Position numbers and translations under genes: made by a program. Source: Exiguobacterium aurantiacum (GTDB lineage: Bacteria > Bacillota > Bacilli > Exiguobacteriales > Exiguobacteriaceae). From it: a DNA stretch of 64,000 nucleotides. Below are positions 1-64,000 of this stretch, one piece after another. The stretch spans positions 772,501-836,500 of the forward strand of contig NZ_CP101462.1 in the NCBI RefSeq assembly GCF_024362205.1, given 5' to 3'. The notes below the pieces were generated by a model. The model saw only the letters and a program-made list of their open reading frames with translations, was not told the DNA's origin and did no database searches. The first letter of the stretch is position 1, and each line of letters starts with the position of its first letter.

Positions 1-633
1 CGGGTCCAAGTTGAAGAAGTTCTCATCAAACAGCGGGAGCGTGTAGTCCGGGAACAAGACGAACCCGCTCACCGTGAACGGCGAGCCGAGGTCGATCGTA
101 TCACCGACCTCAATCTCGTTCTTCTCCGCATACTTCGTGTTGATGGCGACCTCGTCGTCTCGCTCAGGCCGCTTGCCCGCCTCGAGATACGAGACGTTGA
201 TCGTGTCCGCTTCTTTCAAGACGAGTCCGCGGTGCTCGCTCGATCCGAACGGATAATTGATCAGTTTCGAGGCGCGCAGTTCGAGCGTCGCGCCGTCCAT
301 CTCGTCCTCGACGGCGTCGATGCGTGCCGCGATCAAGTCATCGAACGCCGCCTCGTCGACACGTTGCAAGTCCGAGAGCGTGAAGCGGCCGGAAGCGATG
401 AAGTCCGCCAGTTCCGGCAAGGCCGCTTCTTCTTCCGTGACCCGGTTCAGCATCTCGACGGCGAAATTTTCTTGATTCGAGGAGGCGAGGTAGTCTTCGG
501 TCGGCACCTCGATCCCGCTGATGCCGTAAAACATCATCGTGTACGTGAGCGAGCTCATGACGATGATGACGGCGATGGCGAGGAGCTGCATCCATTTGCC
601 AGCGAGCGTTTTCCATACGTTTTTATACAGCAT
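1..633 (-). CDS. ABC transporter permease, FtsX/MacB type (partial)
   Basis: The N-terminal 211 codons are present; the rest lies beyond the left edge. The protein starts MLYKNVWKTLAGKWMQ, has one hydrophobic segment at about residues 14-36, then a soluble region rich in D/E of the kind seen as the extracytoplasmic domain after TM1 in MacB/FtsX permeases. The C-terminal membrane segments that would confirm the family are outside the window. It starts 5 bases after the stop of the upstream ATPase gene, so the two form an operon and very likely one exporter or lipoprotein/peptide-handling complex. The substrate cannot be told from what is visible. Confidence 0.8.
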   Translation of the reverse strand, partial: MLYKNVWKTLAGKWMQLLAIAVIIVMSSLTYTMMFYGISGIEVPTEDYLASSNQENFAVEMLNRVTEEEAALPELADFIASGRFTLSDLQRVDEAAFDDLIAARIDAVEDEMDGATLELRASKLINYPFGSSEHRGLVLKEADTINVSYLEAGKRPERDDEVAINTKYAEKNEIEVGDTIDLGSPFTVSGFVLFPDYTLPLFDENFFNLDP

Positions 634-638
634 CTGTC

Positions 639-1337
639 TCACCCCCAATGGATGTCGCGAGCGGCTTTACGGACCGGGTTATGCGTGTATTCCACAATCC
701 GGCCCGAGTTCATTTTGATGACGTCGTCGGCCATCTCGCTGATGCCCGTGTTATGGGTGATGACGACGACCGTCTTGTTATATGTCTCGTTCAAGCGCTC
801 GAGCAATTCGAGCACCCGTTTTGAATTGTCCTCATCGAGCGAGCCCGTCGGTTCGTCGCAGAAGATGATGGACGGATTTTTGGCGAGACTCCGGGCGACC
901 GAGACACGTTGTTGCTCGCCGCCCGACAATTGGTACGGATATTTGTCACGGGCAGCCTCCAACCCGACTTGGTCTAACAACTCTTCGATTGGGAGTGGGT
1001 CGGTCGATAAATCGGCCCCGATTTGAACGTTCTCGTAGACGGTCAAGTTTTGGAGTAAATTATATTGTTGAAAGATGAAGCCGAGATGGTCGCGTCGAAA
1101 CGCTGTCATCTGTTCGGACGATAAGTCCGTCAAGACGGTGTCACCGAACGTGATCGTGCCGGACGTCACCGTGTCGAGGCCGCTGATGACGTTCAACAGC
1201 GTACTCTTGCCGCTCCCGCTCGGGCCGAGGATGACGACGAACGCTCCGTCATTGATCGTCAACTCGATTTCTTTCAACGCCGCGGTCTCGACGTCCCCGG
1301 TCTTATAGATTTTATTGACGTGCTGAATGTGAATCAT
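639..1337 (-). CDS. ABC transporter ATP-binding protein (MacB/LolD type)
   Basis: A 232-residue nucleotide-binding subunit that drives the membrane partner encoded next to it. It has Walker A GPSGSGKST at 38-46, the Q-loop Q90, signature LSGGEQQ at 137-143, Walker B IIFCDEP at 157-163 and the switch histidine H195. Length and motif spacing are normal for the LolD/MacB/FtsE class that pairs with FtsX-type permeases, which agrees with the permease downstream. The start is preceded by a good ribosome site (aggagga). There is no regulator beside it to suggest a substrate. Confidence 0.92.
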   Translation of the reverse strand: MIHIQHVNKIYKTGDVETAALKEIELTINDGAFVVILGPSGSGKSTLLNVISGLDTVTSGTITFGDTVLTDLSSEQMTAFRRDHLGFIFQQYNLLQNLTVYENVQIGADLSTDPLPIEELLDQVGLEAARDKYPYQLSGGEQQRVSVARSLAKNPSIIFCDEPTGSLDEDNSKRVLELLERLNETYNKTVVVITHNTGISEMADDVIKMNSGRIVEYTHNPVRKAARDIHWG

Positions 1338-1505
1338 ACCGATTCCTCCTTTGTCCGATGTTATCTTTTACCCGTTTCGAGCACATCGCGGACGGGAATA
1401 TGTGAAACTTCATAGGATTTCAATTTTGAAAAAATAGTGAAACCGCTTCACCTGTGATAAAATAATATTACCAGGTACTAATTCAGATTGAAGGAGAGCT
1501 AACAC

Positions 1506-2336
1506 ATGAAAATTGCTTACATTACGGACAGTACGGTCGTCCTTCCTGATTCGATTCAGAACCACCCGGACATCCATATCGTCCCGCTCTATGTCGTCAA
1601 AGGCGACCAACCGTTTAAAGACGGGGTCGAGGTCGACGCCAAGACCGTCTACGAATGGATCGACGCAGGCGAACGCGTCTCGACGAGCCAACCGGCCATC
1701 GGCGATTTCGTCACGCTGTATGAGAGTATCAAAGACCAATATGATATGGGCATCGCCGTCCACTTGTCGTCTGACTTGAGCGGGACGTATTCGGCCTCGG
1801 TTCAAGGCGCAGAGATTGCCGAGTTCAAACTGCTCGCCATCGACTCACGGGCCGGTATTTATACGATGGGGCTCATGCTCGAAGAGTTGATTGAACGCGT
1901 CGAGCGTGGGGATACACTCGAGGACGTCGAGGCGTATATGAAACAACGGGTCGAGGACGTCCACATCGAATTGATTTTGCAAAACTTGACGCAAATGCAA
2001 AAAGGCGGCCGCATCTCGAAGTCGAAAGCGCTCATCGGTAATATGTTGCAATTGAAGCCGGTGCTTCGCTTCGAAGACGGTCTCATCGTTCCGTATCAAA
2101 CGGTTCGGACGTATAAGAAGGCGCAAGCCCAACTGTTCGAAGCGCTCCGTCAAGTCATCGAATCGGGCGAGTGCACGGACGTCTCGATTTTCCACGGGAA
2201 CGTGCCAGAGCTGGCCGAGTCGTGGAAACGTGAGCTCGGCGACAAAGCCAAAATTCGGGTCGACACACTCGCACCGCTCCTTGGGGCCCACACGGGGTCA
2301 GGCTCAATCGGTTTTTCGTTCTTAAAAGCAAAGTGA
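1506..2336 (+). CDS. DegV family fatty-acid-binding protein
   Basis: A 276-residue cytoplasmic protein of the DegV (EDD-fold) family. In other Firmicutes these bind fatty acids, and FakB members present them to the FakA kinase. Family signatures are the N-terminal YITDST (about 5-10), TSQP at 60-63, SSDLSGTY at 88-95 and the GGRIS segment near 166. It has typical full length and stands alone between the ABC pair and a diguanylate cyclase. Ribosome site aaggagag lies at 1491-1498. No fakA is in the window, so assignment as FakB is not made. Confidence 0.9.
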   Translation: MKIAYITDSTVVLPDSIQNHPDIHIVPLYVVKGDQPFKDGVEVDAKTVYEWIDAGERVSTSQPAIGDFVTLYESIKDQYDMGIAVHLSSDLSGTYSASVQGAEIAEFKLLAIDSRAGIYTMGLMLEELIERVERGDTLEDVEAYMKQRVEDVHIELILQNLTQMQKGGRISKSKALIGNMLQLKPVLRFEDGLIVPYQTVRTYKKAQAQLFEALRQVIESGECTDVSIFHGNVPELAESWKRELGDKAKIRVDTLAPLLGAHTGSGSIGFSFLKAK

Positions 2337-2457
2337 TGACAGGATCGTGACGAGAGTCGCGGTCTTTTTTTATTGTCACAACTTTCAAACAACTGCTGGA
2401 ATCTTCCACCAAAACCCTTCATACTATGTAGGAATGATAATGAAAAGGGGGGAGACG

Positions 2458-4140
2458 ATGCGATTTCGGAAGTACCTCATCAGAAGCTGGTTCTCGTGGT
2501 CGCTCGTCTTCATGGGAATCCTCGCCTACATGTGGCTCGGCATCGGCACGTTTGATTGGTCGTTATTTTGGTTCATCTTTACACTCGGCGCTTTGTTTGT
2601 CATGAATCCGCTCAAGCGGCGACACCTTCACTTCACGTTCCATGAGATGTTCGTCTTTATGACGTTCTTCTTGTACGGTCTGCTCCCCGCTTTGTTGATG
2701 GGACAGCTCCTCTTGCTCACGTTCCAGGCCCGGACGTTCACGAACAGAGTCGGACGTCGGCGTTTTTTGCATTTCTATCCGCTCAATACGCTGATTGAAG
2801 CGATGCTGCTCGTCTTGCCGGGGCTCGTCTATTTGCGGCTCGGCGGACAAATTGGACCGAACGTCCATCTGCTCGAGCAAGGGACGGCGCTGCTCGGTTT
2901 CTTCGCCGTCTTGTTCCTCGTCCTCGGCTTTAGTTTTGGCATGTCGCGCTTCTTGATTGGAGAACGAATCCCGCTCCCAATCATGTGGCGCCTGCTCCGT
3001 TTTGATTGGCTTGTCATCTCGCTCGAGTTACTGTTCACGATGGTCGCCATCGAGGCGTTCCAACTATTCGGCTATACGGGGTTGATGGCGACGTTCCTGA
3101 TCTTGTCGCTCCTGAAGATGGGGCTGTCGAAAGCGACAGAGACCGAGGAGACGCAGTCAAAAGTCGACCAAGTCGAGCGGTTAAAAGAGCAGCTTTATCG
3201 GGTCGACAACGAGCAACTGCTCATCGAGAAATTTTGGAACGGGCTACGGGAAGTCGTCGAACTGGAACGGGGCTGGCTTCAAGTCAATCGGGACGGCGAG
3301 CGGACGTTTTATGACCTCAGCGGACGAAAGTCGAAACCAGTCGCCGACGCCTATACGCTCGAGCGACACCGGGATGCGGATGAACCGTATTTCGTGTACG
3401 ATTCGCTCCATGAATGGCATCCCGACTTACAAGCGCATCAAACCGAACTCCATCATTCCGCGCTTGTCATCCAGCCGGTGTCGAGCACGACGAACGCGGT
3501 CAATTGCATGATCTCGACGACGGCGAACGGGGCATACGAAGACGCCATCGCTGTCGAGATTTATCGTCTGTTAAAGACGCTGTCGTGGTCGCTTGAACGG
3601 ATCGACGAACGGGACCGGCTCCAACATGAGAGTTTGACCGACCCGATGACCGGTCTCCCGAATCAGCGGGCACTCAAACGATGGACGAAAGAGCGGTTGA
3701 ATGATGTCGCGTCTTATCCGTTGTCGGTGTTCTTGGTCGACCTCGACCATTTCAAGGCGATCAACGACACGTACGGCCACGCGTTCGGGGATGAAGTGTT
3801 GATTGAGGCCGGCGCGTTGTTTATGCGTCTCATCCGGAGCGGGGACCTCGTCACCCGTTACGGCGGCGAAGAGTTTGTCTTCGTCTTCCCACGGATGGAT
3901 GAGGCTGCAGCCATCGTAACGGGTGAGAAGATTCGTCAAGCACTCCGCAACCATCCGTTCGGATCCGAAGGGATTCGAGTCCAGGTGACGGCGAGCATCG
4001 GCATCGAGACGATTCACGAGTACGAGGACCTCGATACATTGCTCCGCCACGCCGACCGGGCCATGTATATCGGTGCGAAATTCAATGGACGGGACCGGGT
4101 CGCTCATTACCGCGACACGTCGACGGAACGGATTCAATGA
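2458..4140 (+). CDS. Membrane-anchored diguanylate cyclase (GGDEF)
   Basis: A 560-residue protein predicted to make cyclic di-GMP from two GTP. Residues 1 to about 200 contain several hydrophobic helices (a membrane sensor region resembling 5TM-type modules). A linker and probable GAF-like region follow, then a C-terminal GGDEF domain. The active-site loop is GGEEF at 469-473, and an inhibitory RxxD site (RSGD, 460-463) lies five residues before it, so both activity and product inhibition are expected. I chose the ATG at 2458 because it follows a strong ribosome site (aggggggag); an in-frame ATG at 2347 has none. No EAL domain is fused. Confidence 0.9.
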   Translation: MRFRKYLIRSWFSWSLVFMGILAYMWLGIGTFDWSLFWFIFTLGALFVMNPLKRRHLHFTFHEMFVFMTFFLYGLLPALLMGQLLLLTFQARTFTNRVGRRRFLHFYPLNTLIEAMLLVLPGLVYLRLGGQIGPNVHLLEQGTALLGFFAVLFLVLGFSFGMSRFLIGERIPLPIMWRLLRFDWLVISLELLFTMVAIEAFQLFGYTGLMATFLILSLLKMGLSKATETEETQSKVDQVERLKEQLYRVDNEQLLIEKFWNGLREVVELERGWLQVNRDGERTFYDLSGRKSKPVADAYTLERHRDADEPYFVYDSLHEWHPDLQAHQTELHHSALVIQPVSSTTNAVNCMISTTANGAYEDAIAVEIYRLLKTLSWSLERIDERDRLQHESLTDPMTGLPNQRALKRWTKERLNDVASYPLSVFLVDLDHFKAINDTYGHAFGDEVLIEAGALFMRLIRSGDLVTRYGGEEFVFVFPRMDEAAAIVTGEKIRQALRNHPFGSEGIRVQVTASIGIETIHEYEDLDTLLRHADRAMYIGAKFNGRDRVAHYRDTSTERIQ

Positions 4141-4142
4141 TG

Positions 4143-4178
4143 AAGGAGAACACCGGCTCATCGGTGTTCTCCTTTTTT
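4143..4178 (+). terminator. Intrinsic terminator after diguanylate cyclase
   Basis: AAGGAGAACACC pairs with GGTGTTCTCCTT across a short loop and is followed by a T run. It begins 3 bases after the stop codon. Confidence 0.9.
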
Positions 4179-4339
4179 GTCTGATCAACATGAACGATGC
4201 TTGGGCCGATGCCCTCCGTTCCTGGGGCGATGCGGATGCCTCCGCAGCGCGTGCCGCGCTTTACGGGGTCATCCTTGCATCGCTCTCCCCTAGGCGCCGT
4301 TGAACGAATATTAAATCGAATTCGATTCGCTCGTCCCTC

Positions 4340-4439
4340 GGCGCCCCGACTCTTGCAGGACAGCAATCCGACGGAGACCCAGCAGCGTAAGCGATGTGGC
4401 TCCGGGATTGCCTGCAGAAAGCGTGGGCGCCGAAAGGAC
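4340..4439 (-). repeat. Dispersed repeat copy A (minus orientation)
   Basis: Read on the minus strand this stretch matches 15801-15907 over about 100 bases: a GGCGCC-containing start, CGCTTTC, GGAGCC, CATCGCTTA(A)CGCTGCTGGGTCT, then GAGTC and a closing GGCGCC. The middle is degenerate. Both copies sit in intergenic spacers just past a terminator. They resemble the GC-rich palindromic intergenic repeats common in Bacillaceae genomes. No open frame with a ribosome site crosses it. Confidence 0.7.
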
Positions 4440-4466
4440 GAGCGACAACGGTACACCTACAAAATA

Positions 4467-4498
4467 AAGGAGGACACCGGATACCCGGCGTCCTCCTT
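4467..4498 (-). terminator. Terminator of the HNH-repeat gene
   Basis: AAGGAGGAC and GTCCTCCTT arms. On the minus strand the hairpin is followed by TTTATTTTG. It lies 13 bases beyond the stop of the 4511-5179 gene. Confidence 0.8.
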
Positions 4499-4510
4499 AT
4501 GAATGAAAAA

Positions 4511-5179
4511 TTATAATTTCTGATTGAAGATTTCTGACTCGACCGCGTGAATCGCCGCCGACCACGAGCCGTAACGATGAAGGATGGCTTTCGTGGATGG
4601 TTTGTTGTTTCGTTTTGCCCATTCGCGATACGCTTCGAAGGAAAGAGAGAAGCCCATCTCGTGAATCGCTTCACGGAGTGCGTTCGAGAGCTCGGATTTG
4701 GAATAGGTCACACTCGCTTCAAGTCCTGCCTCGGCACAGGCGTCGTGCCACGAGCCGAACGTCTTGACGATATGGTAATGGCTCGGTGCTTTCGGATGAA
4801 GCTTGCGCCATTCCTGATATTTTTTGAGCGTGATGATCGATCCCATATCACGCGAGTAGAGTGCGAGCGTTTCAATGATATCTTCACGCGTGTACTTCGG
4901 CATTTTATCCGGGAGGTCGACGGTCGCCTCTCCATGCCATTCGTAGCCGGCGATGGCGAGCGCCTCGGCCCATGACCCGAACTGTCGGATGATCGACTCG
5001 GGAGATGGCCAGCTTTGTTCCATCGCGAAGCGGCGATACACAGAGCGACGTGGACGTTCCTTCAACAAGTCGCCGAGTAGACGGATACAGTGAATCATCC
5101 TCTGTTGCTCGGTGGACAAGTGGTGGGATTTAGTGGATAGCGTTTGACTCAATGATGGTTCCTCCTTCCATGGACTCAT
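4511..5179 (-). CDS. Protein with three HNH-associated DNA-binding repeats
   Basis: 222 residues, predicted cytoplasmic. Three copies of a module with an N-terminal helix, a P-S-x-x-x-I turn and a [FY]GSW-x-x-A signature are present: FGSW at 67-70, FGSW at 141-144 and YGSW at 203-206, each followed by A-x-x-x-AG or similar. This is the pattern of the 'homing endonuclease associated repeat', normally a DNA-binding arm next to an HNH nuclease. No HNH motif (DH...N...H/N) is present, so this is a stand-alone repeat protein. It may be a DNA-binding regulator or the remnant arm of a homing enzyme. It is monocistronic with its own terminator. Confidence 0.7.
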   Translation of the reverse strand: MSPWKEEPSLSQTLSTKSHHLSTEQQRMIHCIRLLGDLLKERPRRSVYRRFAMEQSWPSPESIIRQFGSWAEALAIAGYEWHGEATVDLPDKMPKYTREDIIETLALYSRDMGSIITLKKYQEWRKLHPKAPSHYHIVKTFGSWHDACAEAGLEASVTYSKSELSNALREAIHEMGFSLSFEAYREWAKRNNKPSTKAILHRYGSWSAAIHAVESEIFNQKL

Positions 5180-5603
5180 ATCTGAACCGACAAAGATGAC
5201 GAAATTGCTTCTACAATCATACTATCGGCCAGTTTTTACAATTTATAAGTGCATTTTTCAAGTTTTTCATACCAAATTTGAAACCGGATAGGTCTAAGGT
5301 CTGGTATGGAATTAGAAAAAATGGTAACAGTTCTATTACAAATTTAATATTAAATGGGTTCAATTGTAAACAAAAAGTTTTATGGTGGCGAAAATGTCAT
5401 ATTCTGTACGAAAAAGTACCCAACTGGCCAATGGGGTCATCACCGTTGCACCAGTTGAGTACTCTTCTATAATAAATTTAATTTTCAGACTAATCAATGA
5501 AAGTTTTGAAAATAACGAATTTTTTTTGAAAGGGTGGTCAGTAGAATAGGCGGTCTGCTAAAATAATGAAATTGATGTTTATAAGAAAAGAGGATATTAC
5601 GAT
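5180..5603. other. AT-rich intergenic region with an inverted repeat
   Basis: No credible gene. A 64-codon open stretch at 5278-5472 lacks a ribosome site and resembles nothing. The region is clearly more AT-rich than its surroundings. It contains a 12-base inverted repeat (5416-5427 GTACCCAACTGG against 5451-5462 CCAGTTGAGTAC, one mismatch) and presumably the divergent promoters of the flanking genes. Confidence 0.5.
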
Positions 5604-6416
5604 ATGACAATATGGTTATTCTATTTACTGCTGGGCTTGATTCAAGGATTCACGGAGCCGATCCCAATCTCGTCAAGTGGTCACTTGGTCATCTTCCAAG
5701 AGCTGTTTGATATCCAATTACCGGGACTCTCGTTCGAAATTTTTGTGAACTTTGCCTCGCTCCTTGCCGTTTTGACGATTTATCGGAAAGATGTCGTCCG
5801 TCTCATCGTGAGTCTATGGACATTCTTATTTAAGAAAGACCGCAGCGACGAGACGATGATCGACGTCAAGTTCATCGGGCTCTTGCTCGTCGCAACCGTC
5901 CCGGCCGGTTTGCTCGGCGTCTTGTTCGGCGATTGGATAGGCGAGACACTCGGTGGTGTCGCCACGGTCGGCTATACGCTCATCTTGACAGGGCTTGCGC
6001 TCTGGTTCATCCGCAACATGCGCGGGAACAAAGGCGACGGCGGTATCACGCTCCGCGACGCCATCTTGATCGGACTCGCCCAAGCGGTCGCCCTGATCCC
6101 AGGGATCAGCCGTTCCGGCGCCACGATCGTCATGGCGATGCTGCTCGGCATCAAACAAGAGTCGGCGCTCCGCTTCTCGTTCTTCTTGTTCATCCCGGTC
6201 AGTCTCGGGACGATGATTTTGGATGGGCCGGCTCTGTTCACAAATCCGGAGACGCGTGAACTGTTCGGACCGCTTATCTTGGCGTTCATCGCCTCGTATG
6301 CGCTCACGGCGATCTCGCTCAAATGGTTCCAACATATCATGGCGAAAGGCGAGCTCAAGTATTTCTCGTTCTACTGTTGGATCGTCGGTCTCCTCGTCGT
6401 TTTATTCTTAGCTTGA
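5604..6416 (+). CDS. uppP: Undecaprenyl-diphosphatase UppP (BacA family)
   Basis: A 270-residue polytopic membrane enzyme that dephosphorylates undecaprenyl pyrophosphate to recycle the lipid carrier for peptidoglycan; extra copies confer bacitracin tolerance. Both family signatures are present: the glutamate-rich motif GFTEPIPISSSGHL (15-28, with E18) and PGISRSG at 166-172 with the catalytic arginine R170. P19 replaces the usual aromatic residue and N49 sits where many members have Q, so it is a somewhat divergent member. Ribosome site aagaggat is near 5588. It is monocistronic. Confidence 0.93.
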   Translation: MTIWLFYLLLGLIQGFTEPIPISSSGHLVIFQELFDIQLPGLSFEIFVNFASLLAVLTIYRKDVVRLIVSLWTFLFKKDRSDETMIDVKFIGLLLVATVPAGLLGVLFGDWIGETLGGVATVGYTLILTGLALWFIRNMRGNKGDGGITLRDAILIGLAQAVALIPGISRSGATIVMAMLLGIKQESALRFSFFLFIPVSLGTMILDGPALFTNPETRELFGPLILAFIASYALTAISLKWFQHIMAKGELKYFSFYCWIVGLLVVLFLA

Positions 6417-6422
6417 TTTCCA

Positions 6423-6452
6423 AGGCGCTGCTCACTCGAGTGGCGCTTTTTT
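6423..6452 (+). terminator. Probable terminator after uppP
   Basis: A bulged hairpin centred on CACTCGAGTG, closed by GCGC/GCGC arms and followed by TTTTTT. It is imperfect, so confidence is moderate. Confidence 0.55.
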
Positions 6453-6510
6453 GCGCATTTCGTTTTGCGATTGCTTCGCTTTTGCGCTAAAGTGAAGATG
6501 TACAAACAAA

Positions 6511-6650
6511 TATTCCTTCGGGGTCGGGTGAAAGTCCCAACCGGCGGTGATGGGCGCGAGCCTTAAGTCCGTGACCCGGGCGCACGTGTGCGAACGGTGG
6601 ATCTAGTGCGATTCTAGAGCCGACAGTATAGTCTGGATGGGAGAAGGAAA
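6511..6650 (+). ncRNA. FMN riboswitch (RFN element)
   Basis: Carries the conserved RFN blocks in order: CCTTCGGGGTCGGGTGAAA, the CCCAACCGGCGGT segment, GTCCGTGACCC, GGTGGATCTAGTG, the ATTCTAGAGCCGACAGTATAG region and a closing GGATGGGAGAAGGA. It is the leader of the riboflavin operon. By family precedent, bound FMN favours the downstream terminator (6748-6778) and switches ribD-ribH off. Confidence 0.96.
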
Positions 6651-6747
6651 CAAAACAGGTCCACGCGACCTGTAGTTCGTCGTACGTTTTTCTGTAAAGA
6701 AAACGCTTATTTGGCTTGGCCAAATGACGACGAGCGACTCCCACCGA

Positions 6748-6778
6748 GACCTTGAGGACCATTCCTTGAGGTCTTTTT
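6748..6778 (+). terminator. Riboswitch-controlled terminator before ribD
   Basis: A perfect 11-bp stem, GACCTTGAGGA / TCCTTGAGGTC, with loop CCAT and five T. It lies between the RFN element and the ribD ribosome site, the usual place for the expression platform. An antiterminator pairing would have to form with riboswitch-proximal bases. Confidence 0.9.
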
Positions 6779-6804
6779 GTTTGTACGAAACAAGGAGGGA
6801 GATT

Positions 6805-7884
6805 ATGAAACAGTACATGCAACAAGCCATCCAATTGGCCCAATCCGCCTCATCAACCGGCATCAATCCGCGTGTCGGCGCCGTCGTCGTCAAGGACGGC
6901 CGGGTCGTCGGGTTCGGCGCTCACTTGAAGGCAGGGGAAGCGCATGCCGAGGTGCACGCCATCCGCATGGCCGGCGCTGCCGCGTACGGTGCGACGATTT
7001 ACGTCACGCTCGAACCGTGCTCGCATCACGGCAAGACGCCGCCGTGTGCCGATTTGCTCGTCGAGTCCGGCATCAAGCGTGCCGTCATCGCGATGGAGGA
7101 CCCGAACCCGCTCGTTTCAGGGCGCGGCATCGCTCGATTGAAAGCGGCTGGGATTGACGTCGAGGTCGGGCTGCTCGAAAGCGAGGCACGGGCGCTCAAT
7201 ACGGCGTTCTTGCGTTCACTCGAGACGAAGCGGCCTTACGTCATCTTGAAGACGGCGACCAGCCTAGACGGCAAAGTCGCGCTCGATAACGGTGATAGCA
7301 AGTGGGTGACCGGGACAGCAGCGAGACGGGACGTTCATGAACTGCGCGCGACGGTCGATGCCGTATTGACCGGTGTCGGCACCGTCCTCGCTGATGATCC
7401 AGGCCTGACCGTCCGGCTCGACCGCGAGACGACACAACCGCTCCGGATCGTGCTCGACCGTGATTTGCGTACGCCGCTCTCGAGCCAGCTCGTTCGAACG
7501 GCGAATGACACCCCGGTGCTTCTGTACACGACGTCGGACGACCAAGCAAAACGTGAAGCGATGGCAACCTATGGCGTCGAGATCGCCGACTACACGTCGC
7601 TCGGAGCTGTCCTGCAAGACGTCTACGCACGCGGCATCGGCCGCCTGCTCGTCGAAGCGGGACCGACGCTCGTCACATCGATCCTTGACGGACAATTCGT
7701 CGATGAGTGGGTCATGTACCAGTCGCCACGCGTATTCGGCGGCAAAGGCGGTTTTTACCGCTCGCCCCAGGACGGTCCGCTCGAGACGATCGAACGGTTC
7801 GACGTCAGGTCTGTCGAGACGTTCGGCACCGACATCAAACTGATCATGCGAAAGGAGGAGTCCAATGTTCACGGGAATCGTTGA
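6805..7884 (+). CDS. ribD: Riboflavin biosynthesis deaminase/reductase RibD
   Basis: A 359-residue bifunctional enzyme: pyrimidine deaminase at the N terminus, 5-amino-6-ribosylamino-uracil reductase at the C terminus, carrying out two successive steps from the GTP cyclohydrolase II product. The zinc site is H47-A-E49 in GEAHAEVHAI with C72 (EPCSHHGKTPPC) and C81. The reductase half begins near 145 (YVILKTATSLDGK). The start at 6805 follows the ribosome site aaggagg; an upstream in-frame ATG lies before the terminator and is not used. First gene of the rib operon; its end overlaps ribE by 20 bases. Confidence 0.96.
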   Translation: MKQYMQQAIQLAQSASSTGINPRVGAVVVKDGRVVGFGAHLKAGEAHAEVHAIRMAGAAAYGATIYVTLEPCSHHGKTPPCADLLVESGIKRAVIAMEDPNPLVSGRGIARLKAAGIDVEVGLLESEARALNTAFLRSLETKRPYVILKTATSLDGKVALDNGDSKWVTGTAARRDVHELRATVDAVLTGVGTVLADDPGLTVRLDRETTQPLRIVLDRDLRTPLSSQLVRTANDTPVLLYTTSDDQAKREAMATYGVEIADYTSLGAVLQDVYARGIGRLLVEAGPTLVTSILDGQFVDEWVMYQSPRVFGGKGGFYRSPQDGPLETIERFDVRSVETFGTDIKLIMRKEESNVHGNR

Positions 7885-8506
7885 AGAAATCGGCAGTGTC
7901 AAGGCAGTAAAACGGAACGGTCCGTCTCTCCGACTCACGCTCAGCGGGAAAATCGTCCTCGAGGATGTTAAGCTCGGTGACAGCATCTCCGTCAACGGCA
8001 TCTGTCTCACGGTGACGACGTTCGATCGTGACAGTTTCTCGGTCGACGTCATGCCGGAGACGCTCAAGGCGTCGAGTCTTGACGGGGTCCGCCCCGGCAC
8101 GAACGTCAACTTGGAACGGGCCATGCCCGCGAACGGACGCTTCGGCGGCCATTTCGTCTCGGGTCACGTCGATGGCGTCGGGCGCATCGTGAAAAAACGG
8201 TCGCTCGCGAACGCCGTCTATGTCGACATTAGCTGTGAGCCGTCGCTCCTCCGCTATATCGTCCCGAAAGGTTCGATTTCGGTCGACGGGACGAGCTTGA
8301 CGGTGTTTGATGTCACCGAACGCGGGTTCACGTTGTCGCTCATCCCACATACGTACAGTGAGACGGCGCTCGGGATGAAACAGGCAGGAGACGCGGTCAA
8401 TTTGGAATGTGACATGTTGGCTAAATATATGGAAAAACTCGTAAATCAAAAACCGATGACGCTTGAATCACTGGCGTCGCAAGGGTATGGAAAGGCGGGA
8501 TGGTAA
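7865..8506 (+). CDS. ribE: Riboflavin synthase alpha chain RibE
   Basis: 213 residues. It dismutates two molecules of 6,7-dimethyl-8-ribityllumazine into riboflavin. Two tandem lumazine-binding repeats are visible, each beginning with a [19 protein letters not shown] type segment (about 1-88 and 98-186). The start [10 protein letters not shown] is the classic one and overlaps the end of ribD. The ribosome site aaaggagg lies inside ribD. Its stop codon overlaps the ribBA start (TAATG), implying translational coupling. Confidence 0.96.
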
Positions 8507-9687
8507 TGTTCCACTCGATTAAAGAAGCAGTCGAAGAATTGAAGATGGGACGACCGATTATCGTCGTCGACGATGAGGACCGGGAGAACGAGGGGGACTT
8601 CGTCGTCCTCGCGGATAAAATGACAGCGGAGACGATGAACTTCCTCATCACGGAAGGGAAAGGGCTCGTCTGTGCCTCCCTCGCCGAAGAAGTGGCCGTT
8701 CGGCTCGATTTGCAGCCGATGGTCGTAAACAGCACCGATCCACACGGGACAGCATTCACGGTCAGCGTCGATCACGTCGATTCGACGACGGGCATCTCGG
8801 CGAGCGAACGGGCCCATACGGTCCGCGAACTCGCGAACATCAACGCCCGTCCGGCTGATTTTCAACGTCCGGGACATATCTTCCCGCTCATCGCGAAAAA
8901 AGGAGGAGTCTCGGTACGACGCGGACATACGGAAGCGTCGGTCGATTTGGCGCGACTCGCCGGAAGTGAACCGGTCGCCGTCATCTGTGAGATTATCCGC
9001 CCAGACGGCGAGATGGCCCGGGTGCCGGACCTCGAACTCGTCGCGGAAGAGCATGATTTGAAATTCATCACGATTGAGGCGCTCGTCCGCTATATGGAGA
9101 CAGACCTCGTCGAGCGAGAGGCGGACGTATCGCTCCCCTCGATGAAAGGGGACTTCCGATTGATTGGTTATCGGAACGTCCTCGACCGGGAAGAGCACGT
9201 CGCACTCCTGAAAGGTGAGCTCGAACATGCGCCGCTCGTCCGCATCCATTCCGAGTGTCTGACCGGCGACGTATTCGGCTCATATCGTTGCGATTGCGGG
9301 CCACAACTCGATACCGCGATGGCGAAAGTGGAAGCCGAAGGCGGTGTCATCTTGTACATGAGACAAGAAGGTCGCGGCATCGGTTTGCTTAATAAATTGA
9401 AAGCGTACGAGTTACAGGAACAAGGGCTGGATACGGTCGAGGCGAACTTTGCGCTCGGTCTGCACGCCGATTTACGTGATTACCGGGTCGGTGCGGCGAT
9501 GCTTCGTGACCTCGGGATCACGAACGTCCGGCTCATGACGAACAATCCGGAAAAAGTCGACGCCTTGGAAGCGTGCGGGATCACGGTCATCGAACGTGTC
9601 CCGATTATCGTCGGCGCCCATGCGGCGAACGAGAAGTACCGAATGACGAAACAACAAAAAATGAACCACTTTGGAGGAGAAGAATAA
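8506..9687 (+). CDS. ribBA: Bifunctional DHBP synthase / GTP cyclohydrolase II RibBA
   Basis: 393 residues. The N-terminal half (about 1-200, with [11 protein letters not shown] near 20) makes 3,4-dihydroxy-2-butanone 4-phosphate from ribulose 5-phosphate. The C-terminal half opens the GTP imidazole ring, with zinc cysteines C251, C262 and C264 in the SECLTGD / RCDCG segment. I chose the ATG at 8506 because aaggcggg lies 7 bases before it; the in-frame ATG at 8500 is too close to that site. Start and stop overlap its neighbours as TAATG at both ends. Confidence 0.95.
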
Positions 9688-10151
9688 TGTTGCACACATT
9701 TGAGGGAAACTTAGTTGGAAAAGGCTTGAAAGTCGGAATCGTCGTCGGACGGTTCAATGATCTCATCACGATGCGCCTGCTCGACGGGGCGAAAGACGCG
9801 TTGAAGCGCCACGGCGTCGAACAAGATGACGTCGAGATCGCATTCGTCCCGGGAGCGTTCGAACTCCCGCTCGTCGCCAAAAAGATGGCGATGAGCAAGA
9901 AGTATGACGCTGTCATCACACTTGGTGCTGTCATCCGTGGGGCAACCCCGCACTTCGACTACGTCTGCAGCGAAGCGGCGAAAGGTGTCGCCCAAGCGAG
10001 TTATCAGTCAGAAGTGCCGGTCATCTTCGGCGTCTTGACGACCGAGACGATCGAGCAAGCGATCGAGCGGGCCGGGACGAAAGCCGGGAACAAAGGTTGG
10101 GAAGCGGCGACGGCGGCCATCGAGATGGCGAACTTGATGCGCACGTTTTAA
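9687..10151 (+). CDS. ribH: 6,7-dimethyl-8-ribityllumazine synthase RibH
   Basis: 154 residues. It condenses the RibD product with dihydroxybutanone phosphate and normally forms a 60-subunit shell. Recognisable segments are VGIVVGRFN near the N terminus, [10 protein letters not shown] at about 52-61, [14 protein letters not shown] in the middle and a GNKGWEAA tail. The start at 9687 overlaps the ribBA stop and has ggaggaga upstream. Last gene of the operon, directly followed by a strong terminator. Confidence 0.96.
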
Positions 10152-10159
10152 TAATGATG

Positions 10160-10190
10160 GAGGAGAGCGAACCAGCTCTCCTCTTTTTTT
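10160..10190 (+). terminator. Terminator of the rib operon
   Basis: GAGGAGAGC / GCTCTCCTC with loop GAACCA followed by seven T, 9 bases after the ribH stop. Confidence 0.93.
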
Positions 10191-10247
10191 GTCGTTAGCG
10201 ACGCATGTATGGCGGGAAAAGAATAGAGTGCAAAGGGGGCGACACGG

Positions 10248-10675
10248 ATGTGGGAATGGGTGGTAGATTTGAGCCCGGCCATGCAGGCGTTGCTCGGGAC
10301 GATGTTCACGTGGGGGATGACCGCGCTCGGGGCGGCCGTCGTTTTCATGACGAAGTCGATTAACGAGCGGTTGATGGACAGCATGCTCGGGTTTGCCGGG
10401 GGTGTCATGATTGCGGCCAGTTTTTGGTCACTGCTCGCCCCGGCGATCGAGATGGCGGAACAAGACGCGATGCCGCCCTGGTCGGCGTCTGGGCTGTACT
10501 CGCCATGGAGCCGCTGTTACCGTTCGCGCTCAGCTTTGCCGCCGGGGCGATGATTTTCGTCGTCGTCGAAGAGGTGATCCCGGGGTCGCAAGAGAACGGA
10601 CATAAAGATATGGCGTCGATGGCACTCATGCTCGGCTTCACAATCATGATGATGTTGGACGTGGCGTTAGGATAA
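10248..10675 (+). pseudogene. ZIP family metal transporter, internally deleted and frameshifted
   Basis: The first part, MWEWVVDLSPAMQALLGTMF through FWSLLAPAIEMAEQD, is a normal start of a GufA/ZupT-like zinc transporter. From about 10484 the family match continues in another frame with AVLAMEPLLPFALSFAAGAM to DVALG, which is the usual C terminus. The central membrane segments, including the metal-binding HNxPEG-type motifs expected between them, are missing. An intact homologue has about 270 residues. This is therefore one gene that lost roughly the middle 40% plus frame. Ribosome site and terminator are still present. Confidence 0.82.
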
Positions 10676-10683
10676 GCCACAGC

Positions 10684-10720
10684 AAAGGAGCGGTGACATA
10701 TGCGTCTCCGCTCCTTTTTT
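10684..10720 (+). terminator. Terminator after the ZIP pseudogene
   Basis: AAAGGAGCGG / CCGCTCCTTT with a 14-base loop and a T run. It lies between convergent genes. Confidence 0.85.
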
Positions 10721-10724
10721 CGGG

Positions 10725-11093
10725 TCAACGCCAGAACGACGTGTGACCGGCCTTATCCTCGATGTTGAACGCGATGATGACACGGAGCAAGTCGTAGTCG
10801 ACGGCTTGGTCCCACTTGATGCGGAACAGCTGCTTCGTCTGCGTGTAGCCCGCTTGGCGGATTCGTTCGGTGAACACCTCGAGCGGGACGGCCTCTGGGG
10901 CGACGGCAAAGTGCGCCTTGGCCACACTGAAGGCGATGATGAACGTGCCATGATCGGTGAACATCGGCTGATTCCAGGCGATGCGCTCCTCGAGTTGCGG
11001 GAACGTCTTCCGGACCCATACGAATACGTCGTCCAGCTTGGCCCGGCGTTCCGGATCGTCAACCGTTGCTAAAAAATCGTCAAACGTCTCCAT
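10725..11093 (-). CDS. Fra/YdhG-like iron chaperone (DUF1801)
   Basis: 122 residues, soluble. It matches the YdhG/DUF1801 family, whose Bacillus subtilis member Fra is a frataxin-like intracellular iron chaperone for Fe-S and haem assembly. Typical are the N-terminal METFDDFLATV, the WNQPMF segment (about 41-46), FIIAFSVAKAHFAVAP at about 52-67 and the C-terminal LLRVIIAFNIEDK. Length is normal for the family. It is monocistronic and convergent with the broken metal transporter. Family is firm; the iron role is by homology only. Confidence 0.8.
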   Translation of the reverse strand: METFDDFLATVDDPERRAKLDDVFVWVRKTFPQLEERIAWNQPMFTDHGTFIIAFSVAKAHFAVAPEAVPLEVFTERIRQAGYTQTKQLFRIKWDQAVDYDLLRVIIAFNIEDKAGHTSFWR

Positions 11094-11118
11094 GAGAATC
11101 CTCCTTTGGTGATAAGAA

Positions 11119-11142
11119 AACCCGACTCAGATGAGCCGGGCT
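11119..11142 (-). terminator. Terminator of rocA
   Basis: CCCGACTCA / TGAGCCGGG hairpin. On the minus strand it is followed by TTTTCTT. Confidence 0.75.
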
Positions 11143-11148
11143 GATGGA

Positions 11149-12693
11149 TTAAAACGTCTCAGACGTCGTTTTCGCTTGCATGTGGAGCTGGATGTAATCC
11201 GGTCCGCCTGCTTTTGAGTCTGTGCCTGACATGTTGAACCCGCCGAACGGCTGGTAGCCGACGATGGCGCCTGTGCAGCCACGGTTGAAATACAAGTTCC
11301 CGACGTGGAAATTCTGACGCGCGTACTCTTGGTTCGAGCGGTCACGCGTAAGGACGGCACCCGTCAAGCCGTATTCCGTATTATTGGCGATGTCGATTGC
11401 TTCTTTGAAGTCTTTCGCTTTCGTGAAAGCGACGATTGGTCCAAAGATTTCTTCTTGCATGAGGCGTGCTGTCGGTGCGACGTCGGCGACGACCGTCGGC
11501 TCGACGAAGTAGCCTGTCGAGTCGTCCGCTTTCCCGCCAGCGACGATCTTGCCTTCTTCTTTGGCGACGTCGAAGTACGACGTGATCTTCTTGAACGCGG
11601 CTGCATCGATGACCGGCCCCATGAAGTGTTCGTTCTGCTCAGTGTTACCGACCGACAGTTCGTTCGTCAATTCGACGACGCGATCGAGCACCGTGTCATA
11701 GACACTGTCGACGATGACTGCGCGTGAACAAGCCGAACATTTTTGACCTGAGAAGCCGAACGACGATTTGACGATCGATTGGGCCGCGAGTTCGAGGTCC
11801 GCTGATTCGTCGACGACGATCGTATCTTTTCCGCCCATCTCCGCGATGACGCGTTTGAGCCAGATTTGGCCGTCGTTCAATTTCGAGGCGCGCTCGTTGA
11901 TGCGCAAGCCCACGTCACGTGAACCCGTGAAGCTAATGAAGCGTGTTTTCGGATGGTCGACGAGGTAGTCACCGACTTCAGCGCCTGGTCCTGGGATGAA
12001 GTTGAGGACACCTTTCGGGAGGCCTGCCTCTTCCATTACCTCGACGAACTTCGCGGCGACAATCGGTGTCGTCGAAGCCGGTTTCAAGAGGATCGTGTTA
12101 CCGGCGACGATGGCCGCGACGGCCGTCCCTGCCATGATCGCGAACGGGAAGTTCCAAGGGCTGATGACGATCCCGACCCCGAGTGGGATGTAGTCATAGC
12201 GGTTGTATTCGCCCGGACGGCTCTCGACTTTTTTACCTGGTTTGAGTTCGAGCATTTGACGCGCATAGTACTCCATGAAGTCGATCGCTTCCGCTGTATC
12301 CGCATCTGCTTCGTTCCATGGCTTGCCTGCCTCTTTGACGAGGTAAGCCGAGAACTCGTGCTTGCGCTTGCGGACGATGTTCGCTGCTTTGAATAAGACG
12401 TCGGCACGGACGGCCGGGTCGACGTGGCGCCATGAGTCGAACGCTGTGAGTGCTTCTTGCATCGCACGCTCCGCGAGCTCTTGGTTCGCTTTAGAGACGT
12501 GTCCGATGACTTCTTCTTTGTTGGCCGGGTTGTAAGACGTGATTTTGCCTTCCGTCGTAACTTTTTCCCCACCGATTACGAGCGGATAGTCTTTCCCGAG
12601 CTCACCGTTCACTTTCTCGATTGCCGCTTGGATGGCTGCGGCATTCTCTTTGTTTGTAAAGTCTGTGAATGGTTCATGTTTGTATGGAATCAT
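11149..12693 (-). CDS. rocA: L-glutamate gamma-semialdehyde dehydrogenase RocA
   Basis: A 514-residue NAD-dependent aldehyde dehydrogenase that oxidises 1-pyrroline-5-carboxylate/glutamate semialdehyde to glutamate in proline and arginine breakdown. The general base is E285 (IAEMGGKD) and the nucleophile C319 ([12 protein letters not shown]). The start [12 protein letters not shown] and the end close to KTTSETF are those of Bacillus RocA/PutC. Ribosome site aaggggga precedes it. A TAAGCGCTTA palindrome at 12726-12735 loosely resembles a cre site (three mismatches), so carbon control is possible but weakly supported. No putB/prodh is adjacent. Confidence 0.93.
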
Positions 12694-12865
12694 TCTCGTT
12701 CCCCCTTAAAAAGTGATCAAGCAGTTAAGCGCTTACGTCTGTATTGTATCGAAAATCTTCGTGAAATCCTAGTGAAACAATTTTCCAGAAAAGCGTGTCG
12801 TTTTCGCTCGAAATCGAGTCATGGTAGGATGAGGGTACAGGACGTCTTGTGAAAGGAATGATTCG

Positions 12866-13681
12866 ATGAACAAGTGGATGTTGCCGCTCGCGCTGACCGT
12901 GTTGCTCGCAGGATGCGGGACGGCGGACGAAGCACCGACGGAAGAGGCCGCCGAAGAGACGAAAACGCCGCTCCCGGAAGCGGTCGAGACGCTGTATGCC
13001 TCGTATCAACAAGCACTCGAAGATGGGGACGCCGCCGCGCTTAAAGCAATCGATTATGCGGGCGAATTGACCGACATCCCGGCGACGGGCGCGAAGACGC
13101 GTGAACTCACACCGGGCGATATGTATGACAGCTGGGTGAACGAGGACGGGGACGTCGCCTTTATCGTCCACGAGATGGAAGACGCCGACGGCAACGAACT
13201 GCCGAACCGACTCTCGAAAGTCGCCATCAAAGAAGATGATGCGTGGAAACTCGTTATCACGCCGGCCTTGCTCCCAGCTGACGTGATCGGGGAGGTCGGG
13301 GCCATGTTGACAGGGATCGAGGCGAACGAGTACGGGGTGAATGCGGAAGCGAACGCCCGTCTCGCCGAAGTGCCGGAAGACGAGGCCGGTCCGATTTACG
13401 ACCGAGTGAACGCCCAAACCGACTACATCGCGCTCGAGGCCGACAATAACGTCTTCTTGCTCATGACTGAGACACTCACCGTACCGGAGAATCAAGACAC
13501 GATGACCGGCTACTTCGAGGCGTACCGGACGTGGTACACCGACAACGAGGCGGCGCTCCAAAAAGCCGCTGCGAGGGAAGACCCGGTCGAGTACCTCGAG
13601 GCGCTCGAACCGCTCAAACAAAAATTAGAACAAGCGATTGACGGCTATGACGAGAATCTCGTCGATCCGTCGTTCGGATAA
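12866..13681 (+). CDS. Lipoprotein of unknown function
   Basis: 271 residues with a lipoprotein signal peptide: MNKWMLPLALT followed by lipobox LLAGC with the lipidated cysteine C17. The mature part is acidic, beginning with an Ala/Glu-rich linker and then an alpha/beta region without a motif I recognise. It is probably anchored outside the membrane. It sits 12 bases upstream of bcp and may be cotranscribed with it. Function unknown. Confidence 0.8.
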   Translation: MNKWMLPLALTVLLAGCGTADEAPTEEAAEETKTPLPEAVETLYASYQQALEDGDAAALKAIDYAGELTDIPATGAKTRELTPGDMYDSWVNEDGDVAFIVHEMEDADGNELPNRLSKVAIKEDDAWKLVITPALLPADVIGEVGAMLTGIEANEYGVNAEANARLAEVPEDEAGPIYDRVNAQTDYIALEADNNVFLLMTETLTVPENQDTMTGYFEAYRTWYTDNEAALQKAAAREDPVEYLEALEPLKQKLEQAIDGYDENLVDPSFG

Positions 13682-13693
13682 GGAGGAAACAAC

Positions 13694-14131
13694 ATGTTAG
13701 CACCGACATTCACATTACCGAACCAAAACGGGAACATGATCTCGCTCGAGGACTATCGGGGTCAGAAAGTCGTTCTTTATTTCTACCCGCGAGATGCGAC
13801 ACCGGGCTGCACGACCGAGGCGTGTGACTTCCGCGATGCGACACCGAGACTGAACGGTGCCGTCGTCCTCGGCATCTCGGCCGACAGTCAGAAGAAGCAC
13901 CAAAACTTCATCGCCAAGCACGAGCTGCCGTTCGATTTACTCGTCGACGATACGCATGAGGTGTCGGAACTGTACGGCGTCTGGCAGTTGAAAAAGAATT
14001 ACGGGAAAGAGTACTACGGTATCGTCCGTTCGACGTTCCTCATCAACGAGGACGGTTATATCGAACAGGAGTGGCGCAGTGTGAAAGTGAACGGGCACGT
14101 CGACGAGGTCGTCGCGGCGCTCACAAAATGA
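13694..14131 (+). CDS. bcp: Thiol peroxidase Bcp (peroxiredoxin)
   Basis: 145 residues, thioredoxin fold. It reduces peroxides using thioredoxin. The active-site segment YPRDATPGCTTEACDFRD carries the peroxidatic C39 and the resolving C44, the spacing typical of atypical 2-Cys Bcp/PrxQ enzymes. SRSTFLI-type ending (VRSTFLINEDG) is also present. The protein is a little shorter at the N terminus than many homologues but complete. Ribosome site aaggagg at 13680. Confidence 0.94.
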   Translation: MLAPTFTLPNQNGNMISLEDYRGQKVVLYFYPRDATPGCTTEACDFRDATPRLNGAVVLGISADSQKKHQNFIAKHELPFDLLVDDTHEVSELYGVWQLKKNYGKEYYGIVRSTFLINEDGYIEQEWRSVKVNGHVDEVVAALTK

Positions 14132-14137
14132 GACAGG

Positions 14138-14168
14138 ACGGCTTCCTCAGGGGAGCCGTTTTTTTTTG
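14138..14168 (+). terminator. Terminator after bcp
   Basis: ACGGCT(T)CC / GG(G)AGCCGT hairpin followed by nine T. Confidence 0.85.
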
Positions 14169-14362
14169 TTGACGTCATTACAGATTTATTTCAAATACTA
14201 AAGTCGAAATCAAGGCGTTTCAATACGCGAGAGAGGTATATTACGAAAGTGTTACGTTGATATCAGATGTTTGGCTCATTTGTCAACTTGACGAAGTTGA
14301 GAATGTTCTGAAAAATATGAAGGAACGGTGAACACCAGATTTACATAGGGGGCGTATAACGT

Positions 14363-15736
14363 ATGGAGCAATTTGAATCATGGGTGACGAGTCTATCCAA
14401 CCTCGTCTGGGGACCGCATCTCCTCATTTTACTGATCGGGACAGGCATCTATTTGACGTTCCGACTCGGCTTTATCCAAGTGACGCGGCTTGGGTTCGGC
14501 TTGAAAGAAGCGTTTCTCCCGAAACCGAAAACGGGAGCGGAAGCGGAGAAACAGAAAAAGCAACGCGGTGACATCTCGCACTTCCAAGCGCTCATGACAG
14601 CGCTCGCGGCCACGGTCGGGACCGGGAACATGGTCGGCGTCGCGACGGCGGTCGTCCTGGGGGGACCGGGCGCCATCGTCTGGATGTGGCTCTCCGGTTT
14701 CATCGGGATGGCGACGAAGTACGCCGAGGCGATTCTCGCCGTCAAATATCGTGTCGTCGATGAGCGGGGCGAGATTGCCGGCGGACCGATGTATTATTTG
14801 GAGCACGGCTTGAAGAAGAAGTGGCTCGGCATGACGTTCGCCTTGTTTGCGGCAATCGCCGCGTTCGGTATCGGTAACGGCGTCCAGACGAACTCGATCA
14901 GTATGGCGCTCAACACGTCATTCGGGATTCCGATGCTCGTGACTGGCATCGTGCTCATGGTGCTGACCGGATTCGTCATCCTCGGTGGCGTCAAATCGAT
15001 CGGGAAAGTCGTCGGCGTATTCGTGCCGGTCATGATTATCGGATATGTCGGCGGGGGTCTCGTCATTCTCGTCATGAACTTCGAGTTGATTCCGTCGGCG
15101 TTCGCGACCATCTTCTCGAGCACGTTCAGCGCGGAAGCCATCGGCGGTGGGGCGCTCGGTGCCGCGATTCGATACGGGGTCGCACGCGGCGTATTCTCGA
15201 ACGAGGCGGGCCTCGGCTCGGCACCAATCGCAGCAGCTGCCGCGAAGACCGATTTCCCGGGACGGCAGGCGCTCGTCTCGATGACGCAAGTGTTGATCGA
15301 TACGCTGATCGTCTGTTCAATTACCGGATTGACGATCGTCATGAGCGGTCAGTACACGAGCGGTCTGCAAGGCATCGAGTTGACGCAAGCGTCATTCGCG
15401 TATTTCCTCGGTCCGATCGGAGAACTGATTGTCACAATCTCGCTCGTCTTCTTCGCCTTCTCGACGGTGATCGGGTGGTGTTACTACGGGGAACGGTCGG
15501 TCTATTACTTGCTCGGGGAGAAAGCCATCGTGCCGTATCGGATGGTGTATATCCTCGTCGCCGGACTTGGTGCGATGACGACGAACTTGAATCTGATTTG
15601 GGCCATCTCAGACGTCTTCAACGGACTGATGGCGATTCCAAACTTGATCGGTCTCTTATTCTTGTCGGGTGTCGTCGTCGCCGAGACGAAGCGTTTCGAG
15701 CTCGAACGACAAAAAGAACTGCGGCAAGCCGCTTAA
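14363..15736 (+). CDS. Alanine/glycine:cation symporter (AGCS family)
   Basis: 457 residues with about 10-11 hydrophobic helices. Family hallmarks are TRLGFGLKEAF near 38, ALAATVGTGNMVGVATAVVLGGPGA (about 81-105), GGPMYYLEHGL and the SNEAGLGSAP segment near 278. It is expected to import alanine or glycine with Na+. The 230-base leader has no recognisable riboswitch. It is monocistronic with a strong terminator. Substrate choice among small amino acids cannot be settled from sequence. Confidence 0.92.
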   Translation: MEQFESWVTSLSNLVWGPHLLILLIGTGIYLTFRLGFIQVTRLGFGLKEAFLPKPKTGAEAEKQKKQRGDISHFQALMTALAATVGTGNMVGVATAVVLGGPGAIVWMWLSGFIGMATKYAEAILAVKYRVVDERGEIAGGPMYYLEHGLKKKWLGMTFALFAAIAAFGIGNGVQTNSISMALNTSFGIPMLVTGIVLMVLTGFVILGGVKSIGKVVGVFVPVMIIGYVGGGLVILVMNFELIPSAFATIFSSTFSAEAIGGGALGAAIRYGVARGVFSNEAGLGSAPIAAAAAKTDFPGRQALVSMTQVLIDTLIVCSITGLTIVMSGQYTSGLQGIELTQASFAYFLGPIGELIVTISLVFFAFSTVIGWCYYGERSVYYLLGEKAIVPYRMVYILVAGLGAMTTNLNLIWAISDVFNGLMAIPNLIGLLFLSGVVVAETKRFELERQKELRQAA

Positions 15737-15738
15737 CC

Positions 15739-15774
15739 AAAAGGAAGCATCCTCGCATGAGGATGCTTCCTTTT
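15739..15774 (+). terminator. Terminator after the AGCS symporter
   Basis: A 14-bp stem AAAAGGAAGCATCC / GGATGCTTCCTTTT with a short loop, symmetric enough to act in both directions. Confidence 0.92.
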
Positions 15775-15800
15775 GCAAATCAATACATGTTTTACAGCTC

Positions 15801-15907
15801 ATCCTTTTTGGCGCCTCCGCTTTCCTAGGGGCGAGCAGGGAGCCGCATCGCTTAACGCTGCTGGGTCTCTCTTCGCTCGCTGGTCCCTCAGGAGTCTTCG
15901 GCGCCGT
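15801..15907 (+). repeat. Dispersed repeat copy B (plus orientation)
   Basis: The same element as 4340-4439 in opposite orientation: TTTTGGCGCC, CGCTTTCC, GGAGCC, CATCGCTTAACGCTGCTGGG, AGGAGTC and a final GGCGCC. It lies between two terminators, in a spacer without genes. Confidence 0.7.
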
Positions 15908-16010
15908 CGGATGAGCCACGCAAACGGTCGCTTTCGGGCGGCCGTTTGTCATGTTCTGAGGCGTCGAGAGGCCGTGTTCGGATCAAAATCGCAATGATCA
16001 CACCTAGGCT

Positions 16011-16053
16011 AAAAAAAAGATGCACCGACTCGCTTTTCGCGAATCGGTGCATC
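16011..16053 (-). terminator. Terminator of the chemoreceptor gene
   Basis: GATGCACCGA-type arms (one mismatch) around a CTTTTCG loop; on the minus strand eight T follow. Confidence 0.9.
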
Positions 16054-16059
16054 AACCGT

Positions 16060-17763
16060 TTACACTTTGAATTGACCGATCAACTCGTTCAACTCATCCA
16101 TTTTTTGTTGTGAAACCTCGGTGACTCGGTTCAACTCGCTGAACCGGTCGACGGACATCGTCACTTTTTCGGCGATCTCTTGTGTCCCGAGCGCACCGTT
16201 GTTGACCGTGACGGCCACGTCTTGAATGACACCGATCATGTTCGACGTCAACTGTTCGAGTTCGACGGCGGCGTTGGCGAATTCCGAGGCGGTCGTCTCG
16301 AATCGCCCGGCATCCTCGCTGTAGCGTTCGGCCGCTTCTTCGAGTTGATCGTAATCTTTCAACACGTTCGTATCGAGGAAGCCGAGCATCTCGCTCGACG
16401 TGTCGTTTAAATGGTCGACGGAGTGGAGCACGGTCGTCGAGATGGCTTGAATCCGTTCGACGGTCGTCCGGCTCGTCTCCGCCAGTTTCCGAATCTCGTC
16501 GGCGACGACGGCGAACCCGCGTCCCGCTTCACCGGCCCGTGCCGCTTCGATTGAAGCGTTGAGGGACAAGAGGTTCGTCTGGGCGGCGATGTCGAGGATG
16601 TCATTCGTGAGTGTCGCGATTTCCCGGACAGCTTTGGCGTCCTGCATCGCTTTCTCCAAATTGACACGTGTCGACGACAGGACACTGAGTGCGGATGATT
16701 TCGCCTCGACGGCATGGTCACGCAAAGCGACGGCGCGGGCATCGACTTGTGCGGCCTCGGCTTTTCGTTCGGCGGCCATCGTCACGATGTTGTGTAGTGT
16801 CCGTTCCATGTCAGAGGCCGACGCGTTCATCTCTTGGGCACTTGCGGCCGTTTGTTGCATGCCGGCTGTCAAATCTTCCGTCGTCGCGGCGGTCGTCGTC
16901 ATATACGTATCAAGCGCTTTCAATTCGTCGTACATATGAGCGGATTGTTCGGTCATCCCGCGTGACACGCCGTTCACTTGGAGAATCAGTTGACGGAGGT
17001 TGGCGAGGAATTGGTTGAAATCGCGGGCGAGTCCCGAGAACTCGTCACGTCGCTTCACTGGGATGGCGGTCGTCAAATCGCCTTGACTCGTGGCGAGCTC
17101 GCGCATCTTCACTTTGAATTCGTTGAGCGGTTCAAAGATGGAGCGGAAGATGAATACCATCATCAATACCGTGAAGACGACAGCTGCGGCCATGATGATC
17201 AGGAGTGTGAACTGGACTTGTTCGAACAGCGCCTCACCGGATTCCGTGTCAGACCGAATCGCGTCGCGGTTCAAGTTGACGAGCAGACCGAGTGTGTTGG
17301 ACAGGGCGTCGGCACCAGGTGTGGCAGTGTCACGGATATAGGCGTCGGCGTCAGCTTGCCCGGATTCGTTCGAGATGCTTACCAACTCATCGATGTTCGT
17401 TCGAAACGCCGTCCATTGGGCCGTTGCCTGTTCAAACAATTCCCGGTCGGCTTCAGTGATGATGGTCGACTCATAACCGGTCATCTGTTGCTCTAAAATC
17501 GTGATGCCCGTTTCGATGTTCGTTTCGACATTTTGTTTGGTCACCTCGTCATCGACCAGGGCATGACGCATCATCTGCTGACGAATCTCAAGCAACTGTT
17601 TGTCGACTTGATGGATTTGATCCATCCCGGGCACCCATGACACGTTCATGTCTTTCTGAGCGTCCTTGGAGGCGTTCAAGGCATAGAACGAGTAGCCGCT
17701 CACCCCGAGCAACAACACGAGCAAGACGGTGAACGCGACGATCAATTTGTTACGGATTGACAT
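16060..17763 (-). CDS. Methyl-accepting chemotaxis protein
   Basis: 567 residues. TM1 at about 7-27, an extracellular four-helix-bundle ligand region (28-184), TM2 at 185-207, HAMP at 207-262, then a long signalling coiled coil whose conserved tip ([32 protein letters not shown]) lies at about 388-425. Signals pass to CheA/CheW at the tip. No chemotaxis kinase genes are nearby, as usual for transducers in this group. The ligand is unknown. Ribosome site gaggatcc precedes the start; transcribed divergently from gatC. Confidence 0.94.
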
Positions 17764-17980
17764 AGGGATCCTCCTCGAAAAAATAATGCTTCTTCCTAAG
17801 CATAATGAGATTGAGGGACGTACCGAATAGGGGTTTTGGGAAACGAGTCAATAGTGTAGGCGGATTCCCTAACTTTTCAAAAAATCGTTCATCATTGACG
17901 AGATGGGATTTTCTTTTTTGTCTTATGAAAAAGTGGTATGATAATGGACGATGTATTGAAAACTGTTGGAGGTGGAACCT

Positions 17981-18271
17981 TTGGCTCGAATCACAGAAGC
18001 TGAAGTTCGGCACGTCGCCGGACTCGCCCGACTTGCGATCACGGAAGATGAAGTGACGCACTTCACGGAGCAATTGACAAAAATCCTCGAGTTCGCCGAG
18101 CAACTCGATGAACTCGATACGACGGGCGTCATCCCGACGACCCATGCCCTAGATTTGAAAAACGTACTACGCAAAGACGAGGTTCGTCCTTCACTTCCAC
18201 GCGAGGAAGTCGAACGGATGGCACCTGATTGGGAGAACGGCCAAGTCCGTGTCCCAGCGGTCTTTGAATAA
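17981..18271 (+). CDS. gatC: Asp/Glu-tRNA amidotransferase subunit GatC
   Basis: 96 residues, the small clamp subunit of the GatCAB amidotransferase that converts Glu-tRNA(Gln), and often Asp-tRNA(Asn), to the amide form. The sequence [19 protein letters not shown] and the end [18 protein letters not shown] are diagnostic. The start is a TTG at 17981, placed 5 bases after GGAGGTGG (17968-17975); an earlier TTG at 17966 would put the ribosome site inside the gene. An extended -10 (TGGTATGAT) lies at 17934-17942. Confidence 0.94.
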
Positions 18272-18282
18272 GGAGGCCCTTC

Positions 18283-19725
18283 ATGAGTTTATTTAATCAC
18301 GGTGTAGCCAAGCTGCATACGCTTATAAAAGAAGGCGAAGTCACGGTATCCGACCTCGTCAAAGAATCATTTGACCGCATCGAGGCGACCGACGAGAAGA
18401 TTGGTGCCTTCTTGACGCTCAACGAAGACGCGTTCGAACAGGCGAAACGGATGGACGAGCTCGCCAAGACATCGGACAACCCGCTCTTCGGTTTGCCGAT
18501 CGGCGTCAAAGACAACATCGTCACGAAAGGGACACGCACGACGTGTGCCTCGAAGTTCCTCGAGAACTTTGTCCCGGCCCATGACGCGACGGTCGTCGAG
18601 CGTCTCCATGACGCCGGTGCCGTCACGATCGGGAAACTCAACATGGACGAGTTCGCGATGGGTTCATCGAACGAGAACTCGGCGTTCAAAGTCGTCCGTA
18701 ACCCGTGGGATCCGACGCGTGTGCCAGGCGGTTCGTCAGGCGGTTCAGCGGCAACGGTCGCGGCCGGTCAAGTCTTGTTCAGCCTCGGCTCGGACACGGG
18801 TGGCTCGATTCGTCAACCGGCGGCCTATTGTGGCGTCGTCGGGATGAAACCGACGTACGGTCTCGTCTCACGTTACGGCCTCGTCGCGTTCGCCTCGTCG
18901 CTCGACCAAATCGGTCCGCTCACACGTACGGTAGAAGATAACGCCTACTTGTTGAATGCGATCGCCGGTCATTGCGACATGGACTCGACGTCAGCGACGG
19001 TCGACCTTCCGGACTACACGGAATCGCTTCACGGCGACATCAAAGGCATGAAGCTCGCACTACCAAAAGAGTTCATGGCCGAAGGGGTGTCGGAAGGTGT
19101 CCGTAAACAAATCGAACAAGCGGTCGAGACGCTCAAGTCGCTCGGTGCGACGGTCGAGACCGTCTCGCTCCCGACGGTGAAATATGCGCTCCCGACGTAC
19201 TACTTACTCGCTTCATCGGAAGCATCTTCGAACCTCGCCCGGTTTGACGGCATCCGTTATGGACGCCGCGCCGAGGCCGATGCGCTTGAAGAAGTGTTCA
19301 CGTACTCGCGCGAACAAGGTTTCGGGGAAGAAGTGAAACGCCGCATCATGCTTGGGACGTACGCACTCAGCTCGGGTTATTACGATGCGTTCTATAAGAA
19401 ATCACAACAGGTCCGCACGCTCATGAAGCAAGACTTCGCGAAGGTGTTCGCCGACTACGATGCGATTATCGGACCGACTGCGCCGACGGTCGCGTTCAAA
19501 CTCGGTGACCAGCTCGAAGACCCGCTCACGATGTATGCCAACGATATTATGACGATCCCGGTCAACTTGGCTGGTGTTCCGGCCATCTCGGTACCGGCCG
19601 GCTTGTCAGAAGGCCTCCCGGTCGGTTTACAGATCATCGGGAACCATTTCAGCGAACCAACACTCTACCGCGTGGCCCATGCTTTTGAACAAGCAAACGG
19701 CGGTTTCAAGATGCCACAGCTCTAA
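18283..19725 (+). CDS. gatA: Asp/Glu-tRNA amidotransferase subunit GatA
   Basis: A 480-residue amidase-signature glutaminase that frees ammonia from glutamine for GatB. The Ser-cis-Ser-Lys triad is in place: K76 (GVKDNI), S151 (PGGSSGGS) and S175 ([10 protein letters not shown]), with the same 75- and 24-residue spacings as characterised GatA proteins. It starts 11 bases after gatC behind aaggagg. Confidence 0.96.
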
Positions 19726-19737
19726 GGAGGACGTACG

Positions 19738-21168
19738 ATGAACTTTGAAACGATCATCGGGATCGAGGTGCACGCCGAGCTGAGCACGAAGTCGAAGATT
19801 TGGTGTGGCTGCTCGCGCACATACGGTGCCGAAACGAATACACAGACGTGTCCGATTTGTCTCGGACACCCGGGCGTCTTGCCTAAATTGAACGAAGAGG
19901 CGGTTAATCTCGCCATCAAGGCCGCGATGGCACTCAACTGCGAAATCGCGACCGATACGAAATTCGACCGCAAGAACTACTTTTATCCAGATACGCCGAA
20001 AGCGTACCAAATCTCGCAGTTCGACCAGCCGATCGGTTTCAACGGTCACGTCGACGTCGAAGTCGACGGTGAGATGAAACGGTTCCGCATCGAACGCGTC
20101 CATCTCGAGGAAGATGCTGGGAAGATGAACCACACGGGCGAGAAACATTCGGTCGTCGACTTCAACCGGACCGGGTCACCACTCATCGAAATCGTCAGTG
20201 AGGCCGACATGCGCTCACCGAAAGACGCCGTCGCTTACCTCGAGCGCTTGAAAGAAGTGCTCTCGTTCGCCGGCGTCTCGGACGTGAAGATGGAAGAAGG
20301 GTCGCTTCGTTGCGACTGTAACATCTCGGTCCGTCCGTTCGGGCAAGAGCCGTTCGGCACGAAGACGGAGCTCAAAAACTTGAACTCGTTCTCGAACGTC
20401 TTGAAGGCGCTCGAGTATGAGGAAGACCGTCACCGCAAACTGCTCATCACAGGTGGCGTCATGCGTCAAGAGACGCTCCGTTTTGACGAGGCGGCGAAGA
20501 AGACGATTCTCATGCGTGTCAAAGAAGGGGCGGCCGATTACCGCTACTTCCCGGAGCCGGACCTCGTCCGTCTCGAAATCGATGAGGAATGGAAAGAACG
20601 CATCCGCGCCACGCTTCCGGAACTTCCGGTCGCACGTCGCGAACGTTATATGAACAACTACGGCTTGTCGGCTTATGACGCCAAGGCGCTCACGTCGACG
20701 CGGGAGTTCTCGGACTTCTTCGAAGCGACAACTGCGGCCGGTGCCGAACCGAAAGCGGCCGCCAACTGGCTCATGGGCGAAGTGCTCGGTCACTTGAACA
20801 AATCGGACGATACGATCGCGACGATGAAATTGACGCCGAGCTCGCTCGCGGAGTTGATTCGTTTGATTGGAGAAGGTACAATTTCTTCGAAGATCGCCAA
20901 ACGTGTGTTCACAGCCATGATCGAAGAAGGCGCCGAACCGAAGGCGTACGTCGAAGCGAACGGTCTCGCCCAAATCTCGGATGAAAACTTGCTCCGCGGC
21001 TACATCCTCGACTTGTTCGAAGCGCATCCGCAGATGATTGAAGACTTTAAGAATGGGAAAGACCGTGCCAAAGGCTTTATCATCGGGCAAATCATGAAGC
21101 AGACGAAAGGGATGGCGAACCCGGCACTCCTCGATGGCTTGTTCCACGAAGAGATCGCCAAACGCTAA
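19738..21168 (+). CDS. gatB: Asp/Glu-tRNA amidotransferase subunit GatB
   Basis: A 476-residue kinase/transamidase subunit that phosphorylates the tRNA-bound carboxylate and amidates it. Recognisable are [15 protein letters not shown] at the N terminus, the cysteine-containing WCGCSRTYG and [10 protein letters not shown] segments, [12 protein letters not shown], and the C-terminal YqeY-like tail that binds tRNA. Full length. It lies 12 bases after gatA with ribosome site aaggagg. Confidence 0.96.
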
Positions 21169-21229
21169 ACAAGCGGCGAGGCACTTGTGTCTCGCTTTTC
21201 GCTCGACTTGAGCATGGGGAGAGAACATT

Positions 21230-22231
21230 ATGCAACGAAAACGCGCACGGGTCATCTATAACCCGACATCTGGAAAAGAAGTGATCAAACGGGAACTCCC
21301 GTACATTTTGAACCGCCTCGAGGATGCGGGTTATGAGACGTCGACGTACGCGACGAAAGCAATCGGCGACGCGACGCTCGAGGCCGTTCGGGCCGCGGAG
21401 GCCGACTTCGATTTGATTATCGCGGCCGGTGGGGACGGGACGCTGAACGAGGTCATCTCGGGACTCGCCCCGCTCGACACGCGTCCGACGATCGGGCTCA
21501 TCCCGGTCGGTACGACGAACGACTTTGCCCGAGCGATGCGGATTCCGCTCAACGTCGTCGGCGCCCTCGACGTCATCTGTGACGGATTCGAGATGCCGGT
21601 CGACCTCGGTGAGATTGAAGGAGAGAAAGGCGACATCCACTACTTCATTAATATCGCCGGCGGCGGGATTATGACGGAACTGTCGTATGAGGTACCGTCG
21701 AAACTGAAGACGGCGCTCGGCCAGCTCGCCTATTACGTCAAAGGGATGGAGAAGCTTCCACTCATCAAGCCGACGTATATCGAGCTCGAGCACGACGAGG
21801 GCACGTTTAGCGGCGAGGTCATGATTTTCCTCACGTCGAACTCGAACTCGGTCGGTGGCTTTGAGAAGATCTCACCGCACGCGTCATTGAACGACGGACT
21901 GTTCGACTTGTTCATCTTGCGCAAGTGTAACTTGTTCGAGTTCATCCACGTCGTCCGTTTGTTGCTCCGTGGTGAGCACTTGTCGAGCCCGCTCGTCGAG
22001 CACGTCAAGACGGGACGCGTCAAGATGAAGACGACGACGGAACGGATGAGTCTCAACATCGACGGAGAATACGGCGGCGAATGCACGGGCGAGATGCGGA
22101 ACTTGTTCCGTCACTTGACGGTGCTCGCACCGAACGCGCGCATCCGTGAGATGGAAGACCTGAACGCCCAGTATGAACGCGAACAGATGATTAAACAGCT
22201 GTTCAACGTGTCAAACGAGAAAGCAGAATGA
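21230..22231 (+). CDS. dgkB: Diacylglycerol kinase DgkB-like
   Basis: 333 residues, a soluble lipid kinase of the DAGK catalytic family. It returns diacylglycerol from lipoteichoic acid synthesis to phosphatidic acid. ATP site GGDGT at 67-71 with AAGGDGTLNEV, then IPVGTTNDFARAM at about 91-103. The gatCAB-dgkB-RlmCD order is conserved in Bacillales, which supports DgkB over other members such as YtlR/BmrU. Ribosome site ggggagag. Confidence 0.9.
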   Translation: MQRKRARVIYNPTSGKEVIKRELPYILNRLEDAGYETSTYATKAIGDATLEAVRAAEADFDLIIAAGGDGTLNEVISGLAPLDTRPTIGLIPVGTTNDFARAMRIPLNVVGALDVICDGFEMPVDLGEIEGEKGDIHYFINIAGGGIMTELSYEVPSKLKTALGQLAYYVKGMEKLPLIKPTYIELEHDEGTFSGEVMIFLTSNSNSVGGFEKISPHASLNDGLFDLFILRKCNLFEFIHVVRLLLRGEHLSSPLVEHVKTGRVKMKTTTERMSLNIDGEYGGECTGEMRNLFRHLTVLAPNARIREMEDLNAQYEREQMIKQLFNVSNEKAE

Positions 22232-22327
22232 TTCGGCTCGGCGTGGCGCACACGCCGAGCTTTTCGTTCGCTTGGAACGGGTATGAACCAATACACACTA
22301 TTTTTTGAATCGGGAAAGGAGAGACTC

Positions 22328-23689
22328 ATGTTACCAGTCCAAAAAAATGACCGTCTCGACGTCCACATCCACGACCTCACACACGAAGGCGCGGGCGTGG
22401 CACGCGTCGACGGTTATACGTTGTTCGTCCCGAACGCACTTCCGGGAGAGACCGTGGAGATCGTCGTGACGAAGACGAACAAACAGTACGGGTTTGCCCG
22501 CTTGATCGATGTGAAGCAAGCGAGCGCGGACCGCGTCGAGCCACCATGCCCGATTTTTTATCAGTGCGGGGGCTGTCAGCTTCAACACTTCAGCTATGAC
22601 GGCCAGCTCCGTCAAAAACGGGACCGTGTCGTCGATGCGTTGAAGCGACTCGGTCAATTCGATGTGCCCGTCCACGAGACAATCGGCATGTCAGAACCAT
22701 GGCGTTACCGCAACAAGGCGCAAGTGCCGTTCAAAGACGAGGGCGGCCGCCTCGTCGCCGGTTTCTATCGCCCACGTTCGCACGACATCGTCGAGATGAA
22801 GGAATGCCTCATCCAAGACGAGCGCAACGATGTGGCCGTCCAAGTCGTCCGTGACGTGCTCGCGGCGCACAATGTGCCTGCGTACGATGAGAAAACCGGA
22901 CGCGGCGTCATCCGCCACGTCATGGCCCGTTACGGCTACCATTCGGGTGAATTGATGATCGTCCTCATCACGAAGACGACGAAAATCAAAGGTGTGAACG
23001 AGATCGTCGCCGACATCTTGAAGCGTCTCCCGGACGTGACGTCGATCATGCAAAACGTCAATCCGGACAAGACGAACGTCATCTTAGGGTCGACGAACAA
23101 ATTGTTATATGGCCATGAGACGATTGAGGATAAGATCGGTGGACTGACGTTCACGATTTCCCCGCACTCGTTCTTCCAAGTCAACCCGGTTCAGACGGAG
23201 AAGTTGTACGGCAAGGCGCTCGAATACGCGCAACTCACCGGGACGGAACAAGTCGTCGACGCCTATTGCGGCATCGGGACGATCAGTCTGTTCCTCGCCC
23301 GGAAAGCGGCGCACGTGTACGGCGTCGAAGTCGTGCCGGAAGCAATTGAGGATGCGAAACAGAACGCGCTCGTCAATGAGATCGACAACGTGACGTACGC
23401 GTGTGGTGCGGCGGAAGATGTGTTGCCGCAGTGGAAGAAGGATGGCATCAATCCAGACGTCATCGTCGTCGACCCGCCGCGTAAAGGGTGTGCCGAGTCG
23501 TTCCTTGAGACGATGGTCGAGATGGCACCGAAACGGATTGTCTACGTATCGTGTAACGTTGCGACGCAGGCACGCGATATGCGTTACCTCGCCGACCGTG
23601 GTTACAAATTAGTCGAAGTCACACCGGTCGACATGTTCCCGCATACGGCACATGTGGAGACGGTGGCGTGGATGGAGAAAGTAAAATAA
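22328..23689 (+). CDS. 23S rRNA (uracil-5-)-methyltransferase, RlmCD/TrmA family
   Basis: A 453-residue SAM-dependent m5U methyltransferase. The order is an N-terminal TRAM domain (to about 60), an iron-sulphur cysteine cluster region (CPIFYQCGGCQLQH), and the catalytic domain with DAYCGIGTISLFLA, VDPPRKGC and YVSCNVATQARD. Bacillus RlmCD modifies U747 and U1939; the context after dgkB suits it. I set the start at 22328, which follows aaaggaga; an in-frame ATG at 22283 has no ribosome site. Confidence 0.92.
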   Translation: MLPVQKNDRLDVHIHDLTHEGAGVARVDGYTLFVPNALPGETVEIVVTKTNKQYGFARLIDVKQASADRVEPPCPIFYQCGGCQLQHFSYDGQLRQKRDRVVDALKRLGQFDVPVHETIGMSEPWRYRNKAQVPFKDEGGRLVAGFYRPRSHDIVEMKECLIQDERNDVAVQVVRDVLAAHNVPAYDEKTGRGVIRHVMARYGYHSGELMIVLITKTTKIKGVNEIVADILKRLPDVTSIMQNVNPDKTNVILGSTNKLLYGHETIEDKIGGLTFTISPHSFFQVNPVQTEKLYGKALEYAQLTGTEQVVDAYCGIGTISLFLARKAAHVYGVEVVPEAIEDAKQNALVNEIDNVTYACGAAEDVLPQWKKDGINPDVIVVDPPRKGCAESFLETMVEMAPKRIVYVSCNVATQARDMRYLADRGYKLVEVTPVDMFPHTAHVETVAWMEKVK

Positions 23690-23703
23690 AAAGAAAGTAC
23701 AAT

Positions 23704-23735
23704 GCCTTCGATTGAATCAATCGGAGGCTTTTTTG
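23704..23735 (+). terminator. Terminator after the RlmCD-type gene; left repeat of the island
   Basis: GCCTTCGATT / AATCGGAGGC hairpin and six T. Nearly the same bases recur at 29784-29813 on the far side of the AT-rich island. Confidence 0.88.
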
Positions 23736-23751
23736 TAAGTTGCAAAAGGGG
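23705..23751 (+). repeat. Left direct repeat flanking the AT-rich island
   Basis: CTTCGATTGAATCAATCGGA, then GG, a T run, a GTAAGTTG-like stretch and CAAAAGGGG. It aligns with 29785-29833 over about 48 bases with a few substitutions and small gaps. Similarity beyond the hairpin (the CAAAAGGGG end) argues for duplication rather than a chance shared terminator. Confidence 0.6.
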
Positions 23752-24420
23752 AGTCGGAGAGGAGACAGATTATTATTTTGGAACATCTCAATCAAGATAT
23801 CTCATCGTCAACTTAAGGACGAACTAGATTGATATCATTTCTATTCAACCTGTTTTATCGTAAAAATCGCGAAAATATTTTAGAGGAAAGAAAGCGTTGC
23901 GGTGGGTGGTATGTAGGGTTTGTCAAACAGGGTAGTAGAGGAGAAAAATAATCGGATTAAGATTATTAAACTTTATGTCTGAGGTTATCTAACAAATCAC
24001 GAACGACTTCTTTTTAAATAATTATTAGAAAATATTTACATAAAAATCGTCATATCATTAACCTGTTTTTAACATATACATATTATTTATAGGAATATGG
24101 TAGTATAATTTTAAATGATAATGGATAATTTGGTTACATTTTAGTGATAGCGTTTTTTCAAATTAAGTGCTCGTGTGACATTTGCTATCTAAGATGTTTT
24201 ATCAATATCTCGTTGCTCCCGAGTTCTAGATAGATTTCTATTTTTTATGTTTCGTTGAGTAAGATAGGTATTTCATAGCGGTCCCCCTCTCTAAACGTTT
24301 ACGTAGTGACTTCATTCTACACGAGGAAAACTTCGTGGTTTTTTTGTGTTCACTTTGAGGCGCTGTACTTAATTTTATAATTCATATAAATAAAAAATGT
24401 CCTGAAAGGATAGATGTATA
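23752..24420. other. Long AT-rich non-coding leader of the island
   Basis: About 670 bases without a supported gene. Composition changes abruptly from the GC-rich host genes to AT-rich. A TATAAT at 24114-24119 could be a -10 element but has no clear -35. A hairpin-T-run (24320-24346) lies 75 bases before the first gene. A structured leader, a small RNA or simply decayed sequence are all possible. Confidence 0.5.
24320..24346 (+). terminator. Terminator/attenuator upstream of the island operon
   Basis: CACGAGG / CTTCGTG arms with an AAAA loop, followed by GTTTTTTT. It lies between the likely promoter region and the first gene, so it would either end a short leader RNA or attenuate the operon. 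Confidence 0.65.
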
Positions 24421-26169
24421 ATGGCAAATGAAAATGCTTTTCTTAATGATGACAAATGGCTTAGCGAGGATACAGCAGACTCTTTTGACTTCGATGAGTT
24501 GGAAGAGAAGCTCCAAAGCCAATTAGAAGAAGAACTTGCTGATTTAGAATTTTTGAAAGATGAAAAAGAAAAAATAGGAAATGTGAACTATCTTGGAAAT
24601 GTGATTAAGGATGTTGTGTGGGACCAGTTTATGAATCAAATTGCTGTCACCGCTGGGGAAGATTTTATTAAAGAAAATAATGGCCACACACTTGATTTAA
24701 GGAACGATGCACATATCCAGACAACAGAAAATTTTGCGAACGGTAAAATCGCAACACACAATACTAAAATTGACTATCAAAGACGTTACGATGATATGCA
24801 ATCTAATTTTGTAAAAGACACAAATGGAAATGTGGTAACGCACAAAACTAGATCCGGAAAAGAAAAAGCTACGTTGGTTAAAGGTGCAAGAAAACCATTT
24901 GACAACAATCGACCAAGTGGTTCTGTTGATAAACGAACAGATGTGGATCACACTGTATCGGCAGCAGAAATTCTACGGGATCCGGCAGCTAACGCTCACA
25001 TGACAAAAAATGAACAAATTGCCTTTGCCAATAGTACGGAAAATCTTAATGAAATGGATTCGGGCCTTAATCGTTCAAAGAGTGACATGGCAACAACTGA
25101 ATGGCTTGACAATCCAAACGCTAATGGGCAAAAACCAAATGAGATATTTAATATCAGTGATGAAGATGATAAAAAATTGCGTAAAAAAGATGATGAAGCT
25201 CGTGAAGAATACGAGAAGCAGAAAAACGAAGCTGAGAAGAAATCCGTTGAGGCAGGAAAACAATCGCAAAAGGAAGAAGCGTTTCGTCTGGGAGGGAAAG
25301 CACTAAGAGCGGTTCTTATGCAATTACTTGCTGATTTGGTTAAGGAAATTTTCGCTAAGTTAGTCAAGTGGTTTAAATCTGCTAAAAAGGGATTAGATAC
25401 ACTTCTAAATAGCTTGAAAGAAGCCATTCATTCATTCATCAGTAAAATGAAAACACACATGGTTAATGCAGGGAAAACAGTGTTTACTACGGTTGTAACA
25501 GCAATAATAGGTCCTATTTTTGGAACAATAAAAAAAGTATGGATGTTGTTGAAGCAAGGATGGAAATCACTTAAAGATGCTGTCGACTATATGAAACGGC
25601 CGGAGAACAAAGGTAAACCCATCGGTCGTCTTCTTCTTGAAACTGGAAAAATAATTATTGCTGGCTTAACTGGCGCAGGTGCATTGTTAGTTGGAGAGGT
25701 CATTGAAAAAAGTTTAATGACCATTCCTATTTTCGTTGTTGAAATTCCTCTGATCGGTAGCTTGGCGAGTATTTTGGGCATATTTTTTGGGGCAGTTGTT
25801 GCAGGTATAATCGGTGCGATTGCAATCAATCTTCTTGATAAGCTGATCGCTAAAAAGCAAAAGCAAGAAGTACAGGCTGCTACGATAGCGAAAGGAAATC
25901 AAATTATTGCTAAACAGCACCAAATTCAGATTGTTAACGAAACACTACTTGATAGAGATAAAGAAAATGCGCAAGCCAATATTTTGGGAAGACATCAAGA
26001 AGCGGTGTCAATGATGGGGGATGCGTACGGAAACGTCATGGAGGACTTTGTTGAAGACTTTTCTGAAATCGTAAATCTATCAGTAATAGATGAAGAAAAT
26101 GTCACAATCAATGAAGAAATAGATATAGCAAGCAATGATTTAGATGATTTACTTACAGGTTTGAAATAA
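24421..26169 (+). CDS. Island protein 1: HNH-like motif plus hydrophobic C-terminal half
   Basis: 582 residues; I know no named family for it. Residues 1-55 are very acidic and helical. An HNH-type pattern follows: D176-H177 (DVDHTVSAAEI), N208-L209 (STENLNEM), N217 and K220 (LNRSKSD), the order D-H ... N-L ... N-x-x-K seen in beta-beta-alpha-metal nucleases. Then comes a charged coil (250-285), amphipathic helices (290-400), hydrophobic segments at about 409-427 and 447-470, a helical region and an acidic tail (530-582, DAYGNVMEDFVEDFS ... LDDLL) shared with the next gene. A membrane-bound nuclease effector is inferred only. AT-rich codon use, unlike the flanking genes. Confidence 0.75.
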   Translation: MANENAFLNDDKWLSEDTADSFDFDELEEKLQSQLEEELADLEFLKDEKEKIGNVNYLGNVIKDVVWDQFMNQIAVTAGEDFIKENNGHTLDLRNDAHIQTTENFANGKIATHNTKIDYQRRYDDMQSNFVKDTNGNVVTHKTRSGKEKATLVKGARKPFDNNRPSGSVDKRTDVDHTVSAAEILRDPAANAHMTKNEQIAFANSTENLNEMDSGLNRSKSDMATTEWLDNPNANGQKPNEIFNISDEDDKKLRKKDDEAREEYEKQKNEAEKKSVEAGKQSQKEEAFRLGGKALRAVLMQLLADLVKEIFAKLVKWFKSAKKGLDTLLNSLKEAIHSFISKMKTHMVNAGKTVFTTVVTAIIGPIFGTIKKVWMLLKQGWKSLKDAVDYMKRPENKGKPIGRLLLETGKIIIAGLTGAGALLVGEVIEKSLMTIPIFVVEIPLIGSLASILGIFFGAVVAGIIGAIAINLLDKLIAKKQKQEVQAATIAKGNQIIAKQHQIQIVNETLLDRDKENAQANILGRHQEAVSMMGDAYGNVMEDFVEDFSEIVNLSVIDEENVTINEEIDIASNDLDDLLTGLK

Positions 26170-26183
26170 GGGGGTACATGGTT

Positions 26184-26582
26184 ATGAAAAAGTTGTTGAT
26201 CTATGCTTCAGTGGTTGGAACAACGATAAGAGTTGTCTATTGGTTATTTTTAAAAGTCAAATCTAATCATACTTCATGCAGGCTAGAAGATAAAAAAATC
26301 GACTTTGAACCTAAGCAGCGACAAAATGAGAGTTCTCCGAACGTAAATGTTTTGGAGCAAACAATTGAAGCTAAAAGTGAAAATGCACGAGCAATTTACG
26401 AAAGACATTCGGTAGCTAGAGAAATACTAAGAGATGCATACAGTAATATAACGGAAGATTTTGTAGAGGATTTTTCTAGTGAAAAAGAGATGAATCAAGA
26501 AAATATGGTTGATAATAAACACATTTCGGTTATGAAAGAGACAGATTTGATTTCAGATGAGTTGGACGAATTATTAAAGTAG
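26184..26582 (+). CDS. Island protein 2: small membrane protein sharing protein 1's tail
   Basis: 132 residues from the ATG at 26184, which has the better spacing to aaggggg (26168-26174); an ATG at 26178 is also in frame. One N-terminal hydrophobic segment (about 3-24) is followed by a polar region. The last 70 or so residues align with residues 509-582 of protein 1 (ENA-A, then DAY-N--EDFVEDFS, then a D-E-L-D-x-LL end). It could be a decoy, an inhibitor, an immunity-like partner or an adaptor for the AAA+ protein through the shared tail. It lies 14 bases after gene 1. Confidence 0.7.
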   Translation: MKKLLIYASVVGTTIRVVYWLFLKVKSNHTSCRLEDKKIDFEPKQRQNESSPNVNVLEQTIEAKSENARAIYERHSVAREILRDAYSNITEDFVEDFSSEKEMNQENMVDNKHISVMKETDLISDELDELLK

Positions 26583-26594
26583 GGGGCTAGTAGT

Positions 26595-28109
26595 ATGAAT
26601 GAGACTAGTATTATGAACGAAGTAGCAATTAAACGGCATAACTTTGAGATGGCCAATAATCGACTAAAGGAGTTCGCTGAGAATACTGAAGCTGAACTTG
26701 AAATCGATAAGGTTCGTACAGAGGGCGGATTTTTTGGACTAGGTGACCATAAAGTGACAGGGTCTGAATTGAATAGAAGGCTAGAAACCATCCAGCAACA
26801 TTTTATTGCTGTAAATCAAATCAATAATAAGACAATTAAAGAATTTCGAGAAGTATATAACGTATTTGATGCGCTTGATAAAGAATACATAACGAGTATT
26901 GTGACTAACGTTAAAGCTGTAGAAAAAACTAGTAATGATGTCAGAGTACAGCAAAAAACATTAAAACGACATAACGAAAAACTTGCAAATCAGCAAAATA
27001 AACTAGACGCACACCAAGTTGAAATTGAAAATAATGTAGCAAATATTTCAAAAATTGTTACAGCGTTAAAAATTTTCAAGGAGAAACTTGAAGGTTATAA
27101 ACACTTGACAGACATTGATAAAATATGGACGGATTGCAGAGATATTCAAAATGAAATACGAGTAGTCTCAGATAGCATTTCAACGTTTTCTAAGAAAACA
27201 ACGGAAGACATTGCTTCTGCTAATCATAAAAATAAAGCTTTATCCGATCAGGTTAATCTAGATATTCTCACCCTTCGAAACGAAGCAAATTCGTTTAAAG
27301 AGTTCTTTTCTGAGTTATCTGAAAAAATCGAATATACTGCAGACGTGCTTGAGAATCAAATACCAGTAATCCAAGAAACCGCATCTTTTGCAGAACAGTT
27401 GAAAAATATTACGCATATTGCTGACGTAGATGCGATGTGGAAGGACATAAATGAAGCGATAGAGAGCTTACATACCATTGATGAAAGCTTACTCACAATT
27501 AATGCAGATGTTTTGAAGAAACAAGATCATATAGATAAAATCGAATCCTTCGTCACTATGTTAAAAGGTTTTGTACACCTAAAAGATCTTGATAGTATGT
27601 GGGAAGATTTAGACGTTTCGAAGACAAATATTAAGAAAACAAACATGGAAGTACATGATATCTTGAAAAGGACAGAAGAGCATAAACTTTACATAGATCA
27701 ATCGAAACAGACAGACAAAATCCATGCAGATAAGTTGGATAAATTAGTTCAAGTTGATAATAGTATTCTTAAGAGTATCGATTCAAGTGAGAGAGAAATA
27801 AATGACCTAAAGAGATATAAAGAAAAATTAAATGATATATCTCATCTAAAAGATGTAGATAGTATATGGAAGTCTGTTGAAACACACACTTCACAGCTTA
27901 TTGAAAGCAGGAAAAGAGACGAAGAGCTTATTACTGCTATTCAGAAAAATAAGGACGAAGTAGATGAGAAGATTGCAGACGCAGTAAAGACATCCAATGC
28001 CGCTGTTGAGTCTTTAACGCAAAAAGTCAAGTATGCTTATTGGATTGCTGGAGGTGCTGCAGGGCTTGCAATTATAGAAATGATTTTACTTTTTATGAGG
28101 GTGGTATGA
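26595..28109 (+). CDS. Island protein 3: coiled-coil repeat protein with C-terminal membrane anchor
   Basis: 504 residues, no family I recognise. It is almost entirely helical and highly charged, with predicted coiled coil throughout. A glycine-rich spot FFGLGDHKVTG lies at 46-56. Four copies of a short motif L-x3-H-[LI]-x-D-[VIL]-D-x-[MI]-W occur at 165-178, 269-282, 323-336 and 412-425, punctuating the coils. The C terminus is a single hydrophobic helix (about 482-500) and a basic end, so it is tail-anchored. Starts 12 bases after gene 2 with an aggggg ribosome site; ends overlapping gene 4. The architecture suggests a membrane scaffold or sensor. Confidence 0.75.
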   Translation: MNETSIMNEVAIKRHNFEMANNRLKEFAENTEAELEIDKVRTEGGFFGLGDHKVTGSELNRRLETIQQHFIAVNQINNKTIKEFREVYNVFDALDKEYITSIVTNVKAVEKTSNDVRVQQKTLKRHNEKLANQQNKLDAHQVEIENNVANISKIVTALKIFKEKLEGYKHLTDIDKIWTDCRDIQNEIRVVSDSISTFSKKTTEDIASANHKNKALSDQVNLDILTLRNEANSFKEFFSELSEKIEYTADVLENQIPVIQETASFAEQLKNITHIADVDAMWKDINEAIESLHTIDESLLTINADVLKKQDHIDKIESFVTMLKGFVHLKDLDSMWEDLDVSKTNIKKTNMEVHDILKRTEEHKLYIDQSKQTDKIHADKLDKLVQVDNSILKSIDSSEREINDLKRYKEKLNDISHLKDVDSIWKSVETHTSQLIESRKRDEELITAIQKNKDEVDEKIADAVKTSNAAVESLTQKVKYAYWIAGGAAGLAIIEMILLFMRVV

Positions 28110-29227
28110 TGCACAAATACAGTCAAGCATTAATAAATAATGCCTCTAAATTAGATGCACTTACTGCTGGTTGTGGTGAAATAACTAAACTGGCTGCTGT
28201 GATTGTAGAAAATAATAGTAAACCTGCTACGATTGAACTTCTAAAAAAAATTTCAGATGCAATTGATCATCCTAAACACAAGATTGATGCTAAGAAGGCT
28301 GCACTTGCTGTTAATTCCAGTTTGATTGAGTTTTATGGTTATTCGACCATACAGGGAATCTGCAAACCGACAGAAGAAATAGAGGGGGATACACGAACAC
28401 TTCAAGATTTACTGGATGAACTGAATGCACTTGTAGGCTTAGAAAAAGTAAAGAATAAAGTCCAAGACTTAATTTTATATCAAAAGGTTCAAAAAATGCG
28501 TCGAGAGAAAAATCTTCATTCCTCAAAAAGCACATTACATCTTGCCTTTACTGGAAATCCAGGAACAGGAAAAACAACAGTGGCTCGAATTATAGGCAGA
28601 ATTTATAAGAGAATCGGATTGCTTTCAAAGGGGCATTTTGTTGAGGTTTCGAGGACGGATTTGATTGCCGGATATCAAGGACAAACTGCACTTAAGGTAA
28701 AAAAGGTAATAGAGCAAGCTATTGGTGGTGTCCTATTTATCGATGAAGCCTATAGTATTACAGAAAATGACCACTCTGATTCTTATGGCAGAGAATGTTT
28801 AACAGAACTGACTAAAGCTCTAGAGGACCACAGAGAAGATTTGGTCGTGATTGTCGCAGGATATACAGAGCCTATGAATATTTTTTTTGAATCTAATCCT
28901 GGTTTGAAGTCTCGATTCAACACATTTATTGCGTTCGATGATTATAGTCCCGATGAATTAGACAAGATATTGATTTATATGTGTGATAATAATGACTATA
29001 CCTTGGATGAAGAAGCGAAAGAAAAAATCCATTTGTATTTCGAGCAGCAGACATTATCAAAGGGTGAAAACTTCGCAAATGGTAGATTGGTAAGAAATCT
29101 TTATGATTACTTAGTTATGAATCACGCGAGACGAGTGATAAATACGCCTAATCCGAGTAGCGAAGAATTATCAACAATTAAAAACATAGATTTTACATTC
29201 TCGGGCGATGAGAGTGAGGTTAGTTGA
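28106..29227 (+). CDS. Island protein 4: CbbX/SpoVK-type AAA+ ATPase
   Basis: 373 residues. An N-terminal helical domain of about 110 residues is followed by LDDELNALVGLEKVKNKV-type entry, Walker A GNPGTGKTT (about 151-159), Walker B VLFIDEAYS (about 210-218), a sensor segment VVIVAGYTEPM and an arginine-finger region GLKSRF. This is the CbxX/CfqX (CbbX, SpoVK, EccA) class of AAA+ remodelling ATPases, which pull on peptide tails of partner proteins. The start overlaps gene 3 (ATGATG over TGA); ATG 28109 is equally plausible. No Rubisco, sporulation or type VII genes are near, so the partner is probably in this operon. Confidence 0.88.
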   Translation: MMHKYSQALINNASKLDALTAGCGEITKLAAVIVENNSKPATIELLKKISDAIDHPKHKIDAKKAALAVNSSLIEFYGYSTIQGICKPTEEIEGDTRTLQDLLDELNALVGLEKVKNKVQDLILYQKVQKMRREKNLHSSKSTLHLAFTGNPGTGKTTVARIIGRIYKRIGLLSKGHFVEVSRTDLIAGYQGQTALKVKKVIEQAIGGVLFIDEAYSITENDHSDSYGRECLTELTKALEDHREDLVVIVAGYTEPMNIFFESNPGLKSRFNTFIAFDDYSPDELDKILIYMCDNNDYTLDEEAKEKIHLYFEQQTLSKGENFANGRLVRNLYDYLVMNHARRVINTPNPSSEELSTIKNIDFTFSGDESEVS

Positions 29228-29240
29228 TGTTTTTCCAAAA

Positions 29241-29312
29241 ATGGCTTAAACAAGCAAATAACCTTAGGTATAGAGTTTGTACCTAGACGTACTAACTATT
29301 CTCTTAAGCCAT
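29241..29312. repeat. Nested inverted repeat downstream of the AAA+ gene
   Basis: Outer arms ATGGCTTAA (29241-29249) and TTAAGCCAT (29304-29312); inner arms TAGGTA (29265-29270) and TACCTA (29280-29285). It is 13 bases after the AAA+ stop. It may be a structured 3' RNA or a decayed mobile-element end. No T run follows, so it is not a simple terminator. Confidence 0.5.
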
Positions 29313-29377
29313 GTGGAGACAGTGGAATGGATGAGAATAATGTAAATCAATCAAAAATTCTGTGGACAAGGATTTTT

Positions 29378-29417
29378 GGATTAGCGTTATTTAAACAATA
29401 GCGCTAATCCTTTTTTT
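29378..29417 (+). terminator. Terminator of the island operon
   Basis: GGATTAGCG / CGCTAATCC arms with an additional inner TATT/AATA pairing, then seven T. Confidence 0.9.
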
Positions 29418-29515
29418 ATGATTAATTGACCAAAAGTGAAGGTAAGATGTGGCTAAATAATTAATGGATTTAAGATTCAGTAGAGAAGTTTTACAAAACA
29501 GACATTTAAAAAATT

Positions 29516-29644
29516 TCTCCGGGCGGCTCTATAGGAACTAGAATATTTGATTTGTCACAGCTTTTAGGAACGAAGGATATTGTTGACGTTGAGAAGATGG
29601 CAGAGTTACTAAAAAATGAAATGGATCTGAAGCCGAAGGATTAA
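29516..29644 (+). pseudogene. Possible C-terminal gene remnant
   Basis: Reads SPGGSIGTRIFDLSQLL, then GTKDIVDVEKMAELLKNEM and DLKPKD stop. It looks like a natural protein end but has no start or ribosome site; a stop closes the frame at 29507. Its family is not recognised. Confidence 0.3.
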
Positions 29645-29784
29645 CAGTATTAGTACGCTGTAATCAAAAACAGTAGAGTCTTTCTCTTACTTCGTCGTTA
29701 ACATGTATGTTCGACAAATTATTAGGGGCGGCATGAAAATCGTATGTGGTTGGAGAAATTAGAAATGAAATGAATGAAACACGT

Positions 29785-29833
29785 CTTCGATTGATTCAAT
29801 CGGAGGTTTTTTGTTTAGTCGTGTCAAAAGGGG
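29785..29833 (+). repeat. Right direct repeat flanking the AT-rich island
   Basis: CTTCGATTGATTCAATCGGA, then GG, a T run, GTTTAGTCGTGT and CAAAAGGGG; the counterpart of 23705-23751. Host-like GC-richer coding resumes immediately after it. Confidence 0.6.
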
Positions 29834-29841
29834 TGATGAAG

Positions 29842-30414
29842 ATGAGGAAAATCATTGTACTTGAACATGTATCTTTGGATGGTGTGATTCAATCACCGGG
29901 TGGACAAGACGAGGACGTGAGCGAAGGGTTTACGTATGGAGGATGGACAGGACCGTTTGCGAGTGATGAGTTAGGTCGTCTAATTCGGACGCAAATGCAC
30001 AGAGACTTTGCATTGCTACTTGGGAGAAAGACGTATGAACAATGGGGAGACTATTGGCCCCATCACGCGGATGTTTGGCCGGAAGCACAAATTGCGACAA
30101 AGTACGTAGCGTCACAAACGTTGCAGGATAGCATATGGGAACCAACCGTTTTTTTGACGGACCCCATCAAACAGTTAAAGCTATTGAAGCTGGAAGCTGG
30201 GCCTGATTTTCATCTCTGGGGAAGCAGTGATTTGGCCCATGCTTTGTTTCAAAACAACCTAGTCGATGAATGTTGGTTGATCATCTATCCGATTATCATA
30301 GGGTCAGGGAAGCGCTTGTTCCCAAATGGTGAAATGAATCCAATCACTTTTAAATCTATTGAGCATTATCCGATGCCGAACGGTGTCATCGTCTCTCGTT
30401 ATCACCGGAAATGA
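29842..30414 (+). CDS. RibD C-terminal / dihydrofolate reductase-like protein
   Basis: 190 residues with the fold of the RibD reductase domain (DHFR-like), as in Bacillus YyaP/YwjB. Marks are KIIVLEHVSLDGVIQSPGG at the start, LLLGRKTYEQWGDYW (about 57-71), the DFHLWGSSDLAHALFQNNLVDE segment and PIIIGSGKRLFP. Probably an NADPH-dependent reductase of unknown substrate. Start chosen at ATG 29842, 8 bases after aaaagggg; ATG 29836 is an alternative. The ribosome site lies inside the right direct repeat of the island. Confidence 0.85.
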   Translation: MRKIIVLEHVSLDGVIQSPGGQDEDVSEGFTYGGWTGPFASDELGRLIRTQMHRDFALLLGRKTYEQWGDYWPHHADVWPEAQIATKYVASQTLQDSIWEPTVFLTDPIKQLKLLKLEAGPDFHLWGSSDLAHALFQNNLVDECWLIIYPIIIGSGKRLFPNGEMNPITFKSIEHYPMPNGVIVSRYHRK

Positions 30415-30511
30415 TTACACATTGCGGTTTGAGTAGACCTTGAAGCTTCAATAGACAGAAACATATAATTAATGTAAACCCATGTTCTCCTAGCGAAAGG
30501 GAGCGAAAAAA

Positions 30512-31030
30512 ATGAAGACTATCACTAAACTCGTAATCGGTCTCTTGCTCGTCTTAATAATGGTCATTGGGTGGTGGCTAATCTCTCCTCTCTTTCTCGA
30601 TCAAACAGTAGATGAAGGGCTCCCACCCGTCTCTACAGACACCGTTGATATGACCGAAGATCCGGAAGCTGTAGCGCCCGATGCGGAAGATGAGACAATG
30701 GATACAGAGACTCTCGGTTTGTCAGGAATGTTTATGGATGGAGAAAAGAATTACCAAACTTCTGGAACGATACAAACAATTAACGCGGACGATGGTTTGT
30801 ACCTCAGATTTGAGGAATTTCAAACGACCAATGGACCCGACCTGTTTGTTTATTTGATTCAGCCAGGGACGGAAACGACAGAAGGAATCAGCTTAGGGGC
30901 TTTGAAAGGAAACACGGGGAATCAAAACTATTTAGTCCCTGAAGACGTCGACCTCACTCAATATTCGACGGTCGTGATTTGGTGCCGAGCCTTCGATGCG
31001 GATTTTGGTTTTGGTGAACTAAAACAATAA
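30512..31030 (+). CDS. DM13 domain membrane-anchored protein
   Basis: 172 residues. An N-terminal signal anchor (about 7-28) is followed by an acidic linker rich in D/E/T and a C-terminal DM13 domain (about 70-172) with GTIQTINADDGLYLRFEEF, TTNGPDLFVYL and a closing VVIWCRAFDADFG; the single cysteine near the end is the conserved one. DM13 domains are proposed to act in extracytoplasmic redox or electron transfer. It should face outside the cell. Monocistronic. Confidence 0.85.
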   Translation: MKTITKLVIGLLLVLIMVIGWWLISPLFLDQTVDEGLPPVSTDTVDMTEDPEAVAPDAEDETMDTETLGLSGMFMDGEKNYQTSGTIQTINADDGLYLRFEEFQTTNGPDLFVYLIQPGTETTEGISLGALKGNTGNQNYLVPEDVDLTQYSTVVIWCRAFDADFGFGELKQ

Positions 31031-31146
31031 TCGATTTACGAGTTGACCGCGCTCGTTCGTCGTCGAAGCACTATATGGAGCGGATTGAATTTTGGCGCGC
31101 GCATACTTCTGAGTATGAATGGGCCGCGTTCATGATGAATGACTAA
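31018..31146 (+). pseudogene. Possible C-terminal gene remnant
   Basis: An open frame overlapping the end of the DM13 gene reads RSSSKHYMERIEFWRAHTSE then YEWAAFMMND and stop. It looks protein-like but lacks its front and a ribosome site. Family unknown; could be chance. Confidence 0.25.
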
Positions 31147-31163
31147 AAGACTTCTCAAGAATG

Positions 31164-31193
31164 AACCCTTCGATCGTGGATTGAAGGGTTTTT
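31164..31193 (+). terminator. Terminator after the DM13 gene
   Basis: AACCCTTC / GAAGGGTT arms and a T run. It lies between convergent genes. Confidence 0.8.
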
Positions 31194-31199
31194 ACTTTG

Positions 31200-31760
31200 T
31201 CATGACCGGAACGCGCGTACGAAGAGACTGCGTTGTGAGGCTAGTAGGGTCAATCCGCTCCGCTCGGCGATTTCCTCGACGACCTGTTCGACTGTAAGGT
31301 AATCGGTCTCGATTTTATCATGTGTGATGTCGTGACGAAAGGCGTGGAGACAGCGGTCGATTTGTGCCTTGCCCCACGAATTGAACCATTCGAAGCGCTT
31401 ATTCAATCGTCTTACGAGTGTCCGCTTATCGGCGTGGAGAATATAATGGTCGACCCGAATCCCGTCACGTTGTAGGGCTCCAATGATTTCATCGTAGTAG
31501 AGCTGGTCCACGAGCGTCATCGGGATGATGATTATGCCATCGTATGACCGGGCAATCTTCGCTAACATCTCAACATTGAACGCCCGCCATTCCGGATGAT
31601 GTTGGAAATCGGCAAGCCGCATGTCTTTGGGCAGATTGTCGCGAATGAAAAAGCCGACTTGTTCCGGGTCATATAAAAACGCGTTCGGTAACCGCTGTTG
31701 CAATTGTTTGGCGGCTGTCGTTTTTCCTGATCCGAAAGCGCCGTTGATCCAAACGATCAT
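31200..31760 (-). CDS. TmrB-like P-loop ATP-binding protein
   Basis: 186 residues closely resembling Bacillus TmrB, a tunicamycin-resistance ATP-binding protein: MIVWINGAFGSGKTTAAKQL with the P-loop at 7-14, YDPEQVGFFIRDNLP, WRAFNVEMLA, IIIIPMTLVDQLYYDEIIG, and SWGKAQIDRCLHAF. TmrB itself is membrane-associated and may bind the drug. I begin at the ATG of MIVWING, which follows aaaggatgg; the frame is open further upstream but without a ribosome site. Resistance is by homology only. Confidence 0.85.
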   Translation of the reverse strand: MIVWINGAFGSGKTTAAKQLQQRLPNAFLYDPEQVGFFIRDNLPKDMRLADFQHHPEWRAFNVEMLAKIARSYDGIIIIPMTLVDQLYYDEIIGALQRDGIRVDHYILHADKRTLVRRLNKRFEWFNSWGKAQIDRCLHAFRHDITHDKIETDYLTVEQVVEEIAERSGLTLLASQRSLFVRAFRS

Positions 31761-31824
31761 CTTTATCCATCCTTTCAAAATACTTTCTGTATTACCATTC
31801 TGATTGGTTTGACGATTGTCCTGT

Positions 31825-31861
31825 AAAAAATAAAAAAGACGGACTGTCACACAGCCCGTCT
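31825..31861 (-). terminator. Terminator of the DUF5692-like gene
   Basis: AGACGG(A)CTG / CAG(C)CCGTCT hairpin; on the minus strand it is followed by TTTTTTATTTTTT. Confidence 0.88.
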
Positions 31862-31866
31862 CATAT

Positions 31867-32826
31867 TTACAGCACTCTACTGGCCGCAGTTTCCTGTTCA
31901 GAAATAGCGTCTTCACGCATCGCGTTGATTTTTTTATATTCGTTCGTGTCTTTCCACAACTCCTCTTTCAACGGATTGAGTTTGTATTTGACGATTCGCG
32001 TCACTTGCCAGACGGCGAGGACGACGTTCAGTGCCAAACTGAGCAGGGCGATCGTCCAGTTCGCTGCCGGGTTGTACGACACACTCACATTGAACGTGCT
32101 GCCGACAGCAAAGAAGTAAGGGAACGTCATGACCCACATCATCCAAAATGTGAGCGTCTGCGCCCGGTTTTGCATCCATGTGCCTTTTGCCCAAAGCAAG
32201 GCGGGAACCGTCGCGGCGATGTTCAAAGCGAAGCCTGAATAGAACGCGTTACCCGGTGCGCATGAATAGACGTAAGCGATATTCCAAATACCGTAAGCGA
32301 CAATCCAAAGTTTCGTTTGGTCCGGCCAGAGCATGTCTTTTTTCTTACCAGATGTGGCAAAAATACCGACCCAGCCACAGATGAGGACCAAGTTCAAGAT
32401 TCCGGCGACGGCGTTCACGTAGTTCCAACCGCCCGAGATGTAGTACATCCCATCGACCATACCTTCAAATCCCATGATACCGACTTGGAACTCTCGAACG
32501 ACGGCCTCAGCGATGTTGAGTGCCAAAATACCTGGGACGAGCATCAAATACCATGGATGTTTCTTATGGTAATCGGTGAAGCGGATGACCATGTAAATCA
32601 AGCTTCCGGCTAATGCTGAATACACTTTCACCCAATGGAACCATGAGGTGATTTCAGGATCGGCGGTGAAAAACCAAATCGGGGTCAAGGCGATTGGGAC
32701 GGCCATAAACATGAAGATACTCGCTTTTTTGCTAGATCGGACGATTTCATTCAACCCGATCAATAGACCGAATACGACGAACCACATCACGACATTGTAC
32801 CAAGGGATAGACTCAAAGAAGAACAT
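31867..32826 (-). CDS. Polytopic membrane protein, DUF5692-like
   Basis: 319 residues with about eight hydrophobic helices beginning at residue 10, and a charged C-terminal tail (290-319). Tryptophan- and tyrosine-rich loops such as HWVKVYSALAG and GGWNYVNAVAG are visible. It resembles the uncharacterised DUF5692 family; that name is from memory and unverified. It is transcribed divergently from a TetR regulator across a spacer with a long palindrome, so it is probably that regulator's target. It may be a transporter or membrane enzyme; no motif decides. Confidence 0.75.
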   Translation of the reverse strand: MFFFESIPWYNVVMWFVVFGLLIGLNEIVRSSKKASIFMFMAVPIALTPIWFFTADPEITSWFHWVKVYSALAGSLIYMVIRFTDYHKKHPWYLMLVPGILALNIAEAVVREFQVGIMGFEGMVDGMYYISGGWNYVNAVAGILNLVLICGWVGIFATSGKKKDMLWPDQTKLWIVAYGIWNIAYVYSCAPGNAFYSGFALNIAATVPALLWAKGTWMQNRAQTLTFWMMWVMTFPYFFAVGSTFNVSVSYNPAANWTIALLSLALNVVLAVWQVTRIVKYKLNPLKEELWKDTNEYKKINAMREDAISEQETAASRVL

Positions 32827-32890
32827 ACGATAACGCTCCTTTCATTTCTAAAGGATAGTGATGAAGCAACGATGAAAATATGATGTCACT

Positions 32891-32916
32891 AAACATACCG
32901 AACGTTCGTTATGTTT
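32891..32916. promoter_or_regulatory. 26-bp palindrome, probable TetR-family operator
   Basis: Left half AAACATACCGAAC, right half GTTCGTTATGTTT: near-perfect dyad (one mismatched pair) centred on AACGTT. It lies in the divergent spacer between the membrane protein gene and the TetR gene, where an autoregulatory operator is expected. Confidence 0.75.
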
Positions 32917-32938
32917 ATGTGAAAAGTTTAACAAAGTA

Positions 32939-32953
32939 ATGAAAGCGTTGTCA
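32939..32953. promoter_or_regulatory. Candidate cre (CcpA) site
   Basis: ATGAAAGCGTTGTCA fits the cre pattern WTGNAANCGNWNNCW at every defined position. It lies between the operator and the TetR gene and would link one or both genes to carbon status. Confidence 0.55.
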
Positions 32954-33044
32954 ATATGATTTGGCACGTCACGGTGACATGTCATAATTCGGACAAATCA
33001 TTATGATATAATTAGCCATTATTACGTGAGGAGCGTCGAAGCAG

Positions 33045-33647
33045 ATGATGAACGAAGGAAAGCAAAAGATATTAGAAGCCGCACGAGCGACGATTATCGA
33101 ACACGGGATTCAGGGCACGACACTTCGGGGAATCGCGAAGAAGGCAGGATTTAGTACAGGCGCCATCTATCATTATTACAACTCAAAAGAAGCCATTCTA
33201 TATGACGTGATGGACGAAGGATTAGGTGAGATTCGACGAATCGCAACCGTCTCGATTGAAGACAAGAAAGAGGCCCGCGAGATCATTCAAGAAATTTTTG
33301 ATGGGATGCAAGACCGACTAAAAAAAGATGCGGAAAGCCGTTTGCAGTTTTATTTGGCCCATGAGGCGATGCTCGGGAATGTGGAGTTACAGAATAAGTT
33401 TAAAGAAAAATACGAGGACTGGATCAATCGCGTCGAAGCCATCTTTGTGAGAGCGTACGGCGTCGAACGCGGACCTTCGACGAGAGCGGTCGCCGCGTGG
33501 ACGATGGCCGCAATCGATGGGATGGTGCTCCAAACATTATTGAACGTTCAAGTTGTCGAATCTGAGCATACGAATCGTATACTGGAGTATTTGCTGCAGG
33601 ACGGGTTTACACACTTCTTTAAAATCATCGGAAATGAACAACGCTAA
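33045..33647 (+). CDS. TetR family transcriptional regulator
   Basis: 200 residues. The N-terminal helix-turn-helix is TTLRGIAKKAGFSTGAIYHYYNSKEAIL (about 25-52). The C-terminal ligand domain (60-200) is helical and not assignable to a known inducer. Starts with a double ATG behind gaggagcg. It is divergent from the DUF5692-like gene and very probably binds the 26-bp palindrome between them. Confidence 0.92.
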   Translation: MMNEGKQKILEAARATIIEHGIQGTTLRGIAKKAGFSTGAIYHYYNSKEAILYDVMDEGLGEIRRIATVSIEDKKEAREIIQEIFDGMQDRLKKDAESRLQFYLAHEAMLGNVELQNKFKEKYEDWINRVEAIFVRAYGVERGPSTRAVAAWTMAAIDGMVLQTLLNVQVVESEHTNRILEYLLQDGFTHFFKIIGNEQR

Positions 33648-33743
33648 ATTTTTTTGAAGTATTGTCAGTTGATACATTCCCGCGTCCATAATAAGATAGA
33701 TGAAGTGATTTTATTGGATTGACTACGAAAGGGAATGATTTTT

Positions 33744-34751
33744 ATGAAAGAAAACTTCTGGCGCGATTTGCCGCGTCCATTCTTTATACTTGCCCCGATG
33801 GAAGACGTGACCGATGTCGTCTTCCGCCACGTCGTCGCCCATGCCGGCCGACCTGACGTCTTTTTCACCGAGTTCGCGAACTCGGACAGCTACTGCCACC
33901 CGGAAGGGAAAGGTAGCCTGCGCGGACGCTTGACGTTCACCGAGGACGAACAGCCGATGGTCGCCCACATTTGGGGCGATAATCCTGACTACTTCCGCGA
34001 GATGAGCATCGGGATGGCCGAGATGGGCTATAAAGGCCTCGACATCAATATGGGTTGCCCGGTCCCGAACGTGGCGAAGCGCGGCAAAGGGAGCGGGCTC
34101 ATCCTCCGTCCTGACGTCGCGGCGGAACTCATCCAAGCGGCGAAAGCTGGCGGTATTCCGGTCAGCGTCAAGACACGTCTCGGATTCGCGAAGCTCGACG
34201 AGTGGCGCGACTGGTTGACGCATCTCTTGAAGCAAGACATCGCCAACTTGTCGATTCACTTGCGCACACGCAACGAGATGAGTAAAGTCGACGCGCACTG
34301 GGAGATGATCCCGGATATCGTCAAACTGCGTGACGAGATCGCACCGGACACGCTCATCACGATCAACGGTGACATCCTTGACCGTCAGATGGGATTAGAG
34401 CTTGTCGAAAAGTATGGCGTCGACGGCGTCATGATCGGTCGCGGGATTTTCAAGAACCCGTTCGCGTTCGAGAAAGAGCCGCGTGAGCATTCGATGGAAG
34501 AGTACCTCGACTTGCTTCGTCTCCAACTCGATTTGCAAGACAAATTCCAAGAAGAAGTGCCGCGTTCGATTTCGAACTTGCACCGCTTCTTCAAGATTTA
34601 CGTGAAAGGGTTCCGCGGGGCGAGCGACCTCCGTGTGAAGCTCATGGACACGAAATCGACAGACGAAGTGCGGGCGCACCTTGATGCGTTCGTCGAGAAC
34701 TATCATAAAGAAGAAGCTACGCTCGCCGAGGCGGCGTCGACAGTCGAATAA
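33744..34751 (+). CDS. tRNA-dihydrouridine synthase family protein (Dus)
   Basis: 335 residues, FMN-dependent TIM barrel reducing uridines of tRNA to dihydrouridine. Present are [14 protein letters not shown] (15-28), [26 protein letters not shown] with the catalytic cysteine C105, KTRLGF and GDILDR / [13 protein letters not shown] for flavin phosphate binding. The start at 33744 is 10 bases after aaaggga; an ATG at 33735 is too close. A short, divergent Dus branch distinct from the commoner DusB. Own terminator downstream. Confidence 0.9.
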
Positions 34752-34759
34752 GTTCTACC

Positions 34760-34788
34760 GGGATTCAGTGTATACTGGATCCCTTTTT
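34760..34788 (+). terminator. Terminator after dus
   Basis: GGGAT-CAGT / ACTG-ATCCC hairpin with five T. Almost the same sequence terminates the FtsX permease at 40693. Confidence 0.85.
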
Positions 34789-34866
34789 GTATGAAAAATA
34801 GTAGATGGGCGATGAAACGTTTGGGAGGGCTGCTTCGTATGAAGTGGGTGGAAGGGGAGGGTAAAC

Positions 34867-35037
34867 ATGAACGAATGGCGTGAATCAGCGGTCGGTCTTG
34901 GGCTTGTGTTTGGAACGGCTGGCGGACTACTCATCTCTGTCTTACTCGATTTTCCGTCCATTTATGGCATTGTCATCGGTTCAATCCTTGGGTATTGGAT
35001 TGGACTGATTATCTCGATCCGTGCGATGAAACGATAA
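34867..35037 (+). CDS. 56-aa membrane protein, paralogue of 42645-42818
   Basis: Reads MNEWRESAVGLGLVFGTAGG and continues through two hydrophobic stretches (about 8-26 and 31-49) separated by a DFPSIYG turn. A strong ribosome site (ggaaggggaggg) precedes it. A second gene in the window, at 42645, encodes the same pattern W-R-x-S-[AG]-VGLGLVFG with two membrane segments. Both probably make a glycine-rich hairpin in the membrane. Function unknown. Confidence 0.7.
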   Translation: MNEWRESAVGLGLVFGTAGGLLISVLLDFPSIYGIVIGSILGYWIGLIISIRAMKR

Positions 35038-35071
35038 CGACCCATTATTAATACAAGAGGAGTGTTTCTAT

Positions 35072-35563
35072 ATGAGTGAATTCCAATTTATTACGAGCAA
35101 TCACCCACTAAAAGAAGTCGAAAATCCATATATCGAGTTCTTATCGATCAACGAGGCCATCAAAAAAGGCGTCGTGTTGCCTGAGATGCTCACAGACGAC
35201 GAAGACCTCGACCGTGACGAAAAGATATTGATGAACGTCGAGTCGGAAGAGCAGCTCGACGAGATTGAGATCAAGCGAGACTTGTACTATGACGTGGAGA
35301 ACGTTGAGGCGTACTCGGAAAAAACGCACGTCGTGGAGTTGCGTTGGCGCTATTCCGATGCGAGAGCCGAACAGCTCGTCGAGTATATAACCGACCACTT
35401 GAAGACGTCGAAGGAAGTTGAGATTTGGAAAGTGTGGGTCGATGAACAGACGGAGCCGAACGTTCAATCCATCACGCTCGATGACTTGACGACTGATGCG
35501 CTGCGATTTTTAGGTGCAGACGGGTTCGAGCGGCCGGAATGCCTTCGCGTGACAAAAGCTTAA
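35072..35563 (+). CDS. Hypothetical acidic protein
   Basis: 163 residues, soluble and acidic, no signal peptide or membrane helix. It opens with MSEFQFITSNHPLKEVENP and has a conserved-looking core YSEKTHVVELRWRYSDARAEQLVEYI (about 81-106). I do not recognise the family. Ribosome site agaggagtg. It is followed by a strong terminator and stands alone. Confidence 0.75.
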   Translation: MSEFQFITSNHPLKEVENPYIEFLSINEAIKKGVVLPEMLTDDEDLDRDEKILMNVESEEQLDEIEIKRDLYYDVENVEAYSEKTHVVELRWRYSDARAEQLVEYITDHLKTSKEVEIWKVWVDEQTEPNVQSITLDDLTTDALRFLGADGFERPECLRVTKA

Positions 35564-35567
35564 CCTG

Positions 35568-35598
35568 ACCGAACGAGATGTCTCGTTCGGTTTTTTTG
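35568..35598 (+). terminator. Terminator after the 163-aa gene
   Basis: ACCGAACGAGA / TCTCGTTCGGT stem, loop TG, seven T. Confidence 0.93.
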
Positions 35599-35660
35599 TT
35601 TTGTCTCCTCACTTGAAAAAGACTGCTATATTATGAGGAGAACAGTCAGGAGGGAACACC

Positions 35661-36341
35661 ATGCACATTTTAATCGTTGAAGACGACCGGACGATCGCCT
35701 CCGGTCTCCAATATTCGCTCGAACAAGAACAATTCACGACGACGTTGTGCCAGAACGTGGCCGATGCGACAAAGATAATTGAACAACAGTTACATACGAT
35801 CGACCTGTGTCTGTTCGATTTGTCGTTGCCGGACGGGAGCGGTTATGACTTATGTCGGCTTGTGAAACAACAAAAGGATACGCCCGTCATCTTTTTGACG
35901 GCGTTCGATGACGAAGTGAACGTCGTCATGGGACTCGATATGGGAGCGGACGACTACATCACGAAACCGTTCCGGGTCCGTGAACTCATCTCACGGATCC
36001 ATTCGGTGTTGCGCCGCTACAATAAGCAGACCAGTTCGCCTATTCTGAAAATCGGGTCGGTCGAAATCAACACGCAAGACGCGAAAGTGAAAAAGGACGG
36101 AAACGAAATCTTCTTGACGGCGCTTGAATATCGCCTATTGCTCATCTTCGGGAAACATACGGGCCAAGTGTTGTCACGGGCCCAGCTGCTCGACCAGATT
36201 TGGGACATGGGCGGGGACTTCGTGAATGACAATACGTTGACCGTCTATATCAAACGGTTACGTGAGAAGCTCGAGGACGACCCGCAACGGCCGACGTTGA
36301 TTAAGACGGTTCGCGGGATTGGCTATAAGGTGGAACGCTGA
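35661..36341 (+). CDS. OmpR-family response regulator
   Basis: 226 residues. Receiver domain with acidic pocket D8/D9, phosphorylation site D53, T80 and K102; winged-helix DNA-binding domain from about 125 to 225, ending KTVRGIGYKVER. It forms an operon with the histidine kinase (stop TGA at 36339, kinase ATG at 36343). It probably activates the downstream ABC transporter through the phased GTCAC repeats at 37348-37385. Confidence 0.94.
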   Translation: MHILIVEDDRTIASGLQYSLEQEQFTTTLCQNVADATKIIEQQLHTIDLCLFDLSLPDGSGYDLCRLVKQQKDTPVIFLTAFDDEVNVVMGLDMGADDYITKPFRVRELISRIHSVLRRYNKQTSSPILKIGSVEINTQDAKVKKDGNEIFLTALEYRLLLIFGKHTGQVLSRAQLLDQIWDMGGDFVNDNTLTVYIKRLREKLEDDPQRPTLIKTVRGIGYKVER

Positions 36342-36342
36342 C

Positions 36343-37347
36343 ATGTTGCGCAATCGAGAGATCCGCATCTATTTGGTCAGCCTCTTGTTGCTGATTGGGG
36401 TGGCCTCTACGGTCGCAGTCGTGTTCATCTCCCTGGAGGCGCTCGTCCTCGTCGTCATCCTATCGATCACGCTCTTGCTCGTGACATATCGGTTCACGGC
36501 GTGGCGCTATCGGGAGATCGACCAACTGTCGAGCTACCTCCAAGAGATTAGCAACGGCAACTACAAACTAGACGTCCGCGACAATCGCGAGGGCGAACTC
36601 AGCCTGTTGAAGAGTCAAATCTATAAAGTGACGAAGATGCTGTCCGAGCAAGGGACGCATCTCGAAGAAGACAAGCAGAAGTTGACGGATGCCATCTCCG
36701 ACATCTCTCACCAACTGAAGACCCCGCTCACATCGATGACGGTTATGGCGGACTTGCTCAGTGACCCGCGGCTGTCGGATGACAAGCGGCAAGAGTTCAC
36801 GCATAACGTGCAGGTTCAGCTCGAGCGGATGGAATGGCTCGTCTCGTCACTCCTCAAGCTGTCTAAAATCGATGCCGGGACGATTCATTTCAAGCAGGAA
36901 CCGGTATCTGTCCCCGCGCTCATTCAAGCCGTGACAGAACCGATGCTTGTGCCGATCGATATTAAAATGCAACGGCTCCAGATTACGGGTGAGCGTGACG
37001 TCACGTTCGAAGGCGATATGAAGTGGACGACCGAGGCGCTCATCAACATCTTGAAGAATTGCGTCGAGCATACACCGGAACAAGGGGAGCTGTTCATCGA
37101 TTTCAGCGAGAACACACTATATACGGAAATCGTCATTCGCGACACGGGGAGCGGCATCGCCAAACAAGACGTCCCGTACATTTTCCAACGTTTTTATAAA
37201 GGCACGAATGCGAGCGACGACAGCGTCGGCATCGGGCTCGCCATGGCCCACAGCATCATCACGAGCCAGCAAGGTGAATTGACCGTCCGCAGTGAACGTG
37301 GAGCCGGGACCGCTTTTCAAGTTCGATTTTATAAAGCCATCGTCTAA
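36343..37347 (+). CDS. Sensor histidine kinase with short extracellular loop
   Basis: 334 residues. Two closely spaced membrane helices (about 10-30 and 32-50) with almost no loop mark an intramembrane-sensing kinase of the BceS type. These usually sense through a partner ABC transporter. A HAMP-like stretch precedes the H-box ISDISHQLKTPLTSM with H123; the ATPase domain has a conserved N box (NILKNCVEHTP), DTGSGI and the GIGLAMAHSII G2 box. Start 36343 overlaps no gene and is 1 base after the regulator stop. Confidence 0.92.
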   Translation: MLRNREIRIYLVSLLLLIGVASTVAVVFISLEALVLVVILSITLLLVTYRFTAWRYREIDQLSSYLQEISNGNYKLDVRDNREGELSLLKSQIYKVTKMLSEQGTHLEEDKQKLTDAISDISHQLKTPLTSMTVMADLLSDPRLSDDKRQEFTHNVQVQLERMEWLVSSLLKLSKIDAGTIHFKQEPVSVPALIQAVTEPMLVPIDIKMQRLQITGERDVTFEGDMKWTTEALINILKNCVEHTPEQGELFIDFSENTLYTEIVIRDTGSGIAKQDVPYIFQRFYKGTNASDDSVGIGLAMAHSIITSQQGELTVRSERGAGTAFQVRFYKAIV

Positions 37348-37385
37348 GTGACGAAACAGTCACTTTCGAGTCACGGACGTGTCAC
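37348..37385 (+). promoter_or_regulatory. Four 11-bp-phased pentamers: response-regulator box
   Basis: GTGAC at 37348 and GTCAC at 37359, 37370 and 37381, each exactly 11 bases apart, one DNA turn, as in PhoB/OmpR-type direct-repeat operators. A TACACT at 37396-37401 could be the -10 element, 10 bases beyond the last repeat, fitting activator-type promoters with no -35. Confidence 0.7.
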
Positions 37386-37432
37386 ACTCGCTCGGTACAC
37401 TCAAAGTAGATCAAGTACTGGAGGGTGCAAAC

Positions 37433-38116
37433 ATGAACATATTAGAAGTACAACATTTATCGAAAGTATACGGGAAAGACGAGATGGAAGTGCGGGCGCT
37501 CGATGACGTGTCGTTCACGGTCAAAAAAGGCGAGTTCGTCTGTATCGTCGGACCGTCGGGCTCGGGGAAGTCGACGTTGTTACACTTGCTCGGCGGTGTC
37601 GATGTCCCGACGAGTGGACACGTGTTGATCGACAACACGGATATTTATAAATTGGACGAGACGCAGCTCGCCATCTTCCGTCGTCGTCAAATCGGTTTGA
37701 TTTATCAGTTTTACAACTTGATCCCGATTTTGACGGTCGAGGAGAACATCACGCTCCCGATGCTGTTAGACGAGCAAAAAGTCGACGTCGCCCATTTAGA
37801 GCGTATCATCGGCATCCTCGGACTATTAAACCGGTTGACGCATTTGCCGAACCAACTGTCTGGCGGACAGCAGCAACGGGTCTCCATCGGCCGGGCGCTC
37901 ATCAGCAATCCGGCCATCATCTTGGCCGATGAGCCGACAGGGAACTTGGACAGTCAAAACAGTGAAGAGATTATGAGTCTGTTGAAACTGTTCAACAAGA
38001 AGTTCAATCAGACGCTCATCATCATCACGCATGACGAACGGATCGCCTTGCAGGCCGACCGGATCATCTCGATCGAAGATGGGAAGATTGCGAAGAATGA
38101 GGTCGTCCGCGCATGA
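37433..38116 (+). CDS. ABC transporter ATP-binding protein
   Basis: 227 residues. Walker A GPSGSGKST at 40-48, signature LSGGQQQRVSIGRAL, Walker B IILADEPTGNLD, H-loop ITHDE. Of the MacB/BceA/LolD class. I place the start at 37433 behind ggagggtg; an upstream in-frame ATG at 37379 would run through the operator. Its end overlaps the permease start by ATGA, so the two are translated together. Confidence 0.93.
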   Translation: MNILEVQHLSKVYGKDEMEVRALDDVSFTVKKGEFVCIVGPSGSGKSTLLHLLGGVDVPTSGHVLIDNTDIYKLDETQLAIFRRRQIGLIYQFYNLIPILTVEENITLPMLLDEQKVDVAHLERIIGILGLLNRLTHLPNQLSGGQQQRVSIGRALISNPAIILADEPTGNLDSQNSEEIMSLLKLFNKKFNQTLIIITHDERIALQADRIISIEDGKIAKNEVVRA

Positions 38117-40683
38117 ACATCATCAATAAAATGACGCTTCGGCACTTACGCGAGAACAAGCGGCGCTCGCTCGTCACCATCATCGGTGTCATCATCTCGG
38201 TGGCGATGATCACAGCTGTGACGACACTCGGTTCGTCGTTCTTGGACTTGATGATTCGTCAAGACATCGTGAACAACGGGGAATGGCACGTCCAATACAT
38301 CAACACGAATGAGGAGCAGGTCGAGGCGATTCGAAATGATGCATCGACGAAGGACGTCATCCTATCGAGTGACGGCTATGCGGAACTAAAAGAGTCGCAG
38401 AATGCCTATAAACCGTACTTATACGTCCGGAACTATAACACCTCGGGGCTCAAAAATTTTCCCGTCGACTTGACGGAGGGACGCTTGCCGAACAAAGAAG
38501 GCGAGGTCGTCATTTCCGAGGCCATCCGTCAAAACGCGCAAGTCACGTACAACATCGGGGACAAATTGACGCTCGAGATCGGCGAGCGTATGGACGAATC
38601 GTCGGGTCGCGTGTTGACGCAAAACGATGGCTTGATCCGTGACGGGGAGACAATCCTGGAACAGTTGAACGTCGAGGACACGGTGACGTTGACCGTCGTC
38701 GGCACGATGACGCGCCCGGCCTGGGAGCCGACGTGGTCGCCGGGCTACACGGTCGTCGGATACATTGACGATAAAGCGTTGAACGGTGCGACCGTCGATA
38801 CGTTCGTCGCCTTAAACGACGTTAACGGCTCAATTTATGAGGATACGAAACGAGTGATGAACGAACAGAAAATTGAAGGGGTCGCCTATAACTCATCGTT
38901 GCTTCGCTATTACGGAGTGACAGACGACGGCGGATTGCGTAAGACGTTGTATGGTTTCGTCGGGATCATCATGACGGTTATCGTCATCGGTTCGATTTCG
39001 CTCATCTATAACGCGTTCGCCATCAGCGTATCTGAACGCTCGCGTTATCTCGGGATGCTCGCGAGTGTCGGGGCGACGAAACGGCAAAAACGGAACTCGG
39101 TCTTCTTTGAAGGACTGATCATCGGAGGGATTAGCATCCCGATCGGCATCCTTGCCGGGGTGGCCGGGATCGGGGTCACGTTCCTGTTCATCAACGCTTT
39201 TGCTGAGAAAGCGCTCAACGTGACGGAGAAGTTTGAAGTCGTCGTCACACCGCTCACGCTCCTGTTGACGGTCCTCATTTCGAGCGTGACGATCTTCATT
39301 TCCTGTTATCTGCCGGCCCGTCGCGCATCAAAGATTTCTGCGATTGACGCGATTCGTCAGACTCAGGACGTTCGATTGACGTCGAAGAACGTGAAGACGT
39401 CAAAACTCGTTCGCCGTATCTTCGGGTTGGAAGCGGAGATTGGGCTGAAAAACACGAAACGTAACCGAAAACGGTATTTGGCGACGGTGTTCTCGCTCGT
39501 CATCAGTATCGTCTTGTTTTTAGTCGTCAGCTACTTCACGGATCGACTCGAGCAGTCACTGGAAATGTCGCAAGGCGCGTACGAGTTCGATATCCTCGTG
39601 AACGGGTCAAATCTCGACAAGGATGACTTACGTCGCTATGAGACGTTGGACAACGTGACGAGCGGGACGTACTTCGAGAACACGACCGTCCAGACGATGG
39701 TCGACGAAACACGGTTACCGAGCGCATTGACCGAGAACGAGGACTTGATGTCCACGTTCGTCGATGGGAAATTTGTGTACTACGTCTCTCTTTATCAATT
39801 GGATGACGACAGCTTCGATGCGTACTTGAAGCAGATTGGGGCATCCGCCAGCAACTTTGAAGATGGGGAGATGCCGAGTGCCGTCTTGATTGATGAAGTC
39901 TCGTATCAAGACGTGGACGAGAAAAAGTTTGTCAACTCGAAGACGATTGAGACAGAAATCGGTGATACGCTCGAACTTCGGGACGAGAATGCGACGGAGA
40001 AGGCGACACCACTTAAAACCATCAAAGTCGGAGCCATGACCGACGTCGCCCCGACCGGTGTGATGACGAGTTCAATTGGATGGCTCGATGTGATCGTTCG
40101 GGAAGGGACGTTTGAAGAGGATGCGATCGGAAAGTTGATGAAGCAATCGAGCCCATCGATTGCCTTGAACACGAGTAACCCGGATGCGACGCAGCAAGTG
40201 ATTGAAGCGGAGCAAAATATGGACCTATACATTTTCAACGTAGCGGAACAACGTGAACAGCAAGAGCAAATCTTGTTGTTATTATCGATTTTCGTCTATG
40301 GATTCATCGTCTTGATCTCGCTCATCTCGGTGGCGAACATCTTCAACACGATCTCGACGAGCGTCTCACTCCGACGCCGCGAATTCGCGATGCTGCGGTC
40401 GGTCGGGATGACACCGAAAGGGTTCAACAAGATGGTGTACTATGAGAGCATCTTCTACGGCATGAAAGCATTGGCGTATGGAGTGCCGATCAGTATTCTC
40501 ATCATGTACCTCATTTACCGGGCACAGATGAACACGTTCGAAGCAGCGTTCACGTTGCCGTGGGGAGATATCTTATTCGTCACGGTCGTAATCTTCTTGA
40601 TTGTTGGTTCTTCGATGCTGTACGCGATTTCGAAAGTAAAGTCGGATAATATCATCGACCGGTTGAAGCAAGAGAATAACTAA
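38113..40683 (+). CDS. ABC transporter permease with two FtsX domains
   Basis: 856 residues. TM1 near 15-37, a large extracellular domain, a three-helix FtsX block (about 278-405) with ISVSERSRYLGMLASVGATKRQ, a further TM near 458-477, a second extracellular domain and a C-terminal FtsX block (about 728-850) with LRRREFAMLRSVGMTPKGF. The duplicated layout is longer than BceB (about 650). Together with the intramembrane kinase it suggests a peptide-antibiotic or envelope-stress detoxification module, but the substrate is not known. Confidence 0.9.
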   Translation: MNIINKMTLRHLRENKRRSLVTIIGVIISVAMITAVTTLGSSFLDLMIRQDIVNNGEWHVQYINTNEEQVEAIRNDASTKDVILSSDGYAELKESQNAYKPYLYVRNYNTSGLKNFPVDLTEGRLPNKEGEVVISEAIRQNAQVTYNIGDKLTLEIGERMDESSGRVLTQNDGLIRDGETILEQLNVEDTVTLTVVGTMTRPAWEPTWSPGYTVVGYIDDKALNGATVDTFVALNDVNGSIYEDTKRVMNEQKIEGVAYNSSLLRYYGVTDDGGLRKTLYGFVGIIMTVIVIGSISLIYNAFAISVSERSRYLGMLASVGATKRQKRNSVFFEGLIIGGISIPIGILAGVAGIGVTFLFINAFAEKALNVTEKFEVVVTPLTLLLTVLISSVTIFISCYLPARRASKISAIDAIRQTQDVRLTSKNVKTSKLVRRIFGLEAEIGLKNTKRNRKRYLATVFSLVISIVLFLVVSYFTDRLEQSLEMSQGAYEFDILVNGSNLDKDDLRRYETLDNVTSGTYFENTTVQTMVDETRLPSALTENEDLMSTFVDGKFVYYVSLYQLDDDSFDAYLKQIGASASNFEDGEMPSAVLIDEVSYQDVDEKKFVNSKTIETEIGDTLELRDENATEKATPLKTIKVGAMTDVAPTGVMTSSIGWLDVIVREGTFEEDAIGKLMKQSSPSIALNTSNPDATQQVIEAEQNMDLYIFNVAEQREQQEQILLLLSIFVYGFIVLISLISVANIFNTISTSVSLRRREFAMLRSVGMTPKGFNKMVYYESIFYGMKALAYGVPISILIMYLIYRAQMNTFEAAFTLPWGDILFVTVVIFLIVGSSMLYAISKVKSDNIIDRLKQENN

Positions 40684-40692
40684 TATGCATGC

Positions 40693-40725
40693 AAAGGGAT
40701 TCAGTGTCTACTGAGTCCCTTTTTC
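40693..40725 (+). terminator. Terminator after the FtsX permease
   Basis: AAAGGGA-TCAGT / ACTGA-TCCCTTT hairpin; sister of the terminator at 34760. Confidence 0.88.
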
Positions 40726-40757
40726 TGTAAAATGAGAGAGAAGAAAGAGGTGGGAGA

Positions 40758-41267
40758 ATGGACATCCGAGAAGTATTGAGTGGCGGGGATTTGCGCTCGG
40801 TCGGCCACGTCGATGAGGTCGTCGCCTACGTCGGGAACGACCCGGACCGATTCAACGAATTGAGGACCGGCTTGACCGATGACCGCCCCGTCGTTCGGAT
40901 GCGGAGTGCGGACGCGATCGAGAAAGTGACACGCCGTCATCCAAAGCTGCTGCAAGCGCATCAGGCGTCCTTGTTCGAGCAGCTACAGATTGCCACCCAA
41001 CAAGAAGTGAGGTGGCACTTGGCGCAACTCATGCCACGACTGATGTGGACGGAAGACGAGGCGGCCGACATCGTTCATGTGCTCACCGATTGGATTGACA
41101 CGGAGACGAGCGCCATCGTCATCGTCAACGCTCTGCAGGCGATGTTTGATTTGAGCGCCGTGTATCCACGATTCCGGTTCGAGCTGAAAGCCTTGCTCGA
41201 GACACAGCTCGAGACAGGGAGTCCGGCCGTGAAGAGCCGCGCCAAAAAACTTTTACACAAGTTGTGA
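40758..41267 (+). CDS. HEAT-like helical repeat protein
   Basis: 169 residues, all helical, with alternating helix pairs such as DRPVVRMRSADAIEKVTRRHP (about 42-62) and VRWHLAQLMPRLMW (about 84-97) that look like HEAT/Armadillo repeats. No signal or membrane helix. No catalytic motif, so probably a protein-binding solenoid. It ends in a basic helix KSRAKKLLHKL. Ribosome site agaggtggg. Family name is uncertain. Confidence 0.65.
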   Translation: MDIREVLSGGDLRSVGHVDEVVAYVGNDPDRFNELRTGLTDDRPVVRMRSADAIEKVTRRHPKLLQAHQASLFEQLQIATQQEVRWHLAQLMPRLMWTEDEAADIVHVLTDWIDTETSAIVIVNALQAMFDLSAVYPRFRFELKALLETQLETGSPAVKSRAKKLLHKL

Positions 41268-41324
41268 CCGATGGACTTCATTTCCGGTCTATAAAGATGT
41301 AAGTACATCGAGAGGGGGATTCGA

Positions 41325-41870
41325 TTGGACGATCAAGCGATTATCGATTTGTATTGGCAACGTTCCGAGCGGGCGATTGAGGTGACGGCGCAAAAATACG
41401 GCGGCTATTGTCACACCATTTCCTATAACATTTTGCATAGCCGAGAGGACGCGGACGAGTGCGTCAATGATACGTACATGAAGGCGTGGCAAGCGATTCC
41501 GCCGACACGTCCAGTGCGGCTCGCCGCCTATTTGGCAAAGCTGATCCGTAACGTCTCGCTCCATAAGTATGAGAAGGCGAACGCCAAGAAGCGCGGAGCG
41601 GGACAAGTTCCGCTCATTGTCAGTGAGCTCGAGCACTGTCTCGCCTCCTCCGCCGCGACCGATTCAGAAGTCATCGAGTTGTTGAACGACTTTTTGGCCC
41701 AGTTGCCGCAAGAGACCCGGCAGATCTTTATGGGGCGTTACTTTCACTTTCAATCGATTAAAGACATCGCGAAGATGCGACACGTGAGTGAGAGCAAGGT
41801 CAAGATGGTGCTGCTTCGGACTCGGAACGACTTGCAGCAAGTGCTCGAAGCGGAAGGGGTGGCGCTATGA
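41325..41870 (+). CDS. ECF-like RNA polymerase sigma factor
   Basis: 181 residues. Region 2 spans about 10-80 (ILHSREDADECVNDTYMKAWQAI) and region 4 about 118-170 (LPQETRQIFMGRYFHFQSIKDIAKMRHVSESKVKMVLLRTR). It starts with TTG at 41325 behind gaggggg. Its 3' end overlaps by 4 bases (ATGA) the gene for a single-span membrane protein, the usual arrangement of a sigma factor with its membrane-bound control protein. The signal is unknown. Confidence 0.87.
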   Translation: MDDQAIIDLYWQRSERAIEVTAQKYGGYCHTISYNILHSREDADECVNDTYMKAWQAIPPTRPVRLAAYLAKLIRNVSLHKYEKANAKKRGAGQVPLIVSELEHCLASSAATDSEVIELLNDFLAQLPQETRQIFMGRYFHFQSIKDIAKMRHVSESKVKMVLLRTRNDLQQVLEAEGVAL

Positions 41871-42610
41871 ACAGAGATCGGCTCACACGTTTGATGGGGG
41901 ACGTCGATGACCGGTTCGTCGAGGAATCGATGATGGTTGAAGCCAAAAAGCGGAGACATTGGCATTGGATGGGTGGTCTTGTGGCAGCCGCCGCTGTCAC
42001 ACTCTTCGCCGTGACATGGGACGGTTTTAAAGAATTGATTCCACTGTCGGACAGCTCGAGCAATATGTCGGTCGCTTATATCGATGAAGGGGACATCGAT
42101 GTCGGGATGTCATCGGCAAACCTTGCCGAGATGAGTGAAGACGAGCTGTTCTCGAAATGGGAACCTGCGGTGGTACAGGGCGTCGTGAAACAGATTGACC
42201 ACATCGAGCTCGACTTCAACGGACAAGAGGAATATCAGTCGATTGTGACGATTGGCGTGACAGACGTCTATCGGGGAGACATCGAGCAAGGCAGCACGAT
42301 TCAAGTCCTCACGGTTGCCGGTGTCGGTTCTGAAGTGCTTCAGTCGGATGCGGACGTCATCTCTGAACTTCGCCTTGGGATGGAAGGGATTTTTATGCCG
42401 AGACGGCATGATGCTTCCCACGTCTGGTCACAAAACGGGGCCTCGCTTCAAGTAATGGACGTGAGTGATTACGGTTTTCCGGACGGTGAGCGGTACATGT
42501 TCTTGAACACGGACGAAGGACTCGTCTTCAGTCGAGACGCCTATCCGTCGCTACGTGGCGCTGAAACACTCGATGACGTAGAAGCGTTCATGATGGAACG
42601 GTTCCGTTAA
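41867..42610 (+). CDS. Membrane protein paired with the sigma factor, putative anti-sigma
   Basis: 247 residues. A short cytoplasmic N terminus (1-33, DVDDRFVEESM), one membrane helix at about 34-50, and a long extracytoplasmic domain (51-247) resembling a beta-rich binding module: VVQGVVKQIDHIELDFNG, VTIGVTDVYRGDIEQGSTI. No zinc-binding HxxxCxxC motif is present, so it is not a ZAS-type anti-sigma factor. The control role is inferred from the overlap with the sigma gene and the topology. Confidence 0.65.
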   Translation: MNRDRLTRLMGDVDDRFVEESMMVEAKKRRHWHWMGGLVAAAAVTLFAVTWDGFKELIPLSDSSSNMSVAYIDEGDIDVGMSSANLAEMSEDELFSKWEPAVVQGVVKQIDHIELDFNGQEEYQSIVTIGVTDVYRGDIEQGSTIQVLTVAGVGSEVLQSDADVISELRLGMEGIFMPRRHDASHVWSQNGASLQVMDVSDYGFPDGERYMFLNTDEGLVFSRDAYPSLRGAETLDDVEAFMMERFR

Positions 42611-42644
42611 CGGGAAGAGAATATGGAAGAGAGGGGGGACTACG

Positions 42645-42818
42645 ATGGCAGAGCAGAATTGGCGAGCGTCGGGTGTAGGACTCGGACTGGTGTTTGGAGC
42701 TGGGATTGGTATCATCAGTTCGCTCCTATTTGGATTTGAATTGGTGGACGGAATCGCGGCAGGTGCTGCATTCGGCTATCTCATCGGGCTCGTGGTGTCA
42801 TTGACAACGCGGGTATGA
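42645..42818 (+). CDS. 57-aa membrane protein, paralogue of 34867-35037
   Basis: Starts MAEQNWRASGVGLGLVFGAG with two hydrophobic stretches and a short turn LFGFELVDG. Strong ribosome site (gaggggggac). It has the same organisation and N-terminal signature as the gene at 34867. It follows the sigma/anti-sigma pair by 34 bases and may be cotranscribed. Function unknown. Confidence 0.7.
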   Translation: MAEQNWRASGVGLGLVFGAGIGIISSLLFGFELVDGIAAGAAFGYLIGLVVSLTTRV

Positions 42819-42831
42819 GAAGTGAGAAGCG

Positions 42832-42868
42832 TAAAAAAATCAACCTCACCGATGATGGGAGGTTGATT
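42832..42868 (-). terminator. Terminator of the Excalibur gene
   Basis: AATCAACCTC / GAGGTTGATT hairpin; seven T follow on the minus strand. Confidence 0.9.
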
Positions 42869-42878
42869 CTTGCATCCA

Positions 42879-43559
42879 TTATTCACAAGCCCAGCCGTCT
42901 TTATCACGGTCCATGCTTGGCTGATAAGCCGCATGATCTGAACTGACACCACCTGGATAAGTGCCACGGAGGTCCGTACAGTTTTGGAACTTCTGACTTG
43001 TCGGCGCAGCAGCGGCCGAGTAAGACGAACTTTCATTTGCGGCTGCGGCTTTCAAAGCGCTTGCCTCTTGTTCGGCTTGTGCAATGAGATGGGCAGCTTC
43101 TTCTTTCGCTTCATTGAGTTGAGATTGAGCGATGCTTGCTGCTTCATCCTCGGCTTTGGAAACAATCGTGTCGGCTTTAGACTCTGCCTCTTTTACAAGT
43201 TGTAAAGCTTGTTTCTCGGCTTCGGCAATTTGAAGCTTGGCTTTTTCGTCAGCTTTTACACGAAGTACTTCGACTTCTTCCATCGAATCGTCTAATTCTT
43301 GTTGGGCGGCCTCGACTTTGGTTTGGAGAGCGACGTATTTAGCTTGTTCTGCCGAAAGATCCTGCTCATACACTTGTCGACTCACTTTCGTCGCTTGTGT
43401 GTAAGCCGAACCAACTAAAATCAAGATGGCGCAAGTAATCAAGACGCGTGTAGATTCGTTAAATTTTTGATGACGCCACATCAGGAATAATCCTAAAGGG
43501 AAAAGTAAAATGAGTGCAATGATGATGACGTCGGTTCGTTCGAATAATTTTTTGTTCAA
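42879..43559 (-). CDS. Membrane-anchored coiled-coil protein with Excalibur domain
   Basis: 226 residues from a TTG at 43559, which sits 9 bases after GGAGG; an ATG at 43589 lies ahead of that ribosome site. Two membrane helices (about 8-28 and 36-54), then an Ala/Glu/Lys-rich coiled coil (60-175), a Ser/Ala linker and a C-terminal Excalibur calcium-binding domain: NCTDLRGTYPGGV and DRDKDGWACE. Such domains are usually extracellular and cysteine-bridged. Role unknown, possibly at the cell surface. Confidence 0.8.
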   Translation of the reverse strand: MNKKLFERTDVIIIALILLFPLGLFLMWRHQKFNESTRVLITCAILILVGSAYTQATKVSRQVYEQDLSAEQAKYVALQTKVEAAQQELDDSMEEVEVLRVKADEKAKLQIAEAEKQALQLVKEAESKADTIVSKAEDEAASIAQSQLNEAKEEAAHLIAQAEQEASALKAAAANESSSYSAAAAPTSQKFQNCTDLRGTYPGGVSSDHAAYQPSMDRDKDGWACE

Positions 43560-43694
43560 TGAATAAATCCTCCTCGTATCTAGATGCAAAACAACCTTAC
43601 TAATATACCATCATTTAACAATAAAGGGGAATGGAATAATTAATTTCCAGATAAAGAAGGTACATGTTTTTTAAACTCAAAAGGAGGAAATCAT

Positions 43695-44345
43695 ATGGAT
43701 CGCACAATCACTGTGAAAGGAACAGGAAAAGTATCGGCTAAGCCCGATTTGATTGTCGTGAGAATGGATTTGACGTCAAGAGCCGTCCGTTATGAGGAGA
43801 CGATGAACGGGGCGACGATGGCCGTCACGCGTCTACAAAAGGCAGTCGAGCAGGCCGGATTCGAGAAGGTAGCGCTCAAGACGACCGATTTCTCGATTGA
43901 CACGGATTATGAGAGTTATCGCGACAAGCAAGGCAACTACAAGTCTCGGTTCCGGGGTTACATCTGTCAGCAGAAGACGAAGCTCGAGTTTCCGCTCGAT
44001 ACGAAACAGTTGTCCGCGGTCATCGAACACGTCAGCAACTCGCTAGCCGAACCGAAGTTGTCCATCTCGTTCACAATCAAGGATGCGGATACGATTCAAG
44101 ACGAACTGCTCGCGAGCGCGGCGGCGAACGCGCGTCATCGGGCCGAACTGTTGGCGAAAGGGGCCGGGGCGACGCTCGGTGACTTGCTTCAAATCGATTA
44201 CACGTGGGGCGAGCTCCATCTTTACTCCCCGACACGTCTCACGCTCCATGACGAGGTGCTCTTCTCAGAGGCCGCGATGCCGGAACTCGAACCGGACGAG
44301 ATTGACTTGAGTGACTCGGCGACGTTCGTGTGGGCGATTCGATGA
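43695..44345 (+). CDS. SIMPL domain protein (DUF541)
   Basis: 216 residues opening with ITVKGTGKVSAKPDLIVVRMDL, the SIMPL/DUF541 hallmark, followed by YEETMNGATMAVTRLQKAVEQAG and a mid-protein YICQQKTKLEF. Many relatives are exported and linked to oxidative stress, but no signal peptide is visible here, so it is probably cytoplasmic. It overlaps the next gene by ATGA. Ribosome site aaaggagg. Confidence 0.88.
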   Translation: MDRTITVKGTGKVSAKPDLIVVRMDLTSRAVRYEETMNGATMAVTRLQKAVEQAGFEKVALKTTDFSIDTDYESYRDKQGNYKSRFRGYICQQKTKLEFPLDTKQLSAVIEHVSNSLAEPKLSISFTIKDADTIQDELLASAAANARHRAELLAKGAGATLGDLLQIDYTWGELHLYSPTRLTLHDEVLFSEAAMPELEPDEIDLSDSATFVWAIR

Positions 44346-44764
44346 GGCGTGTCATCGGATTAGTATTGCTCCTTCTGTCTGTCTCTTTGTCGGCTCAAGC
44401 TTTGTCATGGGCGTATGCGTTCGTCGTGTTGGATGGACGGGTGTATGAAGTGATGGATGTTGCCGTATTGGATGACGATTTAGGTGAAGTCGTCGGCGAG
44501 GTGAAGACGATGGCCGACGATATGGATGGCAGCTATTACGGGGATGCCTCGAACATGTATCCGATTGGGACAACGTATCGGAAAGTGAACGGGGAAGCGA
44601 TTGAGGATGTGCTCGCGGTCGAGGACGAGTCGGGATGGAAGCGGGCCGAATATCGGCATGACGCTCCGTTCAGCATGCGTGACCATCTGGATAAGGTGGC
44701 ATATGGATTCGTCGGACTCGGCCTCGTGGTTTTCGTCATGTATCGATTTAGGAGGACAAGATGA
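44342..44764 (+). CDS. Small exported or membrane protein
   Basis: 140 residues. A hydrophobic N terminus (about 4-25) and a C-terminal helix (about 118-134) bracket an acidic domain beginning with WAYAFVVLDGRVYEV and containing YPIGTTYRKVNG, probably outside the cell. The start at 44342 overlaps the SIMPL stop, and the stop overlaps the SWIM gene start, so the three genes are one transcription unit. No family recognised. Confidence 0.75.
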   Translation: MRRVIGLVLLLLSVSLSAQALSWAYAFVVLDGRVYEVMDVAVLDDDLGEVVGEVKTMADDMDGSYYGDASNMYPIGTTYRKVNGEAIEDVLAVEDESGWKRAEYRHDAPFSMRDHLDKVAYGFVGLGLVVFVMYRFRRTR

Positions 44765-45669
44765 ATCTATTCGAGTTTGAAAGATATGTATCACGGCGAA
44801 TCGAGGACCGTGGCTACGGTTATTATATGAATGGGAACCTCAAATTAGTGTCACAAACTCGAAATACGTACTGGTTTGATGTATATGGCAGTAGCGTTTA
44901 TCGAGTGGAGGTTACATGTGCGAACGAGTGGATGATTCAATCGTCATGCGATTGCCCCTATAATCAAGGAACGTGTAAACATGAGGTCGCAGCTTATTAT
45001 TGGTTACGTGATCGGCTGACGTCAGGGGCACCGTTTGATTTAGCAAAAGAACTCGGTAAGTTGAAGAAAGCCGATCTTATCGATGTGATTGTAAAGCTAG
45101 CGCATGACCCGGATATTCACCATCGTTTGGCACACGACCTCGGACCGCCATCAAGCAATCCAGAAACATTCGTTCAAGTCTGTGAGCGAGAAATTGCCGA
45201 AAAATTTTCAAGCGGCACGATTGATCAACAAGAAATGAAGACTTTGAAACGTTATCTGTTTCGTAAAATAGATGTGATTCAGTCAGATGAAAATCCTGTA
45301 TCACGCTTATTCAATAGTATTTCATTTCTTGATACAGTCACTCCGACAATCATGAGATGTGATACGTTTATCCATCTGTTGTTCGCTGTGCGAGACGAGA
45401 TCACTGATTTGATGGTGTCAGCCATTGAGGAAATCCCGAGGGCGGGACGAGATATGGTTCTTCAACGTTTCATTTTGATGTGGTATGAACTGCATCTAGC
45501 TGTGTACAATGACGTTCATGTTCAACTGTTGAAAGTGATTGTCCCTATGTATGAGGGGGATAAGACTTTTCTCATCGACCAAATCGATCGGTTCAGAAAC
45601 ACACACGCCGAGGCTAGTGATTTGGAGCACCTAGACGAGTTCACGAAAGTGTTAACAGAAGAAAGTTGA
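44761..45669 (+). CDS. SWIM zinc-finger protein
   Basis: 302 residues. The SWIM motif CxCx6CxH is complete: C63, C65, C72 and H74 in SCDCPYNQGTCKHEVA. N-terminal FERYVSRRIEDRGYGYY is typical of bacterial SWIM proteins that sit beside SNF2 helicases, but none is in the window. The C-terminal 200 residues are helical without motif. Predicted to bind DNA or protein. Overlaps the upstream gene by ATGA. Slightly more AT-rich than its neighbours. Confidence 0.85.
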   Translation: MNLFEFERYVSRRIEDRGYGYYMNGNLKLVSQTRNTYWFDVYGSSVYRVEVTCANEWMIQSSCDCPYNQGTCKHEVAAYYWLRDRLTSGAPFDLAKELGKLKKADLIDVIVKLAHDPDIHHRLAHDLGPPSSNPETFVQVCEREIAEKFSSGTIDQQEMKTLKRYLFRKIDVIQSDENPVSRLFNSISFLDTVTPTIMRCDTFIHLLFAVRDEITDLMVSAIEEIPRAGRDMVLQRFILMWYELHLAVYNDVHVQLLKVIVPMYEGDKTFLIDQIDRFRNTHAEASDLEHLDEFTKVLTEES

Positions 45670-45747
45670 TAAGATGATAATCAAGTATGGAAACAGGGAA
45701 CAGATTCATGTAGAGGTCACCCAGTCTTGGAGAGAGAAGGGACAAAC

Positions 45748-46218
45748 ATGAAAATCCTCATCATCTTTGACTCGATGTACGGGTGTACGGAAAAAGTTGC
45801 GCATGCCATCAAGGACGGGTTAAGCGACTTGCACCAAGTTGAAATCATGCAAATCAGCCATGTCGGATACGGCGACCTCGCCAATCTCGATTTGTTCGTC
45901 GTCGGCTCTCCGACGCATGGCGGACGCGAGACCGAGGACGTGAAGACGTTTCTCGACGGCTTGTCGGACCATGCGCTTCGCGGCACCCGAGCTGCAGCGT
46001 TCGATACGAGTATGGCCGAAGAGGACCAAGGCTTTTTCGTCGGAAAGATCGTCAAATGGTTCGGTCACGCGTCGACCCGAATCGAACGATTGTTGCTGGA
46101 CAAAGGAGCGGAACCGGTGCTGAAAGAATCGTTCCTCGTCCTCGACAAGGAAGGGCCGCTCAAAGACGGAGAGCTCGAGCGGGCGACCGAATGGGGCCGT
46201 CACTTGATGGACAAATAA
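45748..46218 (+). CDS. Flavodoxin family protein
   Basis: 156 residues. FMN phosphate loop FDSMYGCTEKVA (about 7-18) and the isoalloxazine loop region VVGSPTHGGRE (about 52-62) identify a flavodoxin. A short-chain electron carrier. Start at 45748 follows gagagaaggg; an in-frame ATG at 45727 has weaker signal. The partner reductase is unknown. Confidence 0.87.
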   Translation: MKILIIFDSMYGCTEKVAHAIKDGLSDLHQVEIMQISHVGYGDLANLDLFVVGSPTHGGRETEDVKTFLDGLSDHALRGTRAAAFDTSMAEEDQGFFVGKIVKWFGHASTRIERLLLDKGAEPVLKESFLVLDKEGPLKDGELERATEWGRHLMDK

Positions 46219-46325
46219 TCTGGCGTGTTCCTTATGGGACGCGTCTTTTTTGGTGCGGATTTGACCGAAGCGCAGTCAAAACGGGTAAATACAACTGTAG
46301 CTCTTTTGCATGGAACGGAGGGAGA

Positions 46326-46730
46326 ATGATGAAAAAATGGGAACGTGACGTCCTCATCGGTTGGATTGTCGTCTTGTTGGTGCTCGTCGCGCACTATCTC
46401 ATCACGGTGTCGCTCGGCAACACGTATTTTGCCGAATCAACGTTGAATCGGATGCTTTGGTTCAGTAGTTTCCCGGCCTTTTTAGTCGCTTTTCTCGCAG
46501 CTCTCTTCCAAAAAACGAACACACTCACGCTGGCGGTCCGTCGTGGTGTCATCTGGACGGCCGAGCTCCTTGTCGCCTTCGCCGTCGTCGCCTGGTTCTT
46601 CCGGGCATTCAACGCGTTGTTCGAGAGCCCGGGCGCGTATTGGTTGTTCGGGGCCGTCCTGCTCGCCCCGCTCGTCTACTTGCTTGAGTTCCGCCGTCAA
46701 AATCGAGGTACGAAGGCCGGGGCCCACTAA
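46326..46730 (+). CDS. Small four-helix membrane protein
   Basis: 134 residues with four hydrophobic helices (about 10-30, 45-62, 73-95, 105-122) and basic ends. Ribosome site cggaggga is followed by two adjacent ATG codons (46326 and 46329); either may be used. No known family. Followed by a terminator. Confidence 0.7.
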   Translation: MMKKWERDVLIGWIVVLLVLVAHYLITVSLGNTYFAESTLNRMLWFSSFPAFLVAFLAALFQKTNTLTLAVRRGVIWTAELLVAFAVVAWFFRAFNALFESPGAYWLFGAVLLAPLVYLLEFRRQNRGTKAGAH

Positions 46731-46736
46731 GTCCAA

Positions 46737-46763
46737 AAAACGTCTCCGCGAGGGGGCGTTTTT
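46737..46763 (+). terminator. Terminator after the four-helix protein gene
   Basis: AACG-CTC / G-GGCGTT arms containing G-T pairs, loop CGCGA, then a T run. Confidence 0.65.
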
Positions 46764-46817
46764 AGTCTGGGCTGTAATGGGAATGGGATACAGAAGACAA
46801 GAATGGAGGGAGTCACT

Positions 46818-47930
46818 ATGAGTCAGTATTTTTCATCATCATACGAAGAGTCACGCGAGAAGTTTCTCGCCTTGCTCGATCACGTCAAAACCTACTATCC
46901 GACCGCCCGCGTGATGTCTCACTCGATCGGCGAGGACACGATCGATTTGATTATCGGCGAACCGGCGGGGTCACGCGAGGCGATGCTCCTCATGACAATC
47001 GGTGAGCACGGCATCGAAGGATACGCCGGTGCCGCCGTGACGCACCAGTTCGTCGAGACTCAACTTCCGCAACTACGGCATGAATCAACTGGCATCTGTC
47101 TGATTCATGCCGTCAATCCGTGGGGGATGAAACATTTCCGCCGTGTCAATGAACATAACGTCGACTTGAACCGGAACTATGTCATCGACCGGGAGACGCT
47201 CCCGCGTAACGTCAATAAAGAATACGAGGTCATGCGGCACTTGTTCGTCCCGGACGGCGTCATCGACGATTATCATGAGGCACGTGAACATATCTATTCG
47301 TTCCTCGGATCGGGCATCAAACTCGACGGGTTTGACGCGATGACCGAGGCGAAAGGGATGGGCCAGTACCAGTTCCCGAAAGGCGTCTATTACGGTGGCG
47401 AGTCAGATGAACCGTCCGCCATCTTCTTGAAGGAGATTCAACACGATCTGCTCGACCGCTACGACCGGATCGTCCACATGGACTGGCACACGGCGCTCGG
47501 TCCGACGAACGAAGTGACGATGGTCGTCAGCGAGCGTGACGGGCGTGACGTAGACGAACTGAAGCGGACGTACGGATTGAAGAACATCCAGACGTACGAC
47601 CCGACGGATGTCCTCGGGGACTCGACGAACCATTTCTACTACGTACGGGATACGCACCATCCGGACAAGCGGCTCGTCTCGGCGCTGTTCGAATTCGGTA
47701 CGTTCGGGACGTCAACGAAGGCGACGATCCGCGAGTTCTTGACGATTATCCTCGAGAACCGGCTCTACTTTGAAGGGACGAAAGACCCGGAAGCCCGGAA
47801 CGGCATTCGTAAAGAATTCATGGCCATGTTCTACCCGGAAGACGAGTCGTGGCGGACGTCCGTGTTGCGCGAAGGCGCGGCGGCGATTGAGCTCGTCTTG
47901 AAAGCCGAATCGCTCTGGCGCGACAGTTGA
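46818..47930 (+). CDS. DUF2817 family M14-like metallopeptidase
   Basis: 370 residues. Zinc-ligand pattern of carboxypeptidase type: H64 and E67 in IGEHGIEGYAG, NEHNVDLNRNY with conserved Asn/Arg, a second histidine in MDWHTALG, and a catalytic-type glutamate in FEFGTFG. DUF2817 proteins are predicted M14 carboxypeptidases or deacylases; the substrate is not known. No signal peptide, so cytoplasmic. Start 46818 is 8 bases after ggaggg. Confidence 0.85.
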   Translation: MSQYFSSSYEESREKFLALLDHVKTYYPTARVMSHSIGEDTIDLIIGEPAGSREAMLLMTIGEHGIEGYAGAAVTHQFVETQLPQLRHESTGICLIHAVNPWGMKHFRRVNEHNVDLNRNYVIDRETLPRNVNKEYEVMRHLFVPDGVIDDYHEAREHIYSFLGSGIKLDGFDAMTEAKGMGQYQFPKGVYYGGESDEPSAIFLKEIQHDLLDRYDRIVHMDWHTALGPTNEVTMVVSERDGRDVDELKRTYGLKNIQTYDPTDVLGDSTNHFYYVRDTHHPDKRLVSALFEFGTFGTSTKATIREFLTIILENRLYFEGTKDPEARNGIRKEFMAMFYPEDESWRTSVLREGAAAIELVLKAESLWRDS

Positions 47931-48016
47931 TAGGTTTCTACTTCGGTCAAACGGGAAAAAGTGGGTTGTGGGCAAACACGCACGCCGCTCAACAATCCAA
48001 TTGGGGGTTTTGACTA

Positions 48017-48817
48017 ATGGGGAACTATATTACGGCACATGATGGAACGAGTATTTTTGTAGAGGACGTCGGGACAGGCGACGCCGTCGTCTTCTTGCAC
48101 GGCTGGCCGGCGAACAACAACATGTTCGAGTATCAAAAGAACGCGTTGCTCGAAGCGGGCTATCGCTATGTCGGGATCGACTATCGCGGTTACGGCAAGT
48201 CGGACGCACCGGCGACAGGTTATGACTATGCGACGATGGCGTCTGACGTACACATGGTCGTCAACGGGCTCGGCGTCAAAGACTTCACGCTCGTCGGTTT
48301 CTCGATGGGCGGGGCCATCGCCATTCGTTACGCCGTCGATTTCCCGGATGACGGATTGAAAAAGCTCGTCCTGTCAGGTGCCGCGGCACCGGTGTTCACG
48401 CAACGTCCGGACTATCCATACGGGATGACGCAAGCCGAGGTCGATGCGTTGATCGAGGACACGAAAAAAGATCGGCCGAAGATGCTCGAAGGGTTCGGTG
48501 AGATTTTCTTCGAGAAAGAACATTCGAAACCGATGCAAAACTGGTTCCATCATCTGTCACTCGTCGCCTCGAGCCACGGGACGATCGCCTCGGCGAAAGC
48601 GCTCCGTGACGAAGACCTTCGGGAGGACCTGCCGAACGTGAACGTCGAGACGCTCATCATTCACGGCGTACACGACAAGATCTGTCCGTTCGAGTTCGCG
48701 CTCGAGATGGAAAAAGGTATCCCGAACGCCCGCATCGAGCGGTTCGAGGAGAGCGGACACGGTACCGTCCTCGATGAGATGGACAAGTTCAACAAGACGT
48801 TGCTCGGATTTATCTGA
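48017..48817 (+). CDS. Alpha/beta hydrolase
   Basis: 266 residues. Oxyanion region HGWP (28-31), nucleophile elbow GFSMGG with S96, an acidic residue in HGVHDKICP and a histidine in ESGHGTV near 248 form the triad. Closest in look to haloperoxidase/esterase-type hydrolases. Ribosome site ttggggg is weak-to-moderate. Substrate unknown. Confidence 0.87.
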   Translation: MGNYITAHDGTSIFVEDVGTGDAVVFLHGWPANNNMFEYQKNALLEAGYRYVGIDYRGYGKSDAPATGYDYATMASDVHMVVNGLGVKDFTLVGFSMGGAIAIRYAVDFPDDGLKKLVLSGAAAPVFTQRPDYPYGMTQAEVDALIEDTKKDRPKMLEGFGEIFFEKEHSKPMQNWFHHLSLVASSHGTIASAKALRDEDLREDLPNVNVETLIIHGVHDKICPFEFALEMEKGIPNARIERFEESGHGTVLDEMDKFNKTLLGFI

Positions 48818-48826
48818 GTCGGTGTA

Positions 48827-48854
48827 AAGCCTAGGGACATTCCTAGGCTTTTTC
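48827..48854 (+). terminator. Terminator after the hydrolase
   Basis: AAGCCTAGG / CCTAGGCTT perfect 9-bp stem with loop GACATT and a T run. Confidence 0.9.
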
Positions 48855-49222
48855 TTATGGCCAGCCGAAGCACGTTTGTTAGTATTTTTGCGGCTAGAAT
48901 GACTTCTTCTCGGGTATAGCTAAAATGAGGCACTATGTTCGAGTTGAGATTGAACGAATTTTCTATATGTCGAGGTTTTGACATAGAGATGTTGGTGTTC
49001 GTCACACGGTCAAGGATGGCTATGGAAAAGCCGCTCGGGACCGTGCCTGTTTTTGTGTTCACACGCGATTCGAACAGCCTGTCTGGAAACGCTTCACATG
49101 AATAATGAAATGAGCCGCCTTTTGCTAGAATGGATGATATTTAGATGGTCAATTTGTGCTGACTAGACTCTAATACATGGTACAATGGAGAGGTGGATTT
49201 TTAGATTGAGGAGAGATTGGAC
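48855..49222. other. Intergenic region with promoter of the CBS gene
   Basis: No supported gene. On the minus strand, 49062 down to about 48840 reads protein-like (MNTKTGTVPSGFSIAILD..., VILAAKILTNVLRLAIRKS) but has no ribosome site and runs into the hydrolase terminator, so it may be a decayed gene. An extended -10 TGGTACAAT at 49178-49186 is the probable promoter of the gene at 49223. Confidence 0.45.
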
Positions 49223-49651
49223 ATGAATATCGCTTTCTTTTTATATCCGAAAGAAGACGTCAAATATTTAGACCCTGAATCGACGGTGCGCCAAGCGCTT
49301 GAGAAGATGAAGCATCATCGCTTCACCTCGGTGCCGCTCGTATCCGAGAACGGCTTCTACGCCGGGACGATGACGGAAGGGGATTTACTCTGGGCACTCG
49401 CCGAACAGCTTCGCGGGGAAGAAGACTACGAGAAAGTGCTCCGGACACGTTTGAAAGACATCAAGCAACGCGTACGGTATAAGCCGGTCGCCATCACGGC
49501 TCAAATCGAGGAGCTCGTCGATGCGATCACGGATCAAAACTTCGTGCCGGTCGTCGATGACGGCAAGTACTTCATCGGGATCATCCGACGCCGCGACATC
49601 ATCGAGTACTACTCGACGAAGTTGCAACAGCTCGAGAATAAAGTGAACTAA
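49223..49651 (+). CDS. Tandem CBS-domain protein
   Basis: 142 residues made of two CBS domains (about 10-65 and 75-135): STVRQALEKMKHHRFTSVPLVSENG and ITAQIEELVDAITDQNFVPVVDDGKY. CBS pairs bind adenine nucleotides, including c-di-AMP in some stand-alone Firmicute proteins such as CbpB/DarB, and report energy state. The ending RRRDIIEYYS also fits that group. Start ATG 49223 is 8 bases after gaggaga. Confidence 0.88.
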   Translation: MNIAFFLYPKEDVKYLDPESTVRQALEKMKHHRFTSVPLVSENGFYAGTMTEGDLLWALAEQLRGEEDYEKVLRTRLKDIKQRVRYKPVAITAQIEELVDAITDQNFVPVVDDGKYFIGIIRRRDIIEYYSTKLQQLENKVN

Positions 49652-49655
49652 GCAC

Positions 49656-49687
49656 GAAAGCCAAGTCATTCGCTGACTTGGCTTTCA
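49656..49687 (+). terminator. Terminator after the CBS gene
   Basis: GAAAGCCAAGTCA / TGACTTGGCTTTC stem with a five-base loop. Confidence 0.9.
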
Positions 49688-49722
49688 GATTGTATACGTG
49701 AAAACAGAAAGGGGAACTGAAC

Positions 49723-50118
49723 ATGATTGAAGAGGGAACGTTTGTGATTGAGTCGGTCTCACCAAATGAACGTTACGTCTGTGTGTTTGAGGATGATGGG
49801 GAGACGGGATACATTTATTTTTGTCCGCTGAATTCTTCAGGAGATATGGAAGGTGTCGCGGACTCGCTCTGGATTTACGACCAAATCGCACCGCCGATTG
49901 AAGCGTGTGAAGAAGTCGGGTTTGCCTGGGACGACCGTTCGTCAAAAGTTGCCTTCATCGTGGACGGAGAATGTTGGGGCATGTTGGACCTGAACACGAA
50001 ACGGAAACTCACCGCACCGCGTGAGCACAATGCTATCGTCTCACTCCCGATGGAACTATGGGAAGTGGGTATTCCGGCATCAGAGGGTGAGCCTGTGCAG
50101 ATGAGCGTTGAGAGCTGA
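49723..50118 (+). CDS. Hypothetical protein, possibly DUF2251
   Basis: 131 residues, soluble, acidic, beta-rich: MIEEGTFVIESVSPNERYVC, DDGETGYIYFC, SLWIYDQIAPP and AWDDRSSKVAFIVDGECWGM. The pattern reminds me of DUF2251 proteins, unverified. Its stop overlaps the start of a tiny membrane protein (TGATG). Ribosome site aaagggg. Confidence 0.7.
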   Translation: MIEEGTFVIESVSPNERYVCVFEDDGETGYIYFCPLNSSGDMEGVADSLWIYDQIAPPIEACEEVGFAWDDRSSKVAFIVDGECWGMLDLNTKRKLTAPREHNAIVSLPMELWEVGIPASEGEPVQMSVES

Positions 50119-50297
50119 TGTTCATGAAAAACTTAGTGAAATATACGGTCGTTATCGCCTTGGCCATCGCGCTCTTATACGGCTACAATACGTTTATTCC
50201 GAAAAACCTCACGACATTTATCATCGGCCTCCCGGTATACGTCGGAATCATTCTATGGATCGCTAATCTATTTGAGACGAAACAAGTAATGACTTAA
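50118..50297 (+). CDS. 59-aa two-helix membrane protein
   Basis: Begins MFMKNLVKYTVVIALAIALL, turns at NTFIPKN and has a second hydrophobic stretch FIIGLPVYVGIILWIANLF. It is coupled to the upstream gene by the TGATG overlap; the second ATG at 50124 is an alternative start. Function unknown. Confidence 0.65.
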   Translation: MFMKNLVKYTVVIALAIALLYGYNTFIPKNLTTFIIGLPVYVGIILWIANLFETKQVMT

Positions 50298-50420
50298 TTT
50301 TGATACACATACAAGTGTGTTTAGAGAATGTTTAGCGACATCTAAGGCTGGCGTCGAAGTAGGCGATACTGTCGGGAACAACAAAAGAGACGAAAAACAG
50401 ATGCTTGTATGATTTCCTCC

Positions 50421-51623
50421 TTAGTTCGCTTCCAAACGACGTGAGACGGCGGTCAAGATGACAGCGATGATGACCATGATGCCACCGACCCAAGGCGTAT
50501 GCACGAGACCAATCGAGTCCACGACGATTCCGCCGATGGTCGCACCGAGCGCGATACCGATATTGAAGGCGGCGATGTTGAGCGCCGACGCGACATCGAC
50601 CGCGGCCGGTACATACTTCTCTGCCAACTGCACGATATACAGTTGAAGGCCAGGTACGTTCATGAAGGCGAGCAGTCCCATCAAGACGATGGCGATGAGT
50701 CCCGCGACTTTGAACGGGATCATGAACGACATGACGATCATGACAGCAGCGTGGACGATGAACATATAGAACAACGCCTTGGCCGGATCTTCATTGGCGA
50801 ATTTTCCGCCTGCCCAGTTGCCGATGGCGACGGCGATTCCGTAGACGAGTAGGACGATACTGATCAAGCTCGGACTGATGTTCGTTACATCCTGCATGAT
50901 TGGCGTCAAGTACGTGAAGGCGACGAACGTTCCGCCGTAACCTAGTGCGGTGATCAAGAAGCCGAGCATGATTCGGCCGTTCGTGAGCACTTTCTTCATA
51001 TCGGAGAACTTCGCTGGCGGCGATTGTTTCAAATCTTTCGGAATCAAGAAGAAGCTGGCGATAATCGATACAATCCCGAGTGCTGCGACGGCGAAGAACG
51101 TGGCCCGCCATCCGAACGCTTGACCGATGAACGTGCCGAGCGGGACGCCGGTCACGGTCGCGACCGTCAAGCCGGTAAACATGAGGGCAATCGCACTCGC
51201 TTTTTTATGTGGTGGGACGAGCTGTACGGCAATCGTCGCCCCGATGGAGAAGAAGACACCGTGTGCGAAAGCGGTGATGAACCGGGCGGCAATCAACAGT
51301 TCAAAGCTGGTCGACAGGGCAGAGACCAAGTTTCCGCCGATAAAGACGACCATGAGTGCCATGAGCAACGTCTTGCGATTCATCCGGTTCGTGAGCGCCG
51401 TCAAGATCGGTGCGCCGACGGCGACGCCGATGGCATAACCGGAGATGATGAGTCCGGCGAGCGTGATGCCGATGTTCAAGTCGCTGGCGATGGATGCGAG
51501 CAGGCCGACCGGGACGAACTCGGTCGTCCCGATGCCAAAGGCGCTGATGGCGAGGGCGAGCAAGGCCAGCCCTCCATTTTTCGGTGCCTGTTCGTCGACA
51601 GGCTGTGTGTACGGTTGATTCAT
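50421..51623 (-). CDS. MFS transporter, DHA1 (AraJ/YdhP-like)
   Basis: 400 residues, 12 predicted helices. FGIGTTEFVPVGLL at about 29-42 and GYAIGVAVGAPILTAL near 62 are typical of the AraJ/YdhP/Chl-type drug-H+ antiporter branch. Ribosome site aggaggaac. It is divergent from the HxlR regulator, which suggests control by it, for example in response to a reactive or electrophilic compound. Substrate unknown. Confidence 0.9.
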   Translation of the reverse strand: MNQPYTQPVDEQAPKNGGLALLALAISAFGIGTTEFVPVGLLASIASDLNIGITLAGLIISGYAIGVAVGAPILTALTNRMNRKTLLMALMVVFIGGNLVSALSTSFELLIAARFITAFAHGVFFSIGATIAVQLVPPHKKASAIALMFTGLTVATVTGVPLGTFIGQAFGWRATFFAVAALGIVSIIASFFLIPKDLKQSPPAKFSDMKKVLTNGRIMLGFLITALGYGGTFVAFTYLTPIMQDVTNISPSLISIVLLVYGIAVAIGNWAGGKFANEDPAKALFYMFIVHAAVMIVMSFMIPFKVAGLIAIVLMGLLAFMNVPGLQLYIVQLAEKYVPAAVDVASALNIAAFNIGIALGATIGGIVVDSIGLVHTPWVGGIMVIIAVILTAVSRRLEAN

Positions 51624-51815
51624 GAGTAGTTCCTCCTAAAGTTGGGTTGGGAAGACGAGGTCCCTTCGTCTCGAAGTAGCTCGAGCATCTCAATCTTCTT
51701 TATTATCCAGTACGGTCGAAAAAGACCCTTACTGTCTCAAAAAGCAGTTACAGGTGAGATGAGCTTGTATTACTGAGCTACAGTTGCTATCATAAGTCCA
51801 TCGAATTTAATTGGG

Positions 51816-51854
51816 AAGTACGCACTTTCAAGTACGATAGGCACCGAAAAGTAC
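51816..51854. promoter_or_regulatory. Three AAGTAC repeats, candidate HxlR sites
   Basis: AAGTAC at 51816, 51830 and 51849 just upstream of the regulator gene in the divergent spacer. GTAC-type half sites are known for several HxlR-family regulators. Spacing is uneven (14 and 19 bases), so only suggestive. Confidence 0.4.
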
Positions 51855-51882
51855 CTATCCCGGTCCATAAGGAGGAACCATC

Positions 51883-52209
51883 ATGCCATACAACATCCCG
51901 GTCGAGGCGACGCTCGACGTCATCGGCGGCAAGTGGAAAGTCGTCATCATGTGTCATTTGATCAAAGGGGAACGTCGGACGAGCGAGTTGAAAAAACTCA
52001 TGCCGAATATCACGCAAAAAATGCTCACGCAACAGTTGCGCGAGCTCGAGGCGGACGGTGTCATCATCCGCACGGTGTATGAACAAGTCCCGCCAAAAGT
52101 CGTCTATTCCCTGTCCGACTACGGCTGGTCGCTCCAACCGATTTTGGATGCGATGTGTGCCTGGGGAGAAGGGCATATTGAACAGACCGGGGAAGACGTC
52201 ATTTCCTAA
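51883..52209 (+). CDS. HxlR family transcriptional regulator
   Basis: 108 residues, a winged-helix protein: DVIGGKWKVVIMCHLIKGERRTSELKKLMP then ITQKMLTQQLRELEADGVI and VVYSLSDYGWSL. One cysteine early (C24, in IMCHL) and one late (about C90) could serve thiol sensing as in HypR/YodB, but neither sits at the N-terminal position used there. Probably represses the divergent MFS gene. Ribosome site aaggagga. Confidence 0.92.
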   Translation: MPYNIPVEATLDVIGGKWKVVIMCHLIKGERRTSELKKLMPNITQKMLTQQLRELEADGVIIRTVYEQVPPKVVYSLSDYGWSLQPILDAMCAWGEGHIEQTGEDVIS

Positions 52210-52213
52210 ATCA

Positions 52214-52256
52214 GAAAAGACAGTGGCTCTTCAATGAGAGAACCGCTGTCTTTTTA
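52214..52256. terminator. Bidirectional terminator between hxlR-type gene and sugar symporter
   Basis: AAAGACAG-GG / CC-CTGTCTTT arms with inner TCT/AGA pairing, T run on one side, A run on the other; the genes are convergent. Confidence 0.8.
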
Positions 52257-52259
52257 TCG

Positions 52260-53678
52260 TTATGAGGCGGATACGTCTTTTGAGACAGCTTGCTTGTCAC
52301 TCCATAACGTCTCCATCTCTTCGAGTGTTTTGCCTTTCGTCTCCGGTACGAGCTTCCAGACGAACAAGGCGGACAATACGCTCATCACCCCGTAAAATCC
52401 GTATGTCATCGTACCACTAAATTCCATCATCATCGGATAGGTCGATGAAATGAAGTAGTTGGCTGTCCATTGAGCGGCGACGGCGATCGCGACCGCTTGC
52501 CCTCGGATTTTATTTGGGAAGATCTCCGAAATGAGTACCCAACAAATCGGTCCCCACGACATCATGAATGAGGCTGTGTAAATGATGATGAAGATGAGTG
52601 TACCGATTCCGATTGCATTCGTGTAGGCCATCGAAGCGACACCGAACATCCCGATTGCCATTCCGACAGAACCGATGATGAGCAGCGGTTTTCGACCGAC
52701 TTTATCGACAAACAAGATAGCGACAATGGTGAAGACGACGTTGACGAGTCCCATGACGACAGTCTGCATCATAGAGGCATCTTTAGCGGCACCCATGCTT
52801 TCAAAGATTCGTGGGGCATAGTATAACGCGACGTTGATCCCGACGAATTGTTGGAACACCGACAAGAGAATCCCGATGGTGATGACCAGTTTTCCGTAAG
52901 TAAACAGCTTCGCCGAAGAATGACTGACCGACGACTTGATGTCTTGCATAATCGCTTCGGCACGTTCTTTACCATTGATTCGACTGAGGATGTGGAGTGC
53001 TTTTTCTTCCTCGCCTTGCAGCGCCAAGTACCGTGGTGTTTCCGGGACAATCAATAAGAGCGAACCGAAAAGGAGGGCCGGAATGGCTTCAGAGGCGAAC
53101 ATATAGCGCCAACCGATGTCATCGATCCAGGCGACCGTTTGTCCACTTGTAATCGACCAGTTGACGAAGTAGACGACGAGCATCCCGAGGATGATGGCGA
53201 ATTGGTTTAGCGAAACGAGCCGGCCTCGGATCGCGGCCGGTGCGACCTCACTGATATACATCGGCGTGATGGCCGAGGCAAGTCCGACACCGATCCCCCC
53301 GATGATGCGATACAAGTTGAACGTAAGTAGAAGGGCAATCGTCGGTTCGCCTTTTGTAAAGAAGAGGACTTCAGGATAAGCCGATCCCAATGCAGACAAG
53401 AAGAACAGGGTGGCCGCAAAAATCAAAGACTTCTTACGACCGAACCGACTTGCGAATATACCGGAGATGATCCCCCCGATAATACAGCCGATCAGCGCAG
53501 AAGAAGTCGTCGCCCCGTGTACGAGCGAACTTAAGTCTAGCCCGTCAATAAAGTACTTCTCCAATGATTTCTCCGCACCTGAGATGACGGCAGTATCATA
53601 ACCGAACAACAGGCCACCTAACGTTGCGACGAGTGTGATGGTCATGAGGTATAGCGTGTTCTGATTTTGTTTCATCAC
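52260..53678 (-). CDS. Xylose (pentose):H+ symporter, MFS sugar porter
   Basis: 472 residues, 12 helices, XylE/AraE family. Sugar-porter signatures: FGYDTAVISG (25-34), RFGRKKS, the loop-6 PETPRYL, QQFVGINVALYYAP, VDKVGRKPL and the end PETKGKTLEEME. A XylR-type operator sits at 53732-53758 upstream, next to xylR, so xylose is the likely substrate. It is apart from xylAB but under the same repressor. A near-consensus cre (53698-53711, one mismatch) lies between operator and start. Confidence 0.9.
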   Translation of the reverse strand: MMKQNQNTLYLMTITLVATLGGLLFGYDTAVISGAEKSLEKYFIDGLDLSSLVHGATTSSALIGCIIGGIISGIFASRFGRKKSLIFAATLFFLSALGSAYPEVLFFTKGEPTIALLLTFNLYRIIGGIGVGLASAITPMYISEVAPAAIRGRLVSLNQFAIILGMLVVYFVNWSITSGQTVAWIDDIGWRYMFASEAIPALLFGSLLLIVPETPRYLALQGEEEKALHILSRINGKERAEAIMQDIKSSVSHSSAKLFTYGKLVITIGILLSVFQQFVGINVALYYAPRIFESMGAAKDASMMQTVVMGLVNVVFTIVAILFVDKVGRKPLLIIGSVGMAIGMFGVASMAYTNAIGIGTLIFIIIYTASFMMSWGPICWVLISEIFPNKIRGQAVAIAVAAQWTANYFISSTYPMMMEFSGTMTYGFYGVMSVLSALFVWKLVPETKGKTLEEMETLWSDKQAVSKDVSAS

Positions 53679-53697
53679 GTTTTGCCCTCCTTAAAAT

Positions 53698-53711
53698 TGA
53701 TAACGCTTACA
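53698..53711 (-). promoter_or_regulatory. Candidate cre site before the sugar symporter
   Basis: TGATAACGCTTACA differs from TGWAARCGNTWNCA at one position. It is 20 bases from the symporter start codon. Confidence 0.5.
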
Positions 53712-53731
53712 ATAACGAGTAAAAAAAATAA

Positions 53732-53758
53732 GTTAGTTTGTTTGACGGATAAACTAAC
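53732..53758. promoter_or_regulatory. XylR operator upstream of the sugar symporter
   Basis: GTTAGTTTGTTTGAC half against AAACTAAC: a dyad matching the Bacillus xyl operator (TTAGTTTG...CAAACTAA type). It lies in the divergent spacer of the symporter and xylR, so it may also autoregulate xylR. Confidence 0.85.
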
Positions 53759-53899
53759 TATCCTTATCATACAAAATGAGCCCCGAATTCTCAACTATAT
53801 TTTTTTAGTTTTTGTATAATGAATATGAGGATAAAGGGAATGGGATGAAAGATAAACGATGGATAAGACATCACTTCGTATAAAGGGGAGACAAAGTAA

Positions 53900-55057
53900 T
53901 TGGTGAAATTAGATGTGACCGCTGACCAACAGCTTGTAAAGAAAATGAATAAGACTGTATTGTTAAATGAAATCATTCGAAGTTACCCAATCTCACGCGC
54001 AAAATTGTCAGAAGTGACGGGGTTGAATAAATCGACTGTGTCTGCGCAAATTGGCGCTCTATTGAACGAAGAACTCATTTTTGAAATCGGACAAGGCGAT
54101 TCGAGCGGGGGACGTCGTCCGGTCATGCTCGTGTTCAACCAGCAAGCAGGATTCACGATCGGAGTCGATTTAGGCGTGAAAGCGATCAATGCGGTATTGA
54201 CCGATTTAAAAGGCAACGTCGTGGAGTCGTTGACGACCGAGTGGGCAGAGGCGGACCAGGAGGCGGAACCGAAAGTGAGAGCTGCTATCGATGCGTTGCT
54301 TGGTAAGATGCCGTCCTCTCCATACGGGCTCATTGGAATCGGCGTCTCGGTCCCTGGGCTCATCAATCGCGAGCAACAAGTCATTTTTGTCCCGAACCTC
54401 CGTCCTGACGTGACGAGTTTGAAGCACGATTTAGAGAATCGTTATGATGTACCCGTTAATTTAGAGAACGAGGCCAATGCGGGGGCTTACGGAGAACGAC
54501 GGTTCGGGGCAGGGAAAGACCATGAAGAGATGGTCTTCGTCAGTCTCGGGACTGGTGTCGGTACGGGCATCATCTTGCATGGGGAACTGTATCGAGGCGA
54601 GGACGGGTTCGCTGGCGAGTTCGGGCATATGTCCATTGAATACAATGGACCAAAATGTACGTGTGGCAACCGAGGGTGTTGGGAGTTGTATGCCTCGGAA
54701 AAAGTACTATGGGACAAGTATTTGCCGGGGCACACGGTCGAGACGCTCCAACGAAGTTTACAGGCCAATGAGGCATCGGTGTTGAATGAACTACAAAAAT
54801 GGTGCTTTTACGTCGGGGTCGGGTTGAATACGGTACTGAACGTCTATAATCCGAAAGTGATCATCATTCAAAGCCGGGTCATCGAGTTGCATCCGATGGT
54901 CCTCAACATGATTCGCACGGCCATCTCATCACGCGTGTATGCGCAAGCCGATCATTCGTTCGAGCTCTTCCCGTCGAAATTGAGCGACCACGCTTCAGCG
55001 ATTGGAATGGCCTCGCTTGCCATCGAGCAGTTTTTACAGCGTCGAATGATGCAATGA
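53900..55057 (+). CDS. xylR: Xylose repressor XylR (ROK family)
   Basis: 385 residues. N-terminal helix-turn-helix ISRAKLSEVTGLNKSTVSAQ (about 32-51), then GQGDSSGGRRPVMLVFN, a sugar-kinase-like domain with VSVPGLIN, NEANAGAYGERRFGAG and the ROK zinc motif GPKCTCGNRGCWELYASE. It is strongly like Bacillus XylR over its full length. Starts with TTG 53900 (or GTG 53903) after aggggag. It represses the symporter and xylA via the two operators and is released by xylose; glucose repression comes through cre. Confidence 0.94.
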   Translation: MVKLDVTADQQLVKKMNKTVLLNEIIRSYPISRAKLSEVTGLNKSTVSAQIGALLNEELIFEIGQGDSSGGRRPVMLVFNQQAGFTIGVDLGVKAINAVLTDLKGNVVESLTTEWAEADQEAEPKVRAAIDALLGKMPSSPYGLIGIGVSVPGLINREQQVIFVPNLRPDVTSLKHDLENRYDVPVNLENEANAGAYGERRFGAGKDHEEMVFVSLGTGVGTGIILHGELYRGEDGFAGEFGHMSIEYNGPKCTCGNRGCWELYASEKVLWDKYLPGHTVETLQRSLQANEASVLNELQKWCFYVGVGLNTVLNVYNPKVIIIQSRVIELHPMVLNMIRTAISSRVYAQADHSFELFPSKLSDHASAIGMASLAIEQFLQRRMMQ

Positions 55058-55059
55058 CG

Positions 55060-55091
55060 AATAGCCCGTCACCTTCAGGTGGCGGGCTATT
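55060..55091. terminator. Bidirectional terminator between xylR and the mutarotase gene
   Basis: AATAGCCCG-CACCT / AGGTG-CGGGCTATT long stem between convergent genes. Confidence 0.9.
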
Positions 55092-55092
55092 G

Positions 55093-56079
55093 TCATGGGG
55101 CAAACGTCCACGTCGTCTCGGAGACGTACGTCTCGCCGGGACGTAACACACTACGAGGGTCCAGCAGGTTCGGTGCTTGTTGGGTCTCTAAACAAAGGCC
55201 GGTCCGTCTCAGCCCGTTCGGAAGCATATTGCCCGAATAGAAGACGACACACGGCTCGGTCGTATGGACGGAAAGCCTGCGACCGGAAGCATGACGAAGT
55301 TCGATTTGAGGACGTTCCGTTTGGGGCAGGCAAAACGGGTGATCGAAGCCTCCGGCGAGGTCAAGTTGCGCATCTGTATCGTTTAGACCATCTTCGATTC
55401 GTTTCGCCTCTCTAAAATCGAACGCACGGGAGGTCATGACGGATTTCACGCGGCGCGGAATGAGGGTCTCGTCTAGTTCATAGAACGAGTCACTCATAAG
55501 CTGAAGCGTATGGTCAGAAATCGGCATGGACGTCCCTGATAAATTGAAGTATGTGTGATTCGTCATGTTCATGACGGTCGGCGCGTCGGTCTTCGCCTCA
55601 TAGCGAATCGCCACGGCGTGGGGATTAATCATGTATTCGACCGACACGTCAATATTCCCAGGGTATCCGTGATGACCATGCGGAAACGACCGTTCAAATC
55701 GAATGGTCACGCCATCATCCGTCTGTTCGATGGATGGGTTCCAGACGACCTTATGGAAGTGATCACCGTGCAGGTGGTTGGGACCGTCGTTCAAAGGCAG
55801 GTGAACGGTCTGACCGTCGAGTGTGAACTGACCATTCTCTATCCTTCCGGCCACCCGTCCGACCACGCAACCTAGATAATAATCGTGACAGACATATTCC
55901 TCAAGCGAATCAAGCGCTAATACGACGTTCTCGATGTTCCCCAGTTGATCGGGGACGGCAATTTCCGTGATGGTACACCCATAATCGATACAAGAAAAGC
56001 TGAACGAGTCTGTCGATACGCGGTGACGCGAGACGGGGATACCGTCCACGGTCCCGTAATGGTCGGATGTATAGTTCAT
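55093..56079 (-). CDS. Aldose 1-epimerase (mutarotase)
   Basis: 328 residues of the GalM fold. Catalytic elements: PNHLHGDHFHKVVW with the first histidine, NMTNHTYFNLSG with the second, GFDHPFCL with the aspartate and the final LCLETQQAPN with the glutamate. It interconverts alpha and beta anomers of the imported sugar, feeding xylose isomerase. Last gene of the xylA-xylB-mutarotase set. Start 56079 lies 7 bases beyond the xylB stop; the open frame further upstream belongs to xylB antisense. Confidence 0.9.
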   Translation of the reverse strand: MNYTSDHYGTVDGIPVSRHRVSTDSFSFSCIDYGCTITEIAVPDQLGNIENVVLALDSLEEYVCHDYYLGCVVGRVAGRIENGQFTLDGQTVHLPLNDGPNHLHGDHFHKVVWNPSIEQTDDGVTIRFERSFPHGHHGYPGNIDVSVEYMINPHAVAIRYEAKTDAPTVMNMTNHTYFNLSGTSMPISDHTLQLMSDSFYELDETLIPRRVKSVMTSRAFDFREAKRIEDGLNDTDAQLDLAGGFDHPFCLPQTERPQIELRHASGRRLSVHTTEPCVVFYSGNMLPNGLRRTGLCLETQQAPNLLDPRSVLRPGETYVSETTWTFAP

Positions 56080-56086
56080 CGTCGTC

Positions 56087-57586
56087 TCACTTTCTCCGAA
56101 ATGCGGACAGGCCATGAGAGAGCTGTTTCGTGGCCGGATAGACTTGTTGATAGAGTGCGAACAAGGCGTGGTAGCGTGTGACGTTTTCTGGAATCGGTTC
56201 GTATCGCTTCGCCTCCTGAATGAACGCCTCACTGCAGGCCTCGAGACTGTCAAACCACCCACAGCCGTAAGCAGCCAACATGGCGGCACCGAGCGCACAG
56301 CCTTGCTCGTTGGAAAGCTTGATGATGGTGGCGTCGAAGATGTCTGCCTGCATTTGTAGCCATGCCTCGTTTTTGGCGCCCCCTCCAATCGAAATGATCG
56401 ACGTAATCACTTTTCCTTCCGCACGGAACAGTTCGAGCGATTCTTTTAAGGAGAACGTGATCCCTTCTAGCACGGCCCGTGAAAAATCGGCGAGGCGATG
56501 GGTGGAGTCCATCCCGATAAAGCTTCCTCGCACCATTGCATCCGCGTAAGGAGTCCGTTCACCGACGAGATAAGGGGTGAACAAGAGGCCGTTCGCCCCG
56601 ATTGGAACGTCTTTCACTTCGGCGAGCAACGTTTCGAATGATTGATCCGGTGCGAACGTATCCTTGAACCAGGATAGGCTGTGTCCTGCTGACAAGGTGA
56701 CGCCCATCGTATAATAGGCACCTGGCTTAGCATGATTGAGATAATGGACTTTCCCTTTGAAATCGAGCAGGGCGGTTGGTTCATAGGCCAAGACGACACC
56801 CGACGTGCCGATGCTGCACATCGTTTGTTGATCGTTCAAAATACCGGCCCCGATGGCACCACAGGCATTGTCCGCACCTCCGGCGAACACGCTAACGCTC
56901 GAAGAAAGGCCGGTACGCGTCGCGTAGTAAGAGCTGAGCGTCCCAATTTGATCAGACGACTCGACGAGTGGGGGACAGAGGGATTTCGGCACACCGACCC
57001 GTTCACAGATTTCGTCGCTCCATTCCTTTTTAGCGATATCGAGGAGAAGCGTTCCGGCTGCATCCGAATAATCCATGTGCAGTTGACCTGTCAACGCATA
57101 GCGGACATAGTCTTTCGGGAGCAGGAAGACGGCTGCTTGACGGAACAAGTCAGGCTCATGCCGTTTCACCCATAGTAGTTTCGGGAGCGTGAAGCCCTCG
57201 AGCGCAGGGTTTTTAGTGAGGTCGAGGAGTAGCGGTCCGAGTCGATCTTTGATCTCCTCACATTCAGCCGTCGTCCGCGTATCGTTCCAAAGAATGGCAT
57301 TGCGAAGCAACTGATGTTGCGCATCGAGTAAGACGAGCCCATGCATTTGTCCCGAGAAGCTTATGCCTTCGATGTCTTCAGGACGTCCTTCGAACTGTTG
57401 AACGAGCTCGGCCAAGGCGTTGACCGTCTGTTCGACCCAGGCCGACGGATCTTGTTCGCTGTAGCCTTCTCGTTCTTGGATGAGGGGATAGGCGCGACTC
57501 GCTTCCCCGCAGAGTTGCCCGTTTTGGTCGACGAGGATGGCTTTGACCGCACTCGTCCCTAAATCGATTCCGATGACGTATTTCAT
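56087..57586 (-). CDS. xylB: Xylulokinase XylB
   Basis: 499 residues, FGGY kinase family, phosphorylating D-xylulose for the pentose phosphate pathway. N-terminal MKYVIGIDLGTSAVKAILVD, FSGQMHGLVLLD (about 76-87), LWNDTRT and the C-terminal ISIGGGAKNEAWLQMQADI with GCALGAAMLA. The second ATG (57586) is chosen: ggaaagga lies directly against the first one (57595). Downstream of xylA past a hairpin, so expressed by readthrough or its own promoter. Confidence 0.94.
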   Translation of the reverse strand: MKYVIGIDLGTSAVKAILVDQNGQLCGEASRAYPLIQEREGYSEQDPSAWVEQTVNALAELVQQFEGRPEDIEGISFSGQMHGLVLLDAQHQLLRNAILWNDTRTTAECEEIKDRLGPLLLDLTKNPALEGFTLPKLLWVKRHEPDLFRQAAVFLLPKDYVRYALTGQLHMDYSDAAGTLLLDIAKKEWSDEICERVGVPKSLCPPLVESSDQIGTLSSYYATRTGLSSSVSVFAGGADNACGAIGAGILNDQQTMCSIGTSGVVLAYEPTALLDFKGKVHYLNHAKPGAYYTMGVTLSAGHSLSWFKDTFAPDQSFETLLAEVKDVPIGANGLLFTPYLVGERTPYADAMVRGSFIGMDSTHRLADFSRAVLEGITFSLKESLELFRAEGKVITSIISIGGGAKNEAWLQMQADIFDATIIKLSNEQGCALGAAMLAAYGCGWFDSLEACSEAFIQEAKRYEPIPENVTRYHALFALYQQVYPATKQLSHGLSAFRRK

Positions 57587-57612
57587 TAGGTTCATCCTTT
57601 CCGGTTTGATTT

Positions 57613-57645
57613 AAAAGCCCAGACCCCATCATGGAGTCTGGGCTT
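57613..57645 (-). terminator. Hairpin between xylA and xylB
   Basis: AAGCCCAGAC / GTCTGGGCTT stem; TTTTAAAT follows on the minus strand. It may lower xylB expression relative to xylA. Confidence 0.8.
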
Positions 57646-57650
57646 CGCGA

Positions 57651-58994
57651 TTAAGGGCGTTGTACATCCAACAAGTATTGGTTGAGGATGTGACGGAGCT
57701 GTTCTTGACGTCCCGATTTATTTTGGATGTCGGTAAGCGTGAACGCGTGGGCCTCAAGTTTGTGGAAGTCGGTTTGACCGGAGACGATGTCTTTTCCGAT
57801 TCCCTCATTGTAGCTTGCGTAGCGATCTTGGATGACGTTTTCGAACACACGGTCATCAATCAAGCGTTGAGCGACTTTCGCACCGACGGCGAAGCTGTCC
57901 ATGCCTGCGATGTGGGCATAGAACAAGTCCTCAGGTTCGAATGAACCGCGGCGGACTTTCGCATCGAAGTTGAGCCCACCGCTTCCGAGCCCACCATTCA
58001 ACAAGATCTCATACATGGCGAGCGTCGTTGAATAGAGGTCGGTCGGGAATTCATCCGTATCCCAGCCGAGGAGCGGGTCACCTTGGTTTGCATCGACAGA
58101 CCCGAGCATCCCATTCACGCGGGCGACGCGGAGCTCATGTTCGAACGTGTGTCCGGCGAGCGTCGCATGGTTGGCTTCGATGTTGAATTTGAAGCGGTCC
58201 GCCAAGTCATATTTTTGCAAGAAGGCGAGACCCGTCGCCACGTCAAAGTCGTATTGGTGTTTCGTCGGCTCTTTTGGTTTCGGTTCGATCAAGAACTGGG
58301 CATCAAAGCCGATCTCTTTGGCATAGCTATCGGCCATGTGGAAGAAGCGGGCCAAGTTATCAAGCTCAAGTCCCATGTCGGTGTTGAGCAACGTTTCATA
58401 CCCTTCACGACCTCCCCAGAACACATAGTTCTCGGCCCCGAGCTCTTTCCCGACCTCTAATCCTTTTTTCACTTTCGCTGCTGCGTAGGCGTACACATCT
58501 GCGTTCGGTGCCGTGGCGGCTCCGTGAATCCAGCGCGGATGCGAGAACATGTTCGCTGTGTTCCAAAGTAATTTCGTCTTACTCGTTTTCATATATTCTT
58601 TCATCATCGAGACGATGACATCGATATTTCGGTTCGTCTCAGCGAGGGTGCTTCCTTCAGGGGCGATATCGAAATCATGGAAGCAGAAGTAAGGCACGTT
58701 CAACTTGTCAAAGAACTCGAACGCCGCTTCGACACGGGCTTTGGCGAGGTCCATTCCTGAAAGGCGGTCATACGGTCGGATCATCGTGGCTTTACCGAAC
58801 GGGTCGCTTCCATCGGCTGTGAACGTATGCCAATACGAGACGGCGAAACGGAGCAGCTCTTCCATCGACTTCCCACCAATTTGTTCCTCTGGGTTGTAGT
58901 GTTTGAAGGCGAATGGGTTTGTAGAAGAAGTACCTTCAAATTTGATTTGTCCGACACCTTGATAGTATTCCTTTTTCGTTTGAGTTTGTGACAT
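57651..58994 (-). CDS. xylA: Xylose isomerase XylA
   Basis: 447 residues, class II xylose isomerase length. It converts D-xylose to D-xylulose in a metal-dependent TIM barrel. Active-site H106 and D109 ([12 protein letters not shown]), [33 protein letters not shown] with metal-binding glutamate, [12 protein letters not shown] and GSVDANQGD are all present. Start at ATG 58994 after gaggagg; in-frame ATGs further up precede the ribosome site. Controlled by the XylR operator and a perfect cre just upstream. Confidence 0.96.
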
Positions 58995-59015
58995 GCGATT
59001 CATCCTCCTCATTTC

Positions 59016-59029
59016 TGTAATCGTTTTCA
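59016..59029 (-). promoter_or_regulatory. cre site upstream of xylA
   Basis: On the minus strand TGAAAACGATTACA, a full match to TGWAARCGNTWNCA, between the operator and the xylA start. Confidence 0.8.
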
Positions 59030-59051
59030 GGAATAGAATACATCAAACTTT

Positions 59052-59076
59052 TTAGTTTGTCTATCGAACAAACTAA
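59052..59076. promoter_or_regulatory. XylR operator upstream of xylA
   Basis: TTAGTTTGT, seven-base centre, ACAAACTAA: perfect 9-bp arms and the same core as the operator at 53732. Confidence 0.88.
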
Positions 59077-59177
59077 GTTTTTTGTAATTATCTTTTTGAA
59101 CTTTTTAACCGTGAGTTAGCTCACAGGTTAATCGGGCGTCAACTCGGGTACAAAGACAGAGACAAGGAGGGAACAAT

Positions 59178-59681
59178 ATGGATGTGTTGACATATCGATT
59201 TGAAGACGACGGCTCGATCCCGAACAATCCGGATTTCCCGGTGTTGTTGTATCGCGGCGTGTTCGATGAGACGGACGGGATGCAAGCGACGTTCGAACAT
59301 AACGGTTGGGGCAACAGTTGGGTCAACGGGGTGTTCGATTATCACCATTACCATAGCAACACGCATGAAGTGCTCGGCGTGAAGTCGGGCCGGGCGACCG
59401 TCCAACTTGGCGGTGCGACCGGAGACCTCGTCTCGCTTCAAGCAGGAGACGTCTTGATTTTGCCGGCCGGGACGGGACATCGTCGTCTCGAGGCGAGTGA
59501 AGACTTCGCCATCGTCGGTGCCTATCCGGAAGGGCGCGATTATGACACGTTGACAGGGAAACCGGAAGAACGGCCGGACAGTGTGCAACGGATCGAACGA
59601 GTCGACAAACCGGCGACCGATCCCGTCTTTGGGACGACTGGGCCGTTACATGAACAATGGACGAAGGAGGAGATGGCATGA
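59178..59681 (+). CDS. Cupin protein, YjlB-like
   Basis: 167 residues with one cupin barrel. It reads VLLYRGVFDETDGMQATFEH then WGNSWVNGVFDYHHYHSNTHEVL with metal-binding histidines and a glutamate, then GDVLILPAGTGHRRLE with the second histidine motif. Strongly like Bacillus YjlB, whose function is unknown. Ribosome site acaaggaggg. Overlaps the aldo/keto reductase by ATGA. Confidence 0.87.
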   Translation: MDVLTYRFEDDGSIPNNPDFPVLLYRGVFDETDGMQATFEHNGWGNSWVNGVFDYHHYHSNTHEVLGVKSGRATVQLGGATGDLVSLQAGDVLILPAGTGHRRLEASEDFAIVGAYPEGRDYDTLTGKPEERPDSVQRIERVDKPATDPVFGTTGPLHEQWTKEEMA

Positions 59682-60568
59682 ACCGCATTCCACATACATT
59701 AATTTTGGCGACACTGAAACAACACGTGGCTGAATTGCCAGACGGGCGTGAAATGAGGGCCCTCGGGCAAGGCACGTGGCGCATGGGGGAAGACGAATCG
59801 AAACGGGACGCTGAAATCGAGGCGCTCCGGACGGGACTCGACTGCGGGTTGCACGTCATCGATACAGCGGAGATGTACGGGGAAGGGAAATCAGAGTCGC
59901 TCGTCGGCGAAGCAATCCAAGACCGACGGGAAGACGTGTTCCTCGTCTCGAAAGTGTATCCGCATAACGCCGGGGGCGACAAGCTCGTTCAAGCGTGTGA
60001 CGCCACGCTCGAACGGCTCGGCACCGACTACCTCGACTTGTATCTCCTGCATTGGCGCGGGAACATCCCGCTCGAGGAGACGGTCGACGGGCTCGAACAG
60101 TTGAAGGCGGACGGCAAGATTCGGGCGTGGGGCGTCTCGAACTTTGATGTCGACGACATGAAAGAATTGCTCGCCTTGCCGAAAGGGAAACATTGCGCCG
60201 TCAACCAAGTGCTCTATCACCTCGGCAGCCGCGGCGTCGAATACGACTTGTTGCCATTTTTACAGGAGCAAGGAATCCCGATGATGGCTTATGCACCGCT
60301 TGCCGAAGGAAGCGAGGTGAAAGAGAAAGTCTTCAACGACGAGACGCTGAACCGGATCGCCAAGGCGTATAGTGCGACACCGGCCCAAATCTTGCTCGCG
60401 TGGACAGTGCGGAGCGGTAACGTCATCGCCATCCCGAAAGCAGGGCAGAAAGCCCACGTCGAAGAGAACGGTGCGGCGTTGCTCCTCAACTTGACGGAAG
60501 ACGACTTCAACGCGCTCGACGGGGCGTTCCCGCCACCGAGCGAAAAAGAACCGTTAGATGTGATTTGA
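59678..60568 (+). CDS. Aldo/keto reductase
   Basis: 296 residues, NADPH-dependent TIM barrel. Catalytic tetrad: D and Y in VIDTAEMYGEG, K in LVSKVYP, H in YLLHWRG. GVSNFDVDDM and the C-terminal IAIPKAG cofactor segment are also present. The start at 59678 overlaps the cupin stop and follows aaggagga. Lies in a two-gene operon with the cupin. Substrate unknown. Confidence 0.93.
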   Translation: MNRIPHTLILATLKQHVAELPDGREMRALGQGTWRMGEDESKRDAEIEALRTGLDCGLHVIDTAEMYGEGKSESLVGEAIQDRREDVFLVSKVYPHNAGGDKLVQACDATLERLGTDYLDLYLLHWRGNIPLEETVDGLEQLKADGKIRAWGVSNFDVDDMKELLALPKGKHCAVNQVLYHLGSRGVEYDLLPFLQEQGIPMMAYAPLAEGSEVKEKVFNDETLNRIAKAYSATPAQILLAWTVRSGNVIAIPKAGQKAHVEENGAALLLNLTEDDFNALDGAFPPPSEKEPLDVI

Positions 60569-60570
60569 CA

Positions 60571-60609
60571 AAAATAGGTGAGTCCCATCAATGGGGCTCA
60601 CCTATTTTC
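60571..60609 (+). terminator. Terminator after the aldo/keto reductase
   Basis: AAAATAGGTGAG-CCCAT / ATGGG-CTCACCTATTTT, a nearly perfect long stem. Confidence 0.92.
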
Positions 60610-60672
60610 TTATCGACATTTCGATATTAAATCCGAATACCTTTCATTCCAGTCGCCCAGTCATGTAATCGA

Positions 60673-61782
60673 TTAAGCTGCTTTTCGTTTGGTACGATTG
60701 AAACCTAGTTTTTGAATTAAAATTCGGCCCAGTCGGATTCCTGGCAACTCGATTAGGCGATACGTAATATACGCAAACAAAATTGACACAAGCAATGTCG
60801 TCAAAAATACGATCAATAGAGCATTTAATGGTATTAGTGAGCTTGTCAACGTATCCAGCATCACGTAATTAACCATGTCCAATACAAAGAAGTGAACCAA
60901 ATAGATACTGAAGCTGATTGTGCCGATAAATTGTATCGGGCGGTTGTCTAATATGCGGTTTGGGGCTCCTGATAATCCAAGTGCCAACAAACAAAAAGCG
61001 AGTCCGAACAACACGTGTTTAGGCATTAGCGAACTCATGTCGTATGGGGTGAGACCAAGGACGAGTATGCATAAAATCGATAGGGCGGTGAAGCTCTGGT
61101 ATGCAATCAAGTTAAATGTATACTTCTTGCCGACAAAAAATAAGGTGATGCCCATTAAGAAAATGGACAGTTGATTCGGGAACCAATAAAACAAATAACT
61201 CTTCACTTCTGAGAAGGGAGAAACACCTCCGAGAACGCTATGCAGTGCGACACTCGTCACGACCGAAACGGCAACGAATATATAGGCCGTGCGCGGAGTT
61301 CGTATCCAATAGAACAGGAACGGGATGCATAGATAGAACAAAAATTCATTAGAGATAGACCAACCTCCAGGTACAAGGCTGAATAACCAGTCTGGATGGA
61401 GTACGTTCGTGAACGTGATTGTTGATAAGATAAGATGCATCGATACTTCCGGATAAGATGAATAGATTCCCAACACGTCACTCACCAAATCAAATACCAT
61501 ATAAAAGAGTAAGGCAAAGTAAAACATCGGGGCAATACGGAAAAAGCGTTTTATGTAAAAATCAGGGATTGAGAATTGTCGACTCGATGAATGTTTTTCT
61601 AATGAATAGAATAATGTAAACGCGCTAACAATGAAAAACAGTTGGACGCCACGGGAACCTTGAATACCAAATTGGTATAATGTCTCAGGGATATCCCCGT
61701 GAAATTTTCGGATGGTATGTGTTAGAATCACACCAAGAATGGCGTATCCTCGCAAGGCGTCTAAATAAGTTAATTTCTGCAA
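60673..61782 (-). CDS. Acyltransferase 3 family membrane protein
   Basis: 369 residues, about ten hydrophobic helices. The family motif is TYLDALRGYAILGVILTHT with the histidine H21, then FFIVSAFTLFYSL and FYIKRFFRIAPMFYFALL. Such proteins O-acylate cell-surface sugars or lipids. It is more AT-rich than the neighbouring genes, as often seen for surface-modification genes gained by transfer. Ribosome site aggagagg. No glycan cluster is next to it. Confidence 0.9.
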   Translation of the reverse strand: MQKLTYLDALRGYAILGVILTHTIRKFHGDIPETLYQFGIQGSRGVQLFFIVSAFTLFYSLEKHSSSRQFSIPDFYIKRFFRIAPMFYFALLFYMVFDLVSDVLGIYSSYPEVSMHLILSTITFTNVLHPDWLFSLVPGGWSISNEFLFYLCIPFLFYWIRTPRTAYIFVAVSVVTSVALHSVLGGVSPFSEVKSYLFYWFPNQLSIFLMGITLFFVGKKYTFNLIAYQSFTALSILCILVLGLTPYDMSSLMPKHVLFGLAFCLLALGLSGAPNRILDNRPIQFIGTISFSIYLVHFFVLDMVNYVMLDTLTSSLIPLNALLIVFLTTLLVSILFAYITYRLIELPGIRLGRILIQKLGFNRTKRKAA

Positions 61783-61900
61783 TTGAACAGTTCACCTCTC
61801 CTAACCATATTTGTAAGTTGTATTTTTTAGACAAAAGTTTGTCTACACCTATGTAAATGTATCATCACATCATAACCTATGTAAAATTATAGAAAAAAAT

Positions 61901-61944
61901 AATAGTAGGTCAGTGATTATTTATTAAACCGCTGACCTACTATT
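61901..61944 (-). terminator. Terminator, probably of the M3 peptidase gene split off by the IS
   Basis: AATAGTAGGTCAG and CTGACCTACTATT, perfect 13-base arms; on the minus strand the T-rich ATTTTTTT follows. It abuts the left end of the IS200/IS605 element. The only minus-strand gene upstream of it is the peptidase at 63737. Confidence 0.75.
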
Positions 61945-61960
61945 TAATTTAACTAAATCA

Positions 61961-62026
61961 GGCGAGAATTCTCCCTCCTCTAAGCGTCTGGGGGCGAAGC
62001 CCAGCGTAGGTGGGAGATGAATCGCC
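61961..62026 (+). repeat. Left-end hairpin of the IS
   Basis: Nested arms GGCGA / TCGCC, CTCCC / GGGAG and CTGGG / CCCAG. Folded single strands like this are bound by TnpA. Confidence 0.75.
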
Positions 62027-62091
62027 CGTCTTGGCAAAATTGTATGTGCTTGATATAATCAGTGTAACCAATCAAAAGGACTGATATATCA

Positions 62092-62490
62092 ATGAAAATG
62101 GATACAAATAAACATTCAGTCTTTCTTCTAAATTACCACCTCGTCTTGGTAGTCAAATATAGACGCAAGGTGATTGACGACGACGTCTCGGAGTTCGCGA
62201 GACAGACGTTCGAACGGATCGGCGCGTCATACCATATCACACTGACCGAATGGAATCATGACGGTGATCATATCCATGTGTTGTTCAAGGCTCACCCGAA
62301 CACAGAGATGTCGAAGTTTCTGAACGCCTACAAGAGCGCCAGTAGCCGACTGATCAAACGAGACTTTCCACACGTCAAGAGACGACTGTGGAAAGAAATG
62401 TTCTGGTCTCGAAGCTACTGCCTCGTGACGACCGGCGGTGCGACGGTCGACGTCATCAGGCAATACATCGAAAAACAAGGAAAGGAGTGA
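62092..62490 (+). CDS. tnpA: IS200/IS605 transposase TnpA (HUH, Y1)
   Basis: 132 residues, the usual size. HUH metal motif H60-I-H62 in DGDHIHVLF and catalytic tyrosine Y125 in IRQYIEKQ. It cuts and joins single-stranded DNA at the element ends. Extended -10 TGATATAAT lies at 62051-62059. Stop is 5 bases before the tnpB TTG start. Confidence 0.95.
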   Translation: MKMDTNKHSVFLLNYHLVLVVKYRRKVIDDDVSEFARQTFERIGASYHITLTEWNHDGDHIHVLFKAHPNTEMSKFLNAYKSASSRLIKRDFPHVKRRLWKEMFWSRSYCLVTTGGATVDVIRQYIEKQGKE

Positions 62491-62495
62491 TCACT

Positions 62496-63587
62496 TTGCT
62501 GAGGGCGTACAAGTTTCGACTATACCCGACGAAACCGCAACGAGAATCCTTCATGAAGACGTTCGGTTGCGTCCGTTTCGTCTACAACAAGATGCTCGAA
62601 GAACGGATCCGACTGTATGAAGAGTCGAAGCTGAACCCCGACGCAAAGCAGAAGCTCCCGACCCCGGCGAAGTATAAGCCCGAATTCCCTTTCTTGAAAG
62701 AAGTCGATAGCTTGTCTCTGGCGAATGCCCAGATGGACTTAAATAAGGCATATGCCAACTTCTTCCGCGACAAATCTGTGGGGTTCCCGAAGTTCAAATC
62801 GAAGCACAGCGATCGTGCCTCCTACACGACCAACAATCAGAACGGGAGCGTCCGGATCGAGGACGGGAAGGTGAAACTTCCTAAGATCGGCTTCGTGAAG
62901 TTCAAACAACATCGTTCTTTCGAGGGAATCATCAAGTCCGCGACAATCTCGATGACGAAGACAGGCAAGTTCTTCGTCTCCATTCTTGTCAATCAAGGTG
63001 AAGAAAAGTGGATTCCTGCTAAGAACAAAATCGGCATCGACCTCGGGTTAGAACACTTCGCCATCATGACAAATGATGACATGGTTTCTGAGAAGATCGA
63101 CAACCCTCGCTTTCTTCGCAAGTCGGAAGAAAAGGTCAAGAAGGCACAGCGAGCTTTGTCTCGTAAGAAAATAGGAAGCAAGAATCGAGAAAAAGCCAAG
63201 CTGATTCTCGCCAAGAAGCACGAGAAGATCGCAAATCAACGTAAAGACTTTCTTCATAAGTTGTCGAAACAAATCGTTGACGAGAACCAAGTCATCGTCG
63301 TGGAGACATTGAAATCTAAGAATATGATGAAGAACCACAAGGTAGCTAAGTCTATTGGAGACGTAAGTTGGTACGAGTTCGTCCGCCAATTGGAGTACAA
63401 ATGTAAGTTCTATGGTCGAACGCTTATTAAAGCAGACCAGTGGTTTGCATCAACCCAAATATGTTCTTCTTGCGGCGAGAAAGGCCAGAAGAAGACTATG
63501 GACGTCCGTGAATGGACGTGTACTTGTGGCGCTCATCATGATCGAGATATCAACGCGAGCATCAACTTGTTGATGTTAGCTGACTAA
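62496..63587 (+). CDS. tnpB: RNA-guided nuclease TnpB
   Basis: 363 residues. RuvC residues D182 (IGIDLGLEHFAI), E270 (VVETLKSKN) and D351 (HDRDINASINL), and the four zinc cysteines C323, C326, C342 and C344, are all in place. I start at TTG 62496, 8 bases after aaaggag; the open frame upstream overlaps tnpA. TnpB uses an RNA from the right end to cut the donor or empty site and so helps retain the element. Confidence 0.94.
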   Translation: MLRAYKFRLYPTKPQRESFMKTFGCVRFVYNKMLEERIRLYEESKLNPDAKQKLPTPAKYKPEFPFLKEVDSLSLANAQMDLNKAYANFFRDKSVGFPKFKSKHSDRASYTTNNQNGSVRIEDGKVKLPKIGFVKFKQHRSFEGIIKSATISMTKTGKFFVSILVNQGEEKWIPAKNKIGIDLGLEHFAIMTNDDMVSEKIDNPRFLRKSEEKVKKAQRALSRKKIGSKNREKAKLILAKKHEKIANQRKDFLHKLSKQIVDENQVIVVETLKSKNMMKNHKVAKSIGDVSWYEFVRQLEYKCKFYGRTLIKADQWFASTQICSSCGEKGQKKTMDVREWTCTCGAHHDRDINASINLLMLAD

Positions 63588-63730
63588 AAAAATCTTCAGG
63601 GCAGGGACTTGCCCGACGAGCTTGGTAAACAATCGTGGCTAGTAAAAGTACGGTCTTCCCAAGAAGCTCCCACTTCAATTCGCGAAGCAAATAAGTGGTG
63701 AGTAGTTCACACAAAAGTGAAGCTTCTATG
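63450..63730 (+). ncRNA. Predicted omegaRNA (reRNA) of TnpB
   Basis: By family precedent the guide RNA covers the 3' end of tnpB and the right end, with its guide starting just past GTAGTTCAC at 63711 (acaaaagtgaagcttctatg). The scaffold fold is not checked, and the 5' limit is approximate. Confidence 0.5.
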
Positions 63731-63736
63731 TTTACA

Positions 63737-64000
63737 TCAATTCGCGAGCGGATGTTTCAACAAATAGTCTTCAATCTGTCCGACCGTCTGTTTCAACACG
63801 CCGTCTTCGAACGGAGACTGGAGTCCCGCCAGTTCGACGAGCTTGAGGAATGAGCGGCTTCCGCCGGCTTGGCAGAGCGTGAGATAATCGCTCCATGCCG
63901 CCTCACGGTCCTCATGCATGCGCACCCAGAACTGGAAGGCACACACTTGCGCGAGCGTGTAGTCGATATAATAGAACGGGCTCTGGAAGATGTGCCCTTG
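63737..64000 (-). CDS. M3 family oligoendopeptidase (partial, C-terminal end)
   Basis: The last 87 codons of a PepF-like zinc metallopeptidase: GHIFQSPFYYIDYTLAQVCAFQFWVRM, then the helical end with GGSRSFLKLVELAGLQSPFEDG. The HExxH zinc site is outside the window. Its terminator seems displaced about 1.8 kb by the IS inserted 26 bases after the stop codon. Confidence 0.87.
   Translation of the reverse strand, partial: QGHIFQSPFYYIDYTLAQVCAFQFWVRMHEDREAAWSDYLTLCQAGGSRSFLKLVELAGLQSPFEDGVLKQTVGQIEDYLLKHPLAN

Follow-up and report, generated by a model that had tools for sequence, protein, structure and literature searches.

The locus studied here raises the question of how a transporter is switched on when its genes directly follow those of a two-component system. 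It lies in a window of 64,000 nucleotides from Exiguobacterium aurantiacum, and all genes of the operon are on the forward strand. The first gene (35661-36341) encodes an OmpR/PhoB-type response regulator (Pfam Response_reg 4.6e-27, Trans_reg_C 5.6e-26), the nearest solved chains of which are RegX3 and MtrA. It is followed by a histidine kinase gene (36343-37347; Pfam HisKA and HATPase_c). Since the only strongly hydrophobic part of the kinase is one N-terminal stretch (a hairpin running continuously over residues 6-54, with almost no extracellular loop by hydropathy), the protein has no outer sensor domain and was assigned to the intramembrane-sensing type, which is defined by this lack in the excerpt of PMC10858260. 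The third gene (37433-38116), preceded by the ribosome-binding site GGAGGG (37420-37425, forward strand, read from the sequence), encodes a LolD/MacB-like ABC transporter ATPase (Pfam ABC_tran 5.5e-35) that scores 229.8 bits against the NCBIfam LolD model, under the cut-off of 307.75. The fourth (38113-40683) encodes a permease of 856 amino acids with two FtsX domains and a MacB-like periplasmic core (Pfam FtsX in two stretches, MacB_PCD). Directly downstream of the transporter operon, at 41325-42610, a gene of the sigma-70 family (ECF-like) precedes one whose product, without Pfam match, is probably its membrane-anchored partner.

Between the kinase stop codon (37345-37347) and the ATPase start codon at 37433 lie four pentamers, as described in the earlier note: GTGAC (box 1, 37348-37352), which reads as GTCAC on the reverse strand, and three GTCAC boxes on the forward strand (box 2, 37359-37363; box 3, 37370-37374; box 4, 37381-37385). 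The step between them is exactly 11 bp, and the forward-strand hexamer TACACT (37396-37401), -10-like and replaced by TATACT or TAAAAT in many relatives, starts 10 bases past box 4; the coordinates of boxes and hexamer were confirmed. When all pentamers were scanned together with their complements for four-fold recurrence at a constant spacing of 10, 11 or 12, the 64 kb gave this place only, and such arrays appeared in none of 20 second-order Markov simulations. GTSAC pairs at period 11 were observed four times, three of them inside the array, versus 0.47 expected (60 simulations). Across all 3.15 Mb of the genome, GTSAC triples at 11 bp are confined to the array, which holds two overlapping ones, and a reversed control pattern gave no match in the same genome.

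The orientation of the boxes was determined by scoring 22 sequences (L010 left out) on a matrix built from boxes 2-4. Box 1 reaches 10.4 bits as reverse complement versus 0.4 bits in direct orientation; the reversed reading wins in 22 of 22 sequences, and by the flanking bases alone in 20. Because box 1 scores so much better reversed, boxes 1 and 2 stand head-to-head with N6 between them, and boxes 3 and 4 are in tandem. The exact 11-bp spacing given in the earlier note stands, but the array is no uniform direct repeat; a direct repeat with an altered centre was rejected for box 1 on the same scores. Likewise, the OmpR/PhoB activator arrangement that the note had recognized applies to boxes 3 and 4 and not to the head-to-head pair, which has Bce-like geometry.

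The earlier note had named conservation of the boxes in orthologous loci as a check. Our genus sample comprised 19 genomes, 11 of which encode the regulator with an identity of roughly 90% or higher; the same 11 carry the permease at 76% identity or above. The 11 operon loci show no variation at the 20 box positions or at the six of TACACT. Variable columns make up 0 of 20 box positions versus 11 of 28 spacer positions (Fisher p = 0.00095), and the array is retained in L008, L012 and L013, where the kinase stop codon lies farther upstream than in the other loci. The exact pattern GTCAC-N6-GTCAC-N6-GTCAC was present in every one of the 11 genomes with the operon and absent from the eight without it; a single match with one mismatch was found elsewhere in operon-less G001, G006 and G014 and in operon genome G011. 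The half-operator GTCAY-N6-GTCAY-N10-TANNNT occurs at eight further places in eight genomes of the genus, besides the 11 operon sites and a VanZ site in G008, and its reversed control matched once. Two pairs of these places look alike (G000:C1:1465664, here L155, with G011:C4:1265898; G013:C2:98440 with G015:C21:314970); they may be further conserved sites, or chance matches in conserved DNA. No convincing gene was recognized downstream of the L155 half-operator in G000, the window genome.

Conservation extends to other families of the class. Among 398 genomes of the class, 49 have a permease match at E <= 1e-60, and the upstream region was read in 44 of these (G132, G289, G321, G346 and G352 left out). 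The layout box 1-11-box 2-(11 or 12)-box 3-11-box 4-10-TANNNT could be fitted in 43 of the 44, with G370 as the exception; in G299 one copy has the distal pair and another lacks it. In the other families it precedes orthologous transporters, the permeases of which are about 30-56% identical. We compared 46 operator rows, 38 of them unique; the VanZ-linked operators of G106, G244 and G307 were read by pattern only. When every step was left free between 9 and 13 and the gap to the -10 between 7 and 13, the best fit was 11,(11|12),11,10, alone or tied, in 37 of the 38 unique sequences. Only L133 deviates (its operator is identical in L135); here the distal pair is absent and boxes 3 and 4 alone are present. 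The step from box 3 to box 4 was 11 bp, alone or tied, in 38 of 38. Scores reached at least 21 in 31 of the 38 sequences, compared with a mean of 15.9 and a maximum of 20 for shuffles. The other seven, which include L133 and all belong to the most divergent set, have scores of 18-19; since these values lie within the shuffle range, the seven operators are placed by homologous position and spacing.

Pattern searches gave the same picture. With at most one mismatch, the 11-bp pattern matched 29 of 398 genomes, 24 of which bear the permease and have the site at the operon, an association with a hypergeometric probability of 2.7e-20 (relatedness ignored). The five without permease are G142, G298, G309, G317 and G388, and simple repeats occur in three of these; the reversed control matched five of 398 genomes (10 matches). 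The pattern also matches contig C22 of G007, a site known from the pattern alone. The pattern with the 12-bp step plus -10 matched 15 of 398 genomes, all 15 permease-bearing (2.7e-15, relatedness again ignored), and its reversed control gave no match in the 398. The Exiguobacterium operators are similar overall, with only six unique sequences among the 11 loci, so that chance arrangement combined with close kinship of the genomes had to be weighed. However, the simulations gave no such array, the layout recurs before the divergent permeases of other families, and copies exist that are unlinked to the operon; the class-wide 11-bp and 12-bp pattern searches make this explanation untenable, and we regard its probability as negligible.

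Could the boxes instead be bound by another regulator, OmpR-type or a repressor, whose gene lies outside the operon? The window genome offers candidates, with 21 regulator-like matches including the regulator of the operon itself. Against this, the exact array is missing from all eight genus genomes without the regulator operon, the genomes matched by pattern in the class hold the operon in 24 of 29 and 15 of 15 cases, and inspection of four of the five other FtsX regions of the window genome (all but C1:897136) revealed no tandem-plus-10 site. We consider an outside regulator unlikely. Control by the regulator of the operon, which the earlier note had thought probable, is in better agreement with an array that is conserved, tied to the genomes with the operon and also present before VanZ genes.

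Steps 1-2 and 3-4 are constant at 11 bp, and step 2-3 is 11 bp in 22 and 12 bp in 16 of the unique sequences (the 22 include the forced fit of L133). Since only this central step varies, two regulator dimers with a hinge between them would account for the spacing. In L129 and L137, from two genomes of one genus, boxes 1, 2 and 4 read CTTAC, GTAAG and GTAAG, and the recognition helix of the regulator is DDNTLSVHIRR versus the usual NDNTLTVYIKR (VYIKR to VHIRR). VYIKR is unchanged despite GTAAG in L124 (box 2) and in L128 and L130 (box 4). In L133 and L135 the helix is VTMKR and boxes 3 and 4 are GTCAC and GTCAT. These sequences give a weak hint that recognition helix and box letters may change together.

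VanZ genes appear to be additional targets. In six genomes a gene of the VanZ family is located between the kinase and ATPase genes (G170, L136; G040, L131; G331, L132; G106, L168; G244, L171; G307, L175), and here the operator is found 5' of VanZ and is absent before the ATPase gene. Correspondingly, L062, L063, L068 and L071 have no boxes at the ATPase start, and the operator is located upstream of VanZ instead. The promoter unit thus follows the target gene, standing 5' of VanZ wherever VanZ is inserted. The operator is also carried by four VanZ genes that are unlinked to the operon: in G392 and G008 on another contig, in G211 about 148 kb off, and in G040, which has two operons, some 128 kb from one. 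In G008, an Exiguobacterium, box 2 is ATCAC and the gap to the -10 is tied among 7, 10 and 13. The stretches inspected around these four genes contain no homologue of regulator, kinase or permease; at L110 another ABC ATPase of 32% identity is present. All eight scored genes that immediately follow an operator (L110, L136, L166, L168, L171, L173, L175 and L177; L131 and L132 left out) match the VanZ family PF04892 with 62.1-79.4 bits, compared with a gathering threshold of 30.1.

VanZ was rejected as a general target within Exiguobacterium, where the array is missing from 26 of 27 VanZ loci and a VanZ site with array occurs in one genome only. Some irregular loci were seen among the relatives. 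The unlinked VanZ in L166 (G392, about 1589-1660) starts with residues that look left over from the N-terminus of the ATPase (MKILKIENLSRLYGKGESSV); a former ATPase gene following the operator might have been displaced by VanZ or have received it by fusion. In L113 (G118) the alignments of ATPase and permease are fragmented, and in L132 the ATPase is fragmented and the permease match stops at residue 665; in both the operator is intact, and broken gene copies or sequencing errors may be the cause. The window genome has a second link of VanZ with two-component genes at G000:C1:1537985-1539093 (L178), where a VanZ-family gene lies immediately 5' of the gene for another OmpR-type regulator, 34% identical to the window regulator; this locus has no box array.

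Since boxes 1 and 2 are complementary, AAGTGAC-N6-GTCACTT could also form a hairpin in an RNA reading through from the kinase gene and act as terminator, attenuator or mRNA-stability element. A 7-bp stem is possible in the window, the full stem can form in 16 of the 38 unique operators, and the inverted repeat reaches 14 bp in L129 and 9 bp in L137. Yet the full stem is impossible in the remaining 22, and the region folds only moderately better than shuffles (z -1.54) and is not followed by a long T-run. Moreover, the stem leaves out the tandem boxes and the 10-bp gap, which are equally conserved, and the array also stands before unlinked VanZ genes. On the missing stems and the folding score the hairpin was rejected, and we rate it as very unlikely. 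In L129 and L137, where the head-to-head pair 5' of the ATPase gene is lengthened, the inverted repeat may double as a hairpin.

None of the 22 promoters checked (L010 again left out) has a -35 element, the best agreement with TTGACA at a distance of 16-18 bp being three of six positions, and the start of transcription is predicted near 37408. Boxes 3 and 4 overlap the -35 region, as would be expected if the array were a repressor operator at which the regulator blocks an otherwise active promoter. However, a promoter without -35 hexamer should be weak alone, and the pho-box-like placement of the boxes is that of activators, as described in the excerpt of PMC4971064. Repression is thus improbable, and activation would explain the arrangement better.

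The genes for regulator and kinase seem to be transcribed differently. An intrinsic-terminator-like hairpin with T-run (35569-35597, forward strand), read from the sequence and recognizable in the majority of the 11 aligned loci, parts the regulator gene from the gene upstream. It is followed by a box-free, extended -10-like element, TGCTATATT (35624-35632, forward strand), which is present in 10 of the 11 aligned loci and reads TGATATATT in L007. Regulator and kinase probably have a separate promoter there. A search for the four-box array before the regulator gene in 38 loci gave scores of 9-12, compared with a mean of 9.9 and a maximum of 12 for shuffles; autoregulation via the array was therefore rejected. 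In one genome, G090, a head-to-head pair ATGAC-N6-GTCAC upstream of the regulator gene (L122) hints at autoregulation. According to the earlier note, a transcript starting only upstream of the regulator gene would speak against a transporter promoter at the boxes. We judge this unlikely because the -10-like hexamer is constant 10 bp past box 4, and because the whole unit stands before inserted and unlinked VanZ genes; some read-through from the regulator promoter may occur.

It is highly probable, judging from these comparisons, that the response regulator of the operon uses the array as a PhoB-type class II activator site and thereby drives the MacB-like FtsX transporter. The 54 bp would then constitute an activator-dependent promoter of the transporter genes. 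The intramembrane-sensing kinase would phosphorylate the response regulator, which would bind as two dimers, one at boxes 1 and 2 (head-to-head) and one at boxes 3 and 4 (tandem). With its end 10 bp from the -10, the tandem pair would substitute for the absent -35 element and recruit RNA polymerase in the manner of PhoB at the pho box; the distal palindrome would probably contribute greater occupancy and specificity. A stimulus would raise mainly the transporter, plus the VanZ protein in relatives that have one. Since regulator and kinase appear to have their own box-free promoter, it would be mainly the transporter that is induced, with some regulator present beforehand. A review ascribes to VanZ a role in teicoplanin resistance (excerpt of PMC8541618). 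On the combined evidence of kinase type, transporter and VanZ, we infer that the transporter and the VanZ genes elsewhere probably serve a cell-envelope antibiotic response, the likely role being defence against peptide or glycopeptide antibiotics that act at the cell wall.

We further lean, with slight preference, towards the view that this composite operator (a head-to-head and a tandem dimer, a hinge of 11 or 12 bp between them and a constant 10-bp distance to the -10) marks a previously undescribed regulon of Bacilli that joins the MacB-like FtsX transporter and VanZ, membrane proteins of two unrelated types, in one antibiotic-response pathway. Among the open-licence papers listed for the operator, the regulon or the module, a scope that leaves out most subscription journals, none describes the operator in its title or the opening of its abstract. 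The recognition rule is concrete and spans species, and it predicts targets: the pattern alone found VanZ genes far from the operon. Shared control of VanZ and an FtsX/MacB-like transporter suggests a joint response to cell-wall antibiotics, and the mixed layout offers a natural case for OmpR-type dimers using both geometries at one promoter.

Several known systems share features with this one. As in the PhoB/pho box system, an OmpR-type regulator with a Trans_reg_C domain is encoded nearby, and tandem 11-bp repeats (boxes 3 and 4) lie in the place of the -35 with a gap of 10 bp to the -10. The repeat of the pho box is CTGTCAT/C, which the core GTCAY of the array resembles. Pho boxes of E. coli usually replace the -35 and consist of two 7-bp repeats, each followed by 4 A/T-rich bp, within 22 bp (excerpt of PMC4971064). 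In contrast to the PhoB system, an additional head-to-head pair is present upstream here, the regulator scores 199 bits, under the curated PhoB cut-off of 296.2, and the targets are a transporter and VanZ rather than phosphate genes.

In BceRSAB and PsdRSAB, as here, a regulator and an intramembrane-sensing kinase adjoin an ABC transporter, and for psdRSAB the operator is reported between the two-component and the transporter genes (excerpt of PMC10858260). The same excerpt gives AnnTTACnAnnnnGTnAG as the consensus of Bce-like regulators. Boxes 1 and 2 share its spacing, and L129 and L137 match it in full; the window sequence AAGTGACGAAACAGTCAC has equal spacing and differs at two specified bases (TGAC/TTAC and GTCAC/GTnAG). 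Boxes 3 and 4, however, are not part of the consensus in that excerpt. BceB-type permeases have 10 helices with a domain of 200-250 amino acids between helices 7 and 8 (excerpts of PMC12484072 and PMC3023708), whereas the window permease has about eight transmembrane stretches and two large extracellular domains, as judged by hydropathy only, and BceB is absent from the three chains that it matches in the PDB at E <= 0.001 (MacB, YtrF and an unnamed ABC permease). The operon is thus not a strict Bce module and appears Bce-like in its kinase type and in the position of the operator.

With MacB and the duplicated FtsX permeases of the ADOP type, the permease shares the FtsX and MacB_PCD domains, and ADOP is its best curated model. 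All five of its NCBIfam matches remain below their cut-offs, though (ADOP 46.2 versus 622.3 bits, MacB 38.9 versus 966), and in contrast to MacB/ADOP the permease here is tied to a two-component system. As with VanRS/VanZ, a two-component system stands next to a gene of the VanZ family in six relatives, but the regulator scores 179.6 bits against the VanR-ABDEGLN model, the cut-off of which is 350. The two halves of the operator may join a Bce-type palindrome and a PhoB-type tandem in a single site.
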